Assembly (NCBI RefSeq): GCF_001715195.1
Contig: NZ_MDWE01000024.1
Span: forward strand, 1 to 64,000
Reading direction: 5' to 3'
Origin: Rhodohalobacter halophilus
GTDB taxonomy: Bacteria > Bacteroidota > Rhodothermia > Balneolales > Balneolaceae
DNA: 64,000 nucleotides
This document shows positions 1-64,000 of the stretch, in pieces (positions within the stretch are counted from its first letter, which is position 1; each line of letters begins with the position of its first letter). The notes beneath the pieces are model-generated. The model saw nothing but the letters and a program-made list of their open reading frames with translations. It had not been told where the DNA came from and did no database searches. The translations under genes and the position numbers were made by a program.

Positions 1-1
1 A

Positions 2-202
2 AAAATATCTGTCAAAGGAGATGATCAGCATCCATTGTATGACTATCTGACTCAAACAGATAACCCAGATTTTACCGGAGAGATTGGGTGGAATTTTGAA
101 AAATTTCTTGTAGATCGGAACGGAAACGTCGTCAGAAGGTTTAAAAGTAACGTAACACCGATGAGCGATGAGCTCACAAACTCATTAGAAAGAATTTTAT
201 AA
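2..202 (+). CDS. glutathione peroxidase family protein, C-terminal part only
   Basis: The first 66 codons visible are the end of a gene that begins before the window. The translation contains the motif WNFEKFLVDRNG, the conserved Trp and C-terminal core of the thioredoxin-fold glutathione peroxidases, which reduce hydroperoxides with thioredoxin or glutathione. The peroxidatic Cys and the Gln of the catalytic site lie outside the window. The frame ends in TAA at 200-202 and is followed by a strong hairpin terminator, so this is the last gene of its transcript. The family assignment rests on this one motif region. Confidence 0.8.
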   Translation, partial: KISVKGDDQHPLYDYLTQTDNPDFTGEIGWNFEKFLVDRNGNVVRRFKSNVTPMSDELTNSLERIL

Positions 203-236
203 AAACTTACATACATCCCATCACCATCCCGATAAA

Positions 237-272
237 GGGCTACAGTTGAAACCTGTAGCCCTTTTATTTTTT
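237..272 (+). terminator. rho-independent terminator after the peroxidase gene
   Basis: A perfect 9-bp stem (gggctacag at 237-245 pairing with ctgtagccc at 253-261) with a 7-nt loop is followed by a T-rich tract. Confidence 0.85.
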
Positions 273-398
273 AGAAAAAGTTACATTCTTTCTTGACTTC
301 GTATCGAAAGGCTCCCTATATTCAAATCTGTTCAAAAATAGAATAAGGTTCGCTAGTTCGATTTTTGAACCTTGTTAAGTTTTACTTTTTGAAATAAT

Positions 399-472
399 GG
401 TCCGGTAGTTCAGCTGGTTAGAACGCCTGCCTGTCACGCAGGAGGTCGCGAGTTCGAATCTCGTCCGGATCG
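399..472 (+). tRNA. tRNA-Asp (anticodon GTC)
   Basis: Cloverleaf read by eye: a 7-bp acceptor stem (399-405 with 465-471, one G-U pair), a D arm with agttcagctggtta, an anticodon stem cctgc/gcagg around loop ctgtcac with GTC at 433-435, and a T arm with the gttcgaatc loop. The discriminator base is G472. CCA is not encoded. The gene stands alone, followed six bases later by a hairpin terminator. Confidence 0.95.
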
Positions 473-477
473 CAAAA

Positions 478-508
478 GCCGCTCAATTCATTTTGAGTGG
501 CTTTTTTT
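478..508 (+). terminator. rho-independent terminator of tRNA-Asp
   Basis: The stem gccgctcaa (478-486) pairs with ttgagtggc (493-501), with one G-T pair, and is followed by seven T. Confidence 0.85.
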
Positions 509-738
509 GTTTTAGCTTAGTTTTTAAAAAGAGAACGCCCGGCCATGTTTTTTATGAATGAGGCTGCGAGTTTCCCGAAGGCTTTCGGGATCCGGATCGC
601 TACAAAAGCCAAGCACTTAAAAAGCGGTTGTCTTTTGTTTGATATGATTTTAAAAAAATGTGAGCACCCAACTTTGTTTTATGGATGGGATTACGAGTAT
701 CTCGAGCACCCAATGAGTGGAGATGTGAAAGTAACCCA
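509..738. other. spacer with a decayed copy of the tRNA-Asp 3' end
   Basis: No convincing gene is present. The plus-strand open frame from 545 crosses the porin gene and has no family features. Three blocks of the tRNA-Asp 3' half and its trailer recur in order: gcgagtt (448-454, again at 566-572), tccggatcgc (464-473, again at 591-600) and aaaagcc (474-480, again at 604-610). Between them is a perfect hairpin, tcccgaa/ttcggga, around 572-590. This looks like a relic of a tRNA duplication or of an integration event. Confidence 0.45.
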
Positions 739-1854
739 TCAAAACCGTATCTCTGCGACTATTTCAAATCGCGTAAATTCAGATGATTCATTAAGGAATT
801 CATTTTCTTGCCTGCTTACATCAAAAATTAGTTTTGACCGATTCTCCATTACATAGGCTATTCCACCAATCCACTGCCTGTGTGCTACTTGGTTAAGGTC
901 TTGGTTGTAAAGATTATCATATCGAAAAGTGAAGTGTATGGGAGAGCGGAATGGGTCTGCTTCGGTAAAGATGCTCCACCCGCGAAGGTTATACGGATCG
1001 TTTGTATTTGGTACGATATAATTGCCTGCACTGTCGCCAAATGAATGTGCGCCCTGAAGCATCACATTGAGTCGGGATGATTCGAATGAGAGAGCAGATC
1101 CAGCCATTGAAAAATCAGGGCTTTCTGATAAGTTCCCTTTGCCATGTGCACCAAATAGAGATAACTGAAGCCCGGCTAATTGATCCGGAAATGGGCGAAG
1201 TGTAAGCCTGCCTTCAACAACTTTATTACTGTTCTGTTCAAGGCTGGCGTATCCGCCGCCGTTATATATACCGATGGCAAAACTTCCATACCGTGCCGGG
1301 TTTGAATTGAGGCCACGAGCAGATTCTCTTTCCAGTTTTTCACCAATACCGGCAGAAAACTGGAGTCCAAAATCTGCAGATGAAATAATATCTGTTTGGT
1401 CAAGCATCATAGAGTTCTGTGCCCGGTAGTCATTGATATCCTGTTCAAAAGCGATCCATGGGCGATGAACAACACCGGCCTCAACGTTGATTGATGTAAA
1501 CGGGCCAATATCATTAAAAGAGTAGTTTGCTAAGGCGTATTTCAGACGAAGTTCAATGTCGCCGGCACCATCACCTTGTTGATCAATAGTAACATCCTGG
1601 GTAAAACGTACTTCGAGCCGATCTTTCAGGTGCTTTCTGAACGTGATGTATCCTCTTTTGATAGAAAACTCGTTGATGTTTGTCTCTTGGGTCCGGTCAT
1701 ACTCGTAAGAGATAAAAAATTGCCCGTTAAAACCAACGTCGTTTAGTGCGTTTTGAGCAAAACTTTTAGGATTAATTGATAGAAAAAGTAATACCAAGCA
1801 GACACTTGTTAGAATCATGCGGTTCGTAGACCGTAGGCTATAGATGATGAACAT
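739..1854 (-). CDS. OprP/OprO-like outer-membrane porin
   Basis: A 371-residue protein with an N-terminal signal peptide: a hydrophobic stretch after Met13, with cleavage likely after SFAQ. It is rich in alternating polar/hydrophobic beta-strand patterns and ends in Phe (EIVAEIRF), the usual last residue of outer-membrane barrels. The opening strands (GQFFISYEYDR, FSIKRGYITFRKHL, LEVRFTQDV) match the start of phosphate-selective porin O/P family proteins. Such porins carry anions or other small solutes across the outer membrane; the substrate here cannot be inferred. The start may be Met1 or Met13 (ATG at 1816-1818); Met13 gives the cleaner signal peptide. The gene is followed on the same strand by nothing obviously co-transcribed. 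Confidence 0.75.
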   Translation of the reverse strand: MFIIYSLRSTNRMILTSVCLVLLFLSINPKSFAQNALNDVGFNGQFFISYEYDRTQETNINEFSIKRGYITFRKHLKDRLEVRFTQDVTIDQQGDGAGDIELRLKYALANYSFNDIGPFTSINVEAGVVHRPWIAFEQDINDYRAQNSMMLDQTDIISSADFGLQFSAGIGEKLERESARGLNSNPARYGSFAIGIYNGGGYASLEQNSNKVVEGRLTLRPFPDQLAGLQLSLFGAHGKGNLSESPDFSMAGSALSFESSRLNVMLQGAHSFGDSAGNYIVPNTNDPYNLRGWSIFTEADPFRSPIHFTFRYDNLYNQDLNQVAHRQWIGGIAYVMENRSKLIFDVSRQENEFLNESSEFTRFEIVAEIRF

Positions 1855-1944
1855 AGGTTGTTATTTTGGGGTATTGTATAAGATTGCAACCGAGCCCAGG
1901 TTTATTCAGGCCCGGATGCGTTTGAGAGAAGTTTGTGGATTCAG

Positions 1945-2394
1945 TTAGTCGTCGTATGCTTCGCTGATGATCTCACCTTTGTCATCTATGAGAAGATCCA
2001 GATCGCTTAATCTCCGCGAGTCGAGTGAAATCAGGTATCGCGTTTCATCTCCTTCTATAATTCGTTCTGCATCGTCTATATTGTAGTCGCTATACTCAGA
2101 ATCGATTTTGTCTCTTACAATGTCAGGCAGTTCGCGGTTGCGAATCTCCTCCTTATGATAGAGAAGTGTTCCCGATTCATCATATCTGGCTTCGTGGTCG
2201 CGGCCCCAGCCGGTTTCAAAATCGACCTCGAAATACCCGGATTCTCTTTCCCAATCAATATCCCTTGCATTTGAGAAATCCTCGGAAAAGGAGTTAATGA
2301 CTACGTTGGGAACTTGTGACACAGGAATATCCTGTCCTTTTACAGTTCCGAATATTGAAAAAGTCCATGCAAAAATTATGAGTAAATATTTCAT
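1945..2394 (-). CDS. secreted PepSY-like (BLIP-like) protein linked to a two-component system
   Basis: A 149-residue exported protein. Residues 1-20 form a signal peptide ending near TVKGQ. The mature part alternates acidic strands and helices: VPNVVINSFSEDFSNARDIDW, then FEVDFETGWG, ARYDESGTLLYHKEE and a second half with RYLISLDSRR. The pattern Phe/Ala-x-W..FEV.F followed by tyr-rich strands is that of the PepSY-like, beta-lactamase-inhibitor-like family common in Bacteroidota. Members are periplasmic and often encoded beside OmpR-type two-component systems, as here; they may act in envelope sensing or protease inhibition, but no role is proven. A sequence almost identical to one in front of the regulator gene lies 111-139 bp upstream, suggesting control by the adjacent regulator. 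Confidence 0.7.
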   Translation of the reverse strand: MKYLLIIFAWTFSIFGTVKGQDIPVSQVPNVVINSFSEDFSNARDIDWERESGYFEVDFETGWGRDHEARYDESGTLLYHKEEIRNRELPDIVRDKIDSEYSDYNIDDAERIIEGDETRYLISLDSRRLSDLDLLIDDKGEIISEAYDD

Positions 2395-2504
2395 TGTTCT
2401 ATGCTTTAGAATTTAGTAGCTGCGATAAATTCATGATTACTTATTAACTGATAATCTCAGAATTATATCGCCTGTTTCAGTGTCTGCACTAAACATAAGA
2501 CCCA

Positions 2505-2533
2505 AATTTTGAAACATTCTGGAATCAAAGGAT
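2505..2533 (-). promoter_or_regulatory. candidate response-regulator binding site, copy 1 (PepSY-like gene)
   Basis: Read on the minus strand, this stretch contains two imperfect 10-bp direct repeats, TTCCAGAATG and TTTCAAAATT, the layout bound by OmpR/PhoB-type regulators. The whole 29-nt block matches the block at 4658-4688 in all but one base plus a 2-nt insertion. Confidence 0.5.
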
Positions 2534-2689
2534 GGACTGAAAAATTATTCTAAAAAAATTGCGGAGATGAGGCTATCCACTCAGTAGAGTTCTATCAGCG
2601 CTGAAAATGAGGGAAGTGGAGAGGATTTTTCAAGTTACAGGATACAGAAAGAAATGAATAGAAGATTGGGTATTTCCACCGCGTACTAC

Positions 2690-3964
2690 TTACTGCACGG
2701 TTACTTCAAAACAGTGAATACCATCATTATATGAATAATTGATTTGATAGTCGTAGAGGTCACAAATTGCCTTTATAATAGCCAGGCCGAGTCCGTTTCC
2801 GTGCTTTGAACCGGGGTTCTTTGAAAAACGCTTAAATAGTTTTTCTCTGTCAAGTCTGTCCTCTGTAGAGCTATTACAGATCCTAAATGAGTTGTATCCG
2901 ATAGAAATGTTAACATTTCCTCCCGGTTTATTGTGATTAATGGCATTCACCAAAAGGTTTTGGAGCATTACCTCGGTAAGATAGGGGTTAGCTTCTACAT
3001 AAAGAGGCGCATCATCTTCATCGATCTGAATGGATATCTGTTTGTATGAAGTAAGATCTTCAAGATTTTCCATCAGGCTACGAATCATATCACCAATCGA
3101 TATACGTTCGTTTTCTACAAATTGGTTATTATCGATTCGGCTAAGCAGGAGAAGTGATTTGTTTAGCTGATTTAGTCGCGATGTTATATCCAGAATTTCA
3201 CCAACCGTGGCAGCATCCTGCTCACTTAGTTCTGCTTTTTCAAGTAGGAGCTCAAGTTTACTTGTAATGACAGCTATTGGTGTTTGAAGCTCATGGGCAG
3301 CATTTTCAGTAAAATGTTTCTGATTGATGTATGATTTCCTAGTTCTTTCAATCAGTTCATCGGCTACGCGTTTCAGTTCTTGAAACTCAGTTGTTGAAGA
3401 TTGTATGTCAGTTAATCCTGAGCTCTGTTCAACCCGATAATCCTTTAGATCTTTAAGAACCGTGTAGAAAGGTGACCATAGATTTTTCAGAGCCCAATTG
3501 TTAATAAGAACGATAGTGAGAATAAGTGCAATGTAGAGCCAAATGATAAACCAGAACATGCTCTCTACTAAATCATCTTCCTCCACAGTAGAGGAGACCA
3601 CCTGGTATTTGTAGTATTGGCCTTTTACCTGATAAGCCTCTGTCAGCATTCGAACCTGCTCAAGATCATTGCTGAATGGAAGAGGCATAAGCGTATTTCG
3701 AAATACTTCTTCCTGATAAACCAGGGCCTCCTCGTATGTAATAGGAGAGATTGAGAACATACCATCTTCAAAACTCGTGCTTTCCAAAAGGGAAGGGTCT
3801 TCTTTCACCCGTGAATCCAGCAGCTCCAGCTGATCTTCGAGGTTGTCATCAACAATGTCGTACACTTCATCACGAAAGCCGAAATAAAAGATGACTGACC
3901 AAATTCCGACTACCACTAAAATGGATACGGCCAGATATTGCAGTGATCGATTAAGCAGCCTCAT
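2690..3964 (-). CDS. membrane sensor histidine kinase
   Basis: A 424-residue kinase of the EnvZ/QseC layout. TM1 is at about residues 9-30, an acidic periplasmic sensor region of about 105 residues follows, and TM2 is at about 136-156. The HisKA box (NAAHELQTP, phospho-acceptor His224) and an HATPase domain with the N box (LLVNAINHNKPGG) and G box (GNGLGLAI) complete it. The kinase should autophosphorylate in response to an envelope signal and pass phosphate to the regulator encoded immediately upstream; the two genes overlap by 4 bp (ATGA), so they are translationally coupled. With the PepSY-like gene and perhaps the porin it forms an envelope-sensing module. The signal is unknown. Confidence 0.92.
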   Translation of the reverse strand: MRLLNRSLQYLAVSILVVVGIWSVIFYFGFRDEVYDIVDDNLEDQLELLDSRVKEDPSLLESTSFEDGMFSISPITYEEALVYQEEVFRNTLMPLPFSNDLEQVRMLTEAYQVKGQYYKYQVVSSTVEEDDLVESMFWFIIWLYIALILTIVLINNWALKNLWSPFYTVLKDLKDYRVEQSSGLTDIQSSTTEFQELKRVADELIERTRKSYINQKHFTENAAHELQTPIAVITSKLELLLEKAELSEQDAATVGEILDITSRLNQLNKSLLLLSRIDNNQFVENERISIGDMIRSLMENLEDLTSYKQISIQIDEDDAPLYVEANPYLTEVMLQNLLVNAINHNKPGGNVNISIGYNSFRICNSSTEDRLDREKLFKRFSKNPGSKHGNGLGLAIIKAICDLYDYQINYSYNDGIHCFEVTVQ

Positions 3965-4638
3965 GATTTTTCCAATTTATAGCCAACTCCGTATACGGCT
4001 TTAATTTCAACTGATGCTCCGGCTTCGTCAAGCTTTTTTCGGAGGTTGGTGATTTGATAGTATATAAAATCGAAGTTATCGGCTTGATCAATGTGATCTC
4101 CCCAAACGTGTTCGGCCAGACCGGTACGGGTAATCAGGCGGTTTTTGTTGATGAGAAAATATTTTAAAACGTCAAATTCTTTTCGGTTTAACGTGATGGG
4201 CTCTTTATTGATAGTGACTTTTCTGTTATCCGGATCAAGGCTTACATTCCCGTAATCTATAGTTGATTTTCCTTCCAGCGTATTTCGTCGCAAAACTGCT
4301 TTTACACGAGCGGTCAGTTCTGCCAGGTGAAACGGCTTTGTAAGATAATCATCCGCGCCAAGTTCAAGTCCTTTGATTTTGTCATCGAGAGAATCCTTTG
4401 CAGAAATGATGATTACATTCTCAGTTTTACCTTTCTCATTTAATTGTTCAAGAATTTGCAGGCCGCTCCCGTTTGGCAACATTATGTCCAGCAAAATACA
4501 GTCGTAATCATATACAAACACCTTTTCCACTGCAGAAAGATAGTCGGAGGCTGTTTCCACTACATAGTGCTCTTTTTTCAGAGAATCTTCGATACTCTTC
4601 AACAGTCCGGGTTCGTCTTCAATAACTAAAATTTTCAT
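3961..4638 (-). CDS. OmpR-family response regulator
   Basis: A 225-residue DNA-binding regulator. The receiver domain (1-115) has the acidic pair E7/D8, phospho-acceptor D51 (CILLDIMLP), the conserved Thr/Ser region (IIISAKD) and Lys in TKPF. The C-terminal winged helix (about 125-224) has the OmpR-type ending (YYQITNLRKKLD, VYGVGYKLE). It is partner to the overlapping histidine kinase gene. Twenty bases upstream of the ATG lies the second copy of a motif found in front of the PepSY-like gene, so the regulator probably controls itself and that target. Confidence 0.93.
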   Translation of the reverse strand: MKILVIEDEPGLLKSIEDSLKKEHYVVETASDYLSAVEKVFVYDYDCILLDIMLPNGSGLQILEQLNEKGKTENVIIISAKDSLDDKIKGLELGADDYLTKPFHLAELTARVKAVLRRNTLEGKSTIDYGNVSLDPDNRKVTINKEPITLNRKEFDVLKYFLINKNRLITRTGLAEHVWGDHIDQADNFDFIYYQITNLRKKLDEAGASVEIKAVYGVGYKLEKS

Positions 4639-4657
4639 GGAGGGAATATATCAGAAG

Positions 4658-4688
4658 AATTTTGAAACTTTCTGGAATCTTAAAGGAT
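4658..4688 (-). promoter_or_regulatory. candidate response-regulator binding site, copy 2 (regulator gene)
   Basis: The minus strand contains TTCCAGAAAG followed directly by TTTCAAAATT, imperfect 10-bp direct repeats. It matches copy 1 at 2505-2533 except for one substitution and two extra bases. It lies 20-50 bp upstream of the regulator start codon, where it could overlap the promoter. Confidence 0.5.
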
Positions 4689-4767
4689 AATTACTCCATT
4701 AAACATGGATGTCAATAATTTTGAAAGGAATGTTTATGTATTCTTAAACTGCAGTAGTTAATTAACA

Positions 4768-6093
4768 CTAAACTGAAATACCGAGTTTATCTATTCTCGA
4801 CTGAAACTGTTTGATTGCATAATTTAAAAACCACTCTTTTTCCAAATTAAATGGAATGACGTCATAAGGCTCAAAGATTTCGTGAATGATGTTTGTCGCA
4901 TCATTTAAAAGAGTCGTAAGAATGTCTTCCGCGGTCTTTTTGAATTCAGGGTTTTCATCAAGTATTCTATTGATTAAATACAGACCAAATGCAATGTGTC
5001 TGGATTCATCCTGTTTAAGATTATTCAGTCCTTTTCTAAGTCCGGGCATCAAGTCTCGATCCTCAAGCATGTTGTAGAATGCAGCATAACCTGTTTCCGC
5101 CAATGTTCCTTCAACAATCATATTATATGTAATGGAGGCTTTTAACTGGTTTAAAGGTGAAGGATCAATGTCTAAGTTAGTCAATGCTTCTGGTAGCTTT
5201 TCGTAAAAGATGGTTCTATAAAACGGGCCATGAAATCTCTCGGCATTAGGTATTCCTTTATAAACTTCTTGTTGATATAATGAGAAAAATTCAACGTGTT
5301 TCGCTTCCTCCCACAAAAATGATGTGAGATACATTTCCTCTTCCAGCCTTCCCTCATTGCTTATGACCTTAATAAGTGGAAGGAGGTCGGATGTAACAGC
5401 TTCTTCTCCGGCTAAAAAAAGAGAAGTTAAATGTAAAAGAATCTCTTTCTCCTCTTTGGTTAGTTGGGTCCATTGTTCACGATCTGTTGTCAGGTCTATA
5501 TTTGATGGATTCCAGATTCCAAATTGTTTTGCTTTCTGAAAGAGCTTCATCGGAAAACTGTCGTGATCGATGCCTTTCCTTGTTGTTTTAAATGACTTTC
5601 TGTTTTTCCTGACAACTTTTTCCTGGATTTTTGGTGAATTATTTATGACCTGACTATGCCCCAAAATGGGAGCTGCTTTAATGAGCTCTATTGCCGCTTT
5701 TCTCTGTATGGATAAAAGTACCAGGCTACCTTTTTCCATTGAGATTTTGCCGAGCATAATCAGTTTTGTAGGATCTCTGTCTCTTTCAATTAAACGAATC
5801 CATGCCTCTTCGGTGGCTTTTAATATTACATCACTTATAGGTTCATCTTCCGGAGTTGCATATCGTAACTCTTCACACTTTCCATATTTTAAATCCAGGT
5901 AAACGCCGGTTATATCTTGCTCTTTCAAATGGTTGATGGAAGGAGTGGTTATTTTTAGAATGATAGGCGCATTCCATCCTTTTCCCTGTTGGCGATAGTT
6001 TTCACTGTTGTTGATATTTTCTTTCCACTGCTTGAGCCACTTCTCAGAAAAATATCCGGTCTCTTTCTCTTTACTTTTTTTATTGAACCACAT
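4768..6093 (-). CDS. SCP2-like lipid-binding domain fused to an R2-like ligand-binding oxidase (R2lox)
   Basis: The 441-residue form starts at ATG 6091-6093. An 18-residue extension from a TTG at 6145-6147 is less likely: that TTG lies inside a TAGATTTG -7-like box. Residues about 12-145 resemble sterol-carrier-protein-2 domains (Trp-rich start, GVYLDLKYGKCEEL, EEAWIRLI, DPTKLIMLGK). Residues about 185-441 are a ferritin-like R2 fold. Metal ligands appear as E230, E263-x-x-H266, E328 and E363-x-x-H366. V233 (three after the first Glu) and Y323 (five before E328) sit where R2lox proteins form their Tyr-Val ether crosslink. R2lox proteins carry a Mn/Fe cofactor and bind a long-chain fatty acid; their substrate is unknown. 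A lipid-binding domain fused in front fits a lipid-oxidising role, which is inference. The gene stands alone, divergent from mnmG. Confidence 0.8.
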   Translation of the reverse strand: MWFNKKSKEKETGYFSEKWLKQWKENINNSENYRQQGKGWNAPIILKITTPSINHLKEQDITGVYLDLKYGKCEELRYATPEDEPISDVILKATEEAWIRLIERDRDPTKLIMLGKISMEKGSLVLLSIQRKAAIELIKAAPILGHSQVINNSPKIQEKVVRKNRKSFKTTRKGIDHDSFPMKLFQKAKQFGIWNPSNIDLTTDREQWTQLTKEEKEILLHLTSLFLAGEEAVTSDLLPLIKVISNEGRLEEEMYLTSFLWEEAKHVEFFSLYQQEVYKGIPNAERFHGPFYRTIFYEKLPEALTNLDIDPSPLNQLKASITYNMIVEGTLAETGYAAFYNMLEDRDLMPGLRKGLNNLKQDESRHIAFGLYLINRILDENPEFKKTAEDILTTLLNDATNIIHEIFEPYDVIPFNLEKEWFLNYAIKQFQSRIDKLGISV

Positions 6094-6251
6094 GAAGCTA
6101 CTATTTTGTGAAATCTTTACTTGTTTAAATGCGTTTCTTCCATACAAATCTACAGAATTGTATAGTATTTATAATCTCCATAATTAACGGTATTTTAAGA
6201 GACTGTGTAAAATACTATAAAACAAATTAAATACAATAAAAACAAACAGAT

Positions 6252-8141
6252 ATGAAAAGTTTATATCCCGCATATGATGTCATTGTTGTGGGAGCAGGGC
6301 ATGCAGGAAGTGAAGCAGCAGCTGCATCAGCGAAAATGGGTGCCAAAACCCTTCTCATAACAATGAACCTTGATGCTATTGCCAAGATGTCCTGTAATCC
6401 GGCCATGGGCGGTGTTGCAAAAGGACAGCTTGTAAGAGAGATAGATGCACTTGGCGGGTTGAGTGGTATTGTCAGTGATCAAAGTGGAGTTCAGTTTAGA
6501 ATGCTGAATCGAAGTAAAGGACCTGCTATGTGGAGCCCTCGATGCCAGAGTGACCGGTCACTTTATTCTAAGATAATGAGAGAGAACCTGGAGAAAATTG
6601 ATAACCTCTTTTTCCGTCAGGATAATGTTGTTGATATCGTAACCGATAGCAGCGGAAAACAGATAAAAGGCGTGGTTACTCAAACAGGTCAAACTTTTGA
6701 AACCAAGTCTGTTATTTTAACCAGTGGTACTTTTTTAAATGGTCTAATTCATATTGGAGAGTCTCAATATGGTGGGGGAAGATCCGGTGAACGTGCATCG
6801 ATTGGAATTTCCTCTGCACTTGAGAAACTGGGTTTTGAAGTGGGGAGATTAAAAACGGGAACGCCTCCCAGAATAGATGGTCGTTCTATAGACTACACAA
6901 AGCTTGAAGTTCAGTACGGTGATGAGAATCCGAGTCCATTTTCTTTTATGACGGATGAGCTTCCCGGCCTGGATGATCAATTGACATGCTGGATTGGGTA
7001 TACAAATGAAGATGTTCATGAGATGCTCAAAACCGGTTTCGACAGAAGCCCGATGTTTAATGGCAGGATCAAATCAGTTGGCCCGCGCTATTGCCCGAGT
7101 ATAGAAGATAAAATCAATCGTTTTGCTGATAAAGATCGTCACCAGTTATTCCTTGAACCGGAAGGGTGGAATACGTACGAAATGTATTTGAATGGGTTTT
7201 CTACCTCACTGCCCGAAGATGTTCAATATCATGCGCTTCGAACCATTCCCGGTTTTGAAGAAGCAGTCATGCTACGTCCCGGGTATGCGATAGAATACGA
7301 CTATTTCCAGCCTCATCAGGTTAAGCGTTCTTTAGAAACAAAAATTGTAAACGGTTTGTTTTTTGCCGGGCAGATTAATGGTACTACCGGCTACGAAGAG
7401 GCGGCTTGTCAGGGACTCATTGCTGGGATTAACTCGGCTCTTTTTGTTCAGGAAAAGGAGCCGTTTGTAATCAAGAGATCAGAGGGATACATCGGAGTTT
7501 TGATTGACGACCTGATCAATAAAGGTACGGAAGAACCTTACAGAATGTTTACGTCCAGAGCTGAACATAGAATTTTACTGAGACAAGATAATGCCGATTT
7601 GCGTCTAACTGAATTAGGCAGAAAAATCGGACTGGTTGATGATGAGCGTTATGATCGGTTCTCAAAAAAGAAGAAAGAGATCAACGAGCTGTTCGATTTA
7701 ATTGAAAACTACACAGTTCGACCTGAGAAGATGGATCCTATGCTTAAAGAGAAGGGTACACCAACACTTTCTCAACCGGTAAAAGCCCGAACTCTGATTC
7801 CGCGGCCACAATTGACCATCGATGATTTATTTGCGGCAGACGAAGAATTAAACCAAAAAGCATCTGAGATTACTTCAAACCGAGATGTTTTAGAACAGGT
7901 TGAGATTCAGATTAAATATGAGGGGTATATCAAACGGGAGTTTGAGATGGTTGAAGAGATCAGCAATAAAGAGAACGCTGCTATTCCTGAAAAGATCGAC
8001 TACCATAAAATCAAAAGTCTCTCTTCTGAAGGGCAGAGTAAGCTCAGTAAAATTCAGCCCGAAACTATTGGTCAGGCTTCAAGAATAAGTGGTGTATCTG
8101 CCAGTGATATAGCCGTTCTCATGATTTATCTTAAAAACTAA
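6252..8141 (+). CDS. mnmG: tRNA uridine-5-carboxymethylaminomethyl modification enzyme MnmG (GidA)
   Basis: 629 residues, the family's usual length. The N-terminal FAD-binding Rossmann motif is [12 protein letters not shown], followed by the family signature [12 protein letters not shown] and the second signature SGTFLNG. The middle has [11 protein letters not shown], and the C-terminal domain has [20 protein letters not shown]. With MnmE, MnmG installs the carboxymethylaminomethyl group on U34 of several tRNAs, using FAD and methylene-tetrahydrofolate. rsmG follows 7 bp downstream, the common mnmG-rsmG pair of origin-proximal DNA. The ATG at 6252 gives a standard N-terminus. Confidence 0.97.
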
Positions 8142-8148
8142 AAAAGAC

Positions 8149-8790
8149 TTGTTTCACGTGAAACATCAGATTGAAGAGATAAAGGTTGAAAAAGAAGTGC
8201 TTGCTAATGCAAGGAAGTTATACTCAAAACACAGTGAGCTTCTTGAGTCATATATTGATCATTTACTCGAGTGGAACTCAAAAATCAATCTTGTGAGTCG
8301 CAATGTTTCACGTGAAACAGTTCGTGAGCATGTAATTCATTCATTGATTCCGCTTCAGCTTGGCTTGTTAAATGATGTTGATGAATGGATTGATTCAGGC
8401 ACCGGCGGCGGTTTGCCCGGCATTCCGCTATCAGTTGTATACCCCGAAAAGAAGTTTTATTTGAACGATAATGTCCGGAAGAAAATGCGGGCAGTTTCGG
8501 CAATAACGGAAAAACTTAAATTGAAAAATGTTGAGGTAATTCCCAAGAGCATCTCATTGGTGGGCATTAAAACTGGGGCGGGGATTGTGACAAAACACGC
8601 CTTCAAGATTAACGACCTGCTGAGGCTCACAAAAAAGAAGCCGTGGAAGAAGATTGTTATGTGGAAAGGGGTGAAAGGTGCGTATCAAGAGATGGAAAGA
8701 GTGCATTCGAATGTGAAGTGTACGATCTACTCTTTTCAATTTGATGAGGAATTCTATGAGGGGAAGGGGTTGGTTTTGCTAGAAAAGTAG
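8149..8790 (+). CDS. rsmG: 16S rRNA (guanine-N7) methyltransferase RsmG (GidB)
   Basis: 213 residues, normal for the family, which methylates G527 of 16S rRNA with SAM. The SAM-binding loop is DSGTGGGLPGIP; the start of the fold (LLEWNSKINLVSR) is typical. The start is a TTG at 8149, because a perfect parS site occupies 8150-8165 and encodes FHVKH; a second perfect parS at 8304-8319 encodes the NVSRET region. The ParB-binding palindromes are therefore written into the coding sequence. The C-terminal half (VTKHAFKINDLL) is divergent from the commoner S-R-A-F form. It follows mnmG closely and ends at a terminator. Confidence 0.9.
   Translation: MFHVKHQIEEIKVEKEVLANARKLYSKHSELLESYIDHLLEWNSKINLVSRNVSRETVREHVIHSLIPLQLGLLNDVDEWIDSGTGGGLPGIPLSVVYPEKKFYLNDNVRKKMRAVSAITEKLKLKNVEVIPKSISLVGIKTGAGIVTKHAFKINDLLRLTKKKPWKKIVMWKGVKGAYQEMERVHSNVKCTIYSFQFDEEFYEGKGLVLLEK
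8150..8165. promoter_or_regulatory. parS centromere-like site 1
   Basis: The 16-bp palindrome TGTTTCACGTGAAACA matches the bacterial chromosomal parS consensus at every position. It overlaps the first codons of rsmG. ParB binds such sites near the replication origin and loads SMC/ParA-dependent segregation. Confidence 0.93.
8304..8319. promoter_or_regulatory. parS centromere-like site 2
   Basis: A second exact copy of the 16-bp palindrome TGTTTCACGTGAAACA, 154 bp from the first, inside the rsmG coding sequence. Confidence 0.93.
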
Positions 8791-8826
8791 CTTTTATTTT
8801 TGGTGAAATGCTCACATCTTATTGGG

Positions 8827-8857
8827 GCTTATCGATAATTGTCGGTAAGCTTTTTTT
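8827..8857 (+). terminator. rho-independent terminator after rsmG
   Basis: A 10-bp stem (gcttatcgat with gtcggtaagc, two G-T pairs) and a 4-nt loop are followed by seven T. Confidence 0.85.
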
Positions 8858-8884
8858 ATATAATCGAAAATGATAGGGTGAAAT

Positions 8885-9838
8885 ATGTCCAGATTAAAAA
8901 GTTCAGAGCGTCGTTTAAAAATGATTTTAATGCTGCAGGATTCGAAAAAGAAACTGACAGTCAGCGATCTGGCGGAAGAGTTTGGGGTGAGTCGCAGAAC
9001 AATTTTCAGGGATTTTAATTTTCTATCGGATATTAATGTGCCGGTTACATGGGATGAGTACAGCGGCTATGGGGTAATTGATGGTTATAAAATACCCCCA
9101 TTGATGTTCAATTCACGTGAGCTCGCTACAATCATGGTAGGTCTCAATTTTGTAAAGTCGCAAGTGGATAAAAATCTTGTAGATGATGCAAAAGGTGTTG
9201 AATTAAAAATAAAAAATGTCTTACCGGATGATTTAAAAAGATTTATGGAATCACTTGATGACCGAACGGTAGTGGATCCATTTCTTCATTTTGGTGCAGA
9301 TAAAAAAGAGGGTGGAAATTGGTATCTGTTAAGTAGCGCGATCTCCCAGCAGAAAATAATAGAGTTTACGTACGAAAGTAAAAAAGATAGTGAGATCAGC
9401 AATCGTAAAGTGAACCCGTATCTTTTGGTTTTTTATAGAGACCATTGGAATTTGATTGGTTATTCACACATGCGGGATGCAATTCGGAATTTTGTGCTGG
9501 ATCAAATGGCGGAGGTAAAAATACTCGATGAAAAATTTGAGAAAAAACCAGAAATCGACGTAGAGGGCCTTATTTTTAATTCTAACGAATCGGGGCAAAA
9601 AATAAGGGTGGTGGTTGATGAATCTGTAGAACGCGCGTTTAAGGCGAATCTGCCGACTAAAATATTAAAGTTTGAGCCTATTGATTCTAAAAAATTTAAA
9701 GCAGAGTTCAATTTTGATAATTTGGATTATTTAAACGAGTGGTTGCTTCAGTTTGGAAATAATGTGAAGGTGGTGAGTCCGGAAAAACTAAAAATAATGA
9801 GAAAAAATTTACTGGCCGGTATGCTTGAAAATATCTGA
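8885..9838 (+). CDS. WYL-domain transcriptional regulator (YafY/DeoR-like HTH)
   Basis: 317 residues. The N-terminus carries a winged HTH of the HTH_11 type (KLTVSDLAEEFGVSRRTIFRDF, about residues 23-45). A WYL sensor domain lies at about 150-225 (ISQQKIIEFTYES, VNPYLLVFYRDHWNLIGY), and a WCX-like C-terminal extension follows. WYL regulators bind nucleic acid or nucleotide ligands and often control DNA-damage or defence genes; no target is evident here. The gene is a single unit between the rsmG terminator and a bidirectional terminator shared with gyrA. Confidence 0.88.
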   Translation: MSRLKSSERRLKMILMLQDSKKKLTVSDLAEEFGVSRRTIFRDFNFLSDINVPVTWDEYSGYGVIDGYKIPPLMFNSRELATIMVGLNFVKSQVDKNLVDDAKGVELKIKNVLPDDLKRFMESLDDRTVVDPFLHFGADKKEGGNWYLLSSAISQQKIIEFTYESKKDSEISNRKVNPYLLVFYRDHWNLIGYSHMRDAIRNFVLDQMAEVKILDEKFEKKPEIDVEGLIFNSNESGQKIRVVVDESVERAFKANLPTKILKFEPIDSKKFKAEFNFDNLDYLNEWLLQFGNNVKVVSPEKLKIMRKNLLAGMLENI

Positions 9839-9891
9839 TGTGAAAAGAGAGGAGGGAATAATATCAGATTAACCAAACCAGTCGATGTAAT

Positions 9892-9922
9892 AAAAAAAGG
9901 CTCCACATTGTGGAGCCTTTTT
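9892..9922. terminator. bidirectional terminator between the WYL regulator and gyrA
   Basis: The stem ggctccac/gtggagcc is flanked by an A tract (9892-9898) and a T tract (9918-9922), so it can end transcripts from both converging genes. Confidence 0.85.
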
Positions 9923-9951
9923 ACTTTCAGTTGAAACTTTAGAACGTAAGA

Positions 9952-12426
9952 TTACTCGACGGTTGGGGCATCGTCTTCGGAAGTTTCATCTTCATTGACT
10001 ACCCGGGTAACTGCGGCAATCTTTCCATCTTCATCGAGTCGCATAATTCGTACGCCCTGAGTGTTCCGACCCATGGTGCGGATTCCTTTACACTGCATTC
10101 GAATGATCTTACCGCGCTCCGTTATAACCATCAAGTCATCGTTGTCTGATACTTCTTTCAGCGCAATCAGATTTCCGGTCTTTGGAGTAACCTTAAGCGT
10201 AATAACTCCTTTTCCGCCACGGCTCTGTTCCCGGTAATCATCAACAAGAGATCGCTTACCGAAACCGTTTTCTGAAATCGCAAGAACCGTAGCTTCATGA
10301 GTGTTTTTAATCACAACCATATCTACAAGCTCGTCGTTATCATCAAGATTCATTCCGCGTACTCCGGAAGTGTTTCGGCCCATTTCACGGACTTCCTCTT
10401 CATGAAAACGTATTGCACGTCCGGATTTGTTCGCAAGTATTATGTTGCTTTCCCCATCCGTAAGTGCTGCTTCCAGAAGGCTGTCATCATCTTTGATGTT
10501 GATGGCAATAATTCCATCTCTTCTCGGGCGGCTGTATGCTTCGAGTGAGGTCTTCTTCACTTGGCCTTTTTTCGTAGCCATGATGATGGAGTGTGATTTG
10601 ATGTACTCATCATCATCCAGAGTTTTGACAGGAACAAATGTCTTAATCGAGTCATCCTTGTCGATATCAATCAGGTTGACAATTGCACGGCCGCGCGCAA
10701 GTCTGGAGCCTTCAGGAATTTCATAAACTTTTAACCAGTAACAGTTGCCTTTCTCGGTAAAGAAAAGGATATAGTTATGGTTAGTGGCAACAAAAAGATG
10801 TTCTACATATTCGTCATCTTTTGTTGTGGTTCCTTTCATCCCTTTACCTCCACGGCGCTGGCGACGATAACCACTTACCGGCATTCGCTTGATAAATCCT
10901 TTATTTGATATGGTAACAACCACATCTTCATCTGCAATCATATCCTCAATGCTGAAGTCGTCGGCAGAATAGACGATTTGTGTACGCCGTTCATCACCGT
11001 ATCGGTCTTTCAGTTGAAGGAGCTCATTTTTGATGATCTCTTTCTGTTCGTCTCGGTTAGAGAGAATTTTTCGATATTCGGCAATCTGAGTTACAATATC
11101 ACGATACTCGGTATCGATCTTATCCCGTTCGAGCCCGGTAAGCTTCTGCAACCTCATGTCGAGAATGGCTTTAGCCTGAATGTCGGTCAGTGCAAACTTT
11201 CGACGCAGTTCCTCATTAGCCTCTTGTGGATTCTTGGATGCACGAATAGTTTTAATAACCTCATCCAGATTATCGAGCGCAATTTTAAGCCCTTCAAGAA
11301 TGTGGGCGCGAGCTTCAGCCTGATCGAGATCATAAATCGTACGGCGAATAACGACCTCAATACGATGTTCAATGAAACGTTCAATCAACTCTTTGAGCGC
11401 CATTACTTTAGGTCTGCCTTGTACCAGCGCAAGGTTGATCACGCCAAAGGTTTGCTGCATTTGCGTGTACTTATAAAGCTGATTGAGTACAACTCCTGCA
11501 TTGGCACTTCTTTTCAGGATAATGACAATTCTCATACCTTCGCGGTCAGACTCATCCCGAATTTCAGAGATGTCAGTGATCTTCTCGTCACTAACCAGCT
11601 GAGCAATTTTTTGAATCAGCGTGGCTTTGTTTACCTGATAAGGAATTTCTGTGACTACAATCTGTTCGCGTGAATTTCGTAGCTCCTCAACATTGGCGCG
11701 GGCTCGCATCGTAATTTTACCGCGTCCTGTTGTGTAAGCCTCTTTGACACCTTCGTATCCGTAAATGATTCCGCCTGTAGGAAAGTCCGGAGCCGTGATG
11801 TGCTTCATCAGCTGCTCGGTTTCAATTTCAGGGTCATCGAGAAAGGCAACGGTACCGTCTACCACTTCAGATAGATTGTGAGGAGGCATGTTTGTAGCCA
11901 TACCCACAGCAATACCGGAAGCACCATTAAGCAGCAGGTTTGGCAGCATGGACGGAAGAACGGTCGGCTCGGTCAGTGTATCATCAAAGTTGGTCTGAAA
12001 ATCGACGGTTTCTTTGTTGATATCTGTGAGAAGCTCCTCTGCAATTCGCTGCATACGAACTTCAGTGTAACGCATCGCCGCAGCGGAATCACCGTCAATA
12101 GACCCGAAGTTTCCCTGGCCATTCACCAAAGGATAGCGGAGAGAAAACTCCTGAACCATTCGTACAATCGAGTCGTAAACAGCAGAGTCACCGTGCGGGT
12201 GATACTTACCCAAAACCTCACCCACAATACGGGCACTCTTTTTGAAGTTTCGGTTGTGAAGCATCCCGAGATCGCTCATTCCATAAAGAATACGCCGGTG
12301 AACAGGTTTCAATCCATCCCGCACATCCGGCAGCGCTCTCGATACAATTACCGACATCGAGTAGTCGATGTAGGACGATTGCATTTCGTCTTCAATAGAA
12401 ATAGGTATAATCTTTTCTGTAGCCAT
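9952..12426 (-). CDS. gyrA: DNA gyrase subunit A
   Basis: 824 residues. The breakage-reunion domain has catalytic Tyr120 in [11 protein letters not shown], and the quinolone-resistance region [11 protein letters not shown] keeps the wild-type Ser81 and Asp85. The GyrA box QRRGGKG is present in the C-terminal DNA-wrapping domain, whose six blades are visible as repeats such as [22 protein letters not shown] and [18 protein letters not shown]. The acidic tail is short. GyrA and GyrB form the A2B2 enzyme that introduces negative supercoils. gyrB lies directly upstream on the same strand with a 29-bp gap, so the two are probably co-transcribed. Confidence 0.98.
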
Positions 12427-12455
12427 GAATCAGTTTTGTCAGATGAATAATTTCT

Positions 12456-14414
<1,959 letters not shown>

Positions 14415-14598
14415 TTAAAAATAGCCTCTTAGACGGTGGAAAATAGCGCAAGATCGGGCAAAATCAAAAAAAGGTATGGGTATATGTGCCTTTTATTATT
14501 ATCTCCTGCAAAAAGCCAATTTTGAAGAGCGAGAGAGGGCGTGGAGGCAGGCATTATTCCGATTGAATTGGAGTGTAGAAATTATATATAAAATTGTA

Positions 14599-14629
14599 TT
14601 GAATTTAAAATGTAATCCTCTTAATTTTG
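14599..14629 (+). promoter_or_regulatory. Bacteroidota-type promoter for the rpmB operon
   Basis: TTG at 14599-14601 is followed after 20 bp by TAATTTTG at 14622-14629, matching the TTG/TAnnTTTG (-33/-7) promoter of Bacteroidota. The implied transcript starts about 28 bp before the rpmB ATG. No purine-rich ribosome-binding site is visible. Confidence 0.5.
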
Positions 14630-14663
14630 GTGTCTATCGAAAAACCAGCTAAGTAAACGAATT

Positions 14664-14909
14664 ATGGCACGCAAGGACGATATTACAGGACAAAAGCCGC
14701 TGAACGGTTATCGCTCATCAAAAGCGAACAACAAAACCAAGCACCGTTTTCATTTGAATCTGAAAAAGCGGCGATTTTATATTCCTGAAGAAGATCGGTG
14801 GGTTACCCTGAAGGTTTCGAACAAAACCCTCCGCACAATTAACAAGAAGGGAATATCTGCGGTTTTGAAAGAGGCCAGAAAAAAAGGAACACTTTTAAAA
14901 GAGGTATAA
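14664..14909 (+). CDS. rpmB: 50S ribosomal protein L28
   Basis: An 81-residue basic protein with the L28 core: PLNGYRSSKANNKTKHRF, NLKKRRFYIPEEDRWVTLKVS and KTLRTINKKG. It lacks CxxC pairs, as in zinc-free L28. It is the first gene of a three-gene operon with L33 (3-bp gap) and a DUF4295 protein, the arrangement usual in Bacteroidota and relatives. Confidence 0.95.
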   Translation: MARKDDITGQKPLNGYRSSKANNKTKHRFHLNLKKRRFYIPEEDRWVTLKVSNKTLRTINKKGISAVLKEARKKGTLLKEV

Positions 14910-14912
14910 ACA

Positions 14913-15077
14913 ATGGCGAAAGGTAATCGCATACAGGTAATTCTTGAATGCACGGAAAAACCGGGAAGCTCTCGGTATGTTACGATGAAGAATCGTCGGA
15001 ACACCACAGACCGTCTCGAGCTGAAGAAGTATAATCCGGTACTCAGAAAGCACACGATTCACAAAGAAATTAAATAA
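14913..15077 (+). CDS. rpmG: 50S ribosomal protein L33
   Basis: A 54-residue ORF, ATG at 14913 to TAA at 15077. The sequence shows L33 features: [15 protein letters not shown], the basic [20 protein letters not shown] and the closing [11 protein letters not shown]. Only one Cys is present, so this is the zinc-free form. It sits 3 bp after rpmB and 9 bp before the DUF4295 gene. Confidence 0.95.
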
Positions 15078-15086
15078 TACGTAACC

Positions 15087-15257
15087 ATGGCGAAGAAACA
15101 AGCATTTGGTGAAGAAGCCCTGGCGCTGAAACAGTCTCAGCGTAAAATGGCGAAGGTTATCATATCTACAAAGAATGAGCGCGGAAAGTATGCGTTCAGA
15201 GAAACGATGATGGACCAGGATGATGTGAAAGATTTCATCAGTAAAAACAAGAAGTAA
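15087..15257 (+). CDS. DUF4295 family small protein
   Basis: A 56-residue basic protein beginning MAKKQAFGEEALALKQSQR and ending in a lysine-rich tail. The pattern MAKK..L..K...MAKVI.S.K...G.Y.F.E.M...D.V..F matches the small DUF4295 proteins that follow rpmB-rpmG in Bacteroidota; they may be ribosome-associated, but the function is not established. A strong terminator follows 24 bp after the stop. Confidence 0.85.
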   Translation: MAKKQAFGEEALALKQSQRKMAKVIISTKNERGKYAFRETMMDQDDVKDFISKNKK

Positions 15258-15280
15258 GTTTTTCGAAATGATTTTCAGAA

Positions 15281-15316
15281 AAGGTTGCATCCAGAACGGG
15301 TGGAACCTTTTTTTTT
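15281..15316 (+). terminator. terminator of the rpmB-rpmG-DUF4295 operon
   Basis: The stem aaggttgcatcc pairs with gggtggaacctt (one mismatch, one G-T) around a 5-nt loop; a run of nine T follows. Confidence 0.85.
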
Positions 15317-15364
15317 GCTTACATTTAACTGTAATACTTAAACAAACAGACCCGTACAGGTTCT

Positions 15365-15823
15365 ATGAGCATTAAAGAGAAAATAATGAGCGACCTGAAG
15401 GATGCAATGAAAGCAAAAAAAACGGATGAACTCCGTGTTTTGCGATCCCTGAAGGCGAAAATTTTGGAAAAAGAGATTAGCGAACGAAAAGGCGGAGAAG
15501 CATCCATCAGTGATGAGCAGGTCATTGAAGTGCTAATGAAAGCCGCTAAACAGCGGAAAGAGTCGATTGATCAGTTTGAGCAGGGCGGCCGCGATGATCT
15601 GGTTGATAATGAGAAACAAGAGCTGGCCATTATCGAATCGTATTTGCCTGAAATGATGGACGATGATGAAATTCGCTCCGAAGTCCAGAAACAGATTGAA
15701 CAGATGGGCGCCTCCTCAATGGCCGATATGGGGAAGGTGATGGGCGTTATGATGTCCAAGCTGAAGGGCAAAGCAGAAGGTGGTGATGTGAGCAGAATTG
15801 TAAAAGAGGAACTCTCCAAATAG
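15365..15823 (+). CDS. GatB/YqeY domain protein
   Basis: 152 residues, all helical, with the family start (IKEKIMSDLKDAMKAKKTDELRVLRSLKA), the middle KQRKESIDQFEQGGRDDL and the closing MADMGKVMGVMMSKLKG. YqeY proteins resemble the tail domain of the amidotransferase GatB; a role in tRNA-dependent amidation or tRNA binding is suspected but unproven. It starts a tight plus-strand cluster, with 6 bp to cvpA and a cvpA-tyrS overlap. Confidence 0.92.
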   Translation: MSIKEKIMSDLKDAMKAKKTDELRVLRSLKAKILEKEISERKGGEASISDEQVIEVLMKAAKQRKESIDQFEQGGRDDLVDNEKQELAIIESYLPEMMDDDEIRSEVQKQIEQMGASSMADMGKVMGVMMSKLKGKAEGGDVSRIVKEELSK

Positions 15824-15829
15824 ACCGGA

Positions 15830-16393
15830 ATGAACCTGCTCGACTTCTTTATCGTGATACCGATCGGTTACTTTGCGTATCGCGGTTTTATGAGCGGGGT
15901 TATTCACGAAGTTTTAAATATTGCCGGTATTATTCTGGCTGTATTTCTCACCTTTGAATACATGGAAGAAGCCTCAGCCATGTTCAGGCCCTTTTTTGAT
16001 AATCCGGATTATGCGGTCGTTTCAGCTGCAATATTTCTCTTTGTGGCCACTATCGCTGTGGTACAGGCCATCGCTTATGCAACACAAAAACTGCTCGAAG
16101 TTATTAAGCTTAATATTGTTAACCGGGTAGCCGGACTGGCATTTGGAGCACTAAAATCGGGCATTGTAGTCAGTGCTATTCTGCTTCTGATGGCCGGATT
16201 TAATTTACCGGGAGAACAGAGCCGAACTGAATCCATTTCATACCCCTATGTGATTTTTCTTGCACCCATGGCTTTTGACCTGGTTGCTACAGTTTATCCC
16301 GGGGCAGAAAATTTTATTGATACGATCGATAAAACGATCGAAGAGAACAATCCCATAAAATCATTACCAATATTTGAAGATTTAAGTATATGA
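15830..16393 (+). CDS. CvpA family membrane protein
   Basis: 187 residues with four predicted membrane helices and the CvpA start ([28 protein letters not shown]). The RGF..G...E motif at the first loop and the helix [16 protein letters not shown] are family hallmarks. CvpA proteins are needed for colicin V production in E. coli and for envelope integrity in several species; the molecular role is unclear. The stop codon overlaps the tyrS ATG (ATGA, 16390-16393), so translation is coupled. Confidence 0.9.
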
Positions 16394-17604
16394 GTTTTCC
16401 ATCTATCGACGAGCAATTAAACGTCATTAAACGAGGTACGGTTGAGATTGTGCCAGAAGAAGATCTGGTTGAAAAACTAAAAAAATCGAAAAAGGAGAAT
16501 CGGCCTCTGCGGATCAAGCTCGGGTGTGATCCTACTCGTCCGGACCTCCACCTGGGGCACTCGGTTATTCTCAGGAAACTTCGACAATTCCAGGATCTCG
16601 GGCATCACGTTATTCTGATTATCGGAGATTTTACTGCACTGATTGGTGATCCGACAGGGCAAAATAAAACTCGTCCCTCACTTACCGAGGAAGAGATAAA
16701 AGAGAATGCACGGACCTACCTTGATCAGGCCGGAAAAATTTTGGACGGTAAAAAGACCGAGATCGTTTACAATTCAGAATGGCTCGGCGATATGAAGTTT
16801 CAGGATGTGATTTTGTTGACATCCAAAATGACCGTTGCCCGTATGATTGAACGGGATGATTTTTCCAAACGATATAAGAATAACGAATCGATCTCCTTGC
16901 ATGAATTTCTCTACCCGCTGGCACAGGGACAGGATTCTGTTCACCTCAAATCGGATGTGGAGCTTGGCGGAACCGATCAGAAATTTAATTTACTTGTAGG
17001 TCGTGACCTTCAGCGTGATGCCGGGCAGGATCCACAGGTTTGTCTGATGATGCCGCTTTTGGTTGGAACGGACGGTTCACAAAAAATGAGTAAATCGTAC
17101 GATAATTATATCGGAATTGATGAACCGGCAAATGATATGTACGGTAAGGCACTGTCTATACCGGATGAGCTGATGTACTCCTACTACGAACTGGTGACCG
17201 ACATATCAACGGATGAACTCGAGACGATAAAAAAGCGTATAGAGGAAGATCCAAGGAACACAAAGCACGATCTGGCGTTTACCGTCACGCGAATGTATCA
17301 TGGGGAAGAGGCTGCGAAAGCTGCCCGAAAATATTTTGAGCAGACGGTGATTAACAAGGATATACCCGATGATGCACCGGAACTGACGTTTGAAGCCGGT
17401 TCAACCCACAGACTTTTGGACATTATAGCAGAGGCAAACCTGACCTCGAGTAATGGAGAAGCGAAGCGCATGATGAAGCAGGGCGGAGTAAGCCTGGATG
17501 ACGAAAAAATCAAAAGCCCCGGACATGAAATTACTTTCAAAGAGGGGGATGAACTGGCGCTGAAAGTAGGTAAGCGAAAATTTGCTAAATTAAAGGCAGT
17601 ATAA
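16390..17604 (+). CDS. tyrS: tyrosine--tRNA ligase
   Basis: 404 residues. This is a class I synthetase with the HIGH-type motif HLGH (54-57) after GCDPTRPDL and the KMSKS loop at 232-236. [10 protein letters not shown] is the tyrosine-binding signature. The C-terminal S4 RNA-binding domain (about 340-404) begins at [22 protein letters not shown]. The KMSKS form and the length match the TyrZ-like branch. The enzyme charges tRNA-Tyr. It is coupled to cvpA; a 10-bp hairpin without a T tract follows. Confidence 0.96.
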
Positions 17605-17616
17605 ATCAAAATGGGG

Positions 17617-17640
17617 CGGTGTTGAAACTGTTCAGCACCG
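17617..17640 (+). other. RNA hairpin between tyrS and the MarR gene
   Basis: A 10-bp stem (cggtgttgaa with ttcagcaccg) and a 4-nt loop, without a T tract. It may be a processing or stability element; it does not look like an intrinsic terminator. Confidence 0.45.
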
Positions 17641-17664
17641 ACACTCCTGAACCCAACATCTACC

Positions 17665-18117
17665 ATGGGAACACACTATTCCGGATCCAGTTCTGAAAAA
17701 AATACACTGAACGCATTTATAAAAATAATGCGCGCAACGGATTCATTGAGCAATCGACTGAATCGGCATCTTGCGGAAGAAAATTTAACAGAGAGTCAGT
17801 TTGGCACACTTGAAGCTATACACCACCTGGGCCCGTTAAACCAGCGCTCAATCGGAGAAAAAATTCTGAAGAGCGGTGGGAATATCACAATGGTTGTCGA
17901 TAATCTGGAAAAACAGGGATACGTAAAACGAAAGCGGGACCCCAATGATCGCCGGGCGGTGTTAATTTATTTAACCCCGACAGGAAAAAAGTTTATCGAG
18001 AGCTTCTTTCCCAAACATCTGGAAAAAATTAAAGAGGAGTTTTCGGTGTTTACCGAGAGTGAGAAAAAAGAGCTCGCTCGTCTGTGTAAAAAGCTGGGAG
18101 TAAAAGAGGAAGAGTAA
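17665..18117 (+). CDS. MarR-family transcriptional regulator
   Basis: 150 residues with the MarR fold: an N-terminal dimer helix, then a winged HTH (LNQRSIGEKILKSGGNITMVVDNLEKQGYV, about 67-96) and the wing KRDPNDRRAVLIYLTPTG. Such regulators usually respond to small phenolic or oxidising ligands and repress neighbouring genes. No divergent partner is present; comEC follows after 47 bp and could be co-transcribed. Confidence 0.92.
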   Translation: MGTHYSGSSSEKNTLNAFIKIMRATDSLSNRLNRHLAEENLTESQFGTLEAIHHLGPLNQRSIGEKILKSGGNITMVVDNLEKQGYVKRKRDPNDRRAVLIYLTPTGKKFIESFFPKHLEKIKEEFSVFTESEKKELARLCKKLGVKEEE

Positions 18118-18164
18118 CCACCTGTTAAACTGTAAGGAATGCGCTGAACCCGTTTCTTACAAGT

Positions 18165-20582
18165 GTGAACCGATCCAGCACATATCAATTACCATTCGCA
18201 TCCTACCCGGCAGTGCGACTAATGATCCTGCTCATGGCCGGAATTGCTGCGGGTAATTTTGTATCCATCAACCTGCTTCAGCTCTTTATCCTTTTTGTAG
18301 TTCTGTTACTGGGATGGGTAACCACTGAGTATGTAGTCAGAAGGTGGAGAGTTGTACAATCAGTTAGGTTATCTATCCTGTTTTACATGGCAATTTTAGT
18401 GGTTGCCGGTGCAATATGGATCAAAAACGAACAGCTGCAGAGAGAGAAGGGGTTTGAATCAGTACAATATCTCAACCTGTTTGCGTGGGAAGAGCTGCGA
18501 ATAGAAGGAAAGGTCGGGCAAAAAGGTTTTACATCTGCCGGCAGGCCGGTATATGTGATAGAGGTGAGCAGAACAGAGTTTGAAGTTGGGGTGGATAGAA
18601 ATGATACGTATCAAATCAGACTGTATAGTGATCAGAATAAAAGAGAACTAAGTGTAGGGAGTTGGATTGTAGCTGAATTAAAGCTATATCAATTTCCGGA
18701 ACGAAGAAATCCGCACGATTTTGATTATGGAAAGTGGTTGATGAGGCAGGGGATCTTTGCCCACGGAGAGATTTTAAAGATTGAATCCTATGAAGAATCA
18801 TCATCCATATTTTCCTGGGGTCCATGGAGAGATCATGTTCAGAAAAATATCGATGCAGCATTTTCTGAAGAGACATCTTCATTAGCAAAGGCTCTACTAT
18901 TGGGTTATAAAGAGGAGATTTCAGAGGATACCCGGAAACAGTTTTCCCGATCCGGGTTATCACACATCATGGCGGTGTCGGGGTTGCATGTCGGTTTTAT
19001 TGTAGCTCCGTTTTGGTTTTTGATTCCATACTTTTGGACAAAAAGAGGCGGGAAAATAGCAGGAATTATTGTTTTGTCGATTCTATTGCTGGGTTATGCA
19101 GGGCTGACCGGTTTTAGCGCTTCGGTTTGCAGGGCCTCGATAATGGCATGGCTGATAACGTATGGAAAGTTGTTTCATAAGGTGAGGAACTCCATCAATC
19201 TTACCGCCGGCGCAGCGATTTTATTACTGATTTGGAATCCAAGCCAACAGTTTGATGTAGGATTTCAGCTCTCGTTCAGTGCTGTTTTTGTCATATTACT
19301 GGTGTTGCCGGAAACTCAGAGACTCATTCCTTTAAGATATAGATATGGGCGGTTCGGGGTTCTTAGTTCACTAATTATGATATCCGTTGTAGTTCAGGCG
19401 GGTCTATTTCCAATCCTTATACACTATTTTGGTGAGTTTTCTATTGCCGGACCGATAGCAAATGCTTTTGTCATACCTATACTGACTGTTGCTGTGCCAC
19501 TCGGATTGGTTCTGTCTATTTTACCTTCTACTGCTGTGCAAACGGCAGGATTTAGTATTGTGCCTGTAGAGTGGGCTTTGAGATGGGTAGAATTTGTGGC
19601 CATGACAATTGGCGAGAGTGACTGGAGTTACTTTACAGTAAATGCAGATTCCGTATTCCTCTTCCTGCTCTGGATCTCTTTGATTTTGTTAATTGCATCG
19701 ATTCGAATACCGGAGTTGAGATGGAAAATGCTGATCATTAGCATGGCGTGCATTAACCTGATGCTCGTTGAGCTAACGATGAAAGCAGGGAATGACCCCT
19801 TGGCGAAAATAACATTTCTTGATGTTGGTCAGGGTGATGCAATTCATATCGAAACACCAATGGGTAAACACATTTTGGTTGATGCCGGCAGATGGAGTCC
19901 GGGAAGAAATAGCGGTAGTGATACTATTGTTCCCTATTTCAATTCGATAGGCGTCCATCACATAGATGCCATGATTTTATCACATCCGCATGCAGACCAT
20001 ATTGGAGGTGTGAATGTTATCATAGAAGAGATGAGTGTTGGCAAAATCTACCAAAGTAATTACGACTACGACAGCCGGCTATATCAAACATTGATGAGAA
20101 ATGTAGAAATGTTGAAAATTCCTGTTGTAAATGTTTTTGCCGGAGATCGAATCGATGTTGATGAAACAATGCGAATTTATGTGACCGGTCCGATCAAAAG
20201 AGGCACACTCCCTTCGAACCCAAACAACTACTCGGTATCCATTAAAGTTGAGCATGGAGAAAGTTCGATCCTGTTAACCGGTGATGCTGAACATCAGCAA
20301 GAGCAGAAAATGGCGGAAGTTTACGGAGAATTTCTAAAAACAGATCTGTATAAGCTTGGACATCACGGAAGTAAAACAAGCTCATCAAAACAGTTACTTG
20401 ATCAGGTAAGACCAGAAATAACGGTAACATCATTAGCCTATCAAAACCGGTTCCGGCACCCAAATCGAGAAGCCATTACAAATGTTTCTGCATTCAGCGG
20501 GGAAAATTACTTTACAAGCCTTGAAGGTGCAGTGGTGATTGAATCAGACGGAAACACCCTGAGAAAAAAAGAGTGGAAGTAA
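18165..20582 (+). CDS. ComEC/Rec2 family DNA uptake channel
   Basis: 805 residues from a GTG start; a downstream Met is possible. The layout is that of full-length ComEC: N-terminal membrane helices, an OB-like DUF4131 segment (about 85-220), the Competence channel domain with many helices (LAKALLLGYKEEI, GLSHIMAVSGLHVGFI) and a C-terminal metallo-beta-lactamase domain (TFLDVGQGDAIHI, SHPHADHIGGV near residue 607, LTGDAE, LGHHGSKTSS). ComEC carries single-stranded DNA across the inner membrane in natural transformation, and the MBL domain may degrade the other strand. The metal-binding residues are intact. No other competence gene is in the window. xseB follows 76 bp later. Confidence 0.9.
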   Translation: MNRSSTYQLPFASYPAVRLMILLMAGIAAGNFVSINLLQLFILFVVLLLGWVTTEYVVRRWRVVQSVRLSILFYMAILVVAGAIWIKNEQLQREKGFESVQYLNLFAWEELRIEGKVGQKGFTSAGRPVYVIEVSRTEFEVGVDRNDTYQIRLYSDQNKRELSVGSWIVAELKLYQFPERRNPHDFDYGKWLMRQGIFAHGEILKIESYEESSSIFSWGPWRDHVQKNIDAAFSEETSSLAKALLLGYKEEISEDTRKQFSRSGLSHIMAVSGLHVGFIVAPFWFLIPYFWTKRGGKIAGIIVLSILLLGYAGLTGFSASVCRASIMAWLITYGKLFHKVRNSINLTAGAAILLLIWNPSQQFDVGFQLSFSAVFVILLVLPETQRLIPLRYRYGRFGVLSSLIMISVVVQAGLFPILIHYFGEFSIAGPIANAFVIPILTVAVPLGLVLSILPSTAVQTAGFSIVPVEWALRWVEFVAMTIGESDWSYFTVNADSVFLFLLWISLILLIASIRIPELRWKMLIISMACINLMLVELTMKAGNDPLAKITFLDVGQGDAIHIETPMGKHILVDAGRWSPGRNSGSDTIVPYFNSIGVHHIDAMILSHPHADHIGGVNVIIEEMSVGKIYQSNYDYDSRLYQTLMRNVEMLKIPVVNVFAGDRIDVDETMRIYVTGPIKRGTLPSNPNNYSVSIKVEHGESSILLTGDAEHQQEQKMAEVYGEFLKTDLYKLGHHGSKTSSSKQLLDQVRPEITVTSLAYQNRFRHPNREAITNVSAFSGENYFTSLEGAVVIESDGNTLRKKEWK

Positions 20583-20658
20583 TCTCATTAAAAGAAGTTT
20601 GCCCGTGGGCTCGGTAAGGTGTAATTTCATTGGGTAATTGTGGAAAAATTGAAAGAAT

Positions 20659-20874
20659 ATGTCTGAAAAGGAACGGCTTAGCTTTGAAGAAGCTTTAAAA
20701 AAACTGGAAGCAGTAGTTGAAAAATTAAATGATAAGGAGATCTCTCTGGAAGAGTCGGTGGCTTTATATGAAGAGGGTCAAAAATTATCGAAGATCTGCT
20801 CTGAAACATTGGAAAGTGCTGCACTGAAGATTGAACAAATTGATCAGACCCAGGACGACACAGAACGTGATTAA
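20659..20874 (+). CDS. xseB: exodeoxyribonuclease VII small subunit
   Basis: 71 residues, the family's length, with the full XseB signature: LSFEEALKKLEAVVEKL, then EISLEESVALYEEGQKL. The small subunit binds XseA to make exonuclease VII, which degrades single-stranded DNA. xseA is not in the window. dxs follows after 6 bp, a pairing found in many bacteria. Confidence 0.95.
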   Translation: MSEKERLSFEEALKKLEAVVEKLNDKEISLEESVALYEEGQKLSKICSETLESAALKIEQIDQTQDDTERD

Positions 20875-20880
20875 AATATT

Positions 20881-22803
20881 ATGGAAGAGTACATTCCGAA
20901 GGCAGGTCCGCTGCTCAGTAAAATTCAGGGACCTGATGATTTAAAAAAGCTCAAGCCGGAACAGTTACAAGATGTTTGCGATGAACTGAGGGAGTTTATA
21001 ATTGACTCGGTATCAGTTCATGGCGGTCATTTTGGAGCGAGCCTCGGCGTAATCGAGCTTACCGTTGCGTTGCACTATACCTACAACACCCCATCTGATA
21101 GAATTGTATGGGATGTTGGCCACCAAGCCTATGGCCACAAAATTTTGACAGGCAGAAGGGATCAATTCCATACAAATCGCAAGTACGGTGGAGTTTCCGG
21201 ATTCCCTAAACGTTCAGAGAGCGAGTACGATGCATTTGGTGTGGGACATTCCAGCACGTCCATTTCGGCTGCACTGGGGATGGCAGTTGCGGGAGATCTG
21301 AATGAAACAGATCAAAAAATGGTGGCGGTCATCGGCGATGGAGCCATGACGGGAGGAATGGCGTTTGAAGCATTGAACAACGCCGGCGCCATGAATTCAG
21401 ACATTCTGGTGATCTTGAATGACAACAACATGTCAATCGATCCGAATGTAGGAGCTCTGAAGGAGTATCTTGCCGACATCACCACAAGCAAGACCTTCAA
21501 CAAGATGCGCGATGAAATTTATGACCTTCTCGGGCATTTTAAATCGGCCGGAGAGAAGATGCGCAAAGTTGCCTCACGCCTTGAAAAGGCTGTCACAGCG
21601 GCCATCACACCGGGAGCCCTGTTCCAAGCCCTTGGGTTTAAGTACTACGGTCCGGTTGACGGCCATAACGTAGAAACCCTTCGCCGGCACCTGGAGGACC
21701 TTCGAACCGTTTCGGGGCCAAAACTATTGCATATTGTAACCGTAAAGGGGAAAGGTTTTGCTCCTGCTGAACGGGAGCAGACCAAATGGCACGCACAGAG
21801 CAGTCCGTTCGATAAAATAACCGGAAAATCTTTGGCAGCACCCGCTCCTAAAAAGAGTCAGCCCCAAAAATATCAGGATGTTTTTGGGGACGCACTTGTT
21901 GAGCTGGCAGAGATGAACGAAAATATTGTGGCCATCACACCGGCCATGCCGAGCGGTTCCAGTCTCTGGCCGATGATGAATAGATTTCCTGAACGCGCAT
22001 TTGATGTGGGAATTGCTGAACAACACGCCGTAACCTTTGCAGCCGGTTTGGCCGCTGAAGGAAAAAAAGCATTTGCAGCTCTCTACTCTACATTTCTACA
22101 AAGAGCATATGATCAGGTGATTCATGATGTGGCCATACAGAAATTGCCGGTTGTATTTTGTATTGACAGGGCAGGGCTGGTTGGGGCTGACGGACCAACA
22201 CACCACGGATTGTATGATGTCTCTTATCTGAGGGCGGTTCCGAATATGATTGTTTCATCCCCAATGGATGAACAGAACCTGCGCGATATGATGTATACAG
22301 CTTCGGAATATGACGAAGCAGCCTGGGCTATTCGCTATCCGAGGGGCAGGGCAACGGGTATGGATGTTCGGAAAGAGTTTCAAAAAACACCGATTGGGAA
22401 GGGCAGGATGATTCGTGAAGGCGGTTCAGTGGCTGTGCTGAGCTTTGGGCCGATCGGGAAATATGTGATTGAAGCCGCTGATGTGATGAGTGAGGAGGGA
22501 ATTTCGATTGGTCATTACGACATGCGATACGCCAAGCCACTGGATACAGAACTGATCGACAAAGTTCTTGCCGGGTATGATTATATCATCACGCTTGAAG
22601 ACGGCGCGAGACTGGGCGGATTTGGTTCGGCTGTTGCCGAATATGTTGCTGAACAGGGAGTTGCCGTGCCCGTAAAAATAATGGGTGTGCCGGATCGAAT
22701 TGTGGAACATGGAACTCAGCGAGAACTTCACGAAGAAGTGGGAATAGGTCCGGCCGGTATTGTCCAAGAGGTGAAAAAGCTACTTGGGATTGAGATTGCC
22801 TAA
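20881..22803 (+). CDS. dxs: 1-deoxy-D-xylulose-5-phosphate synthase
   Basis: 640 residues, usual for the family. The TPP/Mg-binding motif reads GDGAMTGGMAFEALNNAG followed by NDNNMSI. The N-terminal domain has HGGHFGASLGVIELTVAL and VWDVGHQAYGHK; the transketolase-like middle has DVGIAEQHAVTFAAGLA and DRAGLVGADGPTHHG. The enzyme condenses pyruvate with glyceraldehyde-3-phosphate, the first step of the MEP isoprenoid pathway, so this organism makes isoprenoids by that route. It is 6 bp after xseB; queA begins 57 bp downstream. Confidence 0.97.
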   Translation: MEEYIPKAGPLLSKIQGPDDLKKLKPEQLQDVCDELREFIIDSVSVHGGHFGASLGVIELTVALHYTYNTPSDRIVWDVGHQAYGHKILTGRRDQFHTNRKYGGVSGFPKRSESEYDAFGVGHSSTSISAALGMAVAGDLNETDQKMVAVIGDGAMTGGMAFEALNNAGAMNSDILVILNDNNMSIDPNVGALKEYLADITTSKTFNKMRDEIYDLLGHFKSAGEKMRKVASRLEKAVTAAITPGALFQALGFKYYGPVDGHNVETLRRHLEDLRTVSGPKLLHIVTVKGKGFAPAEREQTKWHAQSSPFDKITGKSLAAPAPKKSQPQKYQDVFGDALVELAEMNENIVAITPAMPSGSSLWPMMNRFPERAFDVGIAEQHAVTFAAGLAAEGKKAFAALYSTFLQRAYDQVIHDVAIQKLPVVFCIDRAGLVGADGPTHHGLYDVSYLRAVPNMIVSSPMDEQNLRDMMYTASEYDEAAWAIRYPRGRATGMDVRKEFQKTPIGKGRMIREGGSVAVLSFGPIGKYVIEAADVMSEEGISIGHYDMRYAKPLDTELIDKVLAGYDYIITLEDGARLGGFGSAVAEYVAEQGVAVPVKIMGVPDRIVEHGTQRELHEEVGIGPAGIVQEVKKLLGIEIA

Positions 22804-22860
22804 TCTGTATTTCGTATCTTTTAGGTGAATTGAAAACTGATCCAGAAACCAAACTCTGCC

Positions 22861-23862
22861 TTGTCGTATACACTCAAAGATTTTGATTATCATCTGCCCG
22901 AAGAGCTGATTGCTCAAAAACCCGCAACTCCACGCGATCACTCCAGGCTGCTCGTCTTTAACCGAAAAACAGGCACCGTTCAGGATGATTTTTTCTACAA
23001 CATTGGTCAATATCTGCCCAAAAAGACCTCACTTGTTGTAAACAACAGCAAGGTTGAAAAGTGCCGGTTACTGTTCAGAGATGGGCAAGTGGAAATTTTT
23101 GTAACCCGGGCAGTTAACGACAAAGTGGTGGAGGCAATGGTTCGCCCGGGAAAAAAGTTCAAGCCCGGCAAACTTACAAAGCTGGCGGAAGGGCTGACCG
23201 CAACAACCCTGGCTATTGCTGATGACGGGATTCGAACGATTAAACTGAACAGGTCCCTGGATGATGAGATCACAGAGAAATTCAAACATACTCCGTTCCC
23301 GCCTTATATCGAACGGGATGAATCGCTGGCAGACAGATACCAAACAGTGTATGCTGAACAGGAAGGGAGTAAGGCGGCTCCAACCGCCGGGCTGCATTTT
23401 ACCCCCGATCTTTTAAAGAGTCTTGAAGAGCAGGGGATTGAACGAAAAGAGGTGACTTTGCACGTTGGGCTGGGAACCTTTGCACCCGTCAAAACGGAAA
23501 AGATTGAAGATCATACCATGCACAGCGAGTGGTATCAAATCACGGAGAAGCAGGCTGAAGCTCTCAATCAGTCGAACAGTATTACCGCAGTGGGCACAAC
23601 GAGTGTTCGTGTTTTGGAGTCAGCGGTGGGTGATAATAGAACGTTTAAACCCTGTTCAGGAGAGACCGATATATTTATCACACCGGGGTATAAATTTAAA
23701 TCGGTAGATCATCTCATCACAAACTTTCACTTGCCTAAAAGTACACTCCTTATGCTGATTTCGGCATTTGCAGGGTACGATGAAATGAAGAGAATCTATC
23801 AGCACGCAATTACAGAGAAGTATCGGTTTTATTCATTTGGGGATGCGATGCTGATTTTATAG
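22861..23862 (+). CDS. queA: tRNA preQ1(34) S-adenosylmethionine ribosyltransferase-isomerase
   Basis: 333 residues from a TTG start, which places the standard opening (LKDFDYHLPEELIAQKPATPRDHSRLLV) right after the initiator. Other family motifs are EGSKAAPTAGLHFTPDLL, VTLHVGLGTFAPV and LITNFHLPKSTLLMLISAF. The enzyme transfers the ribosyl part of SAM to preQ1 in tRNA, the penultimate step of queuosine synthesis. It converges on a small minus-strand gene with only 7 bp between the stops. Confidence 0.95.
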   Translation: MSYTLKDFDYHLPEELIAQKPATPRDHSRLLVFNRKTGTVQDDFFYNIGQYLPKKTSLVVNNSKVEKCRLLFRDGQVEIFVTRAVNDKVVEAMVRPGKKFKPGKLTKLAEGLTATTLAIADDGIRTIKLNRSLDDEITEKFKHTPFPPYIERDESLADRYQTVYAEQEGSKAAPTAGLHFTPDLLKSLEEQGIERKEVTLHVGLGTFAPVKTEKIEDHTMHSEWYQITEKQAEALNQSNSITAVGTTSVRVLESAVGDNRTFKPCSGETDIFITPGYKFKSVDHLITNFHLPKSTLLMLISAFAGYDEMKRIYQHAITEKYRFYSFGDAMLIL

Positions 23863-23869
23863 AGATCCT

Positions 23870-24088
23870 TTAATCAGTCTCTTTCTCCTTTTCATACTGA
23901 GCCTTATACCCATTTAGAATCTTTTGATTCATATGGCGCTTGTAGTTTTTGTACTCATACATACGCACAGTAAACTCTGAGTGGTAAGTGCCGTCGTTGC
24001 AATCTACGTTTAGTTTGTTGGGATTGTCAGTTTCTGTTATAACAACCTGAATGTTGCCCAGTTTATACGATTCTACTTCTTTGCTCAT
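23870..24088 (-). CDS. small hypothetical protein (72 aa)
   Basis: Not recognised. It starts at ATG 24086-24088 and encodes an acidic/basic, soluble protein with the segments YKLGNIQVVITETDN and FTVRMYEYKNYKRH and a charged tail. There is no signal peptide or Cys motif beyond one Cys. The frame fills the gap between queA and the lipoprotein gene exactly and has a natural divergent promoter region, which argues that it is real; a chance ORF cannot be excluded. Confidence 0.45.
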   Translation of the reverse strand: MSKEVESYKLGNIQVVITETDNPNKLNVDCNDGTYHSEFTVRMYEYKNYKRHMNQKILNGYKAQYEKEKETD

Positions 24089-24198
24089 GCTTCTTTTCTG
24101 ATTTAAACTCTTTACGTTGCAAAGATAACTCTTTTGTGTTTAATCCCCCGAATATAGATTTTGATGCTCTTAACCAATCATCACTGAATTCAACTAAT

Positions 24199-24777
24199 AT
24201 GAAAATATTTTTCTTATCGCTTTTCACCCTTCTCTTCGTAACCGCTTGTGGCAGTGAAGATGAGGATACCGAACTCTCACCTCAGATACAGGCTGAAACA
24301 CCCCAAGAGCAGTTCTATGCAAACCTGGCTTCTCTATGCGGAGAGACATTTGAAGGAGAATCTACATTCCCGGACGATCCGGATCATGACCTGGTAAATA
24401 CCGTACTGAAAGCAACGGTTAAAACGTGCACGGATGAGCGCATTGAAGTAGACTTTATCCGGGACGGAAACACGTGGCATGCAACCTGGATTTTGGAGAT
24501 GCGTGAAGACGGCCTTCATCTCTATCACGACCACATTGGCGAGAAGGAGTATCCTGAAGGAGAGGAGCCTCTAACAGGTTATGGTGGATACGCGGATGAT
24601 CGGGGGACGGAGTTTATGCAGTATTTTCCCGCTGATGATTATACAGCCGAAATATTGCCCGAAGCGGCTACTAATGTATGGATGATGGAGTATGATCCAC
24701 AAGCAGAAACCTTTGTTTATGCTCTTGAAAGACATGAACAGCCGCGGTTTCGTGCACAGCTATCTAAACAGCAGTAA
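24199..24777 (+). CDS. hypothetical lipoprotein
   Basis: 192 residues from ATG 24199; a longer reading from a GTG at 24136 adds 21 residues before the signal peptide and is unlikely. The signal peptide MKIFFLSLFTLLFVTACGS has a lipobox ending at Cys17. The mature protein is acidic, with one Cys pair candidate (LASLCGETF and KTCTDERI) and a central stretch LEMREDGLHLYHDHIG. No family was recognised; it resembles conserved secreted proteins of marine Bacteroidota in composition only. It is convergent with the large minus-strand gene that follows. Confidence 0.75.
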   Translation: MKIFFLSLFTLLFVTACGSEDEDTELSPQIQAETPQEQFYANLASLCGETFEGESTFPDDPDHDLVNTVLKATVKTCTDERIEVDFIRDGNTWHATWILEMREDGLHLYHDHIGEKEYPEGEEPLTGYGGYADDRGTEFMQYFPADDYTAEILPEAATNVWMMEYDPQAETFVYALERHEQPRFRAQLSKQQ

Positions 24778-24803
24778 AAGGGACGTAAGGAGCCGGGCTG
24801 TGG

Positions 24804-27716
24804 TTAAAATGTTCCAAAATGGAATGTGAACTCATCCCGGGTCGGCTCCCACCCGAGCGATAACCCGATATCAAACGCAAGATTACTGATTCTGAATCGG
24901 CTTCGGATTCCTGCACCGTAAACGGCCCGGGTTGCCCGGTATATGTCAGATTGATTTAGATCGGCCACGGTTTGCGAAAAAAGAACAAGGTAGATGTTGG
25001 ACAGATAAACCGGAACCGTCAGGCCACCATCATCCGGATAGGTAATGGGTATGGTGTAGCGCGTGTTGAATATCGCGACGTTGTTAACGGCCGGAAGCGG
25101 CACGTCGGAAAAGTTGTCGGAGTAGAGGTCAGCAGTATTAAACACAGGGAGGTCTGTTTGAGTGACTACCTGGCCGGTTAATCTCAACGATTGATTTAAT
25201 TTTGATAACGGTGCAATAAATGTTGAAATATATCCCCGGAAACCTCTTCTATCCGTCAGGTTTGCATCGATGTTGAACTGATCGGTTTGAATGTTGAGCG
25301 TAGTGTTGTTCAGCCCAATTCGTGTTTCAGTAAAAAAGATCCAGCCGGCATTTGGCTGAACGTCACGCCTAAATTGTCTGAGCCTGTAATTCAGACTGGA
25401 GACCAAACCAACGGAGTGGCGGGTACCAAATTCTGAATAGGATTGTGAGGTCTGGTTCGGGTTTAAAAACCGCAATTGGCTTACATAGTATTGAGGTTCG
25501 AGCAGCAGAGAGGTGAAACGCGCATTTCTTTCAATATAGAATCGAAACGGTATTTTGAGGGAGGCTCCCCTGGATTGCTGCAAAAAAGGAAGAGTAAACG
25601 ATTCGTTCTCGCTAGTTACACGAAAGGAGGTGAGGTTGGGCTCATTAAAAATATTCGCTCTAAAACCGGGATAAAATCCCTTGGTTGTATATTCCAGATC
25701 GTACCAGATCCGGTCAAGATAGTGAGAAATTTCCATGGTGTATCTTCGGCTGCTGAGCGGATCAACGCTCTCCATGGTGATGCCAATTCGGTCAGATCCA
25801 CTCTGCTCATCGTATGTTGGAAGCCATAATCTCGGTTTAAGCCAGCTCCACCCTGAACGATAACTGCTGAACTCCCAATCGGTTGTATCGGCAACTTCAG
25901 CCCGATTCATCAATGGACGGTTCAGCAAGGTTTCTACAGATTCATTCGGCTGAAACTGATCCGGAGATATTTTATCTCGATTCAGGGATTGGGCTGATAT
26001 AACTGCGGGAACCTGCTCATTCTGAATCTGCTTTATGAGTGCAATCAATGAGCCATCCGGTGAATAGGAAGCCTCAAACAGATTGTAAGGTTCGTTTGTA
26101 AGCCGGTGCAATTCTCTGCTATTAAGGTTGAATTCATACAGATTCATCACTCCGTCCCGATCACTAACAAAAAGCAGGCGGTTGCCATCGGGATGCCAGG
26201 AGAGATCAAAAATCGAAGCCGATTCAAATACAATATCCGGTTGATCAAATAGTATGTTTGTTTCTTCAGTTAAATTGATGAACCAGATTCCCTGAACACC
26301 GTTTAATTTGCCAATGATTGCTGATTGAGAAATATCGGCAGGATGAGGAGCAACCTGAATAACAGATGCCGTTTCCGGTTTTATGTATGTTTTAGAAATC
26401 AAGCCTGTGGCTGAGTTAACTTCGACCAATTCCTCCGTTTGGCCGGATGTTCGGAGAGCATAAATCTGACCAGCGTGTTCTGCCGGTGAAAATAAACGCT
26501 GCCGTTGTGTGATGCGGGTCAGCTCTCCGGATTGAACATTCAGCTCGTGAAGATCGCCCCGGAAAACGTTATCAAAGCGGGTGTCTGAGTGGTATCTGCT
26601 GAAGAGAATGGAGGAGTGGCTTTCTGTGGCTGAGTAGATGTAATCATCGGAAACAACGACTTCTTTGATCAGATTTACAGACCGGGATTCCAGATCGTAT
26701 TGGTAAAATCCTGTCGGTTGATTACAAAAACGGCCGTGGAATATCAGCGTGGAGTTGTCAAGCCACAAGGGGCGATGGGTCCGGCGACAGGTTCCCCGCA
26801 CAGGCAGCTCTTCGAGTGAGTTGTTTTCATTCACAGATGAGAGGCGGCTGCTCTCTTCCGAAGAGACATCAGCAGAAAACTCACGATAGAGAGCTGCCGG
26901 CCACTTTCCGGTTTTTGATCGCAATGCAACACCATAACCCAAAAATGGATATTTATAGTGAAACCGGATGGTGTTTTGTACGATTTCCTCACCGTAGCTG
27001 CTTTTGAGCCAGTTCATGAACTCATATCCGCCTGCATAGTGTCGGTTAAAGGGCGGTGTAAAATCTGTTGTGTGCAGCAGCTGTCCCATAGACCACTGCT
27101 CATCGGTTCCGAGCAGGCTGTTGAATTGATGGGTGAAATAGGGGTAGTTCCCGCGACCGGAATAGGGAAGAGTTCCATGGCTTTCATAATCGACGGCAAT
27201 CCCTTCGTGAAGCCCCAAAGGAGCCGCTCCGTGGATAGAGCGTCTTAAGTCGGGTGAAAACAGGCCAAGAATTCTGCTAATAGACGGTGGGTTGACACTA
27301 AAATGAAGAGCATGAACAAGTTCATGAGGAAGGACCGATTCAAGCCAGTCGCCCGATTGTGGGTTTAACGTTTTTCCACGAATGGGAGCCAGCTCAATTT
27401 CAGAACGGAAATTGGACGGAGATACAAATCCATTAGAACGATCGTTTTCGGGGTTGATAATAACCGGAAACCGGCGCAGTTCTCCACCCACAAACTGTTG
27501 AATATCGTTGTACTCCGATTCAAGAATAGATAGCGACCGGATGGCTTCATCTCTGTAGATTTCTGGATAGATCAGGCGAAAACGTTCTGTGTTGATCTCC
27601 TGCCAATTTAAATTTGGCAGACGATATTTGGTTTCATAGATCTGTGCGGCACCTTCGCTGAAGGGATAAGTCGCAGCGATCACAAACAGGGTAAGGTATG
27701 TGAAGAGCTTTTTCAT
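24804..27716 (-). CDS. outer-membrane protein: gluzincin-like protease domain, TolB-like propeller, C-terminal barrel
   Basis: 970 residues from ATG 27714-27716; five more residues precede it in frame. A signal peptide ends near EGAAQ. Residues about 50-290 look like a peptidase-MA gluzincin domain: HELVH (131-135) in the zinc helix and GLHEGIAVDYES downstream, the place of the third ligand Glu. Residues about 300-600 contain WD40/PD40 propeller repeats such as DLSWHPDGNRLLFVSDRDG and EASYSPDGSLIALI. The last 330 residues are beta-barrel-like strands with a terminal Phe (FTFHFGTF). The protein is probably outer-membrane-anchored with the protease and propeller on one face; its substrate is unknown. 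Confidence 0.8.
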   Translation of the reverse strand: MKKLFTYLTLFVIAATYPFSEGAAQIYETKYRLPNLNWQEINTERFRLIYPEIYRDEAIRSLSILESEYNDIQQFVGGELRRFPVIINPENDRSNGFVSPSNFRSEIELAPIRGKTLNPQSGDWLESVLPHELVHALHFSVNPPSISRILGLFSPDLRRSIHGAAPLGLHEGIAVDYESHGTLPYSGRGNYPYFTHQFNSLLGTDEQWSMGQLLHTTDFTPPFNRHYAGGYEFMNWLKSSYGEEIVQNTIRFHYKYPFLGYGVALRSKTGKWPAALYREFSADVSSEESSRLSSVNENNSLEELPVRGTCRRTHRPLWLDNSTLIFHGRFCNQPTGFYQYDLESRSVNLIKEVVVSDDYIYSATESHSSILFSRYHSDTRFDNVFRGDLHELNVQSGELTRITQRQRLFSPAEHAGQIYALRTSGQTEELVEVNSATGLISKTYIKPETASVIQVAPHPADISQSAIIGKLNGVQGIWFINLTEETNILFDQPDIVFESASIFDLSWHPDGNRLLFVSDRDGVMNLYEFNLNSRELHRLTNEPYNLFEASYSPDGSLIALIKQIQNEQVPAVISAQSLNRDKISPDQFQPNESVETLLNRPLMNRAEVADTTDWEFSSYRSGWSWLKPRLWLPTYDEQSGSDRIGITMESVDPLSSRRYTMEISHYLDRIWYDLEYTTKGFYPGFRANIFNEPNLTSFRVTSENESFTLPFLQQSRGASLKIPFRFYIERNARFTSLLLEPQYYVSQLRFLNPNQTSQSYSEFGTRHSVGLVSSLNYRLRQFRRDVQPNAGWIFFTETRIGLNNTTLNIQTDQFNIDANLTDRRGFRGYISTFIAPLSKLNQSLRLTGQVVTQTDLPVFNTADLYSDNFSDVPLPAVNNVAIFNTRYTIPITYPDDGGLTVPVYLSNIYLVLFSQTVADLNQSDIYRATRAVYGAGIRSRFRISNLAFDIGLSLGWEPTRDEFTFHFGTF

Positions 27717-27938
27717 GGATGATGCTAACATGAGAAAATCCGGGATGAATCAAAAGAAGAAAATATCCATTTAAAGGGTTGAGTGGTGAATGGATTTCTT
27801 TCAAAACAGTATGTGACAAATTGTAAAGCCATGTATAATTTTTTTGAATTACGAAGATATCGGAACCTTTATTTTCAGAAATTTTTTATGTTTTTAGTAC
27901 AGCTATAAAAATAACCCAAAGAAATAGGTGAGGTTAGG

Positions 27939-29066
27939 ATGGTAAGTGAAAAAGAGATCAATGAACTGGTAAATAGAAAAGGAAGTGATTTAGTAACAAT
28001 CACTTTGCCAACGCATAAAACAGGAGAAGAGTCAAAACAGGACCCAATTCGATTAAAAAACTTACTGAACGATGCCGTTTCCATGCTCAAGGAGAACGGC
28101 ATGAAAGAATCGGATGCAGAAAGTTACTTAAAGCCCGCTTACGATCTGCTCGAGAAGCCGATGTTTTGGTCTCATGCCGATAAAGGCCTGGCCATTTATA
28201 TCAGCGAAGAGGACTCAGAGATTTTTAAACTTCCATACAACGTTGATGCAGAAGTTTATGTGAATAATCACTACCTCATCACACCGCTTCTGCCGATGCT
28301 TAGTATGGACGGAACGTTTTGCCTGCTTGCTCTGAGCCGGCAAAATGCAAAATTGCTCAAATGCACTCGTAACAATGTTGAAGATATCACACCGGCAGAT
28401 ATTTCGGTTTCCATAGAGGATTATCTTGAGGTGGACCCTGAAAAACAGCTTCAGTTTCATACAGGTGCAAAATCACAAAAGGCGATGTATTTTGGCCATG
28501 GAGCGAGTGAAGAGGATAAGATGGTGATTGTAGAGCAATACTTCAGGGAGATTGAAAAGGGTGTGACCAAAGTGATGAGGGAGCGAAATGACCCTCTTGT
28601 AGTTGTAGGGCTGAAAGACAACCTTTCTGTTTATAAGAAGGTCAATAATTACGGGCGTCTGGTTGAGCAGGCTGTTGAGCTGAACCCCGATGAACTTTCC
28701 GAACAGGAACTGCGGGACAAGGGTTGGGGAGTTATTCAGAAACACTTTCTGAAAGATATGTACAACTCCCTGGAGAAGTTTTCCGAGCACTCCGAAGGGA
28801 AGGTATCCAACAACCTGGGAGATATTGTAGAGGCAACGGTTCAGGGGCGTTCTCACACAATCTTTATCTCCCGCGATGAGAAAAAGTGGGGAGTATTTGA
28901 TGAAGCTCAGCAAACGGTTCACTACAGCAGTAAACCTAAAAACGGAGATATTGAGCTGCTGAACTGGCTGTCCATTACCGGAAGAAAGACCGGCAGTAAA
29001 GTATATCTGTTACCAAAAGAAGAGATGCCAATGCACTCTACGGTAGTGGCCGAGTTCCGATTCTGA
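27939..29066 (+). CDS. baeRF-like protein (bacterial relative of archaeo-eukaryotic release factors)
   Basis: 375 residues, soluble, no signal peptide. The pattern ITLPTHKTGEESKQDPIRLKNLL, then GLAIYISE, FCLLALSRQNAKLLKC and a C-terminal VVGLKDNLSVYKKV / LLNWLSITGRKTGSKVYLLP follows the bacterial eRF1-like (baeRF) families, in which an eRF1/pelota-related middle and C-terminal fold is preserved. Such proteins have been proposed to act on stalled or hibernating ribosomes; this is not proven. The gene is alone, ends at a terminator, and is divergent from the large outer-membrane protein gene. The exact subfamily cannot be set by eye. Confidence 0.65.
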   Translation: MVSEKEINELVNRKGSDLVTITLPTHKTGEESKQDPIRLKNLLNDAVSMLKENGMKESDAESYLKPAYDLLEKPMFWSHADKGLAIYISEEDSEIFKLPYNVDAEVYVNNHYLITPLLPMLSMDGTFCLLALSRQNAKLLKCTRNNVEDITPADISVSIEDYLEVDPEKQLQFHTGAKSQKAMYFGHGASEEDKMVIVEQYFREIEKGVTKVMRERNDPLVVVGLKDNLSVYKKVNNYGRLVEQAVELNPDELSEQELRDKGWGVIQKHFLKDMYNSLEKFSEHSEGKVSNNLGDIVEATVQGRSHTIFISRDEKKWGVFDEAQQTVHYSSKPKNGDIELLNWLSITGRKTGSKVYLLPKEEMPMHSTVVAEFRF

Positions 29067-29094
29067 TACTCGGTATTCAAACCAAATAATAGTA

Positions 29095-29128
29095 AGCGGA
29101 GCCTGTTTAATCGGGCTTCGCTTTTTTT
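29095..29128 (+). terminator. terminator after the baeRF-like gene
   Basis: The stem agcggagcct pairs with gggcttcgct (two G-T pairs), followed by seven T. Confidence 0.8.
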
Positions 29129-29234
29129 ATGCAGTTTTTAAAAATTGTTTCATTCATACGACTGATTTCAAAGAGTGCGGTGAATTGTTTACTATATGTG
29201 CAACTTAGCCATTACAATAAACCATCTTTATCGA

Positions 29235-31811
29235 ATGAAATCACTATTACAATCTATTGCTCTACTATTGATTGTACCTGCAATTGCTTTTTCGCAGGTC
29301 AATCTGGACTACTATCTGCCGGAAGGCGTTTCCTATAACCCCGACATCCCCACTCCAAAAGAGGTGGTTGGACATGAAGTCGGGGAGTGGCACATCACTC
29401 ACGACAAGCTTGCGCAGTATATGTATGCGCTTGCGGAAGCTTCTGATCGCGTAACCATCCAGGAATACGCCAGAACGTATGAAAATCGGCCTTTACTTTT
29501 GCTGACGATTACCTCTCCGGACAATCACTCATCCATCGATCAAATTAAGTCGACCCACAGGTTGCTGCGCGATCCGGACCGGTCCGGTAATCTCGATCTG
29601 GACTCTATGCCGGTTATTGTAAATATGGGGTTCAGTGTACACGGAAATGAGGCGAGTGGCTCAAATGCATCGTTAGTCAGTGCTTACCACTTTGCCGCTG
29701 CCCAAGGCGAAGAAATTGAAGAGATACTCAGTAACTCAATCATACTGCTCGACCCATCCTTCAACCCGGACGGGCTGCAGCGATTTTCAACATGGGTAAA
29801 CATGCACAAAAGTGCCACGACCGTTACGGACCCGAATGCAAGAGAATTCAGTGAGGTGTGGCCGAACGGCAGAACCAACCACTACTGGTTTGACCTGAAC
29901 CGGGACTGGATGCCGGTTGTGCACCCCGAAAGCCGCGGCCGGATAACCATGTACCAGGATTGGAGGCCGCACGTACTGACCGACCACCATGAGATGGGAA
30001 CAAACTCTACCTTCTTTTTTCAGCCGGGAATCCCTTCAAGAACCCATCCGCTGACTCCGCAACGCAACCAGGACCTGACAGCTGCCATCGCAGAATATCA
30101 TGCTGATGAACTGGATGAAATCCAGAGTCTCTACTATGCACGCGAGTCGTTTGATGATTTCTACTATGGCAAAGGATCCACCTACCCGGATATATTTGGA
30201 ACTATCGGTATTCTGTTTGAGCAGGCGAGTTCAAGAGGACATGCTCAGGAGAGTGCTCATGGAGTGCTCGAGTTTCCGTTTGCAGTGCGTAATCAGTTCA
30301 GGACGTCACTTTCTACCGTAAAGGCGGCGAACGGATTGAGAATGGAACTGCATGAAAACATGCGTGAATTCTATCGCGAAACACGACAGGAGGCTTCCAG
30401 AAACTCTGTGAAAGCGATTGTCATCGGGGATAAGTACGATTCAGGTAAAAATTACCACTTCGCCGATTTGATGACTCACCACAGTGTGGAACTTTATGAA
30501 TTGGCACAAAACCTGGAAGTAAACGGTGAAACGTTTGAGCGTGGCAAAGCCTGGGTTATTCCAATGGAACAGACCGAATACAAGTTTATAGAAGCGATGT
30601 TTGAGACAAGAACTGAGTTTACCGACAGTCTCTTTTATGATGTTTCAACATGGACATTGCCATCTGTTTTTAATCTGCCGCATGCCGAGCTCAATCAGAG
30701 GCAGTTTAGCAGTAACCTGATGGGCGACAGAGTGGAAACACCTGAAAAACCTGCCGGCCAAATGGTAGGAGGGAGAAGCAACTACGCATACGCTTTTGAG
30801 TGGGATGAATATTACGCTCCTCGGACTCTTTACAGGCTGCAACAGATGGGCGTACGTACTCAGGTCGCATTTCAGAAATTTCAGTCGGTTGTATCAACCG
30901 GGGTTAAAGAGTTTAACTACGGTACAATTCTGATACCACTGGGTGTTCAGGATGTGGATGAGGCCGAAATATTCCGAACACTTCAAACCGCTGCAGAAGA
31001 GGACGGAGTTGACATCTATAACCTGAGAACGGGTCTTTCTGCCGGCGGCGTGGATTTAGGCAGCCCAAGTATCAATCCCCTTCAAAAGCCAAGTGTTGCC
31101 ATTCTGGCCGGAAGCGGAGTCAGTAATCTTGAAGTGGGCGAAATCTGGCATCAGCTTGATCAGAGATACAAAATCCCATTAACCATACTTGAGAAAGATC
31201 GTGTAGGCCGGGCGGACCTCAGCCGGTATAACAGGCTTGTTCTTGTATCAGGCGGTTACGGCGATTTAAGTGACGGGGCTGTAAGTGATATTAAAAACTG
31301 GGTGCGTAGCGGCGGAACGTTGATCGTTCAGCGTGGTGCTATCAGTTGGGCACGGAGCCAGGGGCTTTTGAATGCTGAAACAGTAGAGAGGGAGTCATCT
31401 GATCCTATCCGATATGCCTATGAAGAACTTTCGAGTGCAAGGGGAGCGCAGGTGATTGGCGGTTCTATTTTCAGCGCCATGCTTGATACAACCAATCCGC
31501 TTGGATTTGGTTACAGAAATGATAACATGCATGTCTTCCGGAATAGCACAACCTTTCTTGAGGTTGGCTCAAACCCGGCTGCATCTCCTCTTTATCTGAC
31601 AAATGAGCCGTTAGTTAGCGGATATATCTCCGGAGAAAATAAGGAGTACATTAAAGATACTGCCTCCATCACGGTTTCAAGCTATGGTTCGGGAAGAGTG
31701 ATCGGTTTTGTTGATAATCCGAATTTCCGGGCATTCTGGTATGGTACGAACAAGCTGTTTGCGAATGCGCTCTTTTTTGGAAATCAAATAAGCGGTGCAG
31801 CAACCAACTGA
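29235..31811 (+). CDS. secreted M14-family zinc carboxypeptidase
   Basis: 858 residues from ATG 29235, which opens a clean signal peptide cleaved near IAFSQ; the frame extends 13 codons upstream without features. The M14 domain has zinc ligands H136 and E139 (FSVHGNEAS), a substrate-binding N-R pair region (FDLNRDW), a His pair at 251-252 (TDHHEMGTN) that can supply the third ligand, and the catalytic-Glu region GILFEQASSRG. After about residue 580 a glutamine-amidotransferase-like domain follows (VAILAGSG, LVLVSGGYGDL, IKNWVRSGGTLIV). This two-domain architecture is common in Bacteroidota exopeptidases that process peptides outside the cytoplasm. Confidence 0.9.
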   Translation: MKSLLQSIALLLIVPAIAFSQVNLDYYLPEGVSYNPDIPTPKEVVGHEVGEWHITHDKLAQYMYALAEASDRVTIQEYARTYENRPLLLLTITSPDNHSSIDQIKSTHRLLRDPDRSGNLDLDSMPVIVNMGFSVHGNEASGSNASLVSAYHFAAAQGEEIEEILSNSIILLDPSFNPDGLQRFSTWVNMHKSATTVTDPNAREFSEVWPNGRTNHYWFDLNRDWMPVVHPESRGRITMYQDWRPHVLTDHHEMGTNSTFFFQPGIPSRTHPLTPQRNQDLTAAIAEYHADELDEIQSLYYARESFDDFYYGKGSTYPDIFGTIGILFEQASSRGHAQESAHGVLEFPFAVRNQFRTSLSTVKAANGLRMELHENMREFYRETRQEASRNSVKAIVIGDKYDSGKNYHFADLMTHHSVELYELAQNLEVNGETFERGKAWVIPMEQTEYKFIEAMFETRTEFTDSLFYDVSTWTLPSVFNLPHAELNQRQFSSNLMGDRVETPEKPAGQMVGGRSNYAYAFEWDEYYAPRTLYRLQQMGVRTQVAFQKFQSVVSTGVKEFNYGTILIPLGVQDVDEAEIFRTLQTAAEEDGVDIYNLRTGLSAGGVDLGSPSINPLQKPSVAILAGSGVSNLEVGEIWHQLDQRYKIPLTILEKDRVGRADLSRYNRLVLVSGGYGDLSDGAVSDIKNWVRSGGTLIVQRGAISWARSQGLLNAETVERESSDPIRYAYEELSSARGAQVIGGSIFSAMLDTTNPLGFGYRNDNMHVFRNSTTFLEVGSNPAASPLYLTNEPLVSGYISGENKEYIKDTASITVSSYGSGRVIGFVDNPNFRAFWYGTNKLFANALFFGNQISGAATN

Positions 31812-31833
31812 TCTGGCTGAATAACAGATGTTT

Positions 31834-31870
31834 AAAGCCCGGGTATTCATCAGAAATACTCGGGCTTTTC
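31834..31870 (+). terminator. terminator after the M14 peptidase gene
   Basis: A 12-13-bp stem (aaagcccgggtat with atactcgggcttt, one G-T pair) and a short T tract. Confidence 0.75.
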
Positions 31871-31899
31871 CATTTAAGACAAAAAATTCCAAAATATTC

Positions 31900-31928
31900 T
31901 TGACAAACAATCCACACCTGTGTAATTT
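31900..31928 (+). promoter_or_regulatory. sigma70-like promoter of the Rrf2 gene
   Basis: TTGACA at 31900-31905 is followed after 17 bp by TAATTT at 31923-31928. The spacing and the -35 hexamer are canonical. The -10 region overlaps the inverted repeat listed next. Confidence 0.5.
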
Positions 31929-31946
31929 AAGATTAAATACTCTTAA
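31927..31946. promoter_or_regulatory. candidate Rrf2 operator 1
   Basis: The perfect inverted repeat TTAAGA-N8-TCTTAA overlaps the -10 region of the Rrf2 gene. Its core AAATACTCTT (31935-31944) recurs upstream of the cytochrome c gene at 32454-32463. Position and symmetry fit autoregulation. Confidence 0.45.
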
Positions 31947-31964
31947 TTATTTTAATGGATCATA

Positions 31965-32429
31965 ATGTTGCTCTCAAAATCTTGCATATACGGCCTGCGG
32001 GCTTCTCTTTACCTTGCCTCTCAAAAGAGTGAAGGGTACACGCCTATTCGAAAAATGAGTGAAGATCTTGAAATTTCTTTTCATTTTTTGACGAAAATTA
32101 TGCAACAGCTTACAGCAGATGAACTTTTGGAGTCGTTTAAAGGGCCAAATGGCGGAGTACGTTTGAAAAAATCAGGAGATGAAATTACATTTATGGATAT
32201 AGTAATGGCCATAGATGGTCCGGCGCTTTTCACAGAATGTGCCCTGGGATTACCGGGTTGCGGTGTAGAAAAACCATGTCCTTTTCATGAGCAGTGGGCA
32301 GAGACCCGGGATAATATTAAAGAGATGATGGAAGGCACAACTATAAATGAGCTGGCCATTAAAGGAAAAGAAGAGAACTTACGCTTAACCGCTAAAGGCG
32401 GTTTTGAAAAATTCCTGCAACTGGAATAA
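31965..32429 (+). CDS. Rrf2-family regulator with three-Cys Fe-S motif
   Basis: 154 residues. The N-terminal winged HTH has the Rrf2 pattern (YGLRASLYLAS, then DLEISFHFLTKIMQQL, then GPNGGVRL). The cluster-binding loop C92-x6-C99-x5-C105 (ECALGLPGCGVEKPC) should hold a [2Fe-2S] or [4Fe-4S] cluster, as in NsrR or IscR. The location directly upstream of the cytochrome c-nosZ genes points to a sensor of nitric oxide or redox state that controls N2O respiration. It is not IscR itself, as no isc genes follow. A symmetrical operator candidate overlaps its promoter. Confidence 0.9.
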   Translation: MLLSKSCIYGLRASLYLASQKSEGYTPIRKMSEDLEISFHFLTKIMQQLTADELLESFKGPNGGVRLKKSGDEITFMDIVMAIDGPALFTECALGLPGCGVEKPCPFHEQWAETRDNIKEMMEGTTINELAIKGKEENLRLTAKGGFEKFLQLE

Positions 32430-32453
32430 AAAAATTTCAATCTATTTATGACA

Positions 32454-32463
32454 AAATACTCTT
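32454..32463 (+). promoter_or_regulatory. candidate Rrf2 operator 2 (cytochrome c-nosZ)
   Basis: AAATACTCTT is identical to the core upstream of the Rrf2 gene. It lies 22-31 bp before the cytochrome c start, between a TATGAC-like -35 and a TACAAA-like -10. The symmetrical left half is weaker here. Confidence 0.35.
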
Positions 32464-32484
32464 TTAACATTTACAAATAATACA

Positions 32485-32955
32485 ATGAAATCACTACTAA
32501 CATTACTTTTTTCAATCACACTCATTTTCACCGCATGCTCCGGAGGCAATTCAGGGCAACAAGCTGACTCCTCAGGCGAACCTGAACAAGAACAGGGGCT
32601 CAGTGATTTTGAAATGGAACATGGTATTGGTCCGATCACCGAACGGATTGATATCAGCGATGATATTGATGAAGATCTTCGGGTACGTGGCCAGGAAATT
32701 TTTGAGATGAAATGCGAAATGTGCCACAACATGGAAGGAAGAATGGTAGGGCCCGCTTTAGGCGATGTGGCTGAACGAAGAAGCCCTGAATATTTGATGA
32801 ACATGGTTTTAAATCCGGGAGGGATGGCGAGAAATCACCCTGAGGGACAAAAACTGGTTCAGGAATATATGACAGTAATGCCGTTTCAAAATGTAACCGA
32901 AGAAGATGCAAGAGCATTAGTCGAGTATTTGAGAGACTATAGCATGAACAATTAA
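32485..32955 (+). CDS. lipoprotein cytochrome c, likely electron donor to NosZ
   Basis: 156 residues. The signal peptide ends in the lipobox FTAC with Cys18, so the protein is a membrane-anchored periplasmic lipoprotein. A low-complexity acidic linker is followed by a class I cytochrome c domain with CEMCH at 77-81 and a probable axial Met in YMTVMPF. Clade II nos clusters commonly carry such cytochromes beside nosZ, where they relay electrons from the quinol pool. nosZ begins 38 bp later, so the two are almost certainly one transcript. Confidence 0.9.
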   Translation: MKSLLTLLFSITLIFTACSGGNSGQQADSSGEPEQEQGLSDFEMEHGIGPITERIDISDDIDEDLRVRGQEIFEMKCEMCHNMEGRMVGPALGDVAERRSPEYLMNMVLNPGGMARNHPEGQKLVQEYMTVMPFQNVTEEDARALVEYLRDYSMNN

Positions 32956-32993
32956 CCAATAACTCCTCTATCAAACAAAAAACAATCAATACT

Positions 32994-34973
32994 ATGAGTA
33001 AGAAAAAAAACAATAAGCTTCGAGGGATATTATTTGGGGCAGGATTTGTAGCCTTAGCTGCATTTCTGTTTACGGGATGTCCTTCGGACCAAAGAATGTT
33101 GCAAAGCGGAGACGCAGCGCAAAAAGTATATGTAGCTCCGGGAGATCATGATGAATTTTATGGATTCTTTTCCGGTGGATATAGCGGACAGTTGAGTGTT
33201 TGGGGATTACCCTCTGCACGTATGCTGAAAGTTATTCCGGTATTTTCACAGGATCCGGAAACAGGTTACGGTTACTCGGAAGAGACAAAGCCTCTTTTTA
33301 ATACCAGCTATGGATTTATTCCATGGGATGATTCTCACCATCCACACATTTCACAAACTGAAGGTGATTCTGATGGACGTTGGATCTTCATCAATGCGAA
33401 TAACACACCACGTATTGCAAGAATTGATCTGACAACATTTGAAACCAAAGAGATTCTGGAACTGCCCAATACCGGCGGTAACCACGCATCCTCTTATGTT
33501 ACATCGAACACTGAGTATGTAATTGGTGCTACCCGATTCAGTATTCCATACGAAAAAGATCTGGATGTGCCGATTAACAGTTACAGTGATGAATTTAGGG
33601 GAGCCCTTTCGTTCATTCAGGTGGATCAAGAGACAGGAATGATGGAGATGGATTTCCAGATTGTTGTGCCTCCATACAACTACGACCTGGGAAGAGCTGG
33701 TAAAGGCGTATCTGGCGATTGGGTGTTCTTTACTACATACAACACAGAGGAAGCTCACACCATGCTTGAAGTAAATGCGTCGCGTAACGATAAAGATTTT
33801 ATTGCGGCGGTAAACTGGAAAAAAGCAGCTGAATTGGTGCGTAACGGCCATGGCAAAACTATGGATGCAGAGTACTATCACAACCATTACAATGGCCAGA
33901 ATCAAGGTGTTGCGGTTTCTGAGGTTAAGAATGAAGTAACGGTTCTCGATACCAGAGAAGTAGATGAGAACTTTATCTACTATCTGCCTACGCCAAAATC
34001 TCCGCACGGTGTGGATTTAGATCCAACCGGGGAGTATATCGTAGGTGGCGGTAAGCTGGCTACCGTTATTCCGGTACATTCATTTTCAAATATGCTTGAG
34101 GCCATTGAGAACGAAGAGTTTGATGAGTTTATCGATGGGATTCCGGTGCTGAACTATGATGCCACAATTGCCGGTGAAGTGGAAAATCCGGGATTAGGCC
34201 CTCTTCATACCGAGTTTGACGGTAAAGGATACGCTTACACATCCGTATACATTTCATCTGAAATTGTAAAATGGTCACTCGATACATTTGAAGTAGTGGA
34301 CAGAATTGACTCATACTACTCAATTGGTCACTTGATGATTACAGGCGGAGACACCGTTGATCCAGACGCACAATACATGGTTGGTCTGACCAAGACTGCA
34401 AAAGATCGATATCTGCCAACCGGGCCTAAGCAGAATCACCCGGCACAGTTATACGATATAAGCGGCGACAAGATGGAGCTACTGCTTGACTTCCCAACCA
34501 TTGGTGAGCCTCACTACGCACAGGCAATACGTGCAGACAAGATCAAAGATAATGTGAAGCAGATCTATGAAATGGAAGAGAACGATCACCCGAATGCGAT
34601 TACACGAATAAGTGATAACCGTGTGGAGCGAAACGGTAGGGATGTTCACATCTACATGGGAGCAACACGAAGCCACTTCCGACCCGATAACATCGAGGGT
34701 GTGAAAGTTGGTGATACAGTTTATCTGCACCTGACCAATATGGAACAGGAGTGGGATGTAGTTCACGGTATTGCAATTAAAGGCTCTACAAATTCGGAGA
34801 TACTTGTAGCACCGGGACAAACCAAGACAATTAAATGGGAGCCTACTCGAACGGGAATCTACCCATTCTACTGTACCGCTTTCTGCTCAGCTCTCCACCA
34901 GGAGATGCAGGGATATATTCGGGTGTCTGCACCAGATTCAAATGTAGATTTGAAATGGAGTACCAACGAATAA
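32994..34973 (+). CDS. nosZ: nitrous-oxide reductase, clade II (Sec-exported)
   Basis: 659 residues. There is no twin-Arg signal; the N-terminal hydrophobic stretch ends in LFTGC, a lipobox-like site with Cys29. The seven-bladed propeller carries the His set of the CuZ centre (DDSHHPH at 112-118, GGNHASS, YHNHYNG, SPHGVD, GPLHTEF, SIGHLM region, NDHPNAI). The C-terminal cupredoxin domain has the CuA ligands (CTAFCSALHQEM and VVHGIAI). The enzyme reduces N2O to N2 in the periplasm. The sequence pattern and the neighbours place it in clade II, found widely in non-denitrifying N2O reducers. No nirS, nirK or nor gene is in the window. Confidence 0.97.
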   Translation: MSKKKNNKLRGILFGAGFVALAAFLFTGCPSDQRMLQSGDAAQKVYVAPGDHDEFYGFFSGGYSGQLSVWGLPSARMLKVIPVFSQDPETGYGYSEETKPLFNTSYGFIPWDDSHHPHISQTEGDSDGRWIFINANNTPRIARIDLTTFETKEILELPNTGGNHASSYVTSNTEYVIGATRFSIPYEKDLDVPINSYSDEFRGALSFIQVDQETGMMEMDFQIVVPPYNYDLGRAGKGVSGDWVFFTTYNTEEAHTMLEVNASRNDKDFIAAVNWKKAAELVRNGHGKTMDAEYYHNHYNGQNQGVAVSEVKNEVTVLDTREVDENFIYYLPTPKSPHGVDLDPTGEYIVGGGKLATVIPVHSFSNMLEAIENEEFDEFIDGIPVLNYDATIAGEVENPGLGPLHTEFDGKGYAYTSVYISSEIVKWSLDTFEVVDRIDSYYSIGHLMITGGDTVDPDAQYMVGLTKTAKDRYLPTGPKQNHPAQLYDISGDKMELLLDFPTIGEPHYAQAIRADKIKDNVKQIYEMEENDHPNAITRISDNRVERNGRDVHIYMGATRSHFRPDNIEGVKVGDTVYLHLTNMEQEWDVVHGIAIKGSTNSEILVAPGQTKTIKWEPTRTGIYPFYCTAFCSALHQEMQGYIRVSAPDSNVDLKWSTNE

Positions 34974-35008
34974 CTAAAGAGCCCCTCGTCCCGAGGAATA
35001 ATCGGGAC

Positions 35009-35056
35009 TTATGATCCATAACCGGGTTCGGTTAGTTACCGGGCCCGGGATCATAA
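35009..35056 (+). other. stem-loop between nosZ and the downstream nos genes
   Basis: An inverted repeat, ttatgatcc (35009-35017) and ggatcataa (35048-35056), encloses GC-rich sequence that can pair further (ccggg/cccgg). No T tract follows. It lies 35 bp after the nosZ stop. Confidence 0.5.
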
Positions 35057-35143
35057 AATGAAAAAGTATTTAGTTGATGACGGGGTTTGGTTCAACAATC
35101 AAACCCTATCATGAACTAAACGAAATAATCGGACACAGGGAAA

Positions 35144-35716
35144 ATGAAAAATCAATCAAAAATAATAATGGCGTTGGCGGCCTTATTGCTGATCCCGCTC
35201 TATTTTATGCCATTTTGGACCATTGACATGAATGCACCTCAGTACCCGGAGGGAATTGGTATGCATATTCATATTAATGACTTAACCGGCCATAAGAAGC
35301 ATGACTTAAAAAGTATTAATCAGCTAAATCACTACATTGGGATGAAAGAGATACACAAAGAAGATTTCAAAGAGTTTGAAATTATGCCATGGGTGTTTGG
35401 TGGGATGATTGTGCTTGGACTTGCTGCAGCAGCAACCGGAAGTGTAAAATTGGCAATAACCTGGTTGGTTCTGATGGTAATTATAGGAGTGGTGGGTTTT
35501 ATTGATTTTTATATGTGGGGATATGATTATGGACATAATTTGAATCCGAATGCGGCCATTAAAGTGCCCGGCATGAGCTATCAGCCACCACTTTTCGGAT
35601 GTAAACAACTTCTAAATATCAACGCGTGTTCCTGGCCCACAACCGGGTCAATATTTATTGGGTTGTCATTTCTGATGGCAGGTTGGGTTACATGGACTGA
35701 AAAATTCAAAAAATAA
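35144..35716 (+). CDS. integral membrane protein of the nos cluster
   Basis: 190 residues. Four hydrophobic helices are visible: about residues 8-26, 84-103, 104-124 and 167-184. Between the first and second is a His-rich loop (MHIHINDLTGHKKHD, then LNHYIG), and near the end is a Cys pair, FGCKQLLNINACSWP. The His and Cys residues could bind copper or haem. Small membrane proteins of this kind sit after nosZ in many clade II clusters and may help electron transfer or copper loading; I cannot match it to a named Nos protein with certainty. Confidence 0.75.
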   Translation: MKNQSKIIMALAALLLIPLYFMPFWTIDMNAPQYPEGIGMHIHINDLTGHKKHDLKSINQLNHYIGMKEIHKEDFKEFEIMPWVFGGMIVLGLAAAATGSVKLAITWLVLMVIIGVVGFIDFYMWGYDYGHNLNPNAAIKVPGMSYQPPLFGCKQLLNINACSWPTTGSIFIGLSFLMAGWVTWTEKFKK

Positions 35717-35731
35717 AGACAGTTAAATAAA

Positions 35732-36262
35732 ATGGATCATAAAGCAATAATCACAATTTTTGTGATGGGTTTGATACTGCTGGGGGGCTGTAATCAAGCT
35801 TCAGAAAAGAACAACGATGATGTATTCCGATACACCAATTCGGTGGATATCGAGTATGGATCGGATATCTGCAGCTACACGAATGACGTAATAGAAACGG
35901 TACGCTACGGTGGTAAAATTACCATGAAAGACGGTACGGTTCACAAATTCATGTCTGCTGAATGTGTGGCCGGGTTTTATCTGGAGATGGATGATAAAGA
36001 TGAAATCGAAGAGATGGTGATCGTTGATTTTGCACACGGTCAGCAATATTTACCGGTAGAAGATCTCGTCTACCTCAAGAGCAGTTTGCGTCCCAGCCCG
36101 AATGGTATGTCACTTACAGCCATTGATAACTCTAATGAGAAAATGAAGGATTACATCTATGATGCTTATCCCGGTGAATTCCACACATGGGAAGAGGTGC
36201 TTGCGATGGTTAGCAGCGAATGGAGCATCAACTACGACGAAATGAAAGCGTCTGTTAACTAA
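35732..36262 (+). CDS. NosL-like lipoprotein with degenerate Cu-binding motif
   Basis: 176 residues. The lipobox is at Cys20 (ILLGGC). The fold is read from parallels with the next gene: GSDICSY, MKDGTVHKFMSAECVAGFYL, YLPVEDLVYLKSSLRPSPNGMSL. Where true NosL has C-x-x-C-x-M, this protein has CSYTNDV: the second Cys and the Met are replaced. NosL delivers Cu(I) to NosZ. A paralogue lacking the motif may bind metal differently, act as a partner to NosL, or be decaying. It is 15 bp after the membrane protein gene and 16 bp before the canonical nosL. Confidence 0.8.
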   Translation: MDHKAIITIFVMGLILLGGCNQASEKNNDDVFRYTNSVDIEYGSDICSYTNDVIETVRYGGKITMKDGTVHKFMSAECVAGFYLEMDDKDEIEEMVIVDFAHGQQYLPVEDLVYLKSSLRPSPNGMSLTAIDNSNEKMKDYIYDAYPGEFHTWEEVLAMVSSEWSINYDEMKASVN

Positions 36263-36278
36263 TAAATTTGAGGTGAAG

Positions 36279-36764
36279 ATGAGGGGCGGATCAAAAATTA
36301 AACTGATCGTTTTTTCAGCACTTATTCTAATAGGTTGTGAGCCAAAACCACAGCCCATTAACTACGGCAGCGACGAGTGCGCTTACTGCAGGATGATGAT
36401 TACCGATGCTGAGTTTGGATCACAGATTGTGAACAATCAGGGCAGGGCTTACAAGTTTGATTCTGTGGAGTGTATGGCCGCGTACGATCTGACGGAAGAC
36501 GGAGAAAACGTTCACTCCAAATGGGTACCCAACTTTTTGGACCGGGAAGAGTGGCTGAATGCAGAGGACGCTGTTTACCTGCACAGTGAGACACTGCGAA
36601 GTCCTATGGGTTTATTTCTTTCTGCCTATCGTGACAGATCATCTGCTGAGGAGATGAGGGAAGAGTATGGCGGAGAAATTGTAGATTACGAATCGGTAAA
36701 AGAAATTGTTGAAAGAGAATGGCTGTCAAATGGATCAGGCGGCCAACAAATGATGAACCGGTAA
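36279..36764 (+). CDS. nosL: NosL copper chaperone lipoprotein
   Basis: 161 residues from ATG 36279, preceded closely by GAGGTG; a GTG two codons upstream is also possible. The signal peptide ends in LIGC (Cys20). The Cu(I) motif is DECAYCRMMI (Cys34, Cys37, Met39), followed by the NosL core YKFDSVECMAAYDL and LHSETLRSPMGLFLSAYRD. NosL is an outer-membrane or periplasmic lipoprotein that supplies Cu(I) for the CuZ site of NosZ. It directly follows the degenerate paralogue. Confidence 0.93.
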   Translation: MRGGSKIKLIVFSALILIGCEPKPQPINYGSDECAYCRMMITDAEFGSQIVNNQGRAYKFDSVECMAAYDLTEDGENVHSKWVPNFLDREEWLNAEDAVYLHSETLRSPMGLFLSAYRDRSSAEEMREEYGGEIVDYESVKEIVEREWLSNGSGGQQMMNR

Positions 36765-36785
36765 ACGGATCATAGTGGGGGAAGT

Positions 36786-38018
36786 ATGATTAAAGTAGTG
36801 TTTACATTTTTGCTTTTGCTATCAGCACAATCTGTTATGGCTCAAATAATAGTCAGTCCGGACGGGGGGATTCGTTCAATTAAAGAAGCTGTGGAATTAG
36901 CAGAGCCCGGTGCACATATTCAAGTACAACCCGGAACCTATGTTGAGCATAACATCGGCATTGATAAACCCTTAACGCTGGAGGGGATCGACTACCCGGT
37001 TATTGATGGAAATAACGAGGGGTACATATTGGTCATCAATTCAGACAGTGTAACCGTAAAGGGCTTTGAGATAAAAAGAACCGGCCGAAGTTATGTGCGA
37101 GACTATGCAGCCATTATGATTGAAGGCGCAAAAGATTTTATCATTGAAGACAACCGCCTTGAGGATGTATTCTTTGGTATATATTTGGCACAAACGGAGC
37201 GGGGAGTTGTCAGGAACAATCGCGTGGAAGCTTTCGATACGCGTGAAGCATCATCCGGAAACGGAATTCATCTCTGGGATGTGAAAAACCCCCAAATTAT
37301 AGAGAATGAAGTGCTGGGAATGCGCGACGGAATCTACTTAGAGTTTGTGGATAATGCCGAGATCTATGGCAACATCAGCAACGATAATAACCGCTATGGA
37401 CTGCACTACATGTTCTCTGACGGTGGCAGGTACTACGACAACATTTTCCGCAGAAACGGTGCGGGTGTCGCCGTCATGTACTCCGATAATGTGGATATGA
37501 TGAACAACCTGTTTGAGCACAATTGGGGTACAGCCGCGTACGGTCTGCTTCTAAAGGATATCAATTACAGTAAAATTGAGGGAAACAGATTCTACAGGAA
37601 TACGGTGGCTATTTATTCTGAGGGGACTAATGAAGTACACATTCACGCCAATGACATTGAGTTGAACGGATGGGCAGTGAATATTAAATCGAACAGTGCA
37701 CGAAATCGGTTTACGGAGAATAATTTTATTGAGAACAGTTTTGATGTCCGGACCGACAGTCCGCGAAATAACAATGAATTTGTGGGGAACTACTGGAGTC
37801 AATACGAGGGGTATGACCTGGACAGAGACGGAATTGGCGATGTGCCTTATCGCCCCGTGAGCCTGTTTTCCATGGTGATAACAAAGCAGCCGGAATCGCT
37901 GATACTGCTCAGAAGTATGTTTATTAAACTTCTGGATACTGCAGAACGAATTGCACCGGTGCTGACTCCCAAAACCCTGTATGACGAACAACCAAAAATG
38001 GATCGAATAAGACGATGA
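36786..38018 (+). CDS. nosD: NosD periplasmic maturation protein
   Basis: 410 residues with a signal peptide (cleavage near VMAQ) and a long right-handed beta-helix of repeated N-x-x-x-N-turns (RNNRVEAF, IIENEVLGMRDGIYL, NEVHIHANDIELNGWAVNI). It matches NosD in length and in the closing FVGNYWSQYEGYDLDRDGIGD. NosD works with the NosF/NosY ABC transporter to mature the Cu-S centre of NosZ. Its stop overlaps the nosF start (ATGA). Confidence 0.95.
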   Translation: MIKVVFTFLLLLSAQSVMAQIIVSPDGGIRSIKEAVELAEPGAHIQVQPGTYVEHNIGIDKPLTLEGIDYPVIDGNNEGYILVINSDSVTVKGFEIKRTGRSYVRDYAAIMIEGAKDFIIEDNRLEDVFFGIYLAQTERGVVRNNRVEAFDTREASSGNGIHLWDVKNPQIIENEVLGMRDGIYLEFVDNAEIYGNISNDNNRYGLHYMFSDGGRYYDNIFRRNGAGVAVMYSDNVDMMNNLFEHNWGTAAYGLLLKDINYSKIEGNRFYRNTVAIYSEGTNEVHIHANDIELNGWAVNIKSNSARNRFTENNFIENSFDVRTDSPRNNNEFVGNYWSQYEGYDLDRDGIGDVPYRPVSLFSMVITKQPESLILLRSMFIKLLDTAERIAPVLTPKTLYDEQPKMDRIRR

Positions 38019-38737
38019 TTGAAATAGAAGATGTTAAAAAATCGTTTGGCGACCTGAACGTTTTGAAAGGGATGAGCTTAACGGTTCCAAAAGGTCAGGC
38101 TACGGGAATTGTGGGACCCAACGGTGCCGGAAAAACAACATTGATTAAAACGATATTGGGGCTGGTGAAGTCCGATTCAGGCCTGATAAAAGTTAACGGT
38201 GAGCCGCTGGACAATGATGGCCGATACCGAAAAGATATCGGCTATATGCCGCAGGTGGCGCGTTACCCGGAGAACATGAAGGTTTACGAACTGTTTGAAT
38301 TCATCAAAGGGCTGAGAGATCAGGAGCCGGTATATGAACAGGAGTTAATCGATCAATTTACGTTAAGGCCCGAGCTGGAGAAATCTCTCAGGAATCTATC
38401 CGGCGGTAACCGGCAGAAAGTGGGAGCCACACTGGCCATGATGTTCAATCCCGATCTGCTCTTTTTTGATGAACCGACCGCCGGGCTCGATCCGCGTTCA
38501 AGCCATAAGTTTAAAAAACGTGTGGAGATGGAGAAAGAAAACAGAAAAACCGTGATTATTACTTCCCATATTATGAGTGAGCTGGAGCAGCTGGTGGATC
38601 ACGTCGTATTTATCCTGGATGGAAGAATTCGATACTACGGCTCAATGGAGAATTTGCTACAGGAGAGTAATGAAACCCGGCTTGAAGCAGCGATCGCCAG
38701 TATGATGGACGATGACCCGCAGGAGGTGGCCGCATGA
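38015..38737 (+). CDS. nosF: NosF ABC transporter ATP-binding protein
   Basis: 240 residues. Walker A is GPNGAGKTT (34-42), the signature is LSGGN, and Walker B is LLFFDEPTAGLD. The protein is cytoplasmic, pairs with NosY and powers export of the sulfur species or other factor needed for CuZ assembly. It overlaps nosD and nosY by 4 bp at each end, so the three are translationally coupled. Confidence 0.95.
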   Translation: MIEIEDVKKSFGDLNVLKGMSLTVPKGQATGIVGPNGAGKTTLIKTILGLVKSDSGLIKVNGEPLDNDGRYRKDIGYMPQVARYPENMKVYELFEFIKGLRDQEPVYEQELIDQFTLRPELEKSLRNLSGGNRQKVGATLAMMFNPDLLFFDEPTAGLDPRSSHKFKKRVEMEKENRKTVIITSHIMSELEQLVDHVVFILDGRIRYYGSMENLLQESNETRLEAAIASMMDDDPQEVAA

Positions 38738-39525
38738 GTTTATTAATGCATATCATTAAGAATGAATGGAAATCTCTGCTTCGCGGAAAATGGGTGATCG
38801 GGTATGGATTAATTTTTCTGATTCTGACAGATACATTGTTGCGATTTGGGGGCGGAGGCGCAGAAACACTTCTCAGCCTCAGCAACGTGATGCTACTTTT
38901 TGTACCTCTTGTAGGCATGATTTACGGAATTCTGTATATCTACCAGTCGCGCGAGTTTGTCGAACTTTTGCTCACGCAGCCGATCAATCGGAGAGTTCTC
39001 TACTGGGGACTCTTTCTGGGAATTTCCACTCCGCTTATGGCCGCATTTATTGTGGGGTCGATGTTGCCGCTTGGCTGGCACGGAATTCTGATGATTGACG
39101 GAATGGCATCCGCAATGGTACTCGGGCTTGGCGGAGTTCTAACACTTATTTTTGCGGCACTCGGTTTTGTATTCGGGCTGATGTTCTATGAGGACAAAAT
39201 CAAAGGCTTTGGCTTTACCATCGTCGTCTGGCTCTTTTTGGCAATTCTATACGACGGACTCGTGCTGATGCTCGTTTTCCTGTTTGGTAACTATCCGCTG
39301 GAGAATTTTGTAATTGCCGTTTCCATGCTCAACCCAATCGACCTGGCGCGTATCATGGTAATGCTCGAATTTGATGTCTCGGCGCTAATGGGATATACCG
39401 GCGCTGTATTCAACCGATTTTTTGGCACAACACTCGGAATTACAACAGCCAGCGTAATGCTTCTGGTCTGGCTTGCCGTTCCTACTTGGATCGGGCTCAA
39501 CGTTTTTAGAAAGAAAGATTTTTAG
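38734..39525 (+). CDS. nosY: NosY ABC transporter permease
   Basis: 263 residues with six membrane helices and the ABC-2 style loops of NosY (FVELLLTQPINRRVLYWGLFLG, then LNPIDLARIMVML). It forms the membrane part of the NosFY transporter. It starts inside the nosF stop codon. The hemN start lies 83 bp downstream without an obvious terminator. Confidence 0.93.
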   Translation: MSLLMHIIKNEWKSLLRGKWVIGYGLIFLILTDTLLRFGGGGAETLLSLSNVMLLFVPLVGMIYGILYIYQSREFVELLLTQPINRRVLYWGLFLGISTPLMAAFIVGSMLPLGWHGILMIDGMASAMVLGLGGVLTLIFAALGFVFGLMFYEDKIKGFGFTIVVWLFLAILYDGLVLMLVFLFGNYPLENFVIAVSMLNPIDLARIMVMLEFDVSALMGYTGAVFNRFFGTTLGITTASVMLLVWLAVPTWIGLNVFRKKDF

Positions 39526-39608
39526 AGAGGCGCAACGCGAGTATTCCCCAAGTCTTCATATTGAATGATGATCTTGGGGAACTCAGCCTTAAAACATGTT
39601 TGGTGTTT

Positions 39609-40976
39609 ATGCAGACAGATAGAGAACTGATTCAAAAATACAATGTGCCCGGTCCGCGCTACACGAGCTACCCGACCGCTGTGCAATTTCAAGAGATTGA
39701 TAACCCGGCCAACGTAGTTCATACGCTTAAAAAGAGAAACAGCGAACCGCGAAATGTCTCGCTCTATTTTCATGTACCGTTCTGTTTTTCTTTATGCTGG
39801 TATTGTGGTTGTACAAAAATCATCACCAAAAATACCGATCGGGGTGACGTATACATCGATTACCTTGTCAAGGAGATGGATTTAGTGAAAGAGCAGTTCC
39901 ATCCTCAATCAAAGGTGATTCAGCTCCACATGGGAGGGGGTACACCGACATTTCTGAAACCGGATCAGCTGCGAAGGCTTGGTTCAGAGATCAAAAAAAG
40001 ATTTACGTACCATCCGGAGATTGAGTTTAGTGTGGAGATCGACCCGAGAACCTGCTCAAAAGAGCATGTGGGGGCCCTGGCCGAAATTGGAGTGAACCGT
40101 GCGTCACTCGGCGTGCAGGATACCAACGAAGAGGTTCAGAAAGCCATTCATCGAATCCAGCCTTTTGAGCAGACAGAGCAGGTGACCCGCTGGTTACGCG
40201 AAGCGTGGATAAATTCCATCAATTTTGATCTGATTTATGGGCTGCCAAAACAGACACTGGAGACGTTTCAACAAACGCTGAGGGATGTTCAAACGCTACA
40301 CCCCGATCGCCTGGCGGTTTACAGCTACGCACATCTTCCTAACCTGATGCCGTCTCAAAAACTGCTGAACGAGGATGAGTTCCCATCACCGGACGAAAAA
40401 CTGTCGATGTTGATGCTGGCAATCAACACGCTTGAGAATGACGGCTACCGGTATATCGGAATGGATCACTTTTCGAAAGAGGGTGATGAGCTAACCAAAG
40501 CACTGGAAGAGGGTACTCTTCAGCGAAACTTTCAGGGATACAGCACACACGCCAATACCGATATGTATGCGCTGGGAATGTCGGGAATTTCGATGGTCGA
40601 CTCAATCTACTATCAGAATACGAAAGATCTGGACGCCTACTACACCGAATTGGATGATGGCAGTTTGCCGGTGGTGAAACAGATGATGCTGCGTGAAGAT
40701 GACCGTATCAGGCGTGACTGGATCTCCCGGCTGATGTGTAAACCGAACGTTCATTTTACTGATTTTGAACAGAGGTGGGGAGTAGATCCTAAAGAGTATT
40801 TTGCAAATGAGTGGAACCGGCTTGATGAGCTGGAAGAAGACGAACTGATAATCGTACTGGATAATCAAATTCAAATAACAACACGCGGCCGCCTGTTTTT
40901 GAGAAATATTGCAATGGTTTTTGATGCATATCTCTCGCCCGATAAACAGACGCAGCGTTACTCAAAAACGGTGTAA
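39609..40976 (+). CDS. hemN: oxygen-independent coproporphyrinogen III oxidase
   Basis: 455 residues from ATG 39609; a TTG frame 16 codons upstream has no N-terminal homology features. The radical-SAM motif C59-x3-C63-x2-C66-x-C68 (CFSLCWYCGC) is that of true HemN, and the start (LIQKYNVPGPRYTSYPTAVQF) matches HemN rather than the HemW look-alikes. The enzyme makes protoporphyrinogen IX without O2, so haem for NosZ-linked cytochromes can be made under anoxia. It follows nosY and precedes ctaA by 8 bp. Confidence 0.95.
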   Translation: MQTDRELIQKYNVPGPRYTSYPTAVQFQEIDNPANVVHTLKKRNSEPRNVSLYFHVPFCFSLCWYCGCTKIITKNTDRGDVYIDYLVKEMDLVKEQFHPQSKVIQLHMGGGTPTFLKPDQLRRLGSEIKKRFTYHPEIEFSVEIDPRTCSKEHVGALAEIGVNRASLGVQDTNEEVQKAIHRIQPFEQTEQVTRWLREAWINSINFDLIYGLPKQTLETFQQTLRDVQTLHPDRLAVYSYAHLPNLMPSQKLLNEDEFPSPDEKLSMLMLAINTLENDGYRYIGMDHFSKEGDELTKALEEGTLQRNFQGYSTHANTDMYALGMSGISMVDSIYYQNTKDLDAYYTELDDGSLPVVKQMMLREDDRIRRDWISRLMCKPNVHFTDFEQRWGVDPKEYFANEWNRLDELEEDELIIVLDNQIQITTRGRLFLRNIAMVFDAYLSPDKQTQRYSKTV

Positions 40977-40984
40977 TCATAGTT

Positions 40985-42034
40985 ATGAAGGAGATCGGCG
41001 AAAAAGATAAAAAGTGGCTCAGGGTGTGGTTTATCAGCGGGGCCGTTCTGGTAACATTGATATTAATTGTGGGCGGTATTACGCGCCTGACCGGATCGGG
41101 GCTTTCCATGACCGATTGGAAGCCGATTATGGGGTCAATCCCGCCAATTACCGAAGCGCAGTGGGAGGAAGCGTTTGATCAGTACAAACAGTTTCCTGAG
41201 TATCAGCAGATCAATCGCGGGATGAGTCTTGGCGAATTCCAGTTCATATTTTTCTGGGAATATCTCCATAGAATGCTGGGCCGTTTGATTGGGATTGTAT
41301 TTCTGGTTCCCTTTATCTATTTCGTTGCAAAGAAAAAGCTAAATACCAAATGGCTGAAACGATCGGTCTGGCTTCTCATATTAGGGGGCTCGCAGGGGTT
41401 GATGGGCTGGTATATGGTTCAAAGCGGATTGGTGGACCTTCCGTATGTTAGCCCATACCGTTTGACAGCACACCTTCTTCTTGCATTCACCATATTTGCA
41501 TTCTGTGTATGGTATGCCGCAGATCTCACAAAATTTAAACGCGAAATGGAGCCGCGTAAAACAGAGCTGAGCCGATGGCTCTACATTCTGTTTGGGGTGA
41601 TTGTTGTTCAGGTTGCCTGGGGGGCGCTGGTTGCGGGACTCGATGCCGGTCACGTTTACAACACGTTTCCCAAAATGTATCAATATTGGATACCGCCTGA
41701 GGTGATGGCACTGGAGCCGTGGTATCAGAATTTTACAGAAAACTCATCGATGGTGCAGTTTATTCATCGTGCGCTGGCTACGGCCATCGGGCTGATGGCC
41801 ATCGGTTATTGGGTTCGGCTGTTTATGGTTCGAAGCAGCAAGTCCGCGAAGTTGTGGGGCGGTGTCATTTTCGCCCTTGTATTGATCCAATACACCCTCG
41901 GCGTGTTTACGCTGATCACCCATGTTCAGATTGCACTCGGTGTTCTGCATCAGTTTGTTGCACTGCTGCTGGTAGGTGCTATGCTGGTTGCCATTTATAG
42001 CATTAAACAGAACCGGGCTCAGCCGGCACTTTAA
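40985..42034 (+). CDS. ctaA: haem A synthase (CtaA/COX15)
   Basis: 349 residues with eight membrane helices and the family motifs GGITRLTGSGLSMTDWKPIMG, FFWEYLHRMLGR (haem-ligand His) and QFIHRALATAIG. CtaA oxidises haem O to haem A for aa3-type cytochrome c oxidases, using O2-derived chemistry. Its place next to O2-independent hemN is notable. The next gene starts 10 bp after its stop. Confidence 0.94.
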   Translation: MKEIGEKDKKWLRVWFISGAVLVTLILIVGGITRLTGSGLSMTDWKPIMGSIPPITEAQWEEAFDQYKQFPEYQQINRGMSLGEFQFIFFWEYLHRMLGRLIGIVFLVPFIYFVAKKKLNTKWLKRSVWLLILGGSQGLMGWYMVQSGLVDLPYVSPYRLTAHLLLAFTIFAFCVWYAADLTKFKREMEPRKTELSRWLYILFGVIVVQVAWGALVAGLDAGHVYNTFPKMYQYWIPPEVMALEPWYQNFTENSSMVQFIHRALATAIGLMAIGYWVRLFMVRSSKSAKLWGGVIFALVLIQYTLGVFTLITHVQIALGVLHQFVALLLVGAMLVAIYSIKQNRAQPAL

Positions 42035-42044
42035 TCGTGTTGTG

Positions 42045-43274
42045 ATGGAGAATAGAGAGAAATTTCTGCGGAATATCTGGCTCTGGAGCCTTCTCTTTTT
42101 TCTGCTTGCCGCTCTCACAGGCTTAGCCTATCGATGGGGGCTTTTTACGGGTGATTCATTCAACCTGCGGCTTTCCAATATCCGTCACGCCCACTCCCAC
42201 CTGATGTTCTTCAACTGGGTGACCCCGGTTCCAATGGGGTTTATTGCCTTTCAATTCTCAAAAAGTGTACCGGAATTACTCCGTCCTATGAAGTGGAGCA
42301 TCGGTACAATCATGGCAATTGGGTTTTTGTCTTACCCCTTCTTTCTTCTCTACGGATATCACCCTGTTCCGGTGGGCTCTGCAGAGTTGCCTTTTTCAGT
42401 GATGCTGTCAGGCCTGGTTATGATTGGCTGGTATTGGTTCGGATGGCTCTATCTGAAATACAGAAATAGAGTGGAGAAAACCCTTTCCCTGATTTTTTTT
42501 GATGGAGCCTTGGTGATGCTGGTAGTCAGCTCAATGGGAGCGTGGGGTGTTGCTGTTGCTCAATTTGGAAATATCGATAACAACCTTATTTCCGGTGCCC
42601 TGACACACTTTTTCCTGACTACATTTACAGAAGGATGGTGCATTCTCACTGCTTTGGGTGTAATATATTATTTTGTTGAAGGTGATATTGAAGTGCCGTT
42701 TGACCGTAACTGGCTGATCGCGCCGATAGTGCTGGGCGCCCCGCTCATGTTCCCATTTGGGTTGAATGTGGAACTTTTAAATGAGTCCCTGCTATGGACT
42801 GCTAAAGCAGGATCGCTATTAGTGGCTATGGGGCTTGGAGTCAATTTTTGGTTTTTGATCCGCGCACTTTCGAAAAAAGTTAGTCCCGTTTGGATGTTCG
42901 TATTTGCCTTGCTGGCCATAAAAGTCATGGTTCAGTTAGCTGCGGTGTTTTTACCGGCAACACTCTGGTTGGGTCAGCACGGCCTTCGGGTGTTTTATCT
43001 GCACCTTCTGCTGCTTGGTTTTGTCAGTACGCTCTACTTCGTGGCAATACACTCGGTTTTCCTTAAAAGCCCAAAAATCGGCTTATATCTATTTGTCGGA
43101 TCAGTTTTGCTTCTTCTCTCTACGCTTGTTCTAATTAGCGGATTGTGGCCCATGGCCTGGCAGCCGGTAAATGTGTACTTCTGGGTAACTGTTGGAGCGG
43201 CTCTGCCCTCACTTGCGGTTTTGGTTGAACTTGTTCTGATGTACTCCCGGAGTGATCTCCAACAGATCGAGTAA
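42045..43274 (+). CDS. polytopic membrane protein with HAHSH motif, possible haem protein
   Basis: 409 residues from ATG 42045; the frame is open 23 codons further upstream, inside ctaA. About 12 membrane helices are visible. Helix 2 starts with RHAHSHLMFFNW, a His cluster like those at the start of haem-copper oxidase subunit I relatives and NnrS-type proteins. More His residues fall in or next to helices: ALTHFFL, GQHGLRVFYLHLL, VAIHSV. These could ligate haem. No full CuB His triad is obvious, so it is not a standard oxidase. It is the last gene of the nos-hem-cta block and follows ctaA by 10 bp. Confidence 0.65.
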   Translation: MENREKFLRNIWLWSLLFFLLAALTGLAYRWGLFTGDSFNLRLSNIRHAHSHLMFFNWVTPVPMGFIAFQFSKSVPELLRPMKWSIGTIMAIGFLSYPFFLLYGYHPVPVGSAELPFSVMLSGLVMIGWYWFGWLYLKYRNRVEKTLSLIFFDGALVMLVVSSMGAWGVAVAQFGNIDNNLISGALTHFFLTTFTEGWCILTALGVIYYFVEGDIEVPFDRNWLIAPIVLGAPLMFPFGLNVELLNESLLWTAKAGSLLVAMGLGVNFWFLIRALSKKVSPVWMFVFALLAIKVMVQLAAVFLPATLWLGQHGLRVFYLHLLLLGFVSTLYFVAIHSVFLKSPKIGLYLFVGSVLLLLSTLVLISGLWPMAWQPVNVYFWVTVGAALPSLAVLVELVLMYSRSDLQQIE

Positions 43275-43281
43275 AGCCAAT

Positions 43282-43314
43282 AAAAAATCCCCGCCTTTTG
43301 AGAGGAGGGGATTT
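43282..43314 (-). terminator. terminator of the SMP-30-like gene
   Basis: Read on the minus strand, an 11-bp stem with one mismatch (aaatcccc..ggggattt core) is followed by six T. Plus-strand transcripts meet the same hairpin with only a short T tract. Confidence 0.7.
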
Positions 43315-43375
43315 AGAAGAAGCTGATTTTTCAAATTGAAATCTACGCCCAATTTGTTGATCGTATCAGTGAACC

Positions 43376-44284
43376 TTACTGACCGGAGACGTTCGTTTCA
43401 ACTCTGTAGACCGAATTTGGAGCCGTAACATACAACTCACTGTTACTTTCACCGCCCCAGGCCAGATTCGTGATTCGTTCATCAAACTCCAATAACTGAA
43501 TACGGTTTCCTTCAACATCAAATACGGATAGTCCACCCGGCCCGGTTGAGTAGAGGCGTCCGTCAGAGTCCGTTTTCATTCCGTCGGCTGCACCGCTATC
43601 ATCGCGCTCTCCCACAGATGCAAAAAGTGTTTGGTTTGATACGGATCCACTCTGGTCCAGATCAAACCGGATGATACGGCCGCTTGCAGAATCGTTGACA
43701 TACAGATGCGACTCATCGGGTGAAAGTGCAATTCCATTTGGATAGTTAAACTCATCAAAAAGAAGAGTGAGTTCGCCGTTGGGGTCTAACCTGTACACGC
43801 CGCTGAAGTCCAGCTCGCGATCTTCATCTGAAACACCAAATGGCGGATCGGTAAAAAAGATCGCTCCGTTTGAGTGGACCACCAGATCGTTCGGGCTGTT
43901 CAGTCGCATTCCGTTAAACTGATCGGCCAAAGGGTTGATGGACATGTCATCCCCGACTTCTGAAACTCTTCCTTCATGCTGGGCAAGAACTATGTTGCCA
44001 TCCGGTGTGATGGAAATTCCGTTGGAGTTTCCACTTGGTTCGAGATAGACCTCCGCTTCTGCATCCCCCGGGGCCCAACGGTAGATACGGTTGGCAGGAA
44101 TATCGCTGAATAGGAGAAATCCATTCGGATGCCAAAACGGTCCTTCTGTAAATTGAAATCCTTCGGCGATTGCTTCAGGCGTACTAAGTTCAAGGCTAAA
44201 TTCATCGCCCTCAGAACATGAGCTAAAAATGAACAGGAGTGACGAAATCGTTAGAAGTACGGCATTTTTTGTGAGTGCTTTCAT
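43376..44284 (-). CDS. SMP-30/gluconolactonase-like lipoprotein
   Basis: 302 residues. The signal peptide ends in a lipobox (FSSC, Cys23). The mature protein is a six-bladed propeller of the SMP-30/LRE family: FQFTEGPFWHPNGFLLFSDI with the metal-ligand Glu, GNSNGISITPDGNIVLAQHEGR, LNSPNDLVVHSNGAIFFTDP with the Asn-Asp pair, and YPNGIALSPDESHLYVNDS. The family hydrolyses sugar lactones and related esters; the substrate here is open. It follows the GDPD gene on the same strand with a 21-bp gap. Confidence 0.9.
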   Translation of the reverse strand: MKALTKNAVLLTISSLLFIFSSCSEGDEFSLELSTPEAIAEGFQFTEGPFWHPNGFLLFSDIPANRIYRWAPGDAEAEVYLEPSGNSNGISITPDGNIVLAQHEGRVSEVGDDMSINPLADQFNGMRLNSPNDLVVHSNGAIFFTDPPFGVSDEDRELDFSGVYRLDPNGELTLLFDEFNYPNGIALSPDESHLYVNDSASGRIIRFDLDQSGSVSNQTLFASVGERDDSGAADGMKTDSDGRLYSTGPGGLSVFDVEGNRIQLLEFDERITNLAWGGESNSELYVTAPNSVYRVETNVSGQ

Positions 44285-44305
44285 CGTGTAGAGGTTTTGT
44301 TTGGG

Positions 44306-46213
44306 TTAAAAAGTTGAGTCGAGATCGTCGTCTTCAGAAATAGGATCAATAATTAAGAATCCGAACCGAAGTAGCAGACGTTCCGCGCCGGTGAGCTGTA
44401 AGAACTCATCAATAACGGCGGAAGCCAATTCGGGTTCATCGGTTATGAGTCCTGAAATTCGTTTTTCAAGCATAGAAACCATATTTCCTGCGCTGTTTAC
44501 CGTCCAGGCATATACCTGCTGATCGCGGTTCGTATAGTTTTGCACCATTTGTGAAGTTACACTTTGCTGGCTTATTGCTAAAAAGTCCATCGGGACCCGG
44601 CTGAGATCTCCGGCTGTTACGGCAGATACATAACCGACCGGGATGTCGGGGGCAATTCTGCGGACCTGACGAACCGCCTCCGCTGAGAGCGACATGAGGA
44701 GTACCTGGTTTTCCATTTCAAGTTCTCGAATGTGCCGAATGGTCTCTTCCGCAAGATCTTCTCTAAAGCCATAATATTTCAGCTCAATCATCAACCCAAG
44801 CCGTCCTTTTGCCTGAAGCATATATTCCCTCAAGGTTGGTACAACCAGAAGGGAGTCGGCAAACTCTTTTTCTGTACGGAGACGTATATTTTGAACATCA
44901 GAATAGGGGGTGTTGGCGATCCGGGCGGTTCTGCCGGCCACTCTCATGAAATCTGCATCGTGAACTACAATGGCGGTTCCGTCGGATGTAAGCTGAACAT
45001 CAATTTCTGCATAGTCGGCATTTGCAGCAATGGACTCTTCAAGACCGGCAAGGCTGTTTTCGGGTGCCCCGCCTGCAATGGCCCGATGGGCAATAACCTC
45101 AGGATTGTAATGATCTGTGGGCGGCCCATAAGTCATAAACACGCTGGCGCTGATGCTGCCTGCAACCATAATGAAAAGAGCCGGAGCCAGATATTTTGGC
45201 GAAGAAAATTTTCGCAGAGTTTTTACTGTCTTTTGTGTCAGCTTAATGATGCCCGGCGCCTCTACAGAGTAGGTTCCCCGAATATAGATGAAGTAAAATT
45301 TGGTGATGATGGTTGAAATAAGCGAAAAACCGATAAATGATATAATGGCAGAAATAGTAAATGAAAGGATTAGGTAGAGCCCGGCTGATGCAGCTATCAA
45401 TCTCAGGGATTCTCCAGTTTCTACCAGCCAATGACTGAATTTGCTAAACCCATATAGGAGGGTGGCATCCACGGTAAGACGGATGAATATCCAAAATAAA
45501 ATCGCTGTGCTCACCGATTTTATAAAAACAAGCATTTTATTGAAGGGCAATGACCATGACTCTTTAAGCGCCTCTTTCAAAGATCGGCGGCCATCGAGAT
45601 ATGAGGGGAGTGCCGGCAGTGAAAATCCGATCAGAATGAGGAGTCCAATGCCCCAGAAAAGTGTCAAAATTCCACTGTAAATAAGTGCAGAATACCACTC
45701 AGGAGGAGTTATGGTAAGATAGTAATTGATGTCATACTCTGTGAGATAGCGTTGATAAATTATCCAAATGCCAACCAGAAATGGAGTGAGCGCAGTGATG
45801 GAGAGCCCGATCGTGATTGCGCACAATTTTATGAGAATGTGAATACGCTGGGCTATGTGGACGGCTATGGTTGTAACCGAAACTCTTTCGCGCCGCAAAT
45901 CGTCTGTAATAATCTGAAACAGGCCGGCGTATCGGATGGTCACCCCGGTTAAAGTGATCAACAGAATGGAGAAGAGGTATAAAAATCCGCCCGGAGTGAG
46001 GATCCACTGAATTAATTCGTCATTACCGACCGGCAATCGATCACCCCGAAAAACTCCCCAGTGGATCATGGCAATAAAAACCGGAGCCAGGATGGCTGTA
46101 AAAAGGGCATAAACGGTCAGAGTCCAGCCGGCCATGGGTTTCCAAAGCATCACCAGTGTGCGCCACGAGCTTCGGAATGTGTTTGTAAAAAACAGTCGGG
46201 TAAATCGGTTCAT
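44306..46213 (-). CDS. glycerophosphodiester phosphodiesterase with N-terminal membrane domain
   Basis: 635 residues. The first about 360 contain some eight membrane helices of the GDPD-associated membrane domain. The last about 230 form a GDPD TIM barrel: VIAHRAIAGGAPENS with the catalytic HR, YAEIDVQLTSDG with the metal-binding E-x-D, and IVVHDADFMRVAG with the second His. It should cleave glycerophosphodiesters, from phospholipid turnover or uptake, at the outer face of the inner membrane. The C-terminal tail (about 40 residues) is acidic. It is probably transcribed with the SMP-30-like gene. Confidence 0.92.
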   Translation of the reverse strand: MNRFTRLFFTNTFRSSWRTLVMLWKPMAGWTLTVYALFTAILAPVFIAMIHWGVFRGDRLPVGNDELIQWILTPGGFLYLFSILLITLTGVTIRYAGLFQIITDDLRRERVSVTTIAVHIAQRIHILIKLCAITIGLSITALTPFLVGIWIIYQRYLTEYDINYYLTITPPEWYSALIYSGILTLFWGIGLLILIGFSLPALPSYLDGRRSLKEALKESWSLPFNKMLVFIKSVSTAILFWIFIRLTVDATLLYGFSKFSHWLVETGESLRLIAASAGLYLILSFTISAIISFIGFSLISTIITKFYFIYIRGTYSVEAPGIIKLTQKTVKTLRKFSSPKYLAPALFIMVAGSISASVFMTYGPPTDHYNPEVIAHRAIAGGAPENSLAGLEESIAANADYAEIDVQLTSDGTAIVVHDADFMRVAGRTARIANTPYSDVQNIRLRTEKEFADSLLVVPTLREYMLQAKGRLGLMIELKYYGFREDLAEETIRHIRELEMENQVLLMSLSAEAVRQVRRIAPDIPVGYVSAVTAGDLSRVPMDFLAISQQSVTSQMVQNYTNRDQQVYAWTVNSAGNMVSMLEKRISGLITDEPELASAVIDEFLQLTGAERLLLRFGFLIIDPISEDDDLDSTF

Positions 46214-46368
46214 ACGTAAGACTAAATGATTCTAACCGCTTGAGTGTTCATTAAATAACATCAATGTTCTTGAAATCTGAAAAAAATGTCTGATTTTAGG
46301 GCGAATAAAAAAACCGGTCACGATTAAATCTATGCCGGAGAAATTAAATTGCCGATGCGAACAGAGTG

Positions 46369-46740
46369 ATGGATAAAAGTTTAAAACGACTAAAGAATAA
46401 AGCGGATGAACTGCATATCGATAAAATAAAGAGACATATCTTTCTATGTGCAGATCAAACGAATCCGAAGTGTTGCATGCACGATGTGGGTTTGAGGTCC
46501 TGGAGTTATTTGAAAATGCGCCTGAGGGAGCTCAACCTTGATGGTGAGGGCGGTGTATTCCGGACAAAAGCGAACTGCCTGAGAATTTGCAAACGCGGGC
46601 CTGTTGCTGTTGTCTACCCCGAAGGAACGTGGTACCACTCCTGTACGCCGGAAGTTCTGGAAAGAATTATTCAGGAGCATTTAATAGGTGGCGAGCCTGT
46701 GCAGGAATATGTAATTACCCAACAACCATTAGAGTTATAA
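46369..46740 (+). CDS. thioredoxin-like [2Fe-2S] ferredoxin
   Basis: 123 residues from ATG 46369; the GTG just before is an alternative. The pattern [14 protein letters not shown] (Cys27, Cys35/36) and [13 protein letters not shown] (Cys70, Cys74), plus [12 protein letters not shown], is that of the shethna-type thioredoxin-fold [2Fe-2S] ferredoxins. Its partners are unknown; the family acts in electron transfer in diverse pathways. The stop codon touches the ATG of the downstream TPR gene. Confidence 0.92.
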
Positions 46741-47507
46741 ATGATGAAATTTTTAATAGCCGGGTTTCTACAACATTTCTGACAATAGGTTTTGTATCAA
46801 CGTCATCAGCTGCAGACCCGGATGAGCTGATCAAGCAGGCCGAAGAACTGTTCGACGAGGGTGATGAGGAGGCCGCCCTGGAGGTATATTTGGAAGTGCT
46901 CGAGGAGGACTCCGAAAACTACAAAGCGTTATGGAATGCAAGCCTGATCTATTCGAGACTTGGCTACCTGATGGATGGTAATGAAGATAAACAGGAGGAG
47001 TACTACGAGCGAGCAATGGAGCTTGCCGAAAAAACCATTGAAGCGCATCCCGATGAGGGTCACGGATACTATGTGATGGCTGTTGCCAAAGGTCGATGGA
47101 GCGAGCTTCAGGACAATGAAACCCGGGTGGAAACTTCACATGAAATTAAAGAGAACATAGAGAAGGCAGCTGAGCGAATTCCGGATTATGCACCGCTGTG
47201 GCATCTCTACGGGGTGTTTCATTCGGATGTTTCCGACATTTCCGGGGCAGAAAAGTTTGCCGCGAATTTGATATCAGAGGGTGTTCCGGACGCCAGCGAA
47301 GAAAAAGCCGAGGAGTATTTGAAAAGGGCGATCGACATGATGCCGGAGAGCATTCTTTTCCGGCTGGATCTGGCCAAGCACTACCTGAAAGTGGATGATG
47401 AAGAGCGTGCAAGAGTGATACTGAAAGAGATTTCTGAGATGGGTGTGGAGCTGCCAAATGAGGGACAGCTCAAGGAAGAGGCCGAAGAGCTATTGGAAGA
47501 TATGTAG
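46741..47507 (+). CDS. exported TPR-repeat protein with a frameshifted signal peptide
   Basis: The natural start, ATG 46741 just after the ferredoxin stop, gives MMKFLIAGF and then runs into TGA at 46780. The downstream frame, one base back, has no start codon but opens with TTFLTIGFVSTSSAADPDE, the second half of a signal peptide. One extra T in the run at 46765-46767 would join the halves into a perfect signal peptide. The mature part, about 230 residues, consists of TPR-like helical repeats (AEELFDEGDEEAALEVYLE, EYLKRAIDMMPESILFRLDLA) similar to the RMD1/regulator-of-microtubule-dynamics type. The reading is either a sequencing error, a recent null mutation or a recoded gene. Confidence 0.7.
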
Positions 47508-47554
47508 TAAAAAACTCCGCGCACCCCGCGCCTCTGCGGTAAAGGCCGTATTTA

Positions 47555-48040
47555 TTAATGCACGATCACATCCGGGCTGTTGCCATCATCTCGATCGTGA
47601 TTTCGATTCTGAAAAAGCCTGATCAGGTTCGAGATTCCATATAGCAGCATAAAAGCAGCGATAAAGTAGGCCACCGAATCGGGGTTCATTAGAATGAGCA
47701 CGGCGATGATAAGGGTTAAAAATCCCATTATGGCAAATTGAAAGCCCATGAGCATGATCAATCCGAAAAACCCGAGAAAAAGGGCAAACGTGTAGGGAAT
47801 CAACTCCGGGAAGATGAAGATCAAAGCGCCCGCAACGATTGGAAATCCGACGATGAAAGCCGGAATCCGAGCGTACATAAACATCAAGCCCAGGGCAACC
47901 AGGTAACCGCCCGCAATCAGGTAGAGAAAATTCGGGTAGATAAGAACAAGCGCCCCGGTTACCAGCGCCAAAAGCGCAGTTAAAACCTGCCGTTCTCTCG
48001 ATTTCTGCGGTGTGGAAGATATTTGAAAGTGAAATTGCAT
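47555..48040 (-). CDS. DUF308/HdeD-like membrane protein
   Basis: 161 residues with about five or six hydrophobic helices in pairs (VLTALLALVTGALVLIYP, IAGGYLVALGLMFMY, FALFLGFFGLIMLMGF, YFIAAFMLLYGISNLIRL). The repeated G-x-x-x-hydrophobic helices and the closing Y-G-I-S-N-L-I-R-L segment fit the DUF308 (HdeD-related) family. These are inner-membrane proteins; HdeD helps acid resistance in E. coli, but no role can be set here. The C-terminus is short and charged. Confidence 0.65.
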   Translation of the reverse strand: MQFHFQISSTPQKSRERQVLTALLALVTGALVLIYPNFLYLIAGGYLVALGLMFMYARIPAFIVGFPIVAGALIFIFPELIPYTFALFLGFFGLIMLMGFQFAIMGFLTLIIAVLILMNPDSVAYFIAAFMLLYGISNLIRLFQNRNHDRDDGNSPDVIVH

Positions 48041-48066
48041 GGGTTGGATGGGTTGGATTGAGGCCC

Positions 48067-48095
48067 CCGTCAGACCGCTTCGCGCGGTCAGACGG
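48067..48095. repeat. small palindromic repeat, copy 1
   Basis: The stem CCGTC-A-GACCGC with GCGGTC-A-GACGG closes a 5-nt loop (ttcgc). It has no T tract and lies outside genes. It is similar to the elements at 48200 and 62876. Confidence 0.6.
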
Positions 48096-48199
48096 ATATA
48101 TAATCAATAAATTTTATTTAAACAATGATCAGGTATTGTCTGCATTGAAAATTCATATCAACAGGATATTTATGTTTACTAACTAGTTATTATAACCAC

Positions 48200-48228
48200 C
48201 CACCAGACCGCGTGTAGCGGTCTGGCGG
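48200..48228. repeat. small palindromic repeat, copy 2
   Basis: The 12-bp stem ccaccagaccgc / gcggtctggcgg, with one mismatch, encloses a 5-nt loop (gtgta). It lies 10 bp beyond the pepP-like stop codon and shares the CAGACCGC/GCGGTCTG core with copy 1. Confidence 0.6.
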
Positions 48229-48238
48229 AAACACACAA

Positions 48239-49573
48239 TTACTTCATCACCTCCTCAATCTCCTTGATCTCCTTCGGCACATCGGTCATATTTTCGTAAC
48301 CGTCTTCGGTGATAATGAGGTTGTCTTCGATGCGGATACCGCCAAAGTCCATCAGTGCTTCTATTTTATCAGCATTCAGGTATTTGGCCTGATCTGCATT
48401 TTCGAGAGCCGGTTTTAGCAGGGCCGGAATGAAGTAAATTCCCGGTTCGATGGTAATTACCATTCCCGGCATCAGTTCGCGGCGCACTCGTAAAAATTTG
48501 ATTCCGGGTCGGTCGATGCGTTCCACCCCTTTGGGATAACCGCCCACGTCGTGAGTGTCGAGGCCGAGGAAGTGGCCGAGCCCGTGTGGAAAGAAGAGAG
48601 CAAAGATGTTGTTCTCCATCATCTCATCAATATCGCCCTTTACAACCCCGATCTCCTTCAATCCATGGAGGATGATTCGGCAGGCTCCCAGGTGCAGGTC
48701 CTCCATCTTTACACCGGGTTTCACATTCTCGATACTCTTGTTCAGGGCATCCAGCACAATCTGATAAATTACTGCCTGGTCGCCCGAAAACCGACCATTT
48801 GCCGGGTAGGTTCGGGTCACGTCCGAAGCATATCCTTCACACTCATAACCGGCATCGATCAGGTAAAAGTCTCCATCGTTAATCTGCTGATTGTTGTCCA
48901 CATAGTGCAGAATGGCGCTGTTGGTCCCGCCGGCGTGAATTCCGGTATAGGCCGGCTGCAGCAGCCCGTGCTTTTTCTGATGGTAGTCGAAGATCGCTTT
49001 TGCCTCATACTCATACATCCCCGGCTTGATCGACTTCATCACCTCAAGGTGCGCGATGTTGTTTACATGTGCAGCCTCTCGCATTCGTGTTAATTCGTAA
49101 TCTGTTTTGATACACCGGCAGTAGGTGATGGCATCCTGAAGGGTATCGGTCTCTACGGTAAAATCGCGGTTCAGATCTTCCACAAACTCGGCCTGTTCCT
49201 CATCCAGGCAGTAGATGACTGATGGTTTTAGTTTTTTCATCACCGATAAAATGTCGTTGGTGTAGTGGAGGTGGTCTGGCTGATACTCCTCCTGAATTTG
49301 ATCCCTGCTCTTAATCTTGCCATGCCAAACGGCAAACTGGGCATCCCGTTTAGGGGCGAACAGATGATACTCACCGCTCTTAATGTCTAAAACCGCATGA
49401 TATTCCGGTTCGTTTACGCCGGTCAGATACCAGAAATTACTCTCCTGGCGGAACGGAAATTCAAAGTCGGTTCCGTAGCGGTACATAATTTCCGCTCCTT
49501 TCAGATAGATCAATCCATCCTGGTTATCATCAAATAGTGAGAGCAGTTTTTCGCGATGCAGTTTTGTGGACAT
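48239..49573 (-). CDS. Xaa-Pro aminopeptidase (M24B)
   Basis: 444 residues. The N-terminal aminopeptidase-P domain (FPFRQESNFWYLTGVNEPEYHAVL) is followed by the pita-bread M24 domain with the dimetal ligands: two Asp in LIDAGYECEGYASDVTRTYP, His in FFPHGLGHFLGLDTHDVGG, Glu in TIEPGIYF and Glu in GGIRIEDNLII. It removes N-terminal residues in front of proline. There is no signal peptide, so it acts in the cytoplasm. It matches PepP in length and order; the symbol is left empty because Bacteroidota carry several paralogues. Confidence 0.93.
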   Translation of the reverse strand: MSTKLHREKLLSLFDDNQDGLIYLKGAEIMYRYGTDFEFPFRQESNFWYLTGVNEPEYHAVLDIKSGEYHLFAPKRDAQFAVWHGKIKSRDQIQEEYQPDHLHYTNDILSVMKKLKPSVIYCLDEEQAEFVEDLNRDFTVETDTLQDAITYCRCIKTDYELTRMREAAHVNNIAHLEVMKSIKPGMYEYEAKAIFDYHQKKHGLLQPAYTGIHAGGTNSAILHYVDNNQQINDGDFYLIDAGYECEGYASDVTRTYPANGRFSGDQAVIYQIVLDALNKSIENVKPGVKMEDLHLGACRIILHGLKEIGVVKGDIDEMMENNIFALFFPHGLGHFLGLDTHDVGGYPKGVERIDRPGIKFLRVRRELMPGMVITIEPGIYFIPALLKPALENADQAKYLNADKIEALMDFGGIRIEDNLIITEDGYENMTDVPKEIKEIEEVMK

Positions 49574-49641
49574 GGTTGTATGAGTCAGGTTAACGTTTTT
49601 TGAGTGATGAATTCTTTCTCTAAATGTACAGTTTCGGCATA

Positions 49642-50580
49642 TTAAACGAAAAACCTCATCAGGTAGTGGGGCAGCTGTTCGATTACCTTTGGGCTGAATC
49701 CATGTTTAAATAGCGGCAGATGTTGGGCGGCGTCCAGTGTACGATGATTACCATTCATGAGAAGTTCTGCGGAGTCAGCCTGTTGGTCTGAAAGTTTTCC
49801 GAGGTTAACAGATAGAATTCCACGGTTTCTCCCCTTGTCATTTAAAATTGCCGTGAGGTGTGAGCTGCCGGATTCAGTACCCATAAAAGAGATGGCCAGC
49901 TTTTGATCACGGTCAACAACCGGAACACGATAGTATTGATTCAGTCTGAAATCTAAAAACAAGCCCGGGAAGTCCAGATAATTAACGGGCCAGTCAATCT
50001 CCTCACTCCAGAAGTGTGTGATTGATTGTTGAAGAATGTTTTTTGGGTCTCCGGCAAAACGACCGGCACAAAATCCCCGATGCTCCCAATAGGTAATATC
50101 CCGGTTTAGCTCCTGGAGCGGTGTTGTAATCTCAAGCGGAAAGTCAGGATTGTCATGCGATTCGATCGCTTTTACAGAGCCGTTCTCAACCCGATACCAA
50201 AAATCGCTGACGCCGTTCGTCAGGCAGATATACGAGGCTCCAATGGCCTGATTGTAACGGGCGGTCTGTTCTGCAACGGTACTGTTTAGTTTTACAGATT
50301 CTGCCTTGCACTCAATCAGAATGTTGGGTTTCATTGCCTTGTTGTAGAGAATCAAATCAGCACGCAGGGCATTCTCTTCCTGAGGAAGCTTAACCGGCGC
50401 TTCAAACCCTATTCGGGATTTAGGCCAATCGGTTTGAAGCAGTAGAAACTCCACCCATTTGAGCCTGACGCGCTCCTCCGGCCTGATTTTAAAACGTTTT
50501 TTCAGAACAGGGTTAAAGAGCTGTTTTTTATCGCCGGCGGACCGGATGATGGGGAAGTGATTTTTTGAGAAACTGATCAT
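49642..50580 (-). CDS. HsdR_N-like PD-(D/E)xK domain protein
   Basis: 312 residues. Residues about 30-150 match the type I restriction HsdR N-terminal nuclease-like domain: the helix RVRLKWVEFLLLQTDWP, then RADLILYN and ILIECKAES, which supply the D and E-x-K of the PD-(D/E)xK core, followed by the QTARYNQAIGASYICLTNG motif. The helicase and specificity subunits are absent, so it is not a restriction system. Stand-alone proteins of this kind are frequent in Bacteroidota; their function is not established. The C-terminal half has no recognised domain. Confidence 0.85.
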   Translation of the reverse strand: MISFSKNHFPIIRSAGDKKQLFNPVLKKRFKIRPEERVRLKWVEFLLLQTDWPKSRIGFEAPVKLPQEENALRADLILYNKAMKPNILIECKAESVKLNSTVAEQTARYNQAIGASYICLTNGVSDFWYRVENGSVKAIESHDNPDFPLEITTPLQELNRDITYWEHRGFCAGRFAGDPKNILQQSITHFWSEEIDWPVNYLDFPGLFLDFRLNQYYRVPVVDRDQKLAISFMGTESGSSHLTAILNDKGRNRGILSVNLGKLSDQQADSAELLMNGNHRTLDAAQHLPLFKHGFSPKVIEQLPHYLMRFFV

Positions 50581-50650
50581 GACTAAAAATAATAAAGAAT
50601 AGTCGTTAAAAAGATTTGTAATTAAAGATTGAATGTGTGAGCTTATGTGT

Positions 50651-50716
50651 ATGAAATTTTACGGAAATATCTTACTCATGCATACTCGTCGCCGTCGCTG
50701 CCTTTTGGGCATGTGA
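50651..50716 (+). CDS. possible Arg-rich leader peptide (21 aa)
   Basis: A 21-codon frame with four successive Arg codons and a Cys (HTRRRRCLLGM at its end). It lies 33 bp before an intrinsic terminator (50749-50788), and no other plus-strand gene lies between 50581 and that terminator. The layout is that of an attenuator leader, but the next gene is susC, 486 bp away, which has no link to arginine or cysteine. A TTG-N22-TAGATTTG promoter-like element ending at 50737 overlaps it, so the transcript start may lie after this frame and the frame may be chance. Confidence 0.3.
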   Translation: MKFYGNILLMHTRRRRCLLGM

Positions 50717-50748
50717 CATAGGTGTGTTATAGATTTGACCATTTTCAC

Positions 50749-50788
50749 AAGCCCGTCTGAACGTAATGTTGAGATGGGCTTTTTTTGT
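50749..50788 (+). terminator. intrinsic terminator without an upstream gene
   Basis: The 10-bp stem aagcccgtct / agatgggctt (one G-T pair) is followed by nine T. It faces plus; the gene before it is on the minus strand. Confidence 0.75.
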
Positions 50789-51201
50789 TTGTGGGAGTGT
50801 AGAATCTATTTATAAAGCAGGTTGTCTTGAATGTTTTGGCCTAATCAGAGCATTCAATGTGTGAATTCTTAATTTCATGATACTTCTGCAAGTCCATGGA
50901 AAACAGTTGTTAGTTACAGGGATCTTTGCGGAATTTTAATCAAAAGCGGGTTAAGATCGCAGTATAGATTGATTTTAGGCTGAAGTCATGCTATGTAAGG
51001 CAATGCTATTTTGAGTTGGGTATTATCGTGATTTTTAAATTGTTCTCAATCTTTATGCTCGTAAACTGAAGTAAAAAGTGTTTGCTCAAAATGGGTGAAT
51101 TGAGAATGAACCATTGACAATAAGGTGTGTTTGGGTGGCTCAATCTTGCCAAAACTCAAGTAATCTTATCTAAACCAAAACCGAAAAATAAAGAGGCTTA
51201 T
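50789..51201 (+). other. long untranslated region upstream of susC
   Basis: 413 bp without a supported gene. A GTG at 51127 opens the susC frame 25 codons early, but those residues carry no feature and the signal peptide starts at 51202. The region presumably holds the susC promoter; I found no clean TTG/TAnnTTTG pair in it. Confidence 0.5.
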
Positions 51202-54200
51202 ATGCTTAAAAGGATACTTTCTATGATTGGCTCGGCTTTGTTTGTGGCTGTTTTCAGCTCGGCAGCCGTTGCGCAATATACAGTTGAAGGTACGGTATCT
51301 GACCAGAGTGACGGTTCCCCGCTGCCGGGTGCAACCGTTATGCTTGTCGATACGAATTACGGTGCAGCAACAGATGCTGACGGATATTTTGAGTTTACAA
51401 ATGTTCCGGAGGGGAATTATCAAATTCGGGTTACGTATGTAGGGTACACTACTTTAAATAGACAAATAAGTGTTAATAATAATTTGAATTTGACTTTAGA
51501 GATGACTTCAGACCAACAATTACTATCAGAGGTAGTTGTTGTTGGTTATGGTGTGCAAACCAGAAGTGATTTGACCGGTTCTGTTTCAAGTATAAACTCT
51601 GAAGAAATAGCAAACCAACCAGTTGCAAGTTTGGATGCCGCTTTGCAAGGAAGGTCTTCAGGTGTTTTTGTAAGTAGTCCATCTGGTACCCCCGGAGCTG
51701 GGATGACGATGAATATACGTGGTCAAACCTCCTTATCTGCGAGCAGTGAACCTCTTTATGTAATAGATGGCGTACCAATTATTTCTGAGGATTTATCGGG
51801 ATTGTTCTCAGGCGGTCAGGCTACGAACTCGCTTGCTGATCTTAATCCAAACGACATTGAATCAATTGAAATATTGAAAGATGCTTCGGCTACGGCGATT
51901 TATGGATCACGTGGCGCAAATGGAGTTGTACTTATTACAACTAAAAGAGGTGTGAGTGGTCAGTCAAGAATTGGATTTAATATGTACACCGGCTTTCAGA
52001 GTATAACTAATGAAATTGATATGCACAGTTCGCAGGAATTCCTAGAGTTAATGAACGATGCTGCTAGGCAAGACAACCGAGATCTTGGTACCAACTACTC
52101 CGATACTCATGTATCAGATATTTGGGGTTATGATCCAAATGATCCTAATTTACAAAATACTCGATGGTATGATGAAATTTTTAGAACAGCTCCGATAAAT
52201 AATTATGAATTGACGGCTTCAGGAGGAACAGACAATGCCAGATATTTTACATCTTTCTCATATTTTGATCAAGAAGGAGTTCAGCTTGGAACCGGATTCG
52301 AAAGAGTTAGTGGGCGCATAAACCTTGATGCCAAAGTTACAGATTGGCTAGATTTTGGAACCAATATCACGGTAAACAGAACTATACAAAACCGAACTAT
52401 TAATGATAATTCACTTTATGGAGTGGTTATTAATGCACTTGCTGGTGATCCATTAATGCCTGTGTACGAAGATGATGGTTCATACGCAGACCCATTCAAT
52501 TACTTCGGTTGGTGGATGCTCGATAATCCGGTTTTAATTGCAAATGAGTACTCTCGCTTTACAAATACGGTTAGAGGAATCGGTACGGTATTTGGTGAAG
52601 CGAGCTTGGCAGAAGGCCTCTCGTTGAGAACTTCACTCTCAATAGATTATACGAACCTTGAAGATGAAGCATATACTCCTATTATTTCAAGAGAATCGGC
52701 AAATGCTCAAAGAAATGGATTCGGTAACTATGGAACAACACAAGATTTTACATGGTTAATCGAGAACTATCTCTCTTATGTGAATACATTTGCAGACCAG
52801 CACAATGTAAACGCTGTAGTTGGTACTTCGTTTCAGGCTTCTAACAGGGAGTTTTCCTCAATCAATGCTCAAGGGTTTCCAAGTGATCAGTTCACTAAAC
52901 TTTCAGTAGCTGCCCAGGTAACCTCAGCGTCAACTTCCGGTTCAAGCTGGGGACTTGCTTCCTATTTCTTTAGAGGTAATTACTCATTTGATAACCGTTA
53001 CCTGTTCACAACTACCGGCCGGGTTGATGGCTCATCACGGTTTGGTGATAACTTCAGATATGGATTTTTTCCTTCAGCATCTGTGGCGTGGCGAATGACG
53101 AATGAATACTTCATGGAAAACCAAGACCTATTCTCCGAACTGAAGCCAAGAGTAAGTTACGGTATCACGGGTAACCAGGAAGGAATTGGAAACTTCGCCT
53201 CGCGAGGCCTGTTTGGAGTATCAGACTATCGTGCAACCCCAACACTTGTACCAACGCAATTAAGTAATGCCAACCTGACTTGGGAAAGTACTCGTCAATT
53301 AGACGTTGGTGTTGACGTGGGAATGTTTGAAGACAGGTTAACTTTCAGTGCTGATTATTTCATAAAGACCACTGAGGATCTGTTATTAAACAGGCTGGTT
53401 CCAGGTATTTCAGGCTTTTCAAGTGTAACCGATAACATCGGTAAAGTTGAGAATAAAGGGTTTGAATTTGATGTGCGCGGTGTCGTTCTATCACGTAGAG
53501 ACTTCTCATGGAGTTCAAGTTTCAACATTTCGTTTATTCGAAATACAGTTCTTGAGCTTGAGGTAAACAATCAGGTTCTGAACGATTCACACATTCTTTC
53601 AGAAGGTCAGCCTATCGGAACATTCCATTTAATCGATCACAGGGGTGTTGATCCACAAACAGGTAATATGCTTTGGATTGATGAAAACGAAGACGGAGTA
53701 ATTGACTCCGGTGACAGAAGAACTGTTGGAAATGCACAGCCTGACTTTTTTGGAGGATGGAGCAACTCATTTGCTTATAAAGGTTTTGATCTAAATATGC
53801 TTTTTCAGTTTACATATGGAAATGAAATATTTAACCACAGTAGAGCTTCTTATGAAAACCTAGGTTGGGATCGCCTTGAAATTCCAGCAATTTTCCCTTT
53901 ACCAGATGGTAATAACCATCGGCTTGCAGACAAAAGATGGATGGAGCCGGGTGATCAAACCGATATACCAAGAGCCTCATTGACGAATATTAACTGGAGG
54001 GAATATTCTTCTAGATGGTTAGAGGATGGATCTTATTTGAGATTAAAGACTGTGACTCTAGGGTATAATTTTTCACCAAACTTTACCGACAGAATTGGTA
54101 TGAGAATGTTTAGAGTGTACATGCAGGCGCAAAACCTGTTAACATTTACAAATTATACAGGTCTCGATCCGGAAGTAAACCAAAATGCCAGAAACCCGCT

Positions 54201-54273
54201 CGTTGCCGGTTCTGATTTTGGAACGCACCCACAAGTGCGCACGATCTCTTTTGGAATTAATGTTGAATTTTAA
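51202..54273 (+). CDS. SusC/RagA-type TonB-dependent outer-membrane transporter
   Basis: 1,023 residues from ATG 51202, which opens a signal peptide cleaved near AVAQ. A carboxypeptidase-regulatory-like domain follows (YTVEGTVSDQSDGSPLPGA, GNYQIRVTYVGYT), then the SusC plug (SEVVVVGYGVQTRSDLTGSV, LQGRSSGVFV, EPLYVIDGVPI, ILKDASATAIYGSRGANGV) and a 22-strand barrel ending in Phe. SusC proteins import oligosaccharides or peptides captured by the SusD partner lid, driven by TonB. susD follows by 12 bp. No enzyme or sigma/anti-sigma gene accompanies the pair, so the substrate is open. Confidence 0.95.
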   Translation: MLKRILSMIGSALFVAVFSSAAVAQYTVEGTVSDQSDGSPLPGATVMLVDTNYGAATDADGYFEFTNVPEGNYQIRVTYVGYTTLNRQISVNNNLNLTLEMTSDQQLLSEVVVVGYGVQTRSDLTGSVSSINSEEIANQPVASLDAALQGRSSGVFVSSPSGTPGAGMTMNIRGQTSLSASSEPLYVIDGVPIISEDLSGLFSGGQATNSLADLNPNDIESIEILKDASATAIYGSRGANGVVLITTKRGVSGQSRIGFNMYTGFQSITNEIDMHSSQEFLELMNDAARQDNRDLGTNYSDTHVSDIWGYDPNDPNLQNTRWYDEIFRTAPINNYELTASGGTDNARYFTSFSYFDQEGVQLGTGFERVSGRINLDAKVTDWLDFGTNITVNRTIQNRTINDNSLYGVVINALAGDPLMPVYEDDGSYADPFNYFGWWMLDNPVLIANEYSRFTNTVRGIGTVFGEASLAEGLSLRTSLSIDYTNLEDEAYTPIISRESANAQRNGFGNYGTTQDFTWLIENYLSYVNTFADQHNVNAVVGTSFQASNREFSSINAQGFPSDQFTKLSVAAQVTSASTSGSSWGLASYFFRGNYSFDNRYLFTTTGRVDGSSRFGDNFRYGFFPSASVAWRMTNEYFMENQDLFSELKPRVSYGITGNQEGIGNFASRGLFGVSDYRATPTLVPTQLSNANLTWESTRQLDVGVDVGMFEDRLTFSADYFIKTTEDLLLNRLVPGISGFSSVTDNIGKVENKGFEFDVRGVVLSRRDFSWSSSFNISFIRNTVLELEVNNQVLNDSHILSEGQPIGTFHLIDHRGVDPQTGNMLWIDENEDGVIDSGDRRTVGNAQPDFFGGWSNSFAYKGFDLNMLFQFTYGNEIFNHSRASYENLGWDRLEIPAIFPLPDGNNHRLADKRWMEPGDQTDIPRASLTNINWREYSSRWLEDGSYLRLKTVTLGYNFSPNFTDRIGMRMFRVYMQAQNLLTFTNYTGLDPEVNQNARNPLVAGSDFGTHPQVRTISFGINVEF

Positions 54274-54285
54274 AAACCGGAACTC

Positions 54286-55629
54286 ATGAAAAAATTATCA
54301 ATATTACTTATTACAATACTAGCGGTATTTCTAATATCATGTGATGTTCTGGATACCGAACCACAAGCGTCTCTCGATGCGAACACTGCGTTAACCGACG
54401 GGGCATCAGCTCAGGCTGTACTTTTAGGTGCCTACTCAAGGATGCAGGTAACACCATACTATGGTGCACACTTTACACTCAGCCCGGATTTGGCCGCAGA
54501 CAATGCCCGATACCAGGGTTTCTTTGATTCTCAGTTGGAAATTAATTCAGGTTCAGTTCCTATTAGTAACTTTTGGATTAGTACAGCGTGGGTTAATATT
54601 TACAGGGTAGTGAATATTGCAAACCTGCTCATTGCTGAGGTCCCAAATATTGCAGATGATGCTTTTAGTTCCCGGGACAGGGTATTAGGGGAAGCACATG
54701 CTATCAGAGCTCTTGCATATTTCGATTTGCTGAGAGTATTTGGTTATCATTTTGATGTTTCTTCCCCATATGGCATGCCCCTATTACTAGAGCCTATTGA
54801 GAATAATGATTTCAACCTCATTCCGGATTTAGAACGCAGTGGTGTTGCTGACACATATCAGCAAATACTTGATGACTTAAATACAGCCATAGGGCTTATG
54901 CAGGGTTACGTAGATAACACGGCAATGAGCTATTGGGCAGCTGTTGCTCTGCGTGCGAGAGTAAATCTATACGCTGGAAATTACGGTGCGGCATTTGATG
55001 ATGCTGATGACGTTATTGAAAATGGTCCGTTTTCTCTTGTGGAGGATGTTCAGGATCTTTTTGATACTACATCGCCAACATCAGAATCAATTTTTGATTT
55101 AGTGTTTAGCGATCAGGATCAAAGCTCACTATATGTTTTTACGTTTCAGCGTGATGAATACAATGTTGATCCAGATTTAACCGGTGCTATAGAAGCAGGG
55201 GATGATAGAGCAGGGTTGTTTGTATTTGAAAGAGGCAGCGACAGGCCTGTAAAGTGGTCTAATCCAAATAATGCAAATAACGTTAAAGTTCTTAGGCTGG
55301 GCGAGATGTTCCTCATTAGGTCAGAAGCAGCCGTATTTGATTCAAATGATCCGAATGCGGGTTTGGATGATCTTAATGAGATAAGAGATCGAGCCGGCCT
55401 CGGTGATGTTGGACCATTTGCCAACATCGACGAGTACGTTGATGCACTACTACAGGAGCGACGTATTGAGCTCAATTACGAAGGACACCGTTTCTTCGAT
55501 CTTGTACGTCTTGATCGGTTTGAGGATGTGCTCAACAGGGATTCATTTCGAAGGGCATTCCCAATACCGCGCGATGAGTTACAGATTCAGGAAAATCTGG
55601 ATCAAAACCCAGGATATCCTATTGAGTAA
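54286..55629 (+). CDS. SusD/RagB-type surface lipoprotein
   Basis: 447 residues. The lipobox is at Cys19 (LISC). The SusD N-terminus (LDTEPQASLDANTALTDGASAQAVLLGAY) and the TPR-like helices are clear. The RagB/SusD C-terminal domain begins near LRLGEMFLIRSEAAVF and contains LLQERRIELNYEGHRFFDLVR and AFPIPRDELQ, both family hallmarks. It forms the lid of the SusC transporter. It is shorter than many SusD proteins, mostly in the central loops. A strong terminator follows 21 bp after the stop. Confidence 0.95.
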   Translation: MKKLSILLITILAVFLISCDVLDTEPQASLDANTALTDGASAQAVLLGAYSRMQVTPYYGAHFTLSPDLAADNARYQGFFDSQLEINSGSVPISNFWISTAWVNIYRVVNIANLLIAEVPNIADDAFSSRDRVLGEAHAIRALAYFDLLRVFGYHFDVSSPYGMPLLLEPIENNDFNLIPDLERSGVADTYQQILDDLNTAIGLMQGYVDNTAMSYWAAVALRARVNLYAGNYGAAFDDADDVIENGPFSLVEDVQDLFDTTSPTSESIFDLVFSDQDQSSLYVFTFQRDEYNVDPDLTGAIEAGDDRAGLFVFERGSDRPVKWSNPNNANNVKVLRLGEMFLIRSEAAVFDSNDPNAGLDDLNEIRDRAGLGDVGPFANIDEYVDALLQERRIELNYEGHRFFDLVRLDRFEDVLNRDSFRRAFPIPRDELQIQENLDQNPGYPIE

Positions 55630-55650
55630 AATTTTAAGGAGATATAAACA

Positions 55651-55683
55651 GCTCAGGGGTTAATTCCTCTGAGCCGTTTTTTT
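55651..55683 (+). terminator. terminator of the susCD operon
   Basis: The stem gctcagggg / cctctgagc (one G-T pair) is followed by seven T. Confidence 0.85.
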
Positions 55684-55719
55684 ACGGCTTTTAATTCTAA
55701 AAATGTAAAATGGTTTTAA

Positions 55720-55878
55720 TTTAAAGTAAAGGGAAACCAGGCTGAAGTGGTAGGAAATTCACAGGTTTTAGTCTACCGCAACCGATCGGGCGAATTCATC
55801 ACAGAAAACGGAAAACTTGGAGCCCGCAATATTCAGCTCGATATCTATGTGCCCGGGGAGGTTTTTGCTATTGATTAA
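55720..55878 (+). pseudogene. C-terminal remnant of an unidentified secreted protein
   Basis: Open for 52 codons after a stop at 55717, with no start codon, ending in TAA. The translation (VVGNSQVLVYRNRSGEF, LGARNIQLDIYVPGEVFAID) reads as the closing strands of a beta-rich domain with a compact, natural C-terminus. The rest of the gene is gone, apparently truncated by the sequence that carries the susCD terminator. The family was not recognised. Confidence 0.4.
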
Positions 55879-55921
55879 TTTGAGATCTAGACAAGAAAAG
55901 TGATTACAGTTTTGGAAATAT

Positions 55922-55942
55922 TCTCCCCCTAATAAGGGGAGA
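55922..55942. repeat. CT-rich hairpin repeat
   Basis: tctccccct pairs with aggggaga around a 4-nt loop, followed by gagtgaggggggtgt. It is not linked to a gene end. A related CT/AG-rich palindrome (ctctcctctcaagaggggagg) lies near 62909-62930. Confidence 0.4.
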
Positions 55943-56102
55943 GTGAGGGGGGTGTAATTTAGATTATTCCTCATTTTCATGATATACGTTCTCCCAAAAT
56001 CTGCTAAGGCACACCTCTTTCCGAAATTCCTGAGATATCGTGGTTAGACCAAAAATATATCTGAAGAAATATCGAATTAAATCTAAATAGTCATCAGATG
56101 AG

Positions 56103-56236
56103 GGCTTTGCAAAACTAAGGAATATGTCATTCTGATCCCGAAAGCATTCGGGAGAAGAATCTCATAAGTAGATCTGATGTATCTGTTGAGAGATCCTTCA
56201 CTACGTTCAGGATGACTTAACAGGTTTTGCAAAGCC
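56103..56236. repeat. 134-bp palindromic MITE-like element
   Basis: Outer inverted repeats of 13 bp match exactly: GGCTTTGCAAAAC at 56103-56115 and GTTTTGCAAAGCC at 56224-56236. Inside them lie a second pair, GTCATTCTGA (56126-56135) and TCAGGATGAC (56207-56216, one mismatch), and a third hairpin, cccgaa/ttcggg, around 56137-56151. It has no coding capacity. The inner GTCATTCTGA...TCAGGATGAC form is widespread as a dispersed repeat in many bacterial genomes. Confidence 0.65.
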
Positions 56237-56316
56237 TTCCAGATAAGAATTAACCGGAAAAGTTCATCCGTTTTTATATTTTCTGATAGAAAATCTTAAG
56301 TCCAACAAATCTATAT

Positions 56317-57198
56317 ATGTATAAATATTTACTGATTGCCCTGTTTTTCGTTTCTGCCTGTTCATCCCAAAAATCCATTGATCAGCTCAAGTCTGATAAC
56401 GAAAATCACATCGCAGAAGAGGAGGGTACATTCGGCATCTGGTTTCAGCACCTCCAAAATCCTGACCTGCACTTTTCCATTAACGCAGATACCCTGTTTC
56501 ATGCAGCCAGCACGATGAAAACACCCGTGATGATTGAACTTTTTCGCAGAGCGGAAGCCGGGGAATTTGATCTGTCGGACTCCATCGAGGTGGAAAATAA
56601 ATTCTACAGCATAGTAGATGGATCGGAATTTCAGCTAACACTCAACCCGGAGGGGGACGACCCATTTGAACGAAGAGTTGGCGAAATGGCGACTCTCTAT
56701 GACCTCAACCACGCGATGATTACCTATAGCAGTAATTTGACAACAAACCTTCTGATTAGATTGGTTGGAGCAGAAGAAACAACGCAAACCATGCGGGAGA
56801 TGGGTGCTGAAAACATTCAGGTACTGCGAGGGGTGGAAGACCTGAAAGCGTTTGAACAGGGGCTTAGTAACCGGACAACCCCAAGAGATCTGGGAATTAT
56901 TTTTGAACATATTGCAAACGGAACGGCCGTTAGCCCCACAATGGACAGTTTGATGGTGGAGGTACTGAAAGATCAATTTTACAACGATGTGATTCCGGCC
57001 CAGCTGCCCGGAGATGTAGTGACTGCCAATAAAACCGGATTCATAACCGGTGTCCGTCACGATTCTGCAATTGTTTATCTCCCTGATGGCCAATCCTACG
57101 TGTTAATCTACCTGTCTAAAAATCTGCCGGACGGTGACCGGGGAACAGAAATAGGGGCGGAAATTTCAAAAATGATTTACGAGTGGCTGATATTGTAA
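56317..57198 (+). CDS. class A beta-lactamase-like serine hydrolase lipoprotein
   Basis: 293 residues with a lipobox near Cys15 (FVSAC). It shows the class A layout: the catalytic S-x-x-K in AASTMKTPVM, the second motif as Y-S-S-N (the SDN loop), and the third as K-T-G in ANKTGFITG. The omega-loop Glu may lie in VEDLKAFEQG, but the E-x-x-L-N pattern needed for efficient deacylation is not preserved. The protein may therefore be a beta-lactamase-fold hydrolase or peptidase and not a resistance enzyme. It would sit at the periplasmic or outer membrane. It has its own transcript start region after the palindromic element. Confidence 0.85.
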   Translation: MYKYLLIALFFVSACSSQKSIDQLKSDNENHIAEEEGTFGIWFQHLQNPDLHFSINADTLFHAASTMKTPVMIELFRRAEAGEFDLSDSIEVENKFYSIVDGSEFQLTLNPEGDDPFERRVGEMATLYDLNHAMITYSSNLTTNLLIRLVGAEETTQTMREMGAENIQVLRGVEDLKAFEQGLSNRTTPRDLGIIFEHIANGTAVSPTMDSLMVEVLKDQFYNDVIPAQLPGDVVTANKTGFITGVRHDSAIVYLPDGQSYVLIYLSKNLPDGDRGTEIGAEISKMIYEWLIL

Positions 57199-57359
57199 CC
57201 CCTTAGGCGTAAGGATTTAAAAAAGCACAAGAGTTTACCGAATCAGTTTTTTGTACGGTATAAATTAGTACATTAAGTAATACTGCTTTCAGTCGATAAG
57301 GGAAACAGGTAACGAGTCACCAACAGAAGGTTGGCAAACAGTGTGCTTTCTGAAACTAT

Positions 57360-60314
57360 ATGAATATTTCAGACGATATATTTAAGAGCTCTCCATTTGG
57401 TTTCGCCTATCACAAATTAGTGATGGAGAACGGCAAGCCTGCAGACTACATTTTTGAAGAGGTGAATCAAACCTTTGAAGAGCTGACAGGCTTATCCGGC
57501 TCTCAAATTATTGGGAAGCATGCCACAGACGTTTTGCCGGGCATTCGCAATGGAGATACGGATTGGGTTGAACTTTATGCTGATGTTGCTCTTAAAGGTG
57601 AGGAGATAGTTGTTGAGCAATATTCATCTCCGCTCGATCGATGGTACCAGGTTCAGGCCTGGTCGGATAAGAAAGGGTATTTTGCCACACTATTTACAGA
57701 CATCACTGAGAAGAAATGCGCAGAGTTACGGCAAAAAGCGGTAGATGCCGAGTACAAGGAGATCTTCTCTAAAGTATCACGCAGTATTTTTGTGATCGAT
57801 GTAACGGCAGACGGGCGTTACGTAGTGAAGGATTTTAATGAGCGCCAGCTTACCTATCTGAATATGAGCCGGGAGGAGGTTCAGGGAAAGTATATTGAGG
57901 AGGCCTTTCCTCAGGATGTTGCAAAAAGTATCATATCTCACTACAACGAATGTATCGAAAAAGGTGAGGAGATCTCCTACGAAGAGGATGTGACGATGGC
58001 AGGACGCGGGCGCCGCTACTATTTTACCACAATTACACCGTTGAGGGAAAACAGCGGCGGCAGGATTCACCGGCTGGTTGGAAGCTCAGTGGAAATTACC
58101 AAGCGGAAAGAAGCTGAAATAGCACTGATGCGCGAACAGGAGTTTAATAAGGCACTTCTCGAGTCGGCGGCAGACGGTGTTGTGGCGTGTGATGAAAATG
58201 GAAATCTGGTACTGTTTAACAAGCGTGCGCGCGACTGGCACGGTGTGGATCTGATGAAAATACCGGTGGCTGAGGCGAGCCATTATTATGATCTGTTTCA
58301 CCTCGATGGGAAGACACCGCTAAAACCGGATGAAATTCCGCTTGCACGAGCTTTTAACGGTGAGATATTGGTAAATGCCGGCATGTCGATTGTGCCTAAA
58401 GGGGAAAACCCGCGCTTTATTTCGGCAAGCGGCAGCCCCATTTATGATAAGGAAGGAAATAAACTGGGAGCAGTCATTTTGATGCGGGATGTAACGGCGC
58501 GTTTAAAAGCCGAGGAGCAGCTCCGTGAGAACGAAGAGCGCCTTGCTGCTACTTTGCGCTCAATCGGTGACGGTGTGATCTCTTGCGATCGTAACGGGAA
58601 AGTACTCAGCATCAATAATGTCGCGGAAAGTCTGACAGGTTGGTCCAGTGAAGAGGCAGAAGGAAAACCGATCGATGAAGTTTTTCAAATCTTTAACGCC
58701 CAAACCCGTGAAGTAGCCGACAACCCTGTCATGAGATCTCTGGAGGAAGGGGTAATTGTTGGGCTGGAAAATCACACAATTTTAAAATCCAGAAGTGGGG
58801 AAGAGTTTCAGATTGCCGACAGATGTGCGCCCATTAAGAGTGCTGAAGGTGAAATTATTGGCTGTGTTCTGGTTTTTCGGGATGTTACCCGGGAGTATTA
58901 TCAAAAAAGAGCGCTGGAAGAGAGTGAAGAACGATTCAGAAACCTCGCGTTTAATGTGCCGGGCGTAATTTATCTCTGCAAGAATGATGAAAACTACTCC
59001 ATGATTTTTGTCAATCATCAGATTAAGGAGTTGACCGGGTACACACGGGAAGAGTTCGAAGATGGCAAAATTCACCTTATAGATATTTTTCACCCTGATG
59101 ATCGGGAGATGATCAAGGAGACAGTAGACCGTGCCCTGCAAAACAGAGAATCGTACCAGATTGAGTATCGTATGCGCCACAGGGATGGAGAAAGTCGCTG
59201 GGTGATGGAAAACGGTGTTGGCATATTTGATGAAAAGGGTGATCTGCAGCACCTGGAGGGCTATATATCGGATATTACCGATAAAAAACTGGCGGAAGAG
59301 TTGACACACAAGGCTTCTCAGCAGCTCGAGTTTCACGTCGAAAACTCACCGCTGGCTGTAGTGGTTTCAGATAAAAACTTTAATGTTCTGCAGTGGTCTA
59401 AGAGTGCAGAGCAGCTTTTTGGATGGAGTGAAGAGGAAGTGCTTTCCATGAGCCGATCGGAATGGAATTTCACCTTCGAAGAGGATATACCTAACGTGAA
59501 AGCGAAAATGAATGAACTCATTCATGGTGATAAACCCCGAAACCTCAGTGTAAACAGAAACTACACCAAGGAGGGAGATCTGCTGCACTGCGAGTGGTAC
59601 AACTCTGCCATGCTTGATAAAGATGGCAACTTGGTTTCCGTTTTTTCACTTGTTCATAATGTGACGGATCAGGTGCAAAAAGAGCAGAAAATTAAAGAAT
59701 CTCTGCTGGAGAAGGAGACGTTGTTGGCGGAAATTCATCATCGTGTAAAAAATAACCTTGCAGTGGTTTCGGGGCTAATGCAGCTGCAGGCGCTGGAAGC
59801 TGAAAGTGAATCCCTTCAGGCCAAATTGTTTGACAGTGTAAATCGGATCAAAACGATGGCCTCCGTTCATGAACTGCTCTATCAGTCGGATAGCTATTCG
59901 CGGCTGAATTTTTCCGATACGATCAGAAAGCTGGTGGAGAATATTTCAGCAACTTTTCAGGCGTCAAAAGAGATTGATGTGGAGGTTGAAACGGATAATA
60001 TTGAACTGAATATAAATATGGCCATCCCCGCCTCATTAATTGTTAATGAAGTTGTCACCAACGTTTTTAAACATGCTTTTCCGGACCAAACCGACGGCAG
60101 ATTTTCGGTAATACTGCAAGATCTTGGTCAGAAGATTTCAATTATTATTAACGATGACGGTGTGGGAATTGCCGAGGATGATAATAATCCGGGTTCATCG
60201 CTGGGCATGCACTTAATCAGAGAGTTGGCGAGCCAAATTAAGGGAGAATATACCTTTCGTAATACCGACCCCGGTACGGAGTTCAGGATTACATTTGCGC
60301 GGTCAAAAGAGTAG
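57360..60314 (+). CDS. soluble multi-PAS sensor histidine kinase (HisKA_2/HWE type)
   Basis: 984 residues without membrane helices. Six PAS domains can be read in order, at about residues 5-120, 130-250, 260-385, 390-515, 525-650 and 655-780. The kinase core is HisKA_2: EIHHRVKNNLAVVSGLMQLQ with the phospho-acceptor His near 792, then a Bergerat ATPase with IVNEVVTNVFKHAF and DDGVGI. Such kinases sense light, redox or small ligands; no chromophore Cys (NCRFL) or haem signature stands out. No response regulator is adjacent, so it is an orphan kinase. The 161-bp upstream region is hairpin-rich. Confidence 0.92.
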   Translation: MNISDDIFKSSPFGFAYHKLVMENGKPADYIFEEVNQTFEELTGLSGSQIIGKHATDVLPGIRNGDTDWVELYADVALKGEEIVVEQYSSPLDRWYQVQAWSDKKGYFATLFTDITEKKCAELRQKAVDAEYKEIFSKVSRSIFVIDVTADGRYVVKDFNERQLTYLNMSREEVQGKYIEEAFPQDVAKSIISHYNECIEKGEEISYEEDVTMAGRGRRYYFTTITPLRENSGGRIHRLVGSSVEITKRKEAEIALMREQEFNKALLESAADGVVACDENGNLVLFNKRARDWHGVDLMKIPVAEASHYYDLFHLDGKTPLKPDEIPLARAFNGEILVNAGMSIVPKGENPRFISASGSPIYDKEGNKLGAVILMRDVTARLKAEEQLRENEERLAATLRSIGDGVISCDRNGKVLSINNVAESLTGWSSEEAEGKPIDEVFQIFNAQTREVADNPVMRSLEEGVIVGLENHTILKSRSGEEFQIADRCAPIKSAEGEIIGCVLVFRDVTREYYQKRALEESEERFRNLAFNVPGVIYLCKNDENYSMIFVNHQIKELTGYTREEFEDGKIHLIDIFHPDDREMIKETVDRALQNRESYQIEYRMRHRDGESRWVMENGVGIFDEKGDLQHLEGYISDITDKKLAEELTHKASQQLEFHVENSPLAVVVSDKNFNVLQWSKSAEQLFGWSEEEVLSMSRSEWNFTFEEDIPNVKAKMNELIHGDKPRNLSVNRNYTKEGDLLHCEWYNSAMLDKDGNLVSVFSLVHNVTDQVQKEQKIKESLLEKETLLAEIHHRVKNNLAVVSGLMQLQALEAESESLQAKLFDSVNRIKTMASVHELLYQSDSYSRLNFSDTIRKLVENISATFQASKEIDVEVETDNIELNINMAIPASLIVNEVVTNVFKHAFPDQTDGRFSVILQDLGQKISIIINDDGVGIAEDDNNPGSSLGMHLIRELASQIKGEYTFRNTDPGTEFRITFARSKE

Positions 60315-60389
60315 GCAGAGCAGCCCGTCGAAACTCTCTCCGGTTGAGATTCATTGTATTAGTGAAATGAAACATAATACAACAGTACA

Positions 60390-60782
60390 ATGAGTAATGT
60401 AAAAGAGACACCCGTCAACAGTTCACACTTATCAAACAAAGAGCTGGAAATGTTTAAAAAGCGGCTTCTGAATGAAAAAGAGATCGCCGAAAACAAGATT
60501 AAAGAACTCAAAAGCAGACTGAATGACCTGAACAGTAATTCAGGTGATAATCAATCTTCGCAGGATCACCATCAGGGGGATTTGGGTTCATCCGAAAATC
60601 AGAAAAATGCCATTTTGAGCTCTATTGAGAATCAGACGGAGAAGCTTGATCAGATTACCATTGCACTTGACCGGGTGGAGACGGGCAACTACGGAGTGTG
60701 CATTAAGAGCGGAGAACCGATTCAAAAAGAGAGGCTGAAGGCTATTCCATATGCACTGCGCAGTGTGGCTGCAAAAGATTAA
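60390..60782 (+). CDS. DksA/TraR-like protein lacking the zinc-finger cysteines
   Basis: 130 residues. A long N-terminal coiled coil (LSNKELEMFKKRLLNEKEIAENKIKEL) leads to the DksA-type loop and the closing segment LDRVETGNYGVCIKSGEPIQKERLKAIPYALRS, which aligns with the DksA zinc region (YG-x-C-x-x-C-G-x-x-I...R...P). Three of the four Cys are missing: Ser replaces the second, and the last pair is absent. DksA-fold proteins bind the secondary channel of RNA polymerase; zinc-free variants exist and may respond to other stresses. The stop codon overlaps the convergent SUMF1-like gene. Confidence 0.85.
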   Translation: MSNVKETPVNSSHLSNKELEMFKKRLLNEKEIAENKIKELKSRLNDLNSNSGDNQSSQDHHQGDLGSSENQKNAILSSIENQTEKLDQITIALDRVETGNYGVCIKSGEPIQKERLKAIPYALRSVAAKD

Positions 60783-61534
60783 TCTTCTGCAATTGGATCA
60801 ACGCACCGGAAACCAATGGTGTGATCTCCAATTTCGGCTAGCACGCCAACCCTCCAATAGTTTCTCAACGTCATGGAATTGCTGTTGAAACTACCCCCGC
60901 GAATGACCCGCATGGCGCGCTCCTCCAGCGGATAGTATTCAATGGAGTCGGGGTTGGCCTTAAAGAAAGGGTAGTAATCCCCAATCCATTCCGAAACATT
61001 ACCGGTCATATCATATAGTCCCAAGTCGTTGGGATCTTTTGTGCCGACGGAAAAGGTGTAGCCGGCGCTGTTATCTTTGTGGCGTGCTACGGAGTCCAGG
61101 CTGTCGGGATCGAAAACACCGGAAAAAATCTGATCTTTCCCGCCTGACCTTGCTGCAAACTCCCACTCCTGCTCGGTGGGCAGCCGATAACCGTACGCAT
61201 TGCAGAATTGCAGTGCATCATACCAGTTAACGTAAACTACAGCACGGTTGCCCCTTCCTCGGCCATCATCTTGCGGCAGCTTCTTTCCGGTAGCCCTGGC
61301 ATACGCATCATATTGGCTATAAGTGACTTCGTAGGTGCCGATATAGAAATCGGGGAGGGTAACTTCATGAAGCGGAAGGGAGTCATCATTCTCCTCCTCG
61401 ATTGTATCCCCCATCAGGTAGGTTCCGCCCTCAACAAAAGTCATCTCAAGTGGTTCAAGCTGAGATTGAACCGATGGCCTGAAGAGGGCACACCCGCCCA
61501 ATAATATTAAGAGCAGTATTAAAAGCTGTTTCAT
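60779..61534 (-). CDS. SUMF1/formylglycine-generating-enzyme-like lipoprotein
   Basis: 251 residues. The lipobox is at Cys15 (LGGC). The mature domain is the C-type-lectin-like SUMF1 fold: FVEGGTYLMGD, VTYSQYDAYARATGKKLP, AVVYVNWYDALQFCNAYGYRLPTEQEWEFAA, LYDMTGNVSEWIGDYY, IRGGSFNSN and the closing GFRCV. Of the copper-binding Cys pair of true FGE, no clear equivalent is visible, so it is likely a non-catalytic member such as the GldJ/GldK group of gliding and secretion lipoproteins. It converges on the DksA-like gene with a 4-bp overlap. Confidence 0.85.
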   Translation of the reverse strand: MKQLLILLLILLGGCALFRPSVQSQLEPLEMTFVEGGTYLMGDTIEEENDDSLPLHEVTLPDFYIGTYEVTYSQYDAYARATGKKLPQDDGRGRGNRAVVYVNWYDALQFCNAYGYRLPTEQEWEFAARSGGKDQIFSGVFDPDSLDSVARHKDNSAGYTFSVGTKDPNDLGLYDMTGNVSEWIGDYYPFFKANPDSIEYYPLEERAMRVIRGGSFNSNSMTLRNYWRVGVLAEIGDHTIGFRCVDPIAED

Positions 61535-61656
61535 AGAACTAAGATTTTAGTAGAATATATCCGACAGAATTGAGATGTGCAATTACGTTTCAATTTTTTG
61601 GAGTGAGGGGCTCTTTCAGTACATTCTGTAAATTCAAATTTCAAAAGAGACGAATT

Positions 61657-62859
61657 ATGAAAGTTACCATAGCAGATAAACTACCTGATGAAGCGATACA
61701 GCAGCTGGAAGAGCTTGGCTTAAGCGTTGATAACAGCGCGGGGTTAAAAGAGACGGACCTCGCAAAGGGTTTGCCGGAGTCTCAAATACTGATCGTACGA
61801 TCCACCGTGGTAAATGAGGCGTGTATCAACAATAGCCCAAAATTGAGTCTTATTATTCGAGCCGGAGCCGGTGTGAATAATATCAATATTGAAGCCGCCA
61901 GCGGGAAAGGTATTTATGTGGCGAACTGCCCCGGGAAAAACGCCATCGCCGTTGCGGAACTGACGATGGGGCTGATTTTATCAATCGACAGATTTATACC
62001 CGACAATGTAGGCGATTTTAAAGCCGGCAGATGGAACAAAGCGGCTTATTCCAAAGCCGACGGATTGTATGGGAAAACGATAGGAGTTATTGGGTTGGGA
62101 ATGATCGGATCAGAAGTGGTAAAACGAGCAAAAGCATTTGGACTGAATGTAGCGGCATGGTCGCGATCACTTACGCCCGCGCAGGCAGAGGAGATGAAGA
62201 TTACATATAAAGAATCTGTGGCTGATGTGGCAAAAAGCTGTGATATTCTGACCGTTCATCTCGCAATGAACGCTGAAACCAAAGGGATTATCTCAAAAGA
62301 AGTGTTGTCGCATCTTAAGGATGGGGCGATGTTTATCAATACATCCCGGGCAGGCGTTGTGGATGAAGAGGCGCTTTATATGGAATTAAAATCAGGCCGG
62401 TTAAAAGCCGGACTCGATGTATTTAGCGACGAACCGGAGTTTAAAGAGGGCGAATTTGACAGCCGGTTTCGTGAGCTCGAAAATGTTTATGTAACCCATC
62501 ATATCGGAGCCAGTACAAACCAGGCACAGTTGGCGGTAGCAAACGATGCAGTGGATATCGTTAGGGGATATATTCAGGAAGGGAAAGTGAGAAACTGGCT
62601 AAATCGATGTGAGCACACCGAATCCCCATGGCAGCTTGTAGTGCGTCATTACGACAAACCGGGTGTTATCGCCAATGTGATGAATGAGCTTAAAGAGGCA
62701 CATATCAATGCCCAGGAGTTGGAGAATGTGATCTTTGACAGAAAACTGGCAGCCTGCTGTACCATACAACTTGATGCGGAGCCTTCCGAAAAAGTTCTGG
62801 AAAACATTCGGACAAGGCAGGATGAGGTGATCACCGCAACGCTGGTGCCCAGAGGGTAG
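61657..62859 (+). CDS. serA: D-3-phosphoglycerate dehydrogenase
   Basis: 400 residues from ATG 61657; a TTG frame 29 codons upstream has no family features. The D-isomer 2-hydroxyacid dehydrogenase core has the NAD motif GVIGLGMIG, the catalytic Arg region INTSRAGVVDEEAL, the Glu and the His in YVTHHIGASTNQAQ. A C-terminal ACT domain (LVVRHYDKPGVIANVMNEL) may bind serine for feedback. The enzyme oxidises 3-phosphoglycerate in the first step of serine synthesis. It is followed by the palindrome-rich spacer, not by serB/serC. Confidence 0.93.
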   Translation: MKVTIADKLPDEAIQQLEELGLSVDNSAGLKETDLAKGLPESQILIVRSTVVNEACINNSPKLSLIIRAGAGVNNINIEAASGKGIYVANCPGKNAIAVAELTMGLILSIDRFIPDNVGDFKAGRWNKAAYSKADGLYGKTIGVIGLGMIGSEVVKRAKAFGLNVAAWSRSLTPAQAEEMKITYKESVADVAKSCDILTVHLAMNAETKGIISKEVLSHLKDGAMFINTSRAGVVDEEALYMELKSGRLKAGLDVFSDEPEFKEGEFDSRFRELENVYVTHHIGASTNQAQLAVANDAVDIVRGYIQEGKVRNWLNRCEHTESPWQLVVRHYDKPGVIANVMNELKEAHINAQELENVIFDRKLAACCTIQLDAEPSEKVLENIRTRQDEVITATLVPRG

Positions 62860-62875
62860 TCAATCAATCCATTTT

Positions 62876-62904
62876 CCGTCAGACCATTGACACTGGTCTG
62901 ACGG
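62876..62904. repeat. small palindromic repeat, copy 3
   Basis: The perfect 11-bp stem CCGTCAGACCA / TGGTCTGACGG encloses a 7-nt loop. It lies 16 bp after the serA stop and shares CCGTCAGACC with the element at 48067. No T tract follows, so it is a poor terminator. Confidence 0.65.
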
Positions 62905-62977
62905 CTCTCTCCTCTCAAGAGGGGAGGTTATCAAATCCGCGTGTGGAATCAACATATGGATGTTTGAAAAATCGATG

Positions 62978-62994
62978 GTCCGCATATAGCGGAC
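62978..62994. repeat. short palindrome gtccgc/gcggac
   Basis: A 6-bp stem around a 5-nt loop (atata), reminiscent of the 5-nt-loop hairpins at 48067 and 48200. Confidence 0.4.
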
Positions 62995-63025
62995 TGTCGA
63001 GTTGTGGAAGAAGAACATAGATTAT

Positions 63026-63054
63026 CCGACTGACCGTGTTAGGCAACCAGTCGG
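63026..63054. repeat. palindrome next to the ackA stop
   Basis: CCGACTG (63026-63032) pairs with CAGTCGG (63048-63054), 9 bp beyond the ackA stop codon. No T run follows on the minus strand. Confidence 0.4.
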
Positions 63055-63063
63055 TGTCTTATT

Positions 63064-64000
63064 CTACAACCACGGACTTTGATGCGTAGCCTGGGCAATT
63101 TTGGCTGCATCGATGGCTATAACGAGCTCTTCATTTGTGGGAATGACATACACATCGGTTTTGGAATCATCCGAGCTGATTTTTTGGACTTTTCCGCGTA
63201 CTGCATTACTATTTTTATCCGGATCAATTTTTATTCCCAAATAGTCCATCCCGGAAAGTGAAAGCTCCCGAATTTCGGCAGAGTTTTCACCAATACCCGC
63301 GGTAAAGATGATGGAATCACACCCATTGAGTGTGGCGATATAGGACCCAATATACTGTTTAACTTTATTGGTGAATACATCAACTGCCTGCTGGCATCGT
63401 CGATCCCCATTGTGCGCTTCCTCCAGCAGATCTCTCATATCACTCGCGTAACCGCTCAAACCAAGCAGTCCACTATGGCGATTCAAAAGAGCGTGAAGGC
63501 TATTCATGGTCAGCTCTTCCTTCTCCATAATGTAGAAGAGGATGGATGGATCGAGGTCACCGCTTCGGGTTCCCATAACCAGACCTGAAAGTGGAGTAAA
63601 GCCCATCGATGTATCAACCGATTTACCTCCGTCAATCGCAGTAATGGAAGCGCCGTTGCCAAGGTGGCAGGTAATGACTTTGGTTTCCTCTACAGGTTTG
63701 TCGATCATTTTGTAGTACTGTCGGCTTACATAGTAGTGTGAGGTGCCGTGAAAACCATATTTACGGATTTTATATCTCCGATAGAGCCTGTTTGGAATAC
63801 CATACAGATACGCTTTTGCCGGAAGCGAGTGGTGAAAAGCCGTGTCAAATACAGCAACATGCGGAATGGTGGGAAGGTGTTTTCTGGCCGCTTCAATTCC
63901 TTTCAAATTGTTTGGGTTGTGAAGTGGTGCCAGGTCAAACGCCTCTTCAATTGCGTGCGTTACATCTTCATCGATTAGCACGGAGTCTTTGAACATTTCG
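63064..64000 (-). CDS. ackA: acetate kinase, C-terminal part
   Basis: The frame runs on beyond the end of the window, so an in-frame ATG at 63994-63996 is not the start; about 90 N-terminal residues are missing. The visible 310 residues hold the acetokinase core: VAVFDTAFHHSLP, RKYGFHGTSHYYVS with the two catalytic-site His, CHLGNGASITAI, SVDTSMGFTPLSGLVMGTRSGDLDP (signature 2) and FTAGIGENSAEIR. The enzyme interconverts acetyl phosphate and acetate with ADP/ATP, for fermentation or acetate use. A phosphotransacetylase gene would be expected upstream, outside the window. Confidence 0.96.
   Translation of the reverse strand, partial: EMFKDSVLIDEDVTHAIEEAFDLAPLHNPNNLKGIEAARKHLPTIPHVAVFDTAFHHSLPAKAYLYGIPNRLYRRYKIRKYGFHGTSHYYVSRQYYKMIDKPVEETKVITCHLGNGASITAIDGGKSVDTSMGFTPLSGLVMGTRSGDLDPSILFYIMEKEELTMNSLHALLNRHSGLLGLSGYASDMRDLLEEAHNGDRRCQQAVDVFTNKVKQYIGSYIATLNGCDSIIFTAGIGENSAEIRELSLSGMDYLGIKIDPDKNSNAVRGKVQKISSDDSKTDVYVIPTNEELVIAIDAAKIAQATHQSPWL

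Follow-up and report, generated by a model that had tools for sequence, protein, structure and literature searches.

In the 64,000-nucleotide stretch of Rhodohalobacter halophilus DNA analysed here (the window), a gene on the minus strand at 4768..6093 encodes, by its translation from an ATG at 6093, a protein of 441 amino acids plus a stop codon, in which an SCP2-like lipid-carrier domain is fused to an R2lox oxidase. The start codon is backed by close homologues, the N-termini of which likewise read MWF-KK. The original prediction had placed the gene correctly; its reading frame is that of the minus strand, the plus strand across 4768-6093 containing many stops. A genome search showed the fusion gene to be present as a single copy. 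Three parts can be distinguished, all on the minus strand: the SCP2-like domain (amino acids 14-142; 5668..6054), recognised by Pfam PF02036, by a phmmer match to TT1886 and by a predicted fold resembling 2cx7; a linker (amino acids 143-164; 5602..5667), delimited from the predicted model and an alignment of homologues; and the R2lox domain (amino acids 165-441; 4771..5601), assigned by NCBIfam NF006202 and by PDB entries 6qrz, 7qbk and 4hr0. With the chain modelled in full, AlphaFold2 (mean pLDDT 87.5) predicts the two domains well and leaves the linker disordered at about residues 146-159 (pLDDT <50); the linker is flexible, and among homologues it is 19-52 residues long.

How good is the case that the N-terminal half is SCP2-like, as had been proposed? 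The Pfam SCP2 profile (PF02036, cut-off 21.3 bits) scores 25.3 bits over amino acids 21-120 of the whole protein, and 27.1 bits when the N-terminal part is taken alone, while phmmer matches the N-terminal domain to TT1886 of Thermus (1wfr/2cx7) with E ~1e-10. Modelled by itself with AlphaFold2, the domain reaches a mean pLDDT of 91; the top structural match of this model in VIA is 2cx7 (Z 18.3, rmsd 2.3 A, 128 residues), Foldseek gives E 4e-11, and many further SCP2 chains match at Z 8-10; UbiJ, MFE-2, mosquito SCP2 and the alkylsulfatase SCP2-like domains rank below 2cx7. Profile and predicted fold thus agree with the proposal. The nearest solved relative, T. thermophilus TT1886 (1wfr, 2cx7), is 27% identical, but is a stand-alone protein of 130-143 residues with no oxidase in its chain. 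The alkylsulfatases SdsA1 and Pisa1 (2cfu, 4axh; VIA Z ~8-10) resemble the fusion in combining an SCP2-like domain with a metal enzyme that acts on alkyl chains, although the enzyme is a Zn hydrolase of a fold unrelated to R2lox and the SCP2-like domain is C-terminal. We also observed an invariant cysteine (C73 in the window protein), in a G-x-C motif, throughout the subfamily of SCP2 domains partnering R2lox, and in TT1886 too.

When R2lox was discovered, it stood out as an Mn/Fe enzyme that has an unusual cross-link between Tyr and Val and binds a fatty acid at its metals; in the known structures it is a homodimer. The equivalog profile NF006202 ('R2-like ligand-binding oxidase') scores 353.1 bits over amino acids 166-438 of the fusion (cut-off 315), and the broader Pfam family Ribonuc_red_sm (PF00268) scores 82.5 bits (cut-off 33.6). 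The closest solved chains are 6qrz, 7qbk and 4hr0, and Foldseek matches to R2lox structures have E ~1e-17 and a TM score (target) of ~0.82. Residues were mapped by an ungapped alignment to PDB 4hr0 (GkR2loxI) over 221 residues, allowing for a 14-residue tag. With the GkR2loxI numbering and the minus-strand codon positions in brackets, the six metal ligands are E230 (E69; 5404..5406), E263 (E102; 5305..5307), H266 (H105; 5296..5298), E328 (E167; 5110..5112), E363 (E202; 5005..5007) and H366 (H205; 4996..4998), and the cross-link pair is V233 (V72; 5395..5397) and Y323 (Y162; 5125..5127). The same alignment places a tunnel residue at A332 (A171; 5098..5100), the meaning of which comes from published work: R2lox proteins conserve Ala171, where the R2 proteins of ribonucleotide reductase have Phe, and in known R2lox structures a long-chain fatty acid lies in a hydrophobic channel and coordinates the metals (PMC6399176). 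A332 is accordingly predicted to keep the fatty-acid tunnel open. No variation was seen across 33 fused homologues in the six ligands, V233/Y323, A332 or Gly229. By its family score and its residues, then, the C-terminal domain is a full R2lox, and so predicted to be a dimetal oxidase of Mn/Fe type. The original prediction fared well in these respects: SCP2 and R2lox are both found above family cut-offs, the N-terminal region of the predicted 441-residue structure is SCP2-like with the metal-site residues intact, all six ligands are there, and the cross-link pair lies at the positions it gave. GkR2loxI (4hr0), Rv0233 of M. tuberculosis (3ee4) and SaR2lox (6qrz/7qbk) share with the fusion the fold, the six ligands, the Val/Tyr pair and the tunnel Ala, but have only ~285-330 residues and no SCP2 domain, the window protein having 150-165 extra residues at its N-terminus. 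A divergent R2lox-like group in Acidobacteriota (L137-L142; ~220 bits, with a GERGVT motif) retains Val, Tyr and the tunnel Ala at the corresponding positions, and has no SCP2 nearby.

Older annotations label R2lox 'ribonucleotide reductase small subunit'. Could the fusion be an R2 subunit that has gained an extra domain? The PF00268 match is what such a protein would give, but the NF006202 assignment, the Val/Tyr pair and Ala332 in place of the Phe of R2 all speak for R2lox. Moreover, the fusion is the sole PF00268 protein of its genome, and the only large-subunit gene there is a 1195-amino-acid frame, the size of which suggests a class II enzyme, probably with no need of an R2. We regard an R2 role as very improbable indeed.

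In a survey of close relatives, scanning one genome per species yielded 63 loci, 13 of them fused (one truncated), nine split and 41 lacking any SCP2 in the flanking DNA. At the nine split loci the SCP2 reading frame precedes R2lox and shares its strand, mostly as a direct neighbour (at one, L031, there is one intervening gene). Besides the relatives of the window organism, fused forms occur in records labelled Gemmatimonadota, Calditrichia, Thermoanaerobaculia and Deltaproteobacteria (a MAG), while split forms occur in Acidobacteriota, in Thermoactinomycetaceae (Paludifilum, Melghirimyces and Kroppenstedtia) and in one relative within the phylum of the window (G230). The question of how widespread the fusion might be, raised with the original prediction, thus has the answer that it recurs in several phyla, either as such or as adjacent genes. 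Within the window's own order the gene was found in 39 of 128 genomes, as 32 full-length fusions and seven incomplete copies (cut off by a contig end or partial in some other way); these 128 genomes contained no readable case of an unfused R2lox.

The fusion gene lies divergent to mnmG in about 30 genomes of the family, a conserved place that marks it as old and vertically inherited there. The idea that it is an assembly accident, or a functionless chance join, draws on the fact that MAG contigs can be chimeric, but is refuted by the survey, both by the single syntenic place in the family and by the fused and adjacent forms spread across several phyla; we give it practically no chance. In the R2lox tree, fused and split forms are intermingled, with seven changes over 77 tips, so there has been fusion and fission, or repeated gain, on more than one occasion. 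R2lox often occurs without a partner SCP2 (at the 41 loci mentioned, and most of the genomes checked among these have none at all), so the SCP2 domain is an add-on to R2lox chemistry, and the carrier not essential to it. The neighbours of the fusion in the window, mnmG and a two-component system, are uninformative about lipids. We count neither as belonging to the system: the two-component genes (2690-4638, downstream) are not beside the fusion in relatives, and mnmG, despite its conserved divergent position, is a tRNA-modification gene.

To see how specific the pairing is, we scanned 392 genomes of the window's phylum with a profile (A1) based on 15 partner SCP2 domains. A strong SCP2 of this type was present in 21 genomes, R2lox in 23, and both in 19; put otherwise, 19 of the 23 genomes with R2lox had an A1-type SCP2, against two of the 369 without (Fisher p ~2e-26, uncorrected for kinship). 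In 18 of the 19 genomes with both, the two are fused, and in the other (G230) they are adjacent overlapping genes. Similarly, among 149 Acidobacteriota a strong R2lox (>400 bits) was found in two only, each adjoining an SCP2 gene. The SCP2 and R2lox trees also agree well (Mantel rho 0.80 for 37 pairs, compared with a permuted maximum of 0.20). Shared ancestry partly accounts for the co-occurrence and the agreement of the trees. SCP2 and R2lox travel together, whether fused or split. In two genomes of the window's class (L155 and L156) a standalone relative of the partner SCP2 adjoins an M90 peptidase gene, without R2lox.

The neighbourhoods of the separate genes are more informative. Paludifilum (L031) and a second Melghirimyces operon (L097) share the gene order SCP2, Zn-ADH, R2lox, ALDH and a UbiB-like ABC1 gene, with ends overlapping or almost touching, and a shorter arrangement of SCP2, R2lox and the UbiB-like gene is found in four other loci of Thermoactinomycetaceae (L032, L035, L041 and L151). 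R2lox genes that have no carrier also keep suggestive company: in Bacillus (L058 and L061) they adjoin ALDH and Fe-ADH genes, in a Rhodothermales MAG (L157) R2lox is flanked by two ALDH genes, in Chloroflexi (L043:4804-7035, and L045 too) it lies 43 bases behind a fatty-acid desaturase gene, and the Geobacillus R2lox, again without SCP2, is clustered with ADH, ALDH, alkane and beta-oxidation genes (PMC10867098). At the Bacillus loci (Bacillus sp. EB600 and V3B; L058:1160-8050 and L061:5998-10719) two or three divergent R2lox paralogues stand in tandem with the ALDH and Fe-ADH genes. Conversely, partner-type SCP2 genes with no R2lox nearby adjoin Fe-ADH in two unrelated genomes (loci L094:3901-7359 and L161:3848-6859), one an acidobacterium with an acyl-CoA dehydrogenase gene in front and the other a member of Caldilineales with an aldehyde:ferredoxin oxidoreductase gene after. 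Thus SCP2 and R2lox each have, independently of one another, enzymes of alcohol-aldehyde-acid chains and fatty-acid metabolism as neighbours. A general ADH/ALDH link for SCP2-R2lox units was not found: outside Thermoactinomycetaceae most have neither gene adjoining, and their usual neighbours are unrelated genes, for example those for 5'-nucleotidase, DUF2911 and an endonuclease/phosphatase-family protein. An ALDH gene beside L042, suggested by a first clustering, was dropped, as tblastn saw none.

The UbiB-like ABC1 gene, present in every Thermoactinomycetaceae SCP2-R2lox operon examined (L031, at 8390-10156, L032, L035, L041, L097 and L151), raises the question of whether the substrate, instead of a fatty chain, might be a quinone or a prenyl lipid, in a reaction analogous to the quinone hydroxylation assisted by UbiJ or COQ9. 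Two known systems lend some colour to this. COQ9, working with COQ7 and with COQ8/UbiB, is a lipid-binding protein that aids a ferritin-like di-iron hydroxylase, COQ7 (PMC9774615); but COQ9 is TetR-like, not SCP2, and COQ7 is not R2lox, so that the comparison is one of how the parts work, with no claim of membership. UbiJ, the SCP2 protein of the complex that makes UQ (Ubi complex, 6h6n-p), holds lipid for O2-dependent hydroxylases (PMC9499169) and is the nearest SCP2 case, but here also we claim no membership: its SCP2 domain is only distantly related to that of the fusion, the enzymes are flavoproteins and the chains are separate. The ADH and ALDH genes of the same operons point instead to an alcohol-to-acid chain, the crystal structures of R2lox contain a fatty acid (PMC6399176), and, the UbiB-like gene aside, no quinone-biosynthesis gene was recognised adjoining an SCP2-R2lox pair. 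A prenyl or quinone substrate therefore strikes us as distinctly unlikely.

What, then, might the SCP2 domain be doing? It could be something other than a deliverer of substrate: an acceptor of product, a membrane tether, or an aid to dimerisation or stability. SCP2-fold domains fused to enzymes vary in role (alkylsulfatases and Eis-type acetyltransferases are among the Foldseek and VIA matches), and some, such as those of Eis and its acetyltransferase relatives, are not known to carry lipids; for the SCP2 domain of UbiJ, membrane docking and product release have been proposed as well as the binding of UQ intermediates (PMC9499169); and the linker is long and variable (19-52 residues). On the other hand, the pairing involves a single SCP2 subfamily, which co-evolves with R2lox and occurs also as a separate soluble gene product, as would be expected more of a carrier than of a structural add-on. 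We think these other roles rather unlikely.

The best explanation, to which we would give a probability of about 0.6, is that a long-chain lipid travels on the SCP2 domain, to or from R2lox, and that R2lox oxidises it. The link to lipids is well supported, and the substrate or product of the oxidase is very probably a lipid; beyond this we infer, from the comparisons made above, lipid binding, the direction of transfer, delivery in cis, the reaction and the identity of the substrate, with varying confidence. That the SCP2 domain is the carrier of the lipid of R2lox seems likely. Its cavity would shield a long chain (of a fatty acid or fatty alcohol, or an alkane-like or prenyl chain), and this lipid would be exchanged between the domain and, on the one hand, the membrane and, on the other, the hydrophobic R2lox tunnel. 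In the tunnel, O2 activated at the metal pair would lead to oxidation of the chain, most plausibly of a C-H bond and with hydroxylation slightly favoured over other oxidations; in the operons with ADH and ALDH, the product would then pass from alcohol to aldehyde to acid. The original prediction had taken the carrier domain as a clue to a lipid substrate delivered in cis. The lipid part of this is strengthened by the adjacent but separate SCP2 gene of other phyla, by co-inheritance and by the operons with ADH, ALDH and UbiB-like genes, while the 'in cis' part is not established, because the linker is flexible, R2lox is homodimeric and the SCP2 domain could take product or tether the enzyme; strict delivery within one chain has, in our estimation, somewhat less than an even chance.

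The accompanying statement that the reaction of R2lox is unknown is somewhat dated, GkR2loxI having been reported in 2024 to consume C10-C22 alkanes, although this evidence is weak, since the work was done with crude lysate and an E202A/H205A mutant lowered alkane consumption by only 11-21 percentage points (PMC10867098). More tentatively, and with the odds somewhat against us, SCP2-R2lox might be a self-contained and widespread bacterial module for lipid hydroxylation, in which a dedicated carrier draws a lipid out of the membrane and hands it on to an Mn/Fe oxygenase, as a counterpart of COQ9-COQ7, with a UbiB-like ATPase and ADH/ALDH sometimes completing the pathway.

A literature search, conducted outside most subscription journals and domain-architecture pages, found no paper that joins R2lox (or 'ligand-binding oxidase') with SCP2 or sterol carrier. 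Both halves are known families, and what seems new is the joined, co-inherited pair. A lipid carrier in the chain of an R2lox, with the two paired as separate genes in other phyla, offers a practical handle, the cargo of the purified domain being readable by mass spectrometry; and the recurrence of the pairing as neighbouring genes is a strong and testable hint that R2lox oxidises a lipid that the carrier hands over. If the interpretation is correct, identifying the lipid in the SCP2 domain would tell what the physiological R2lox substrate is, and the fusion would be an Mn/Fe enzyme for C-H oxidation with substrate delivery built in.
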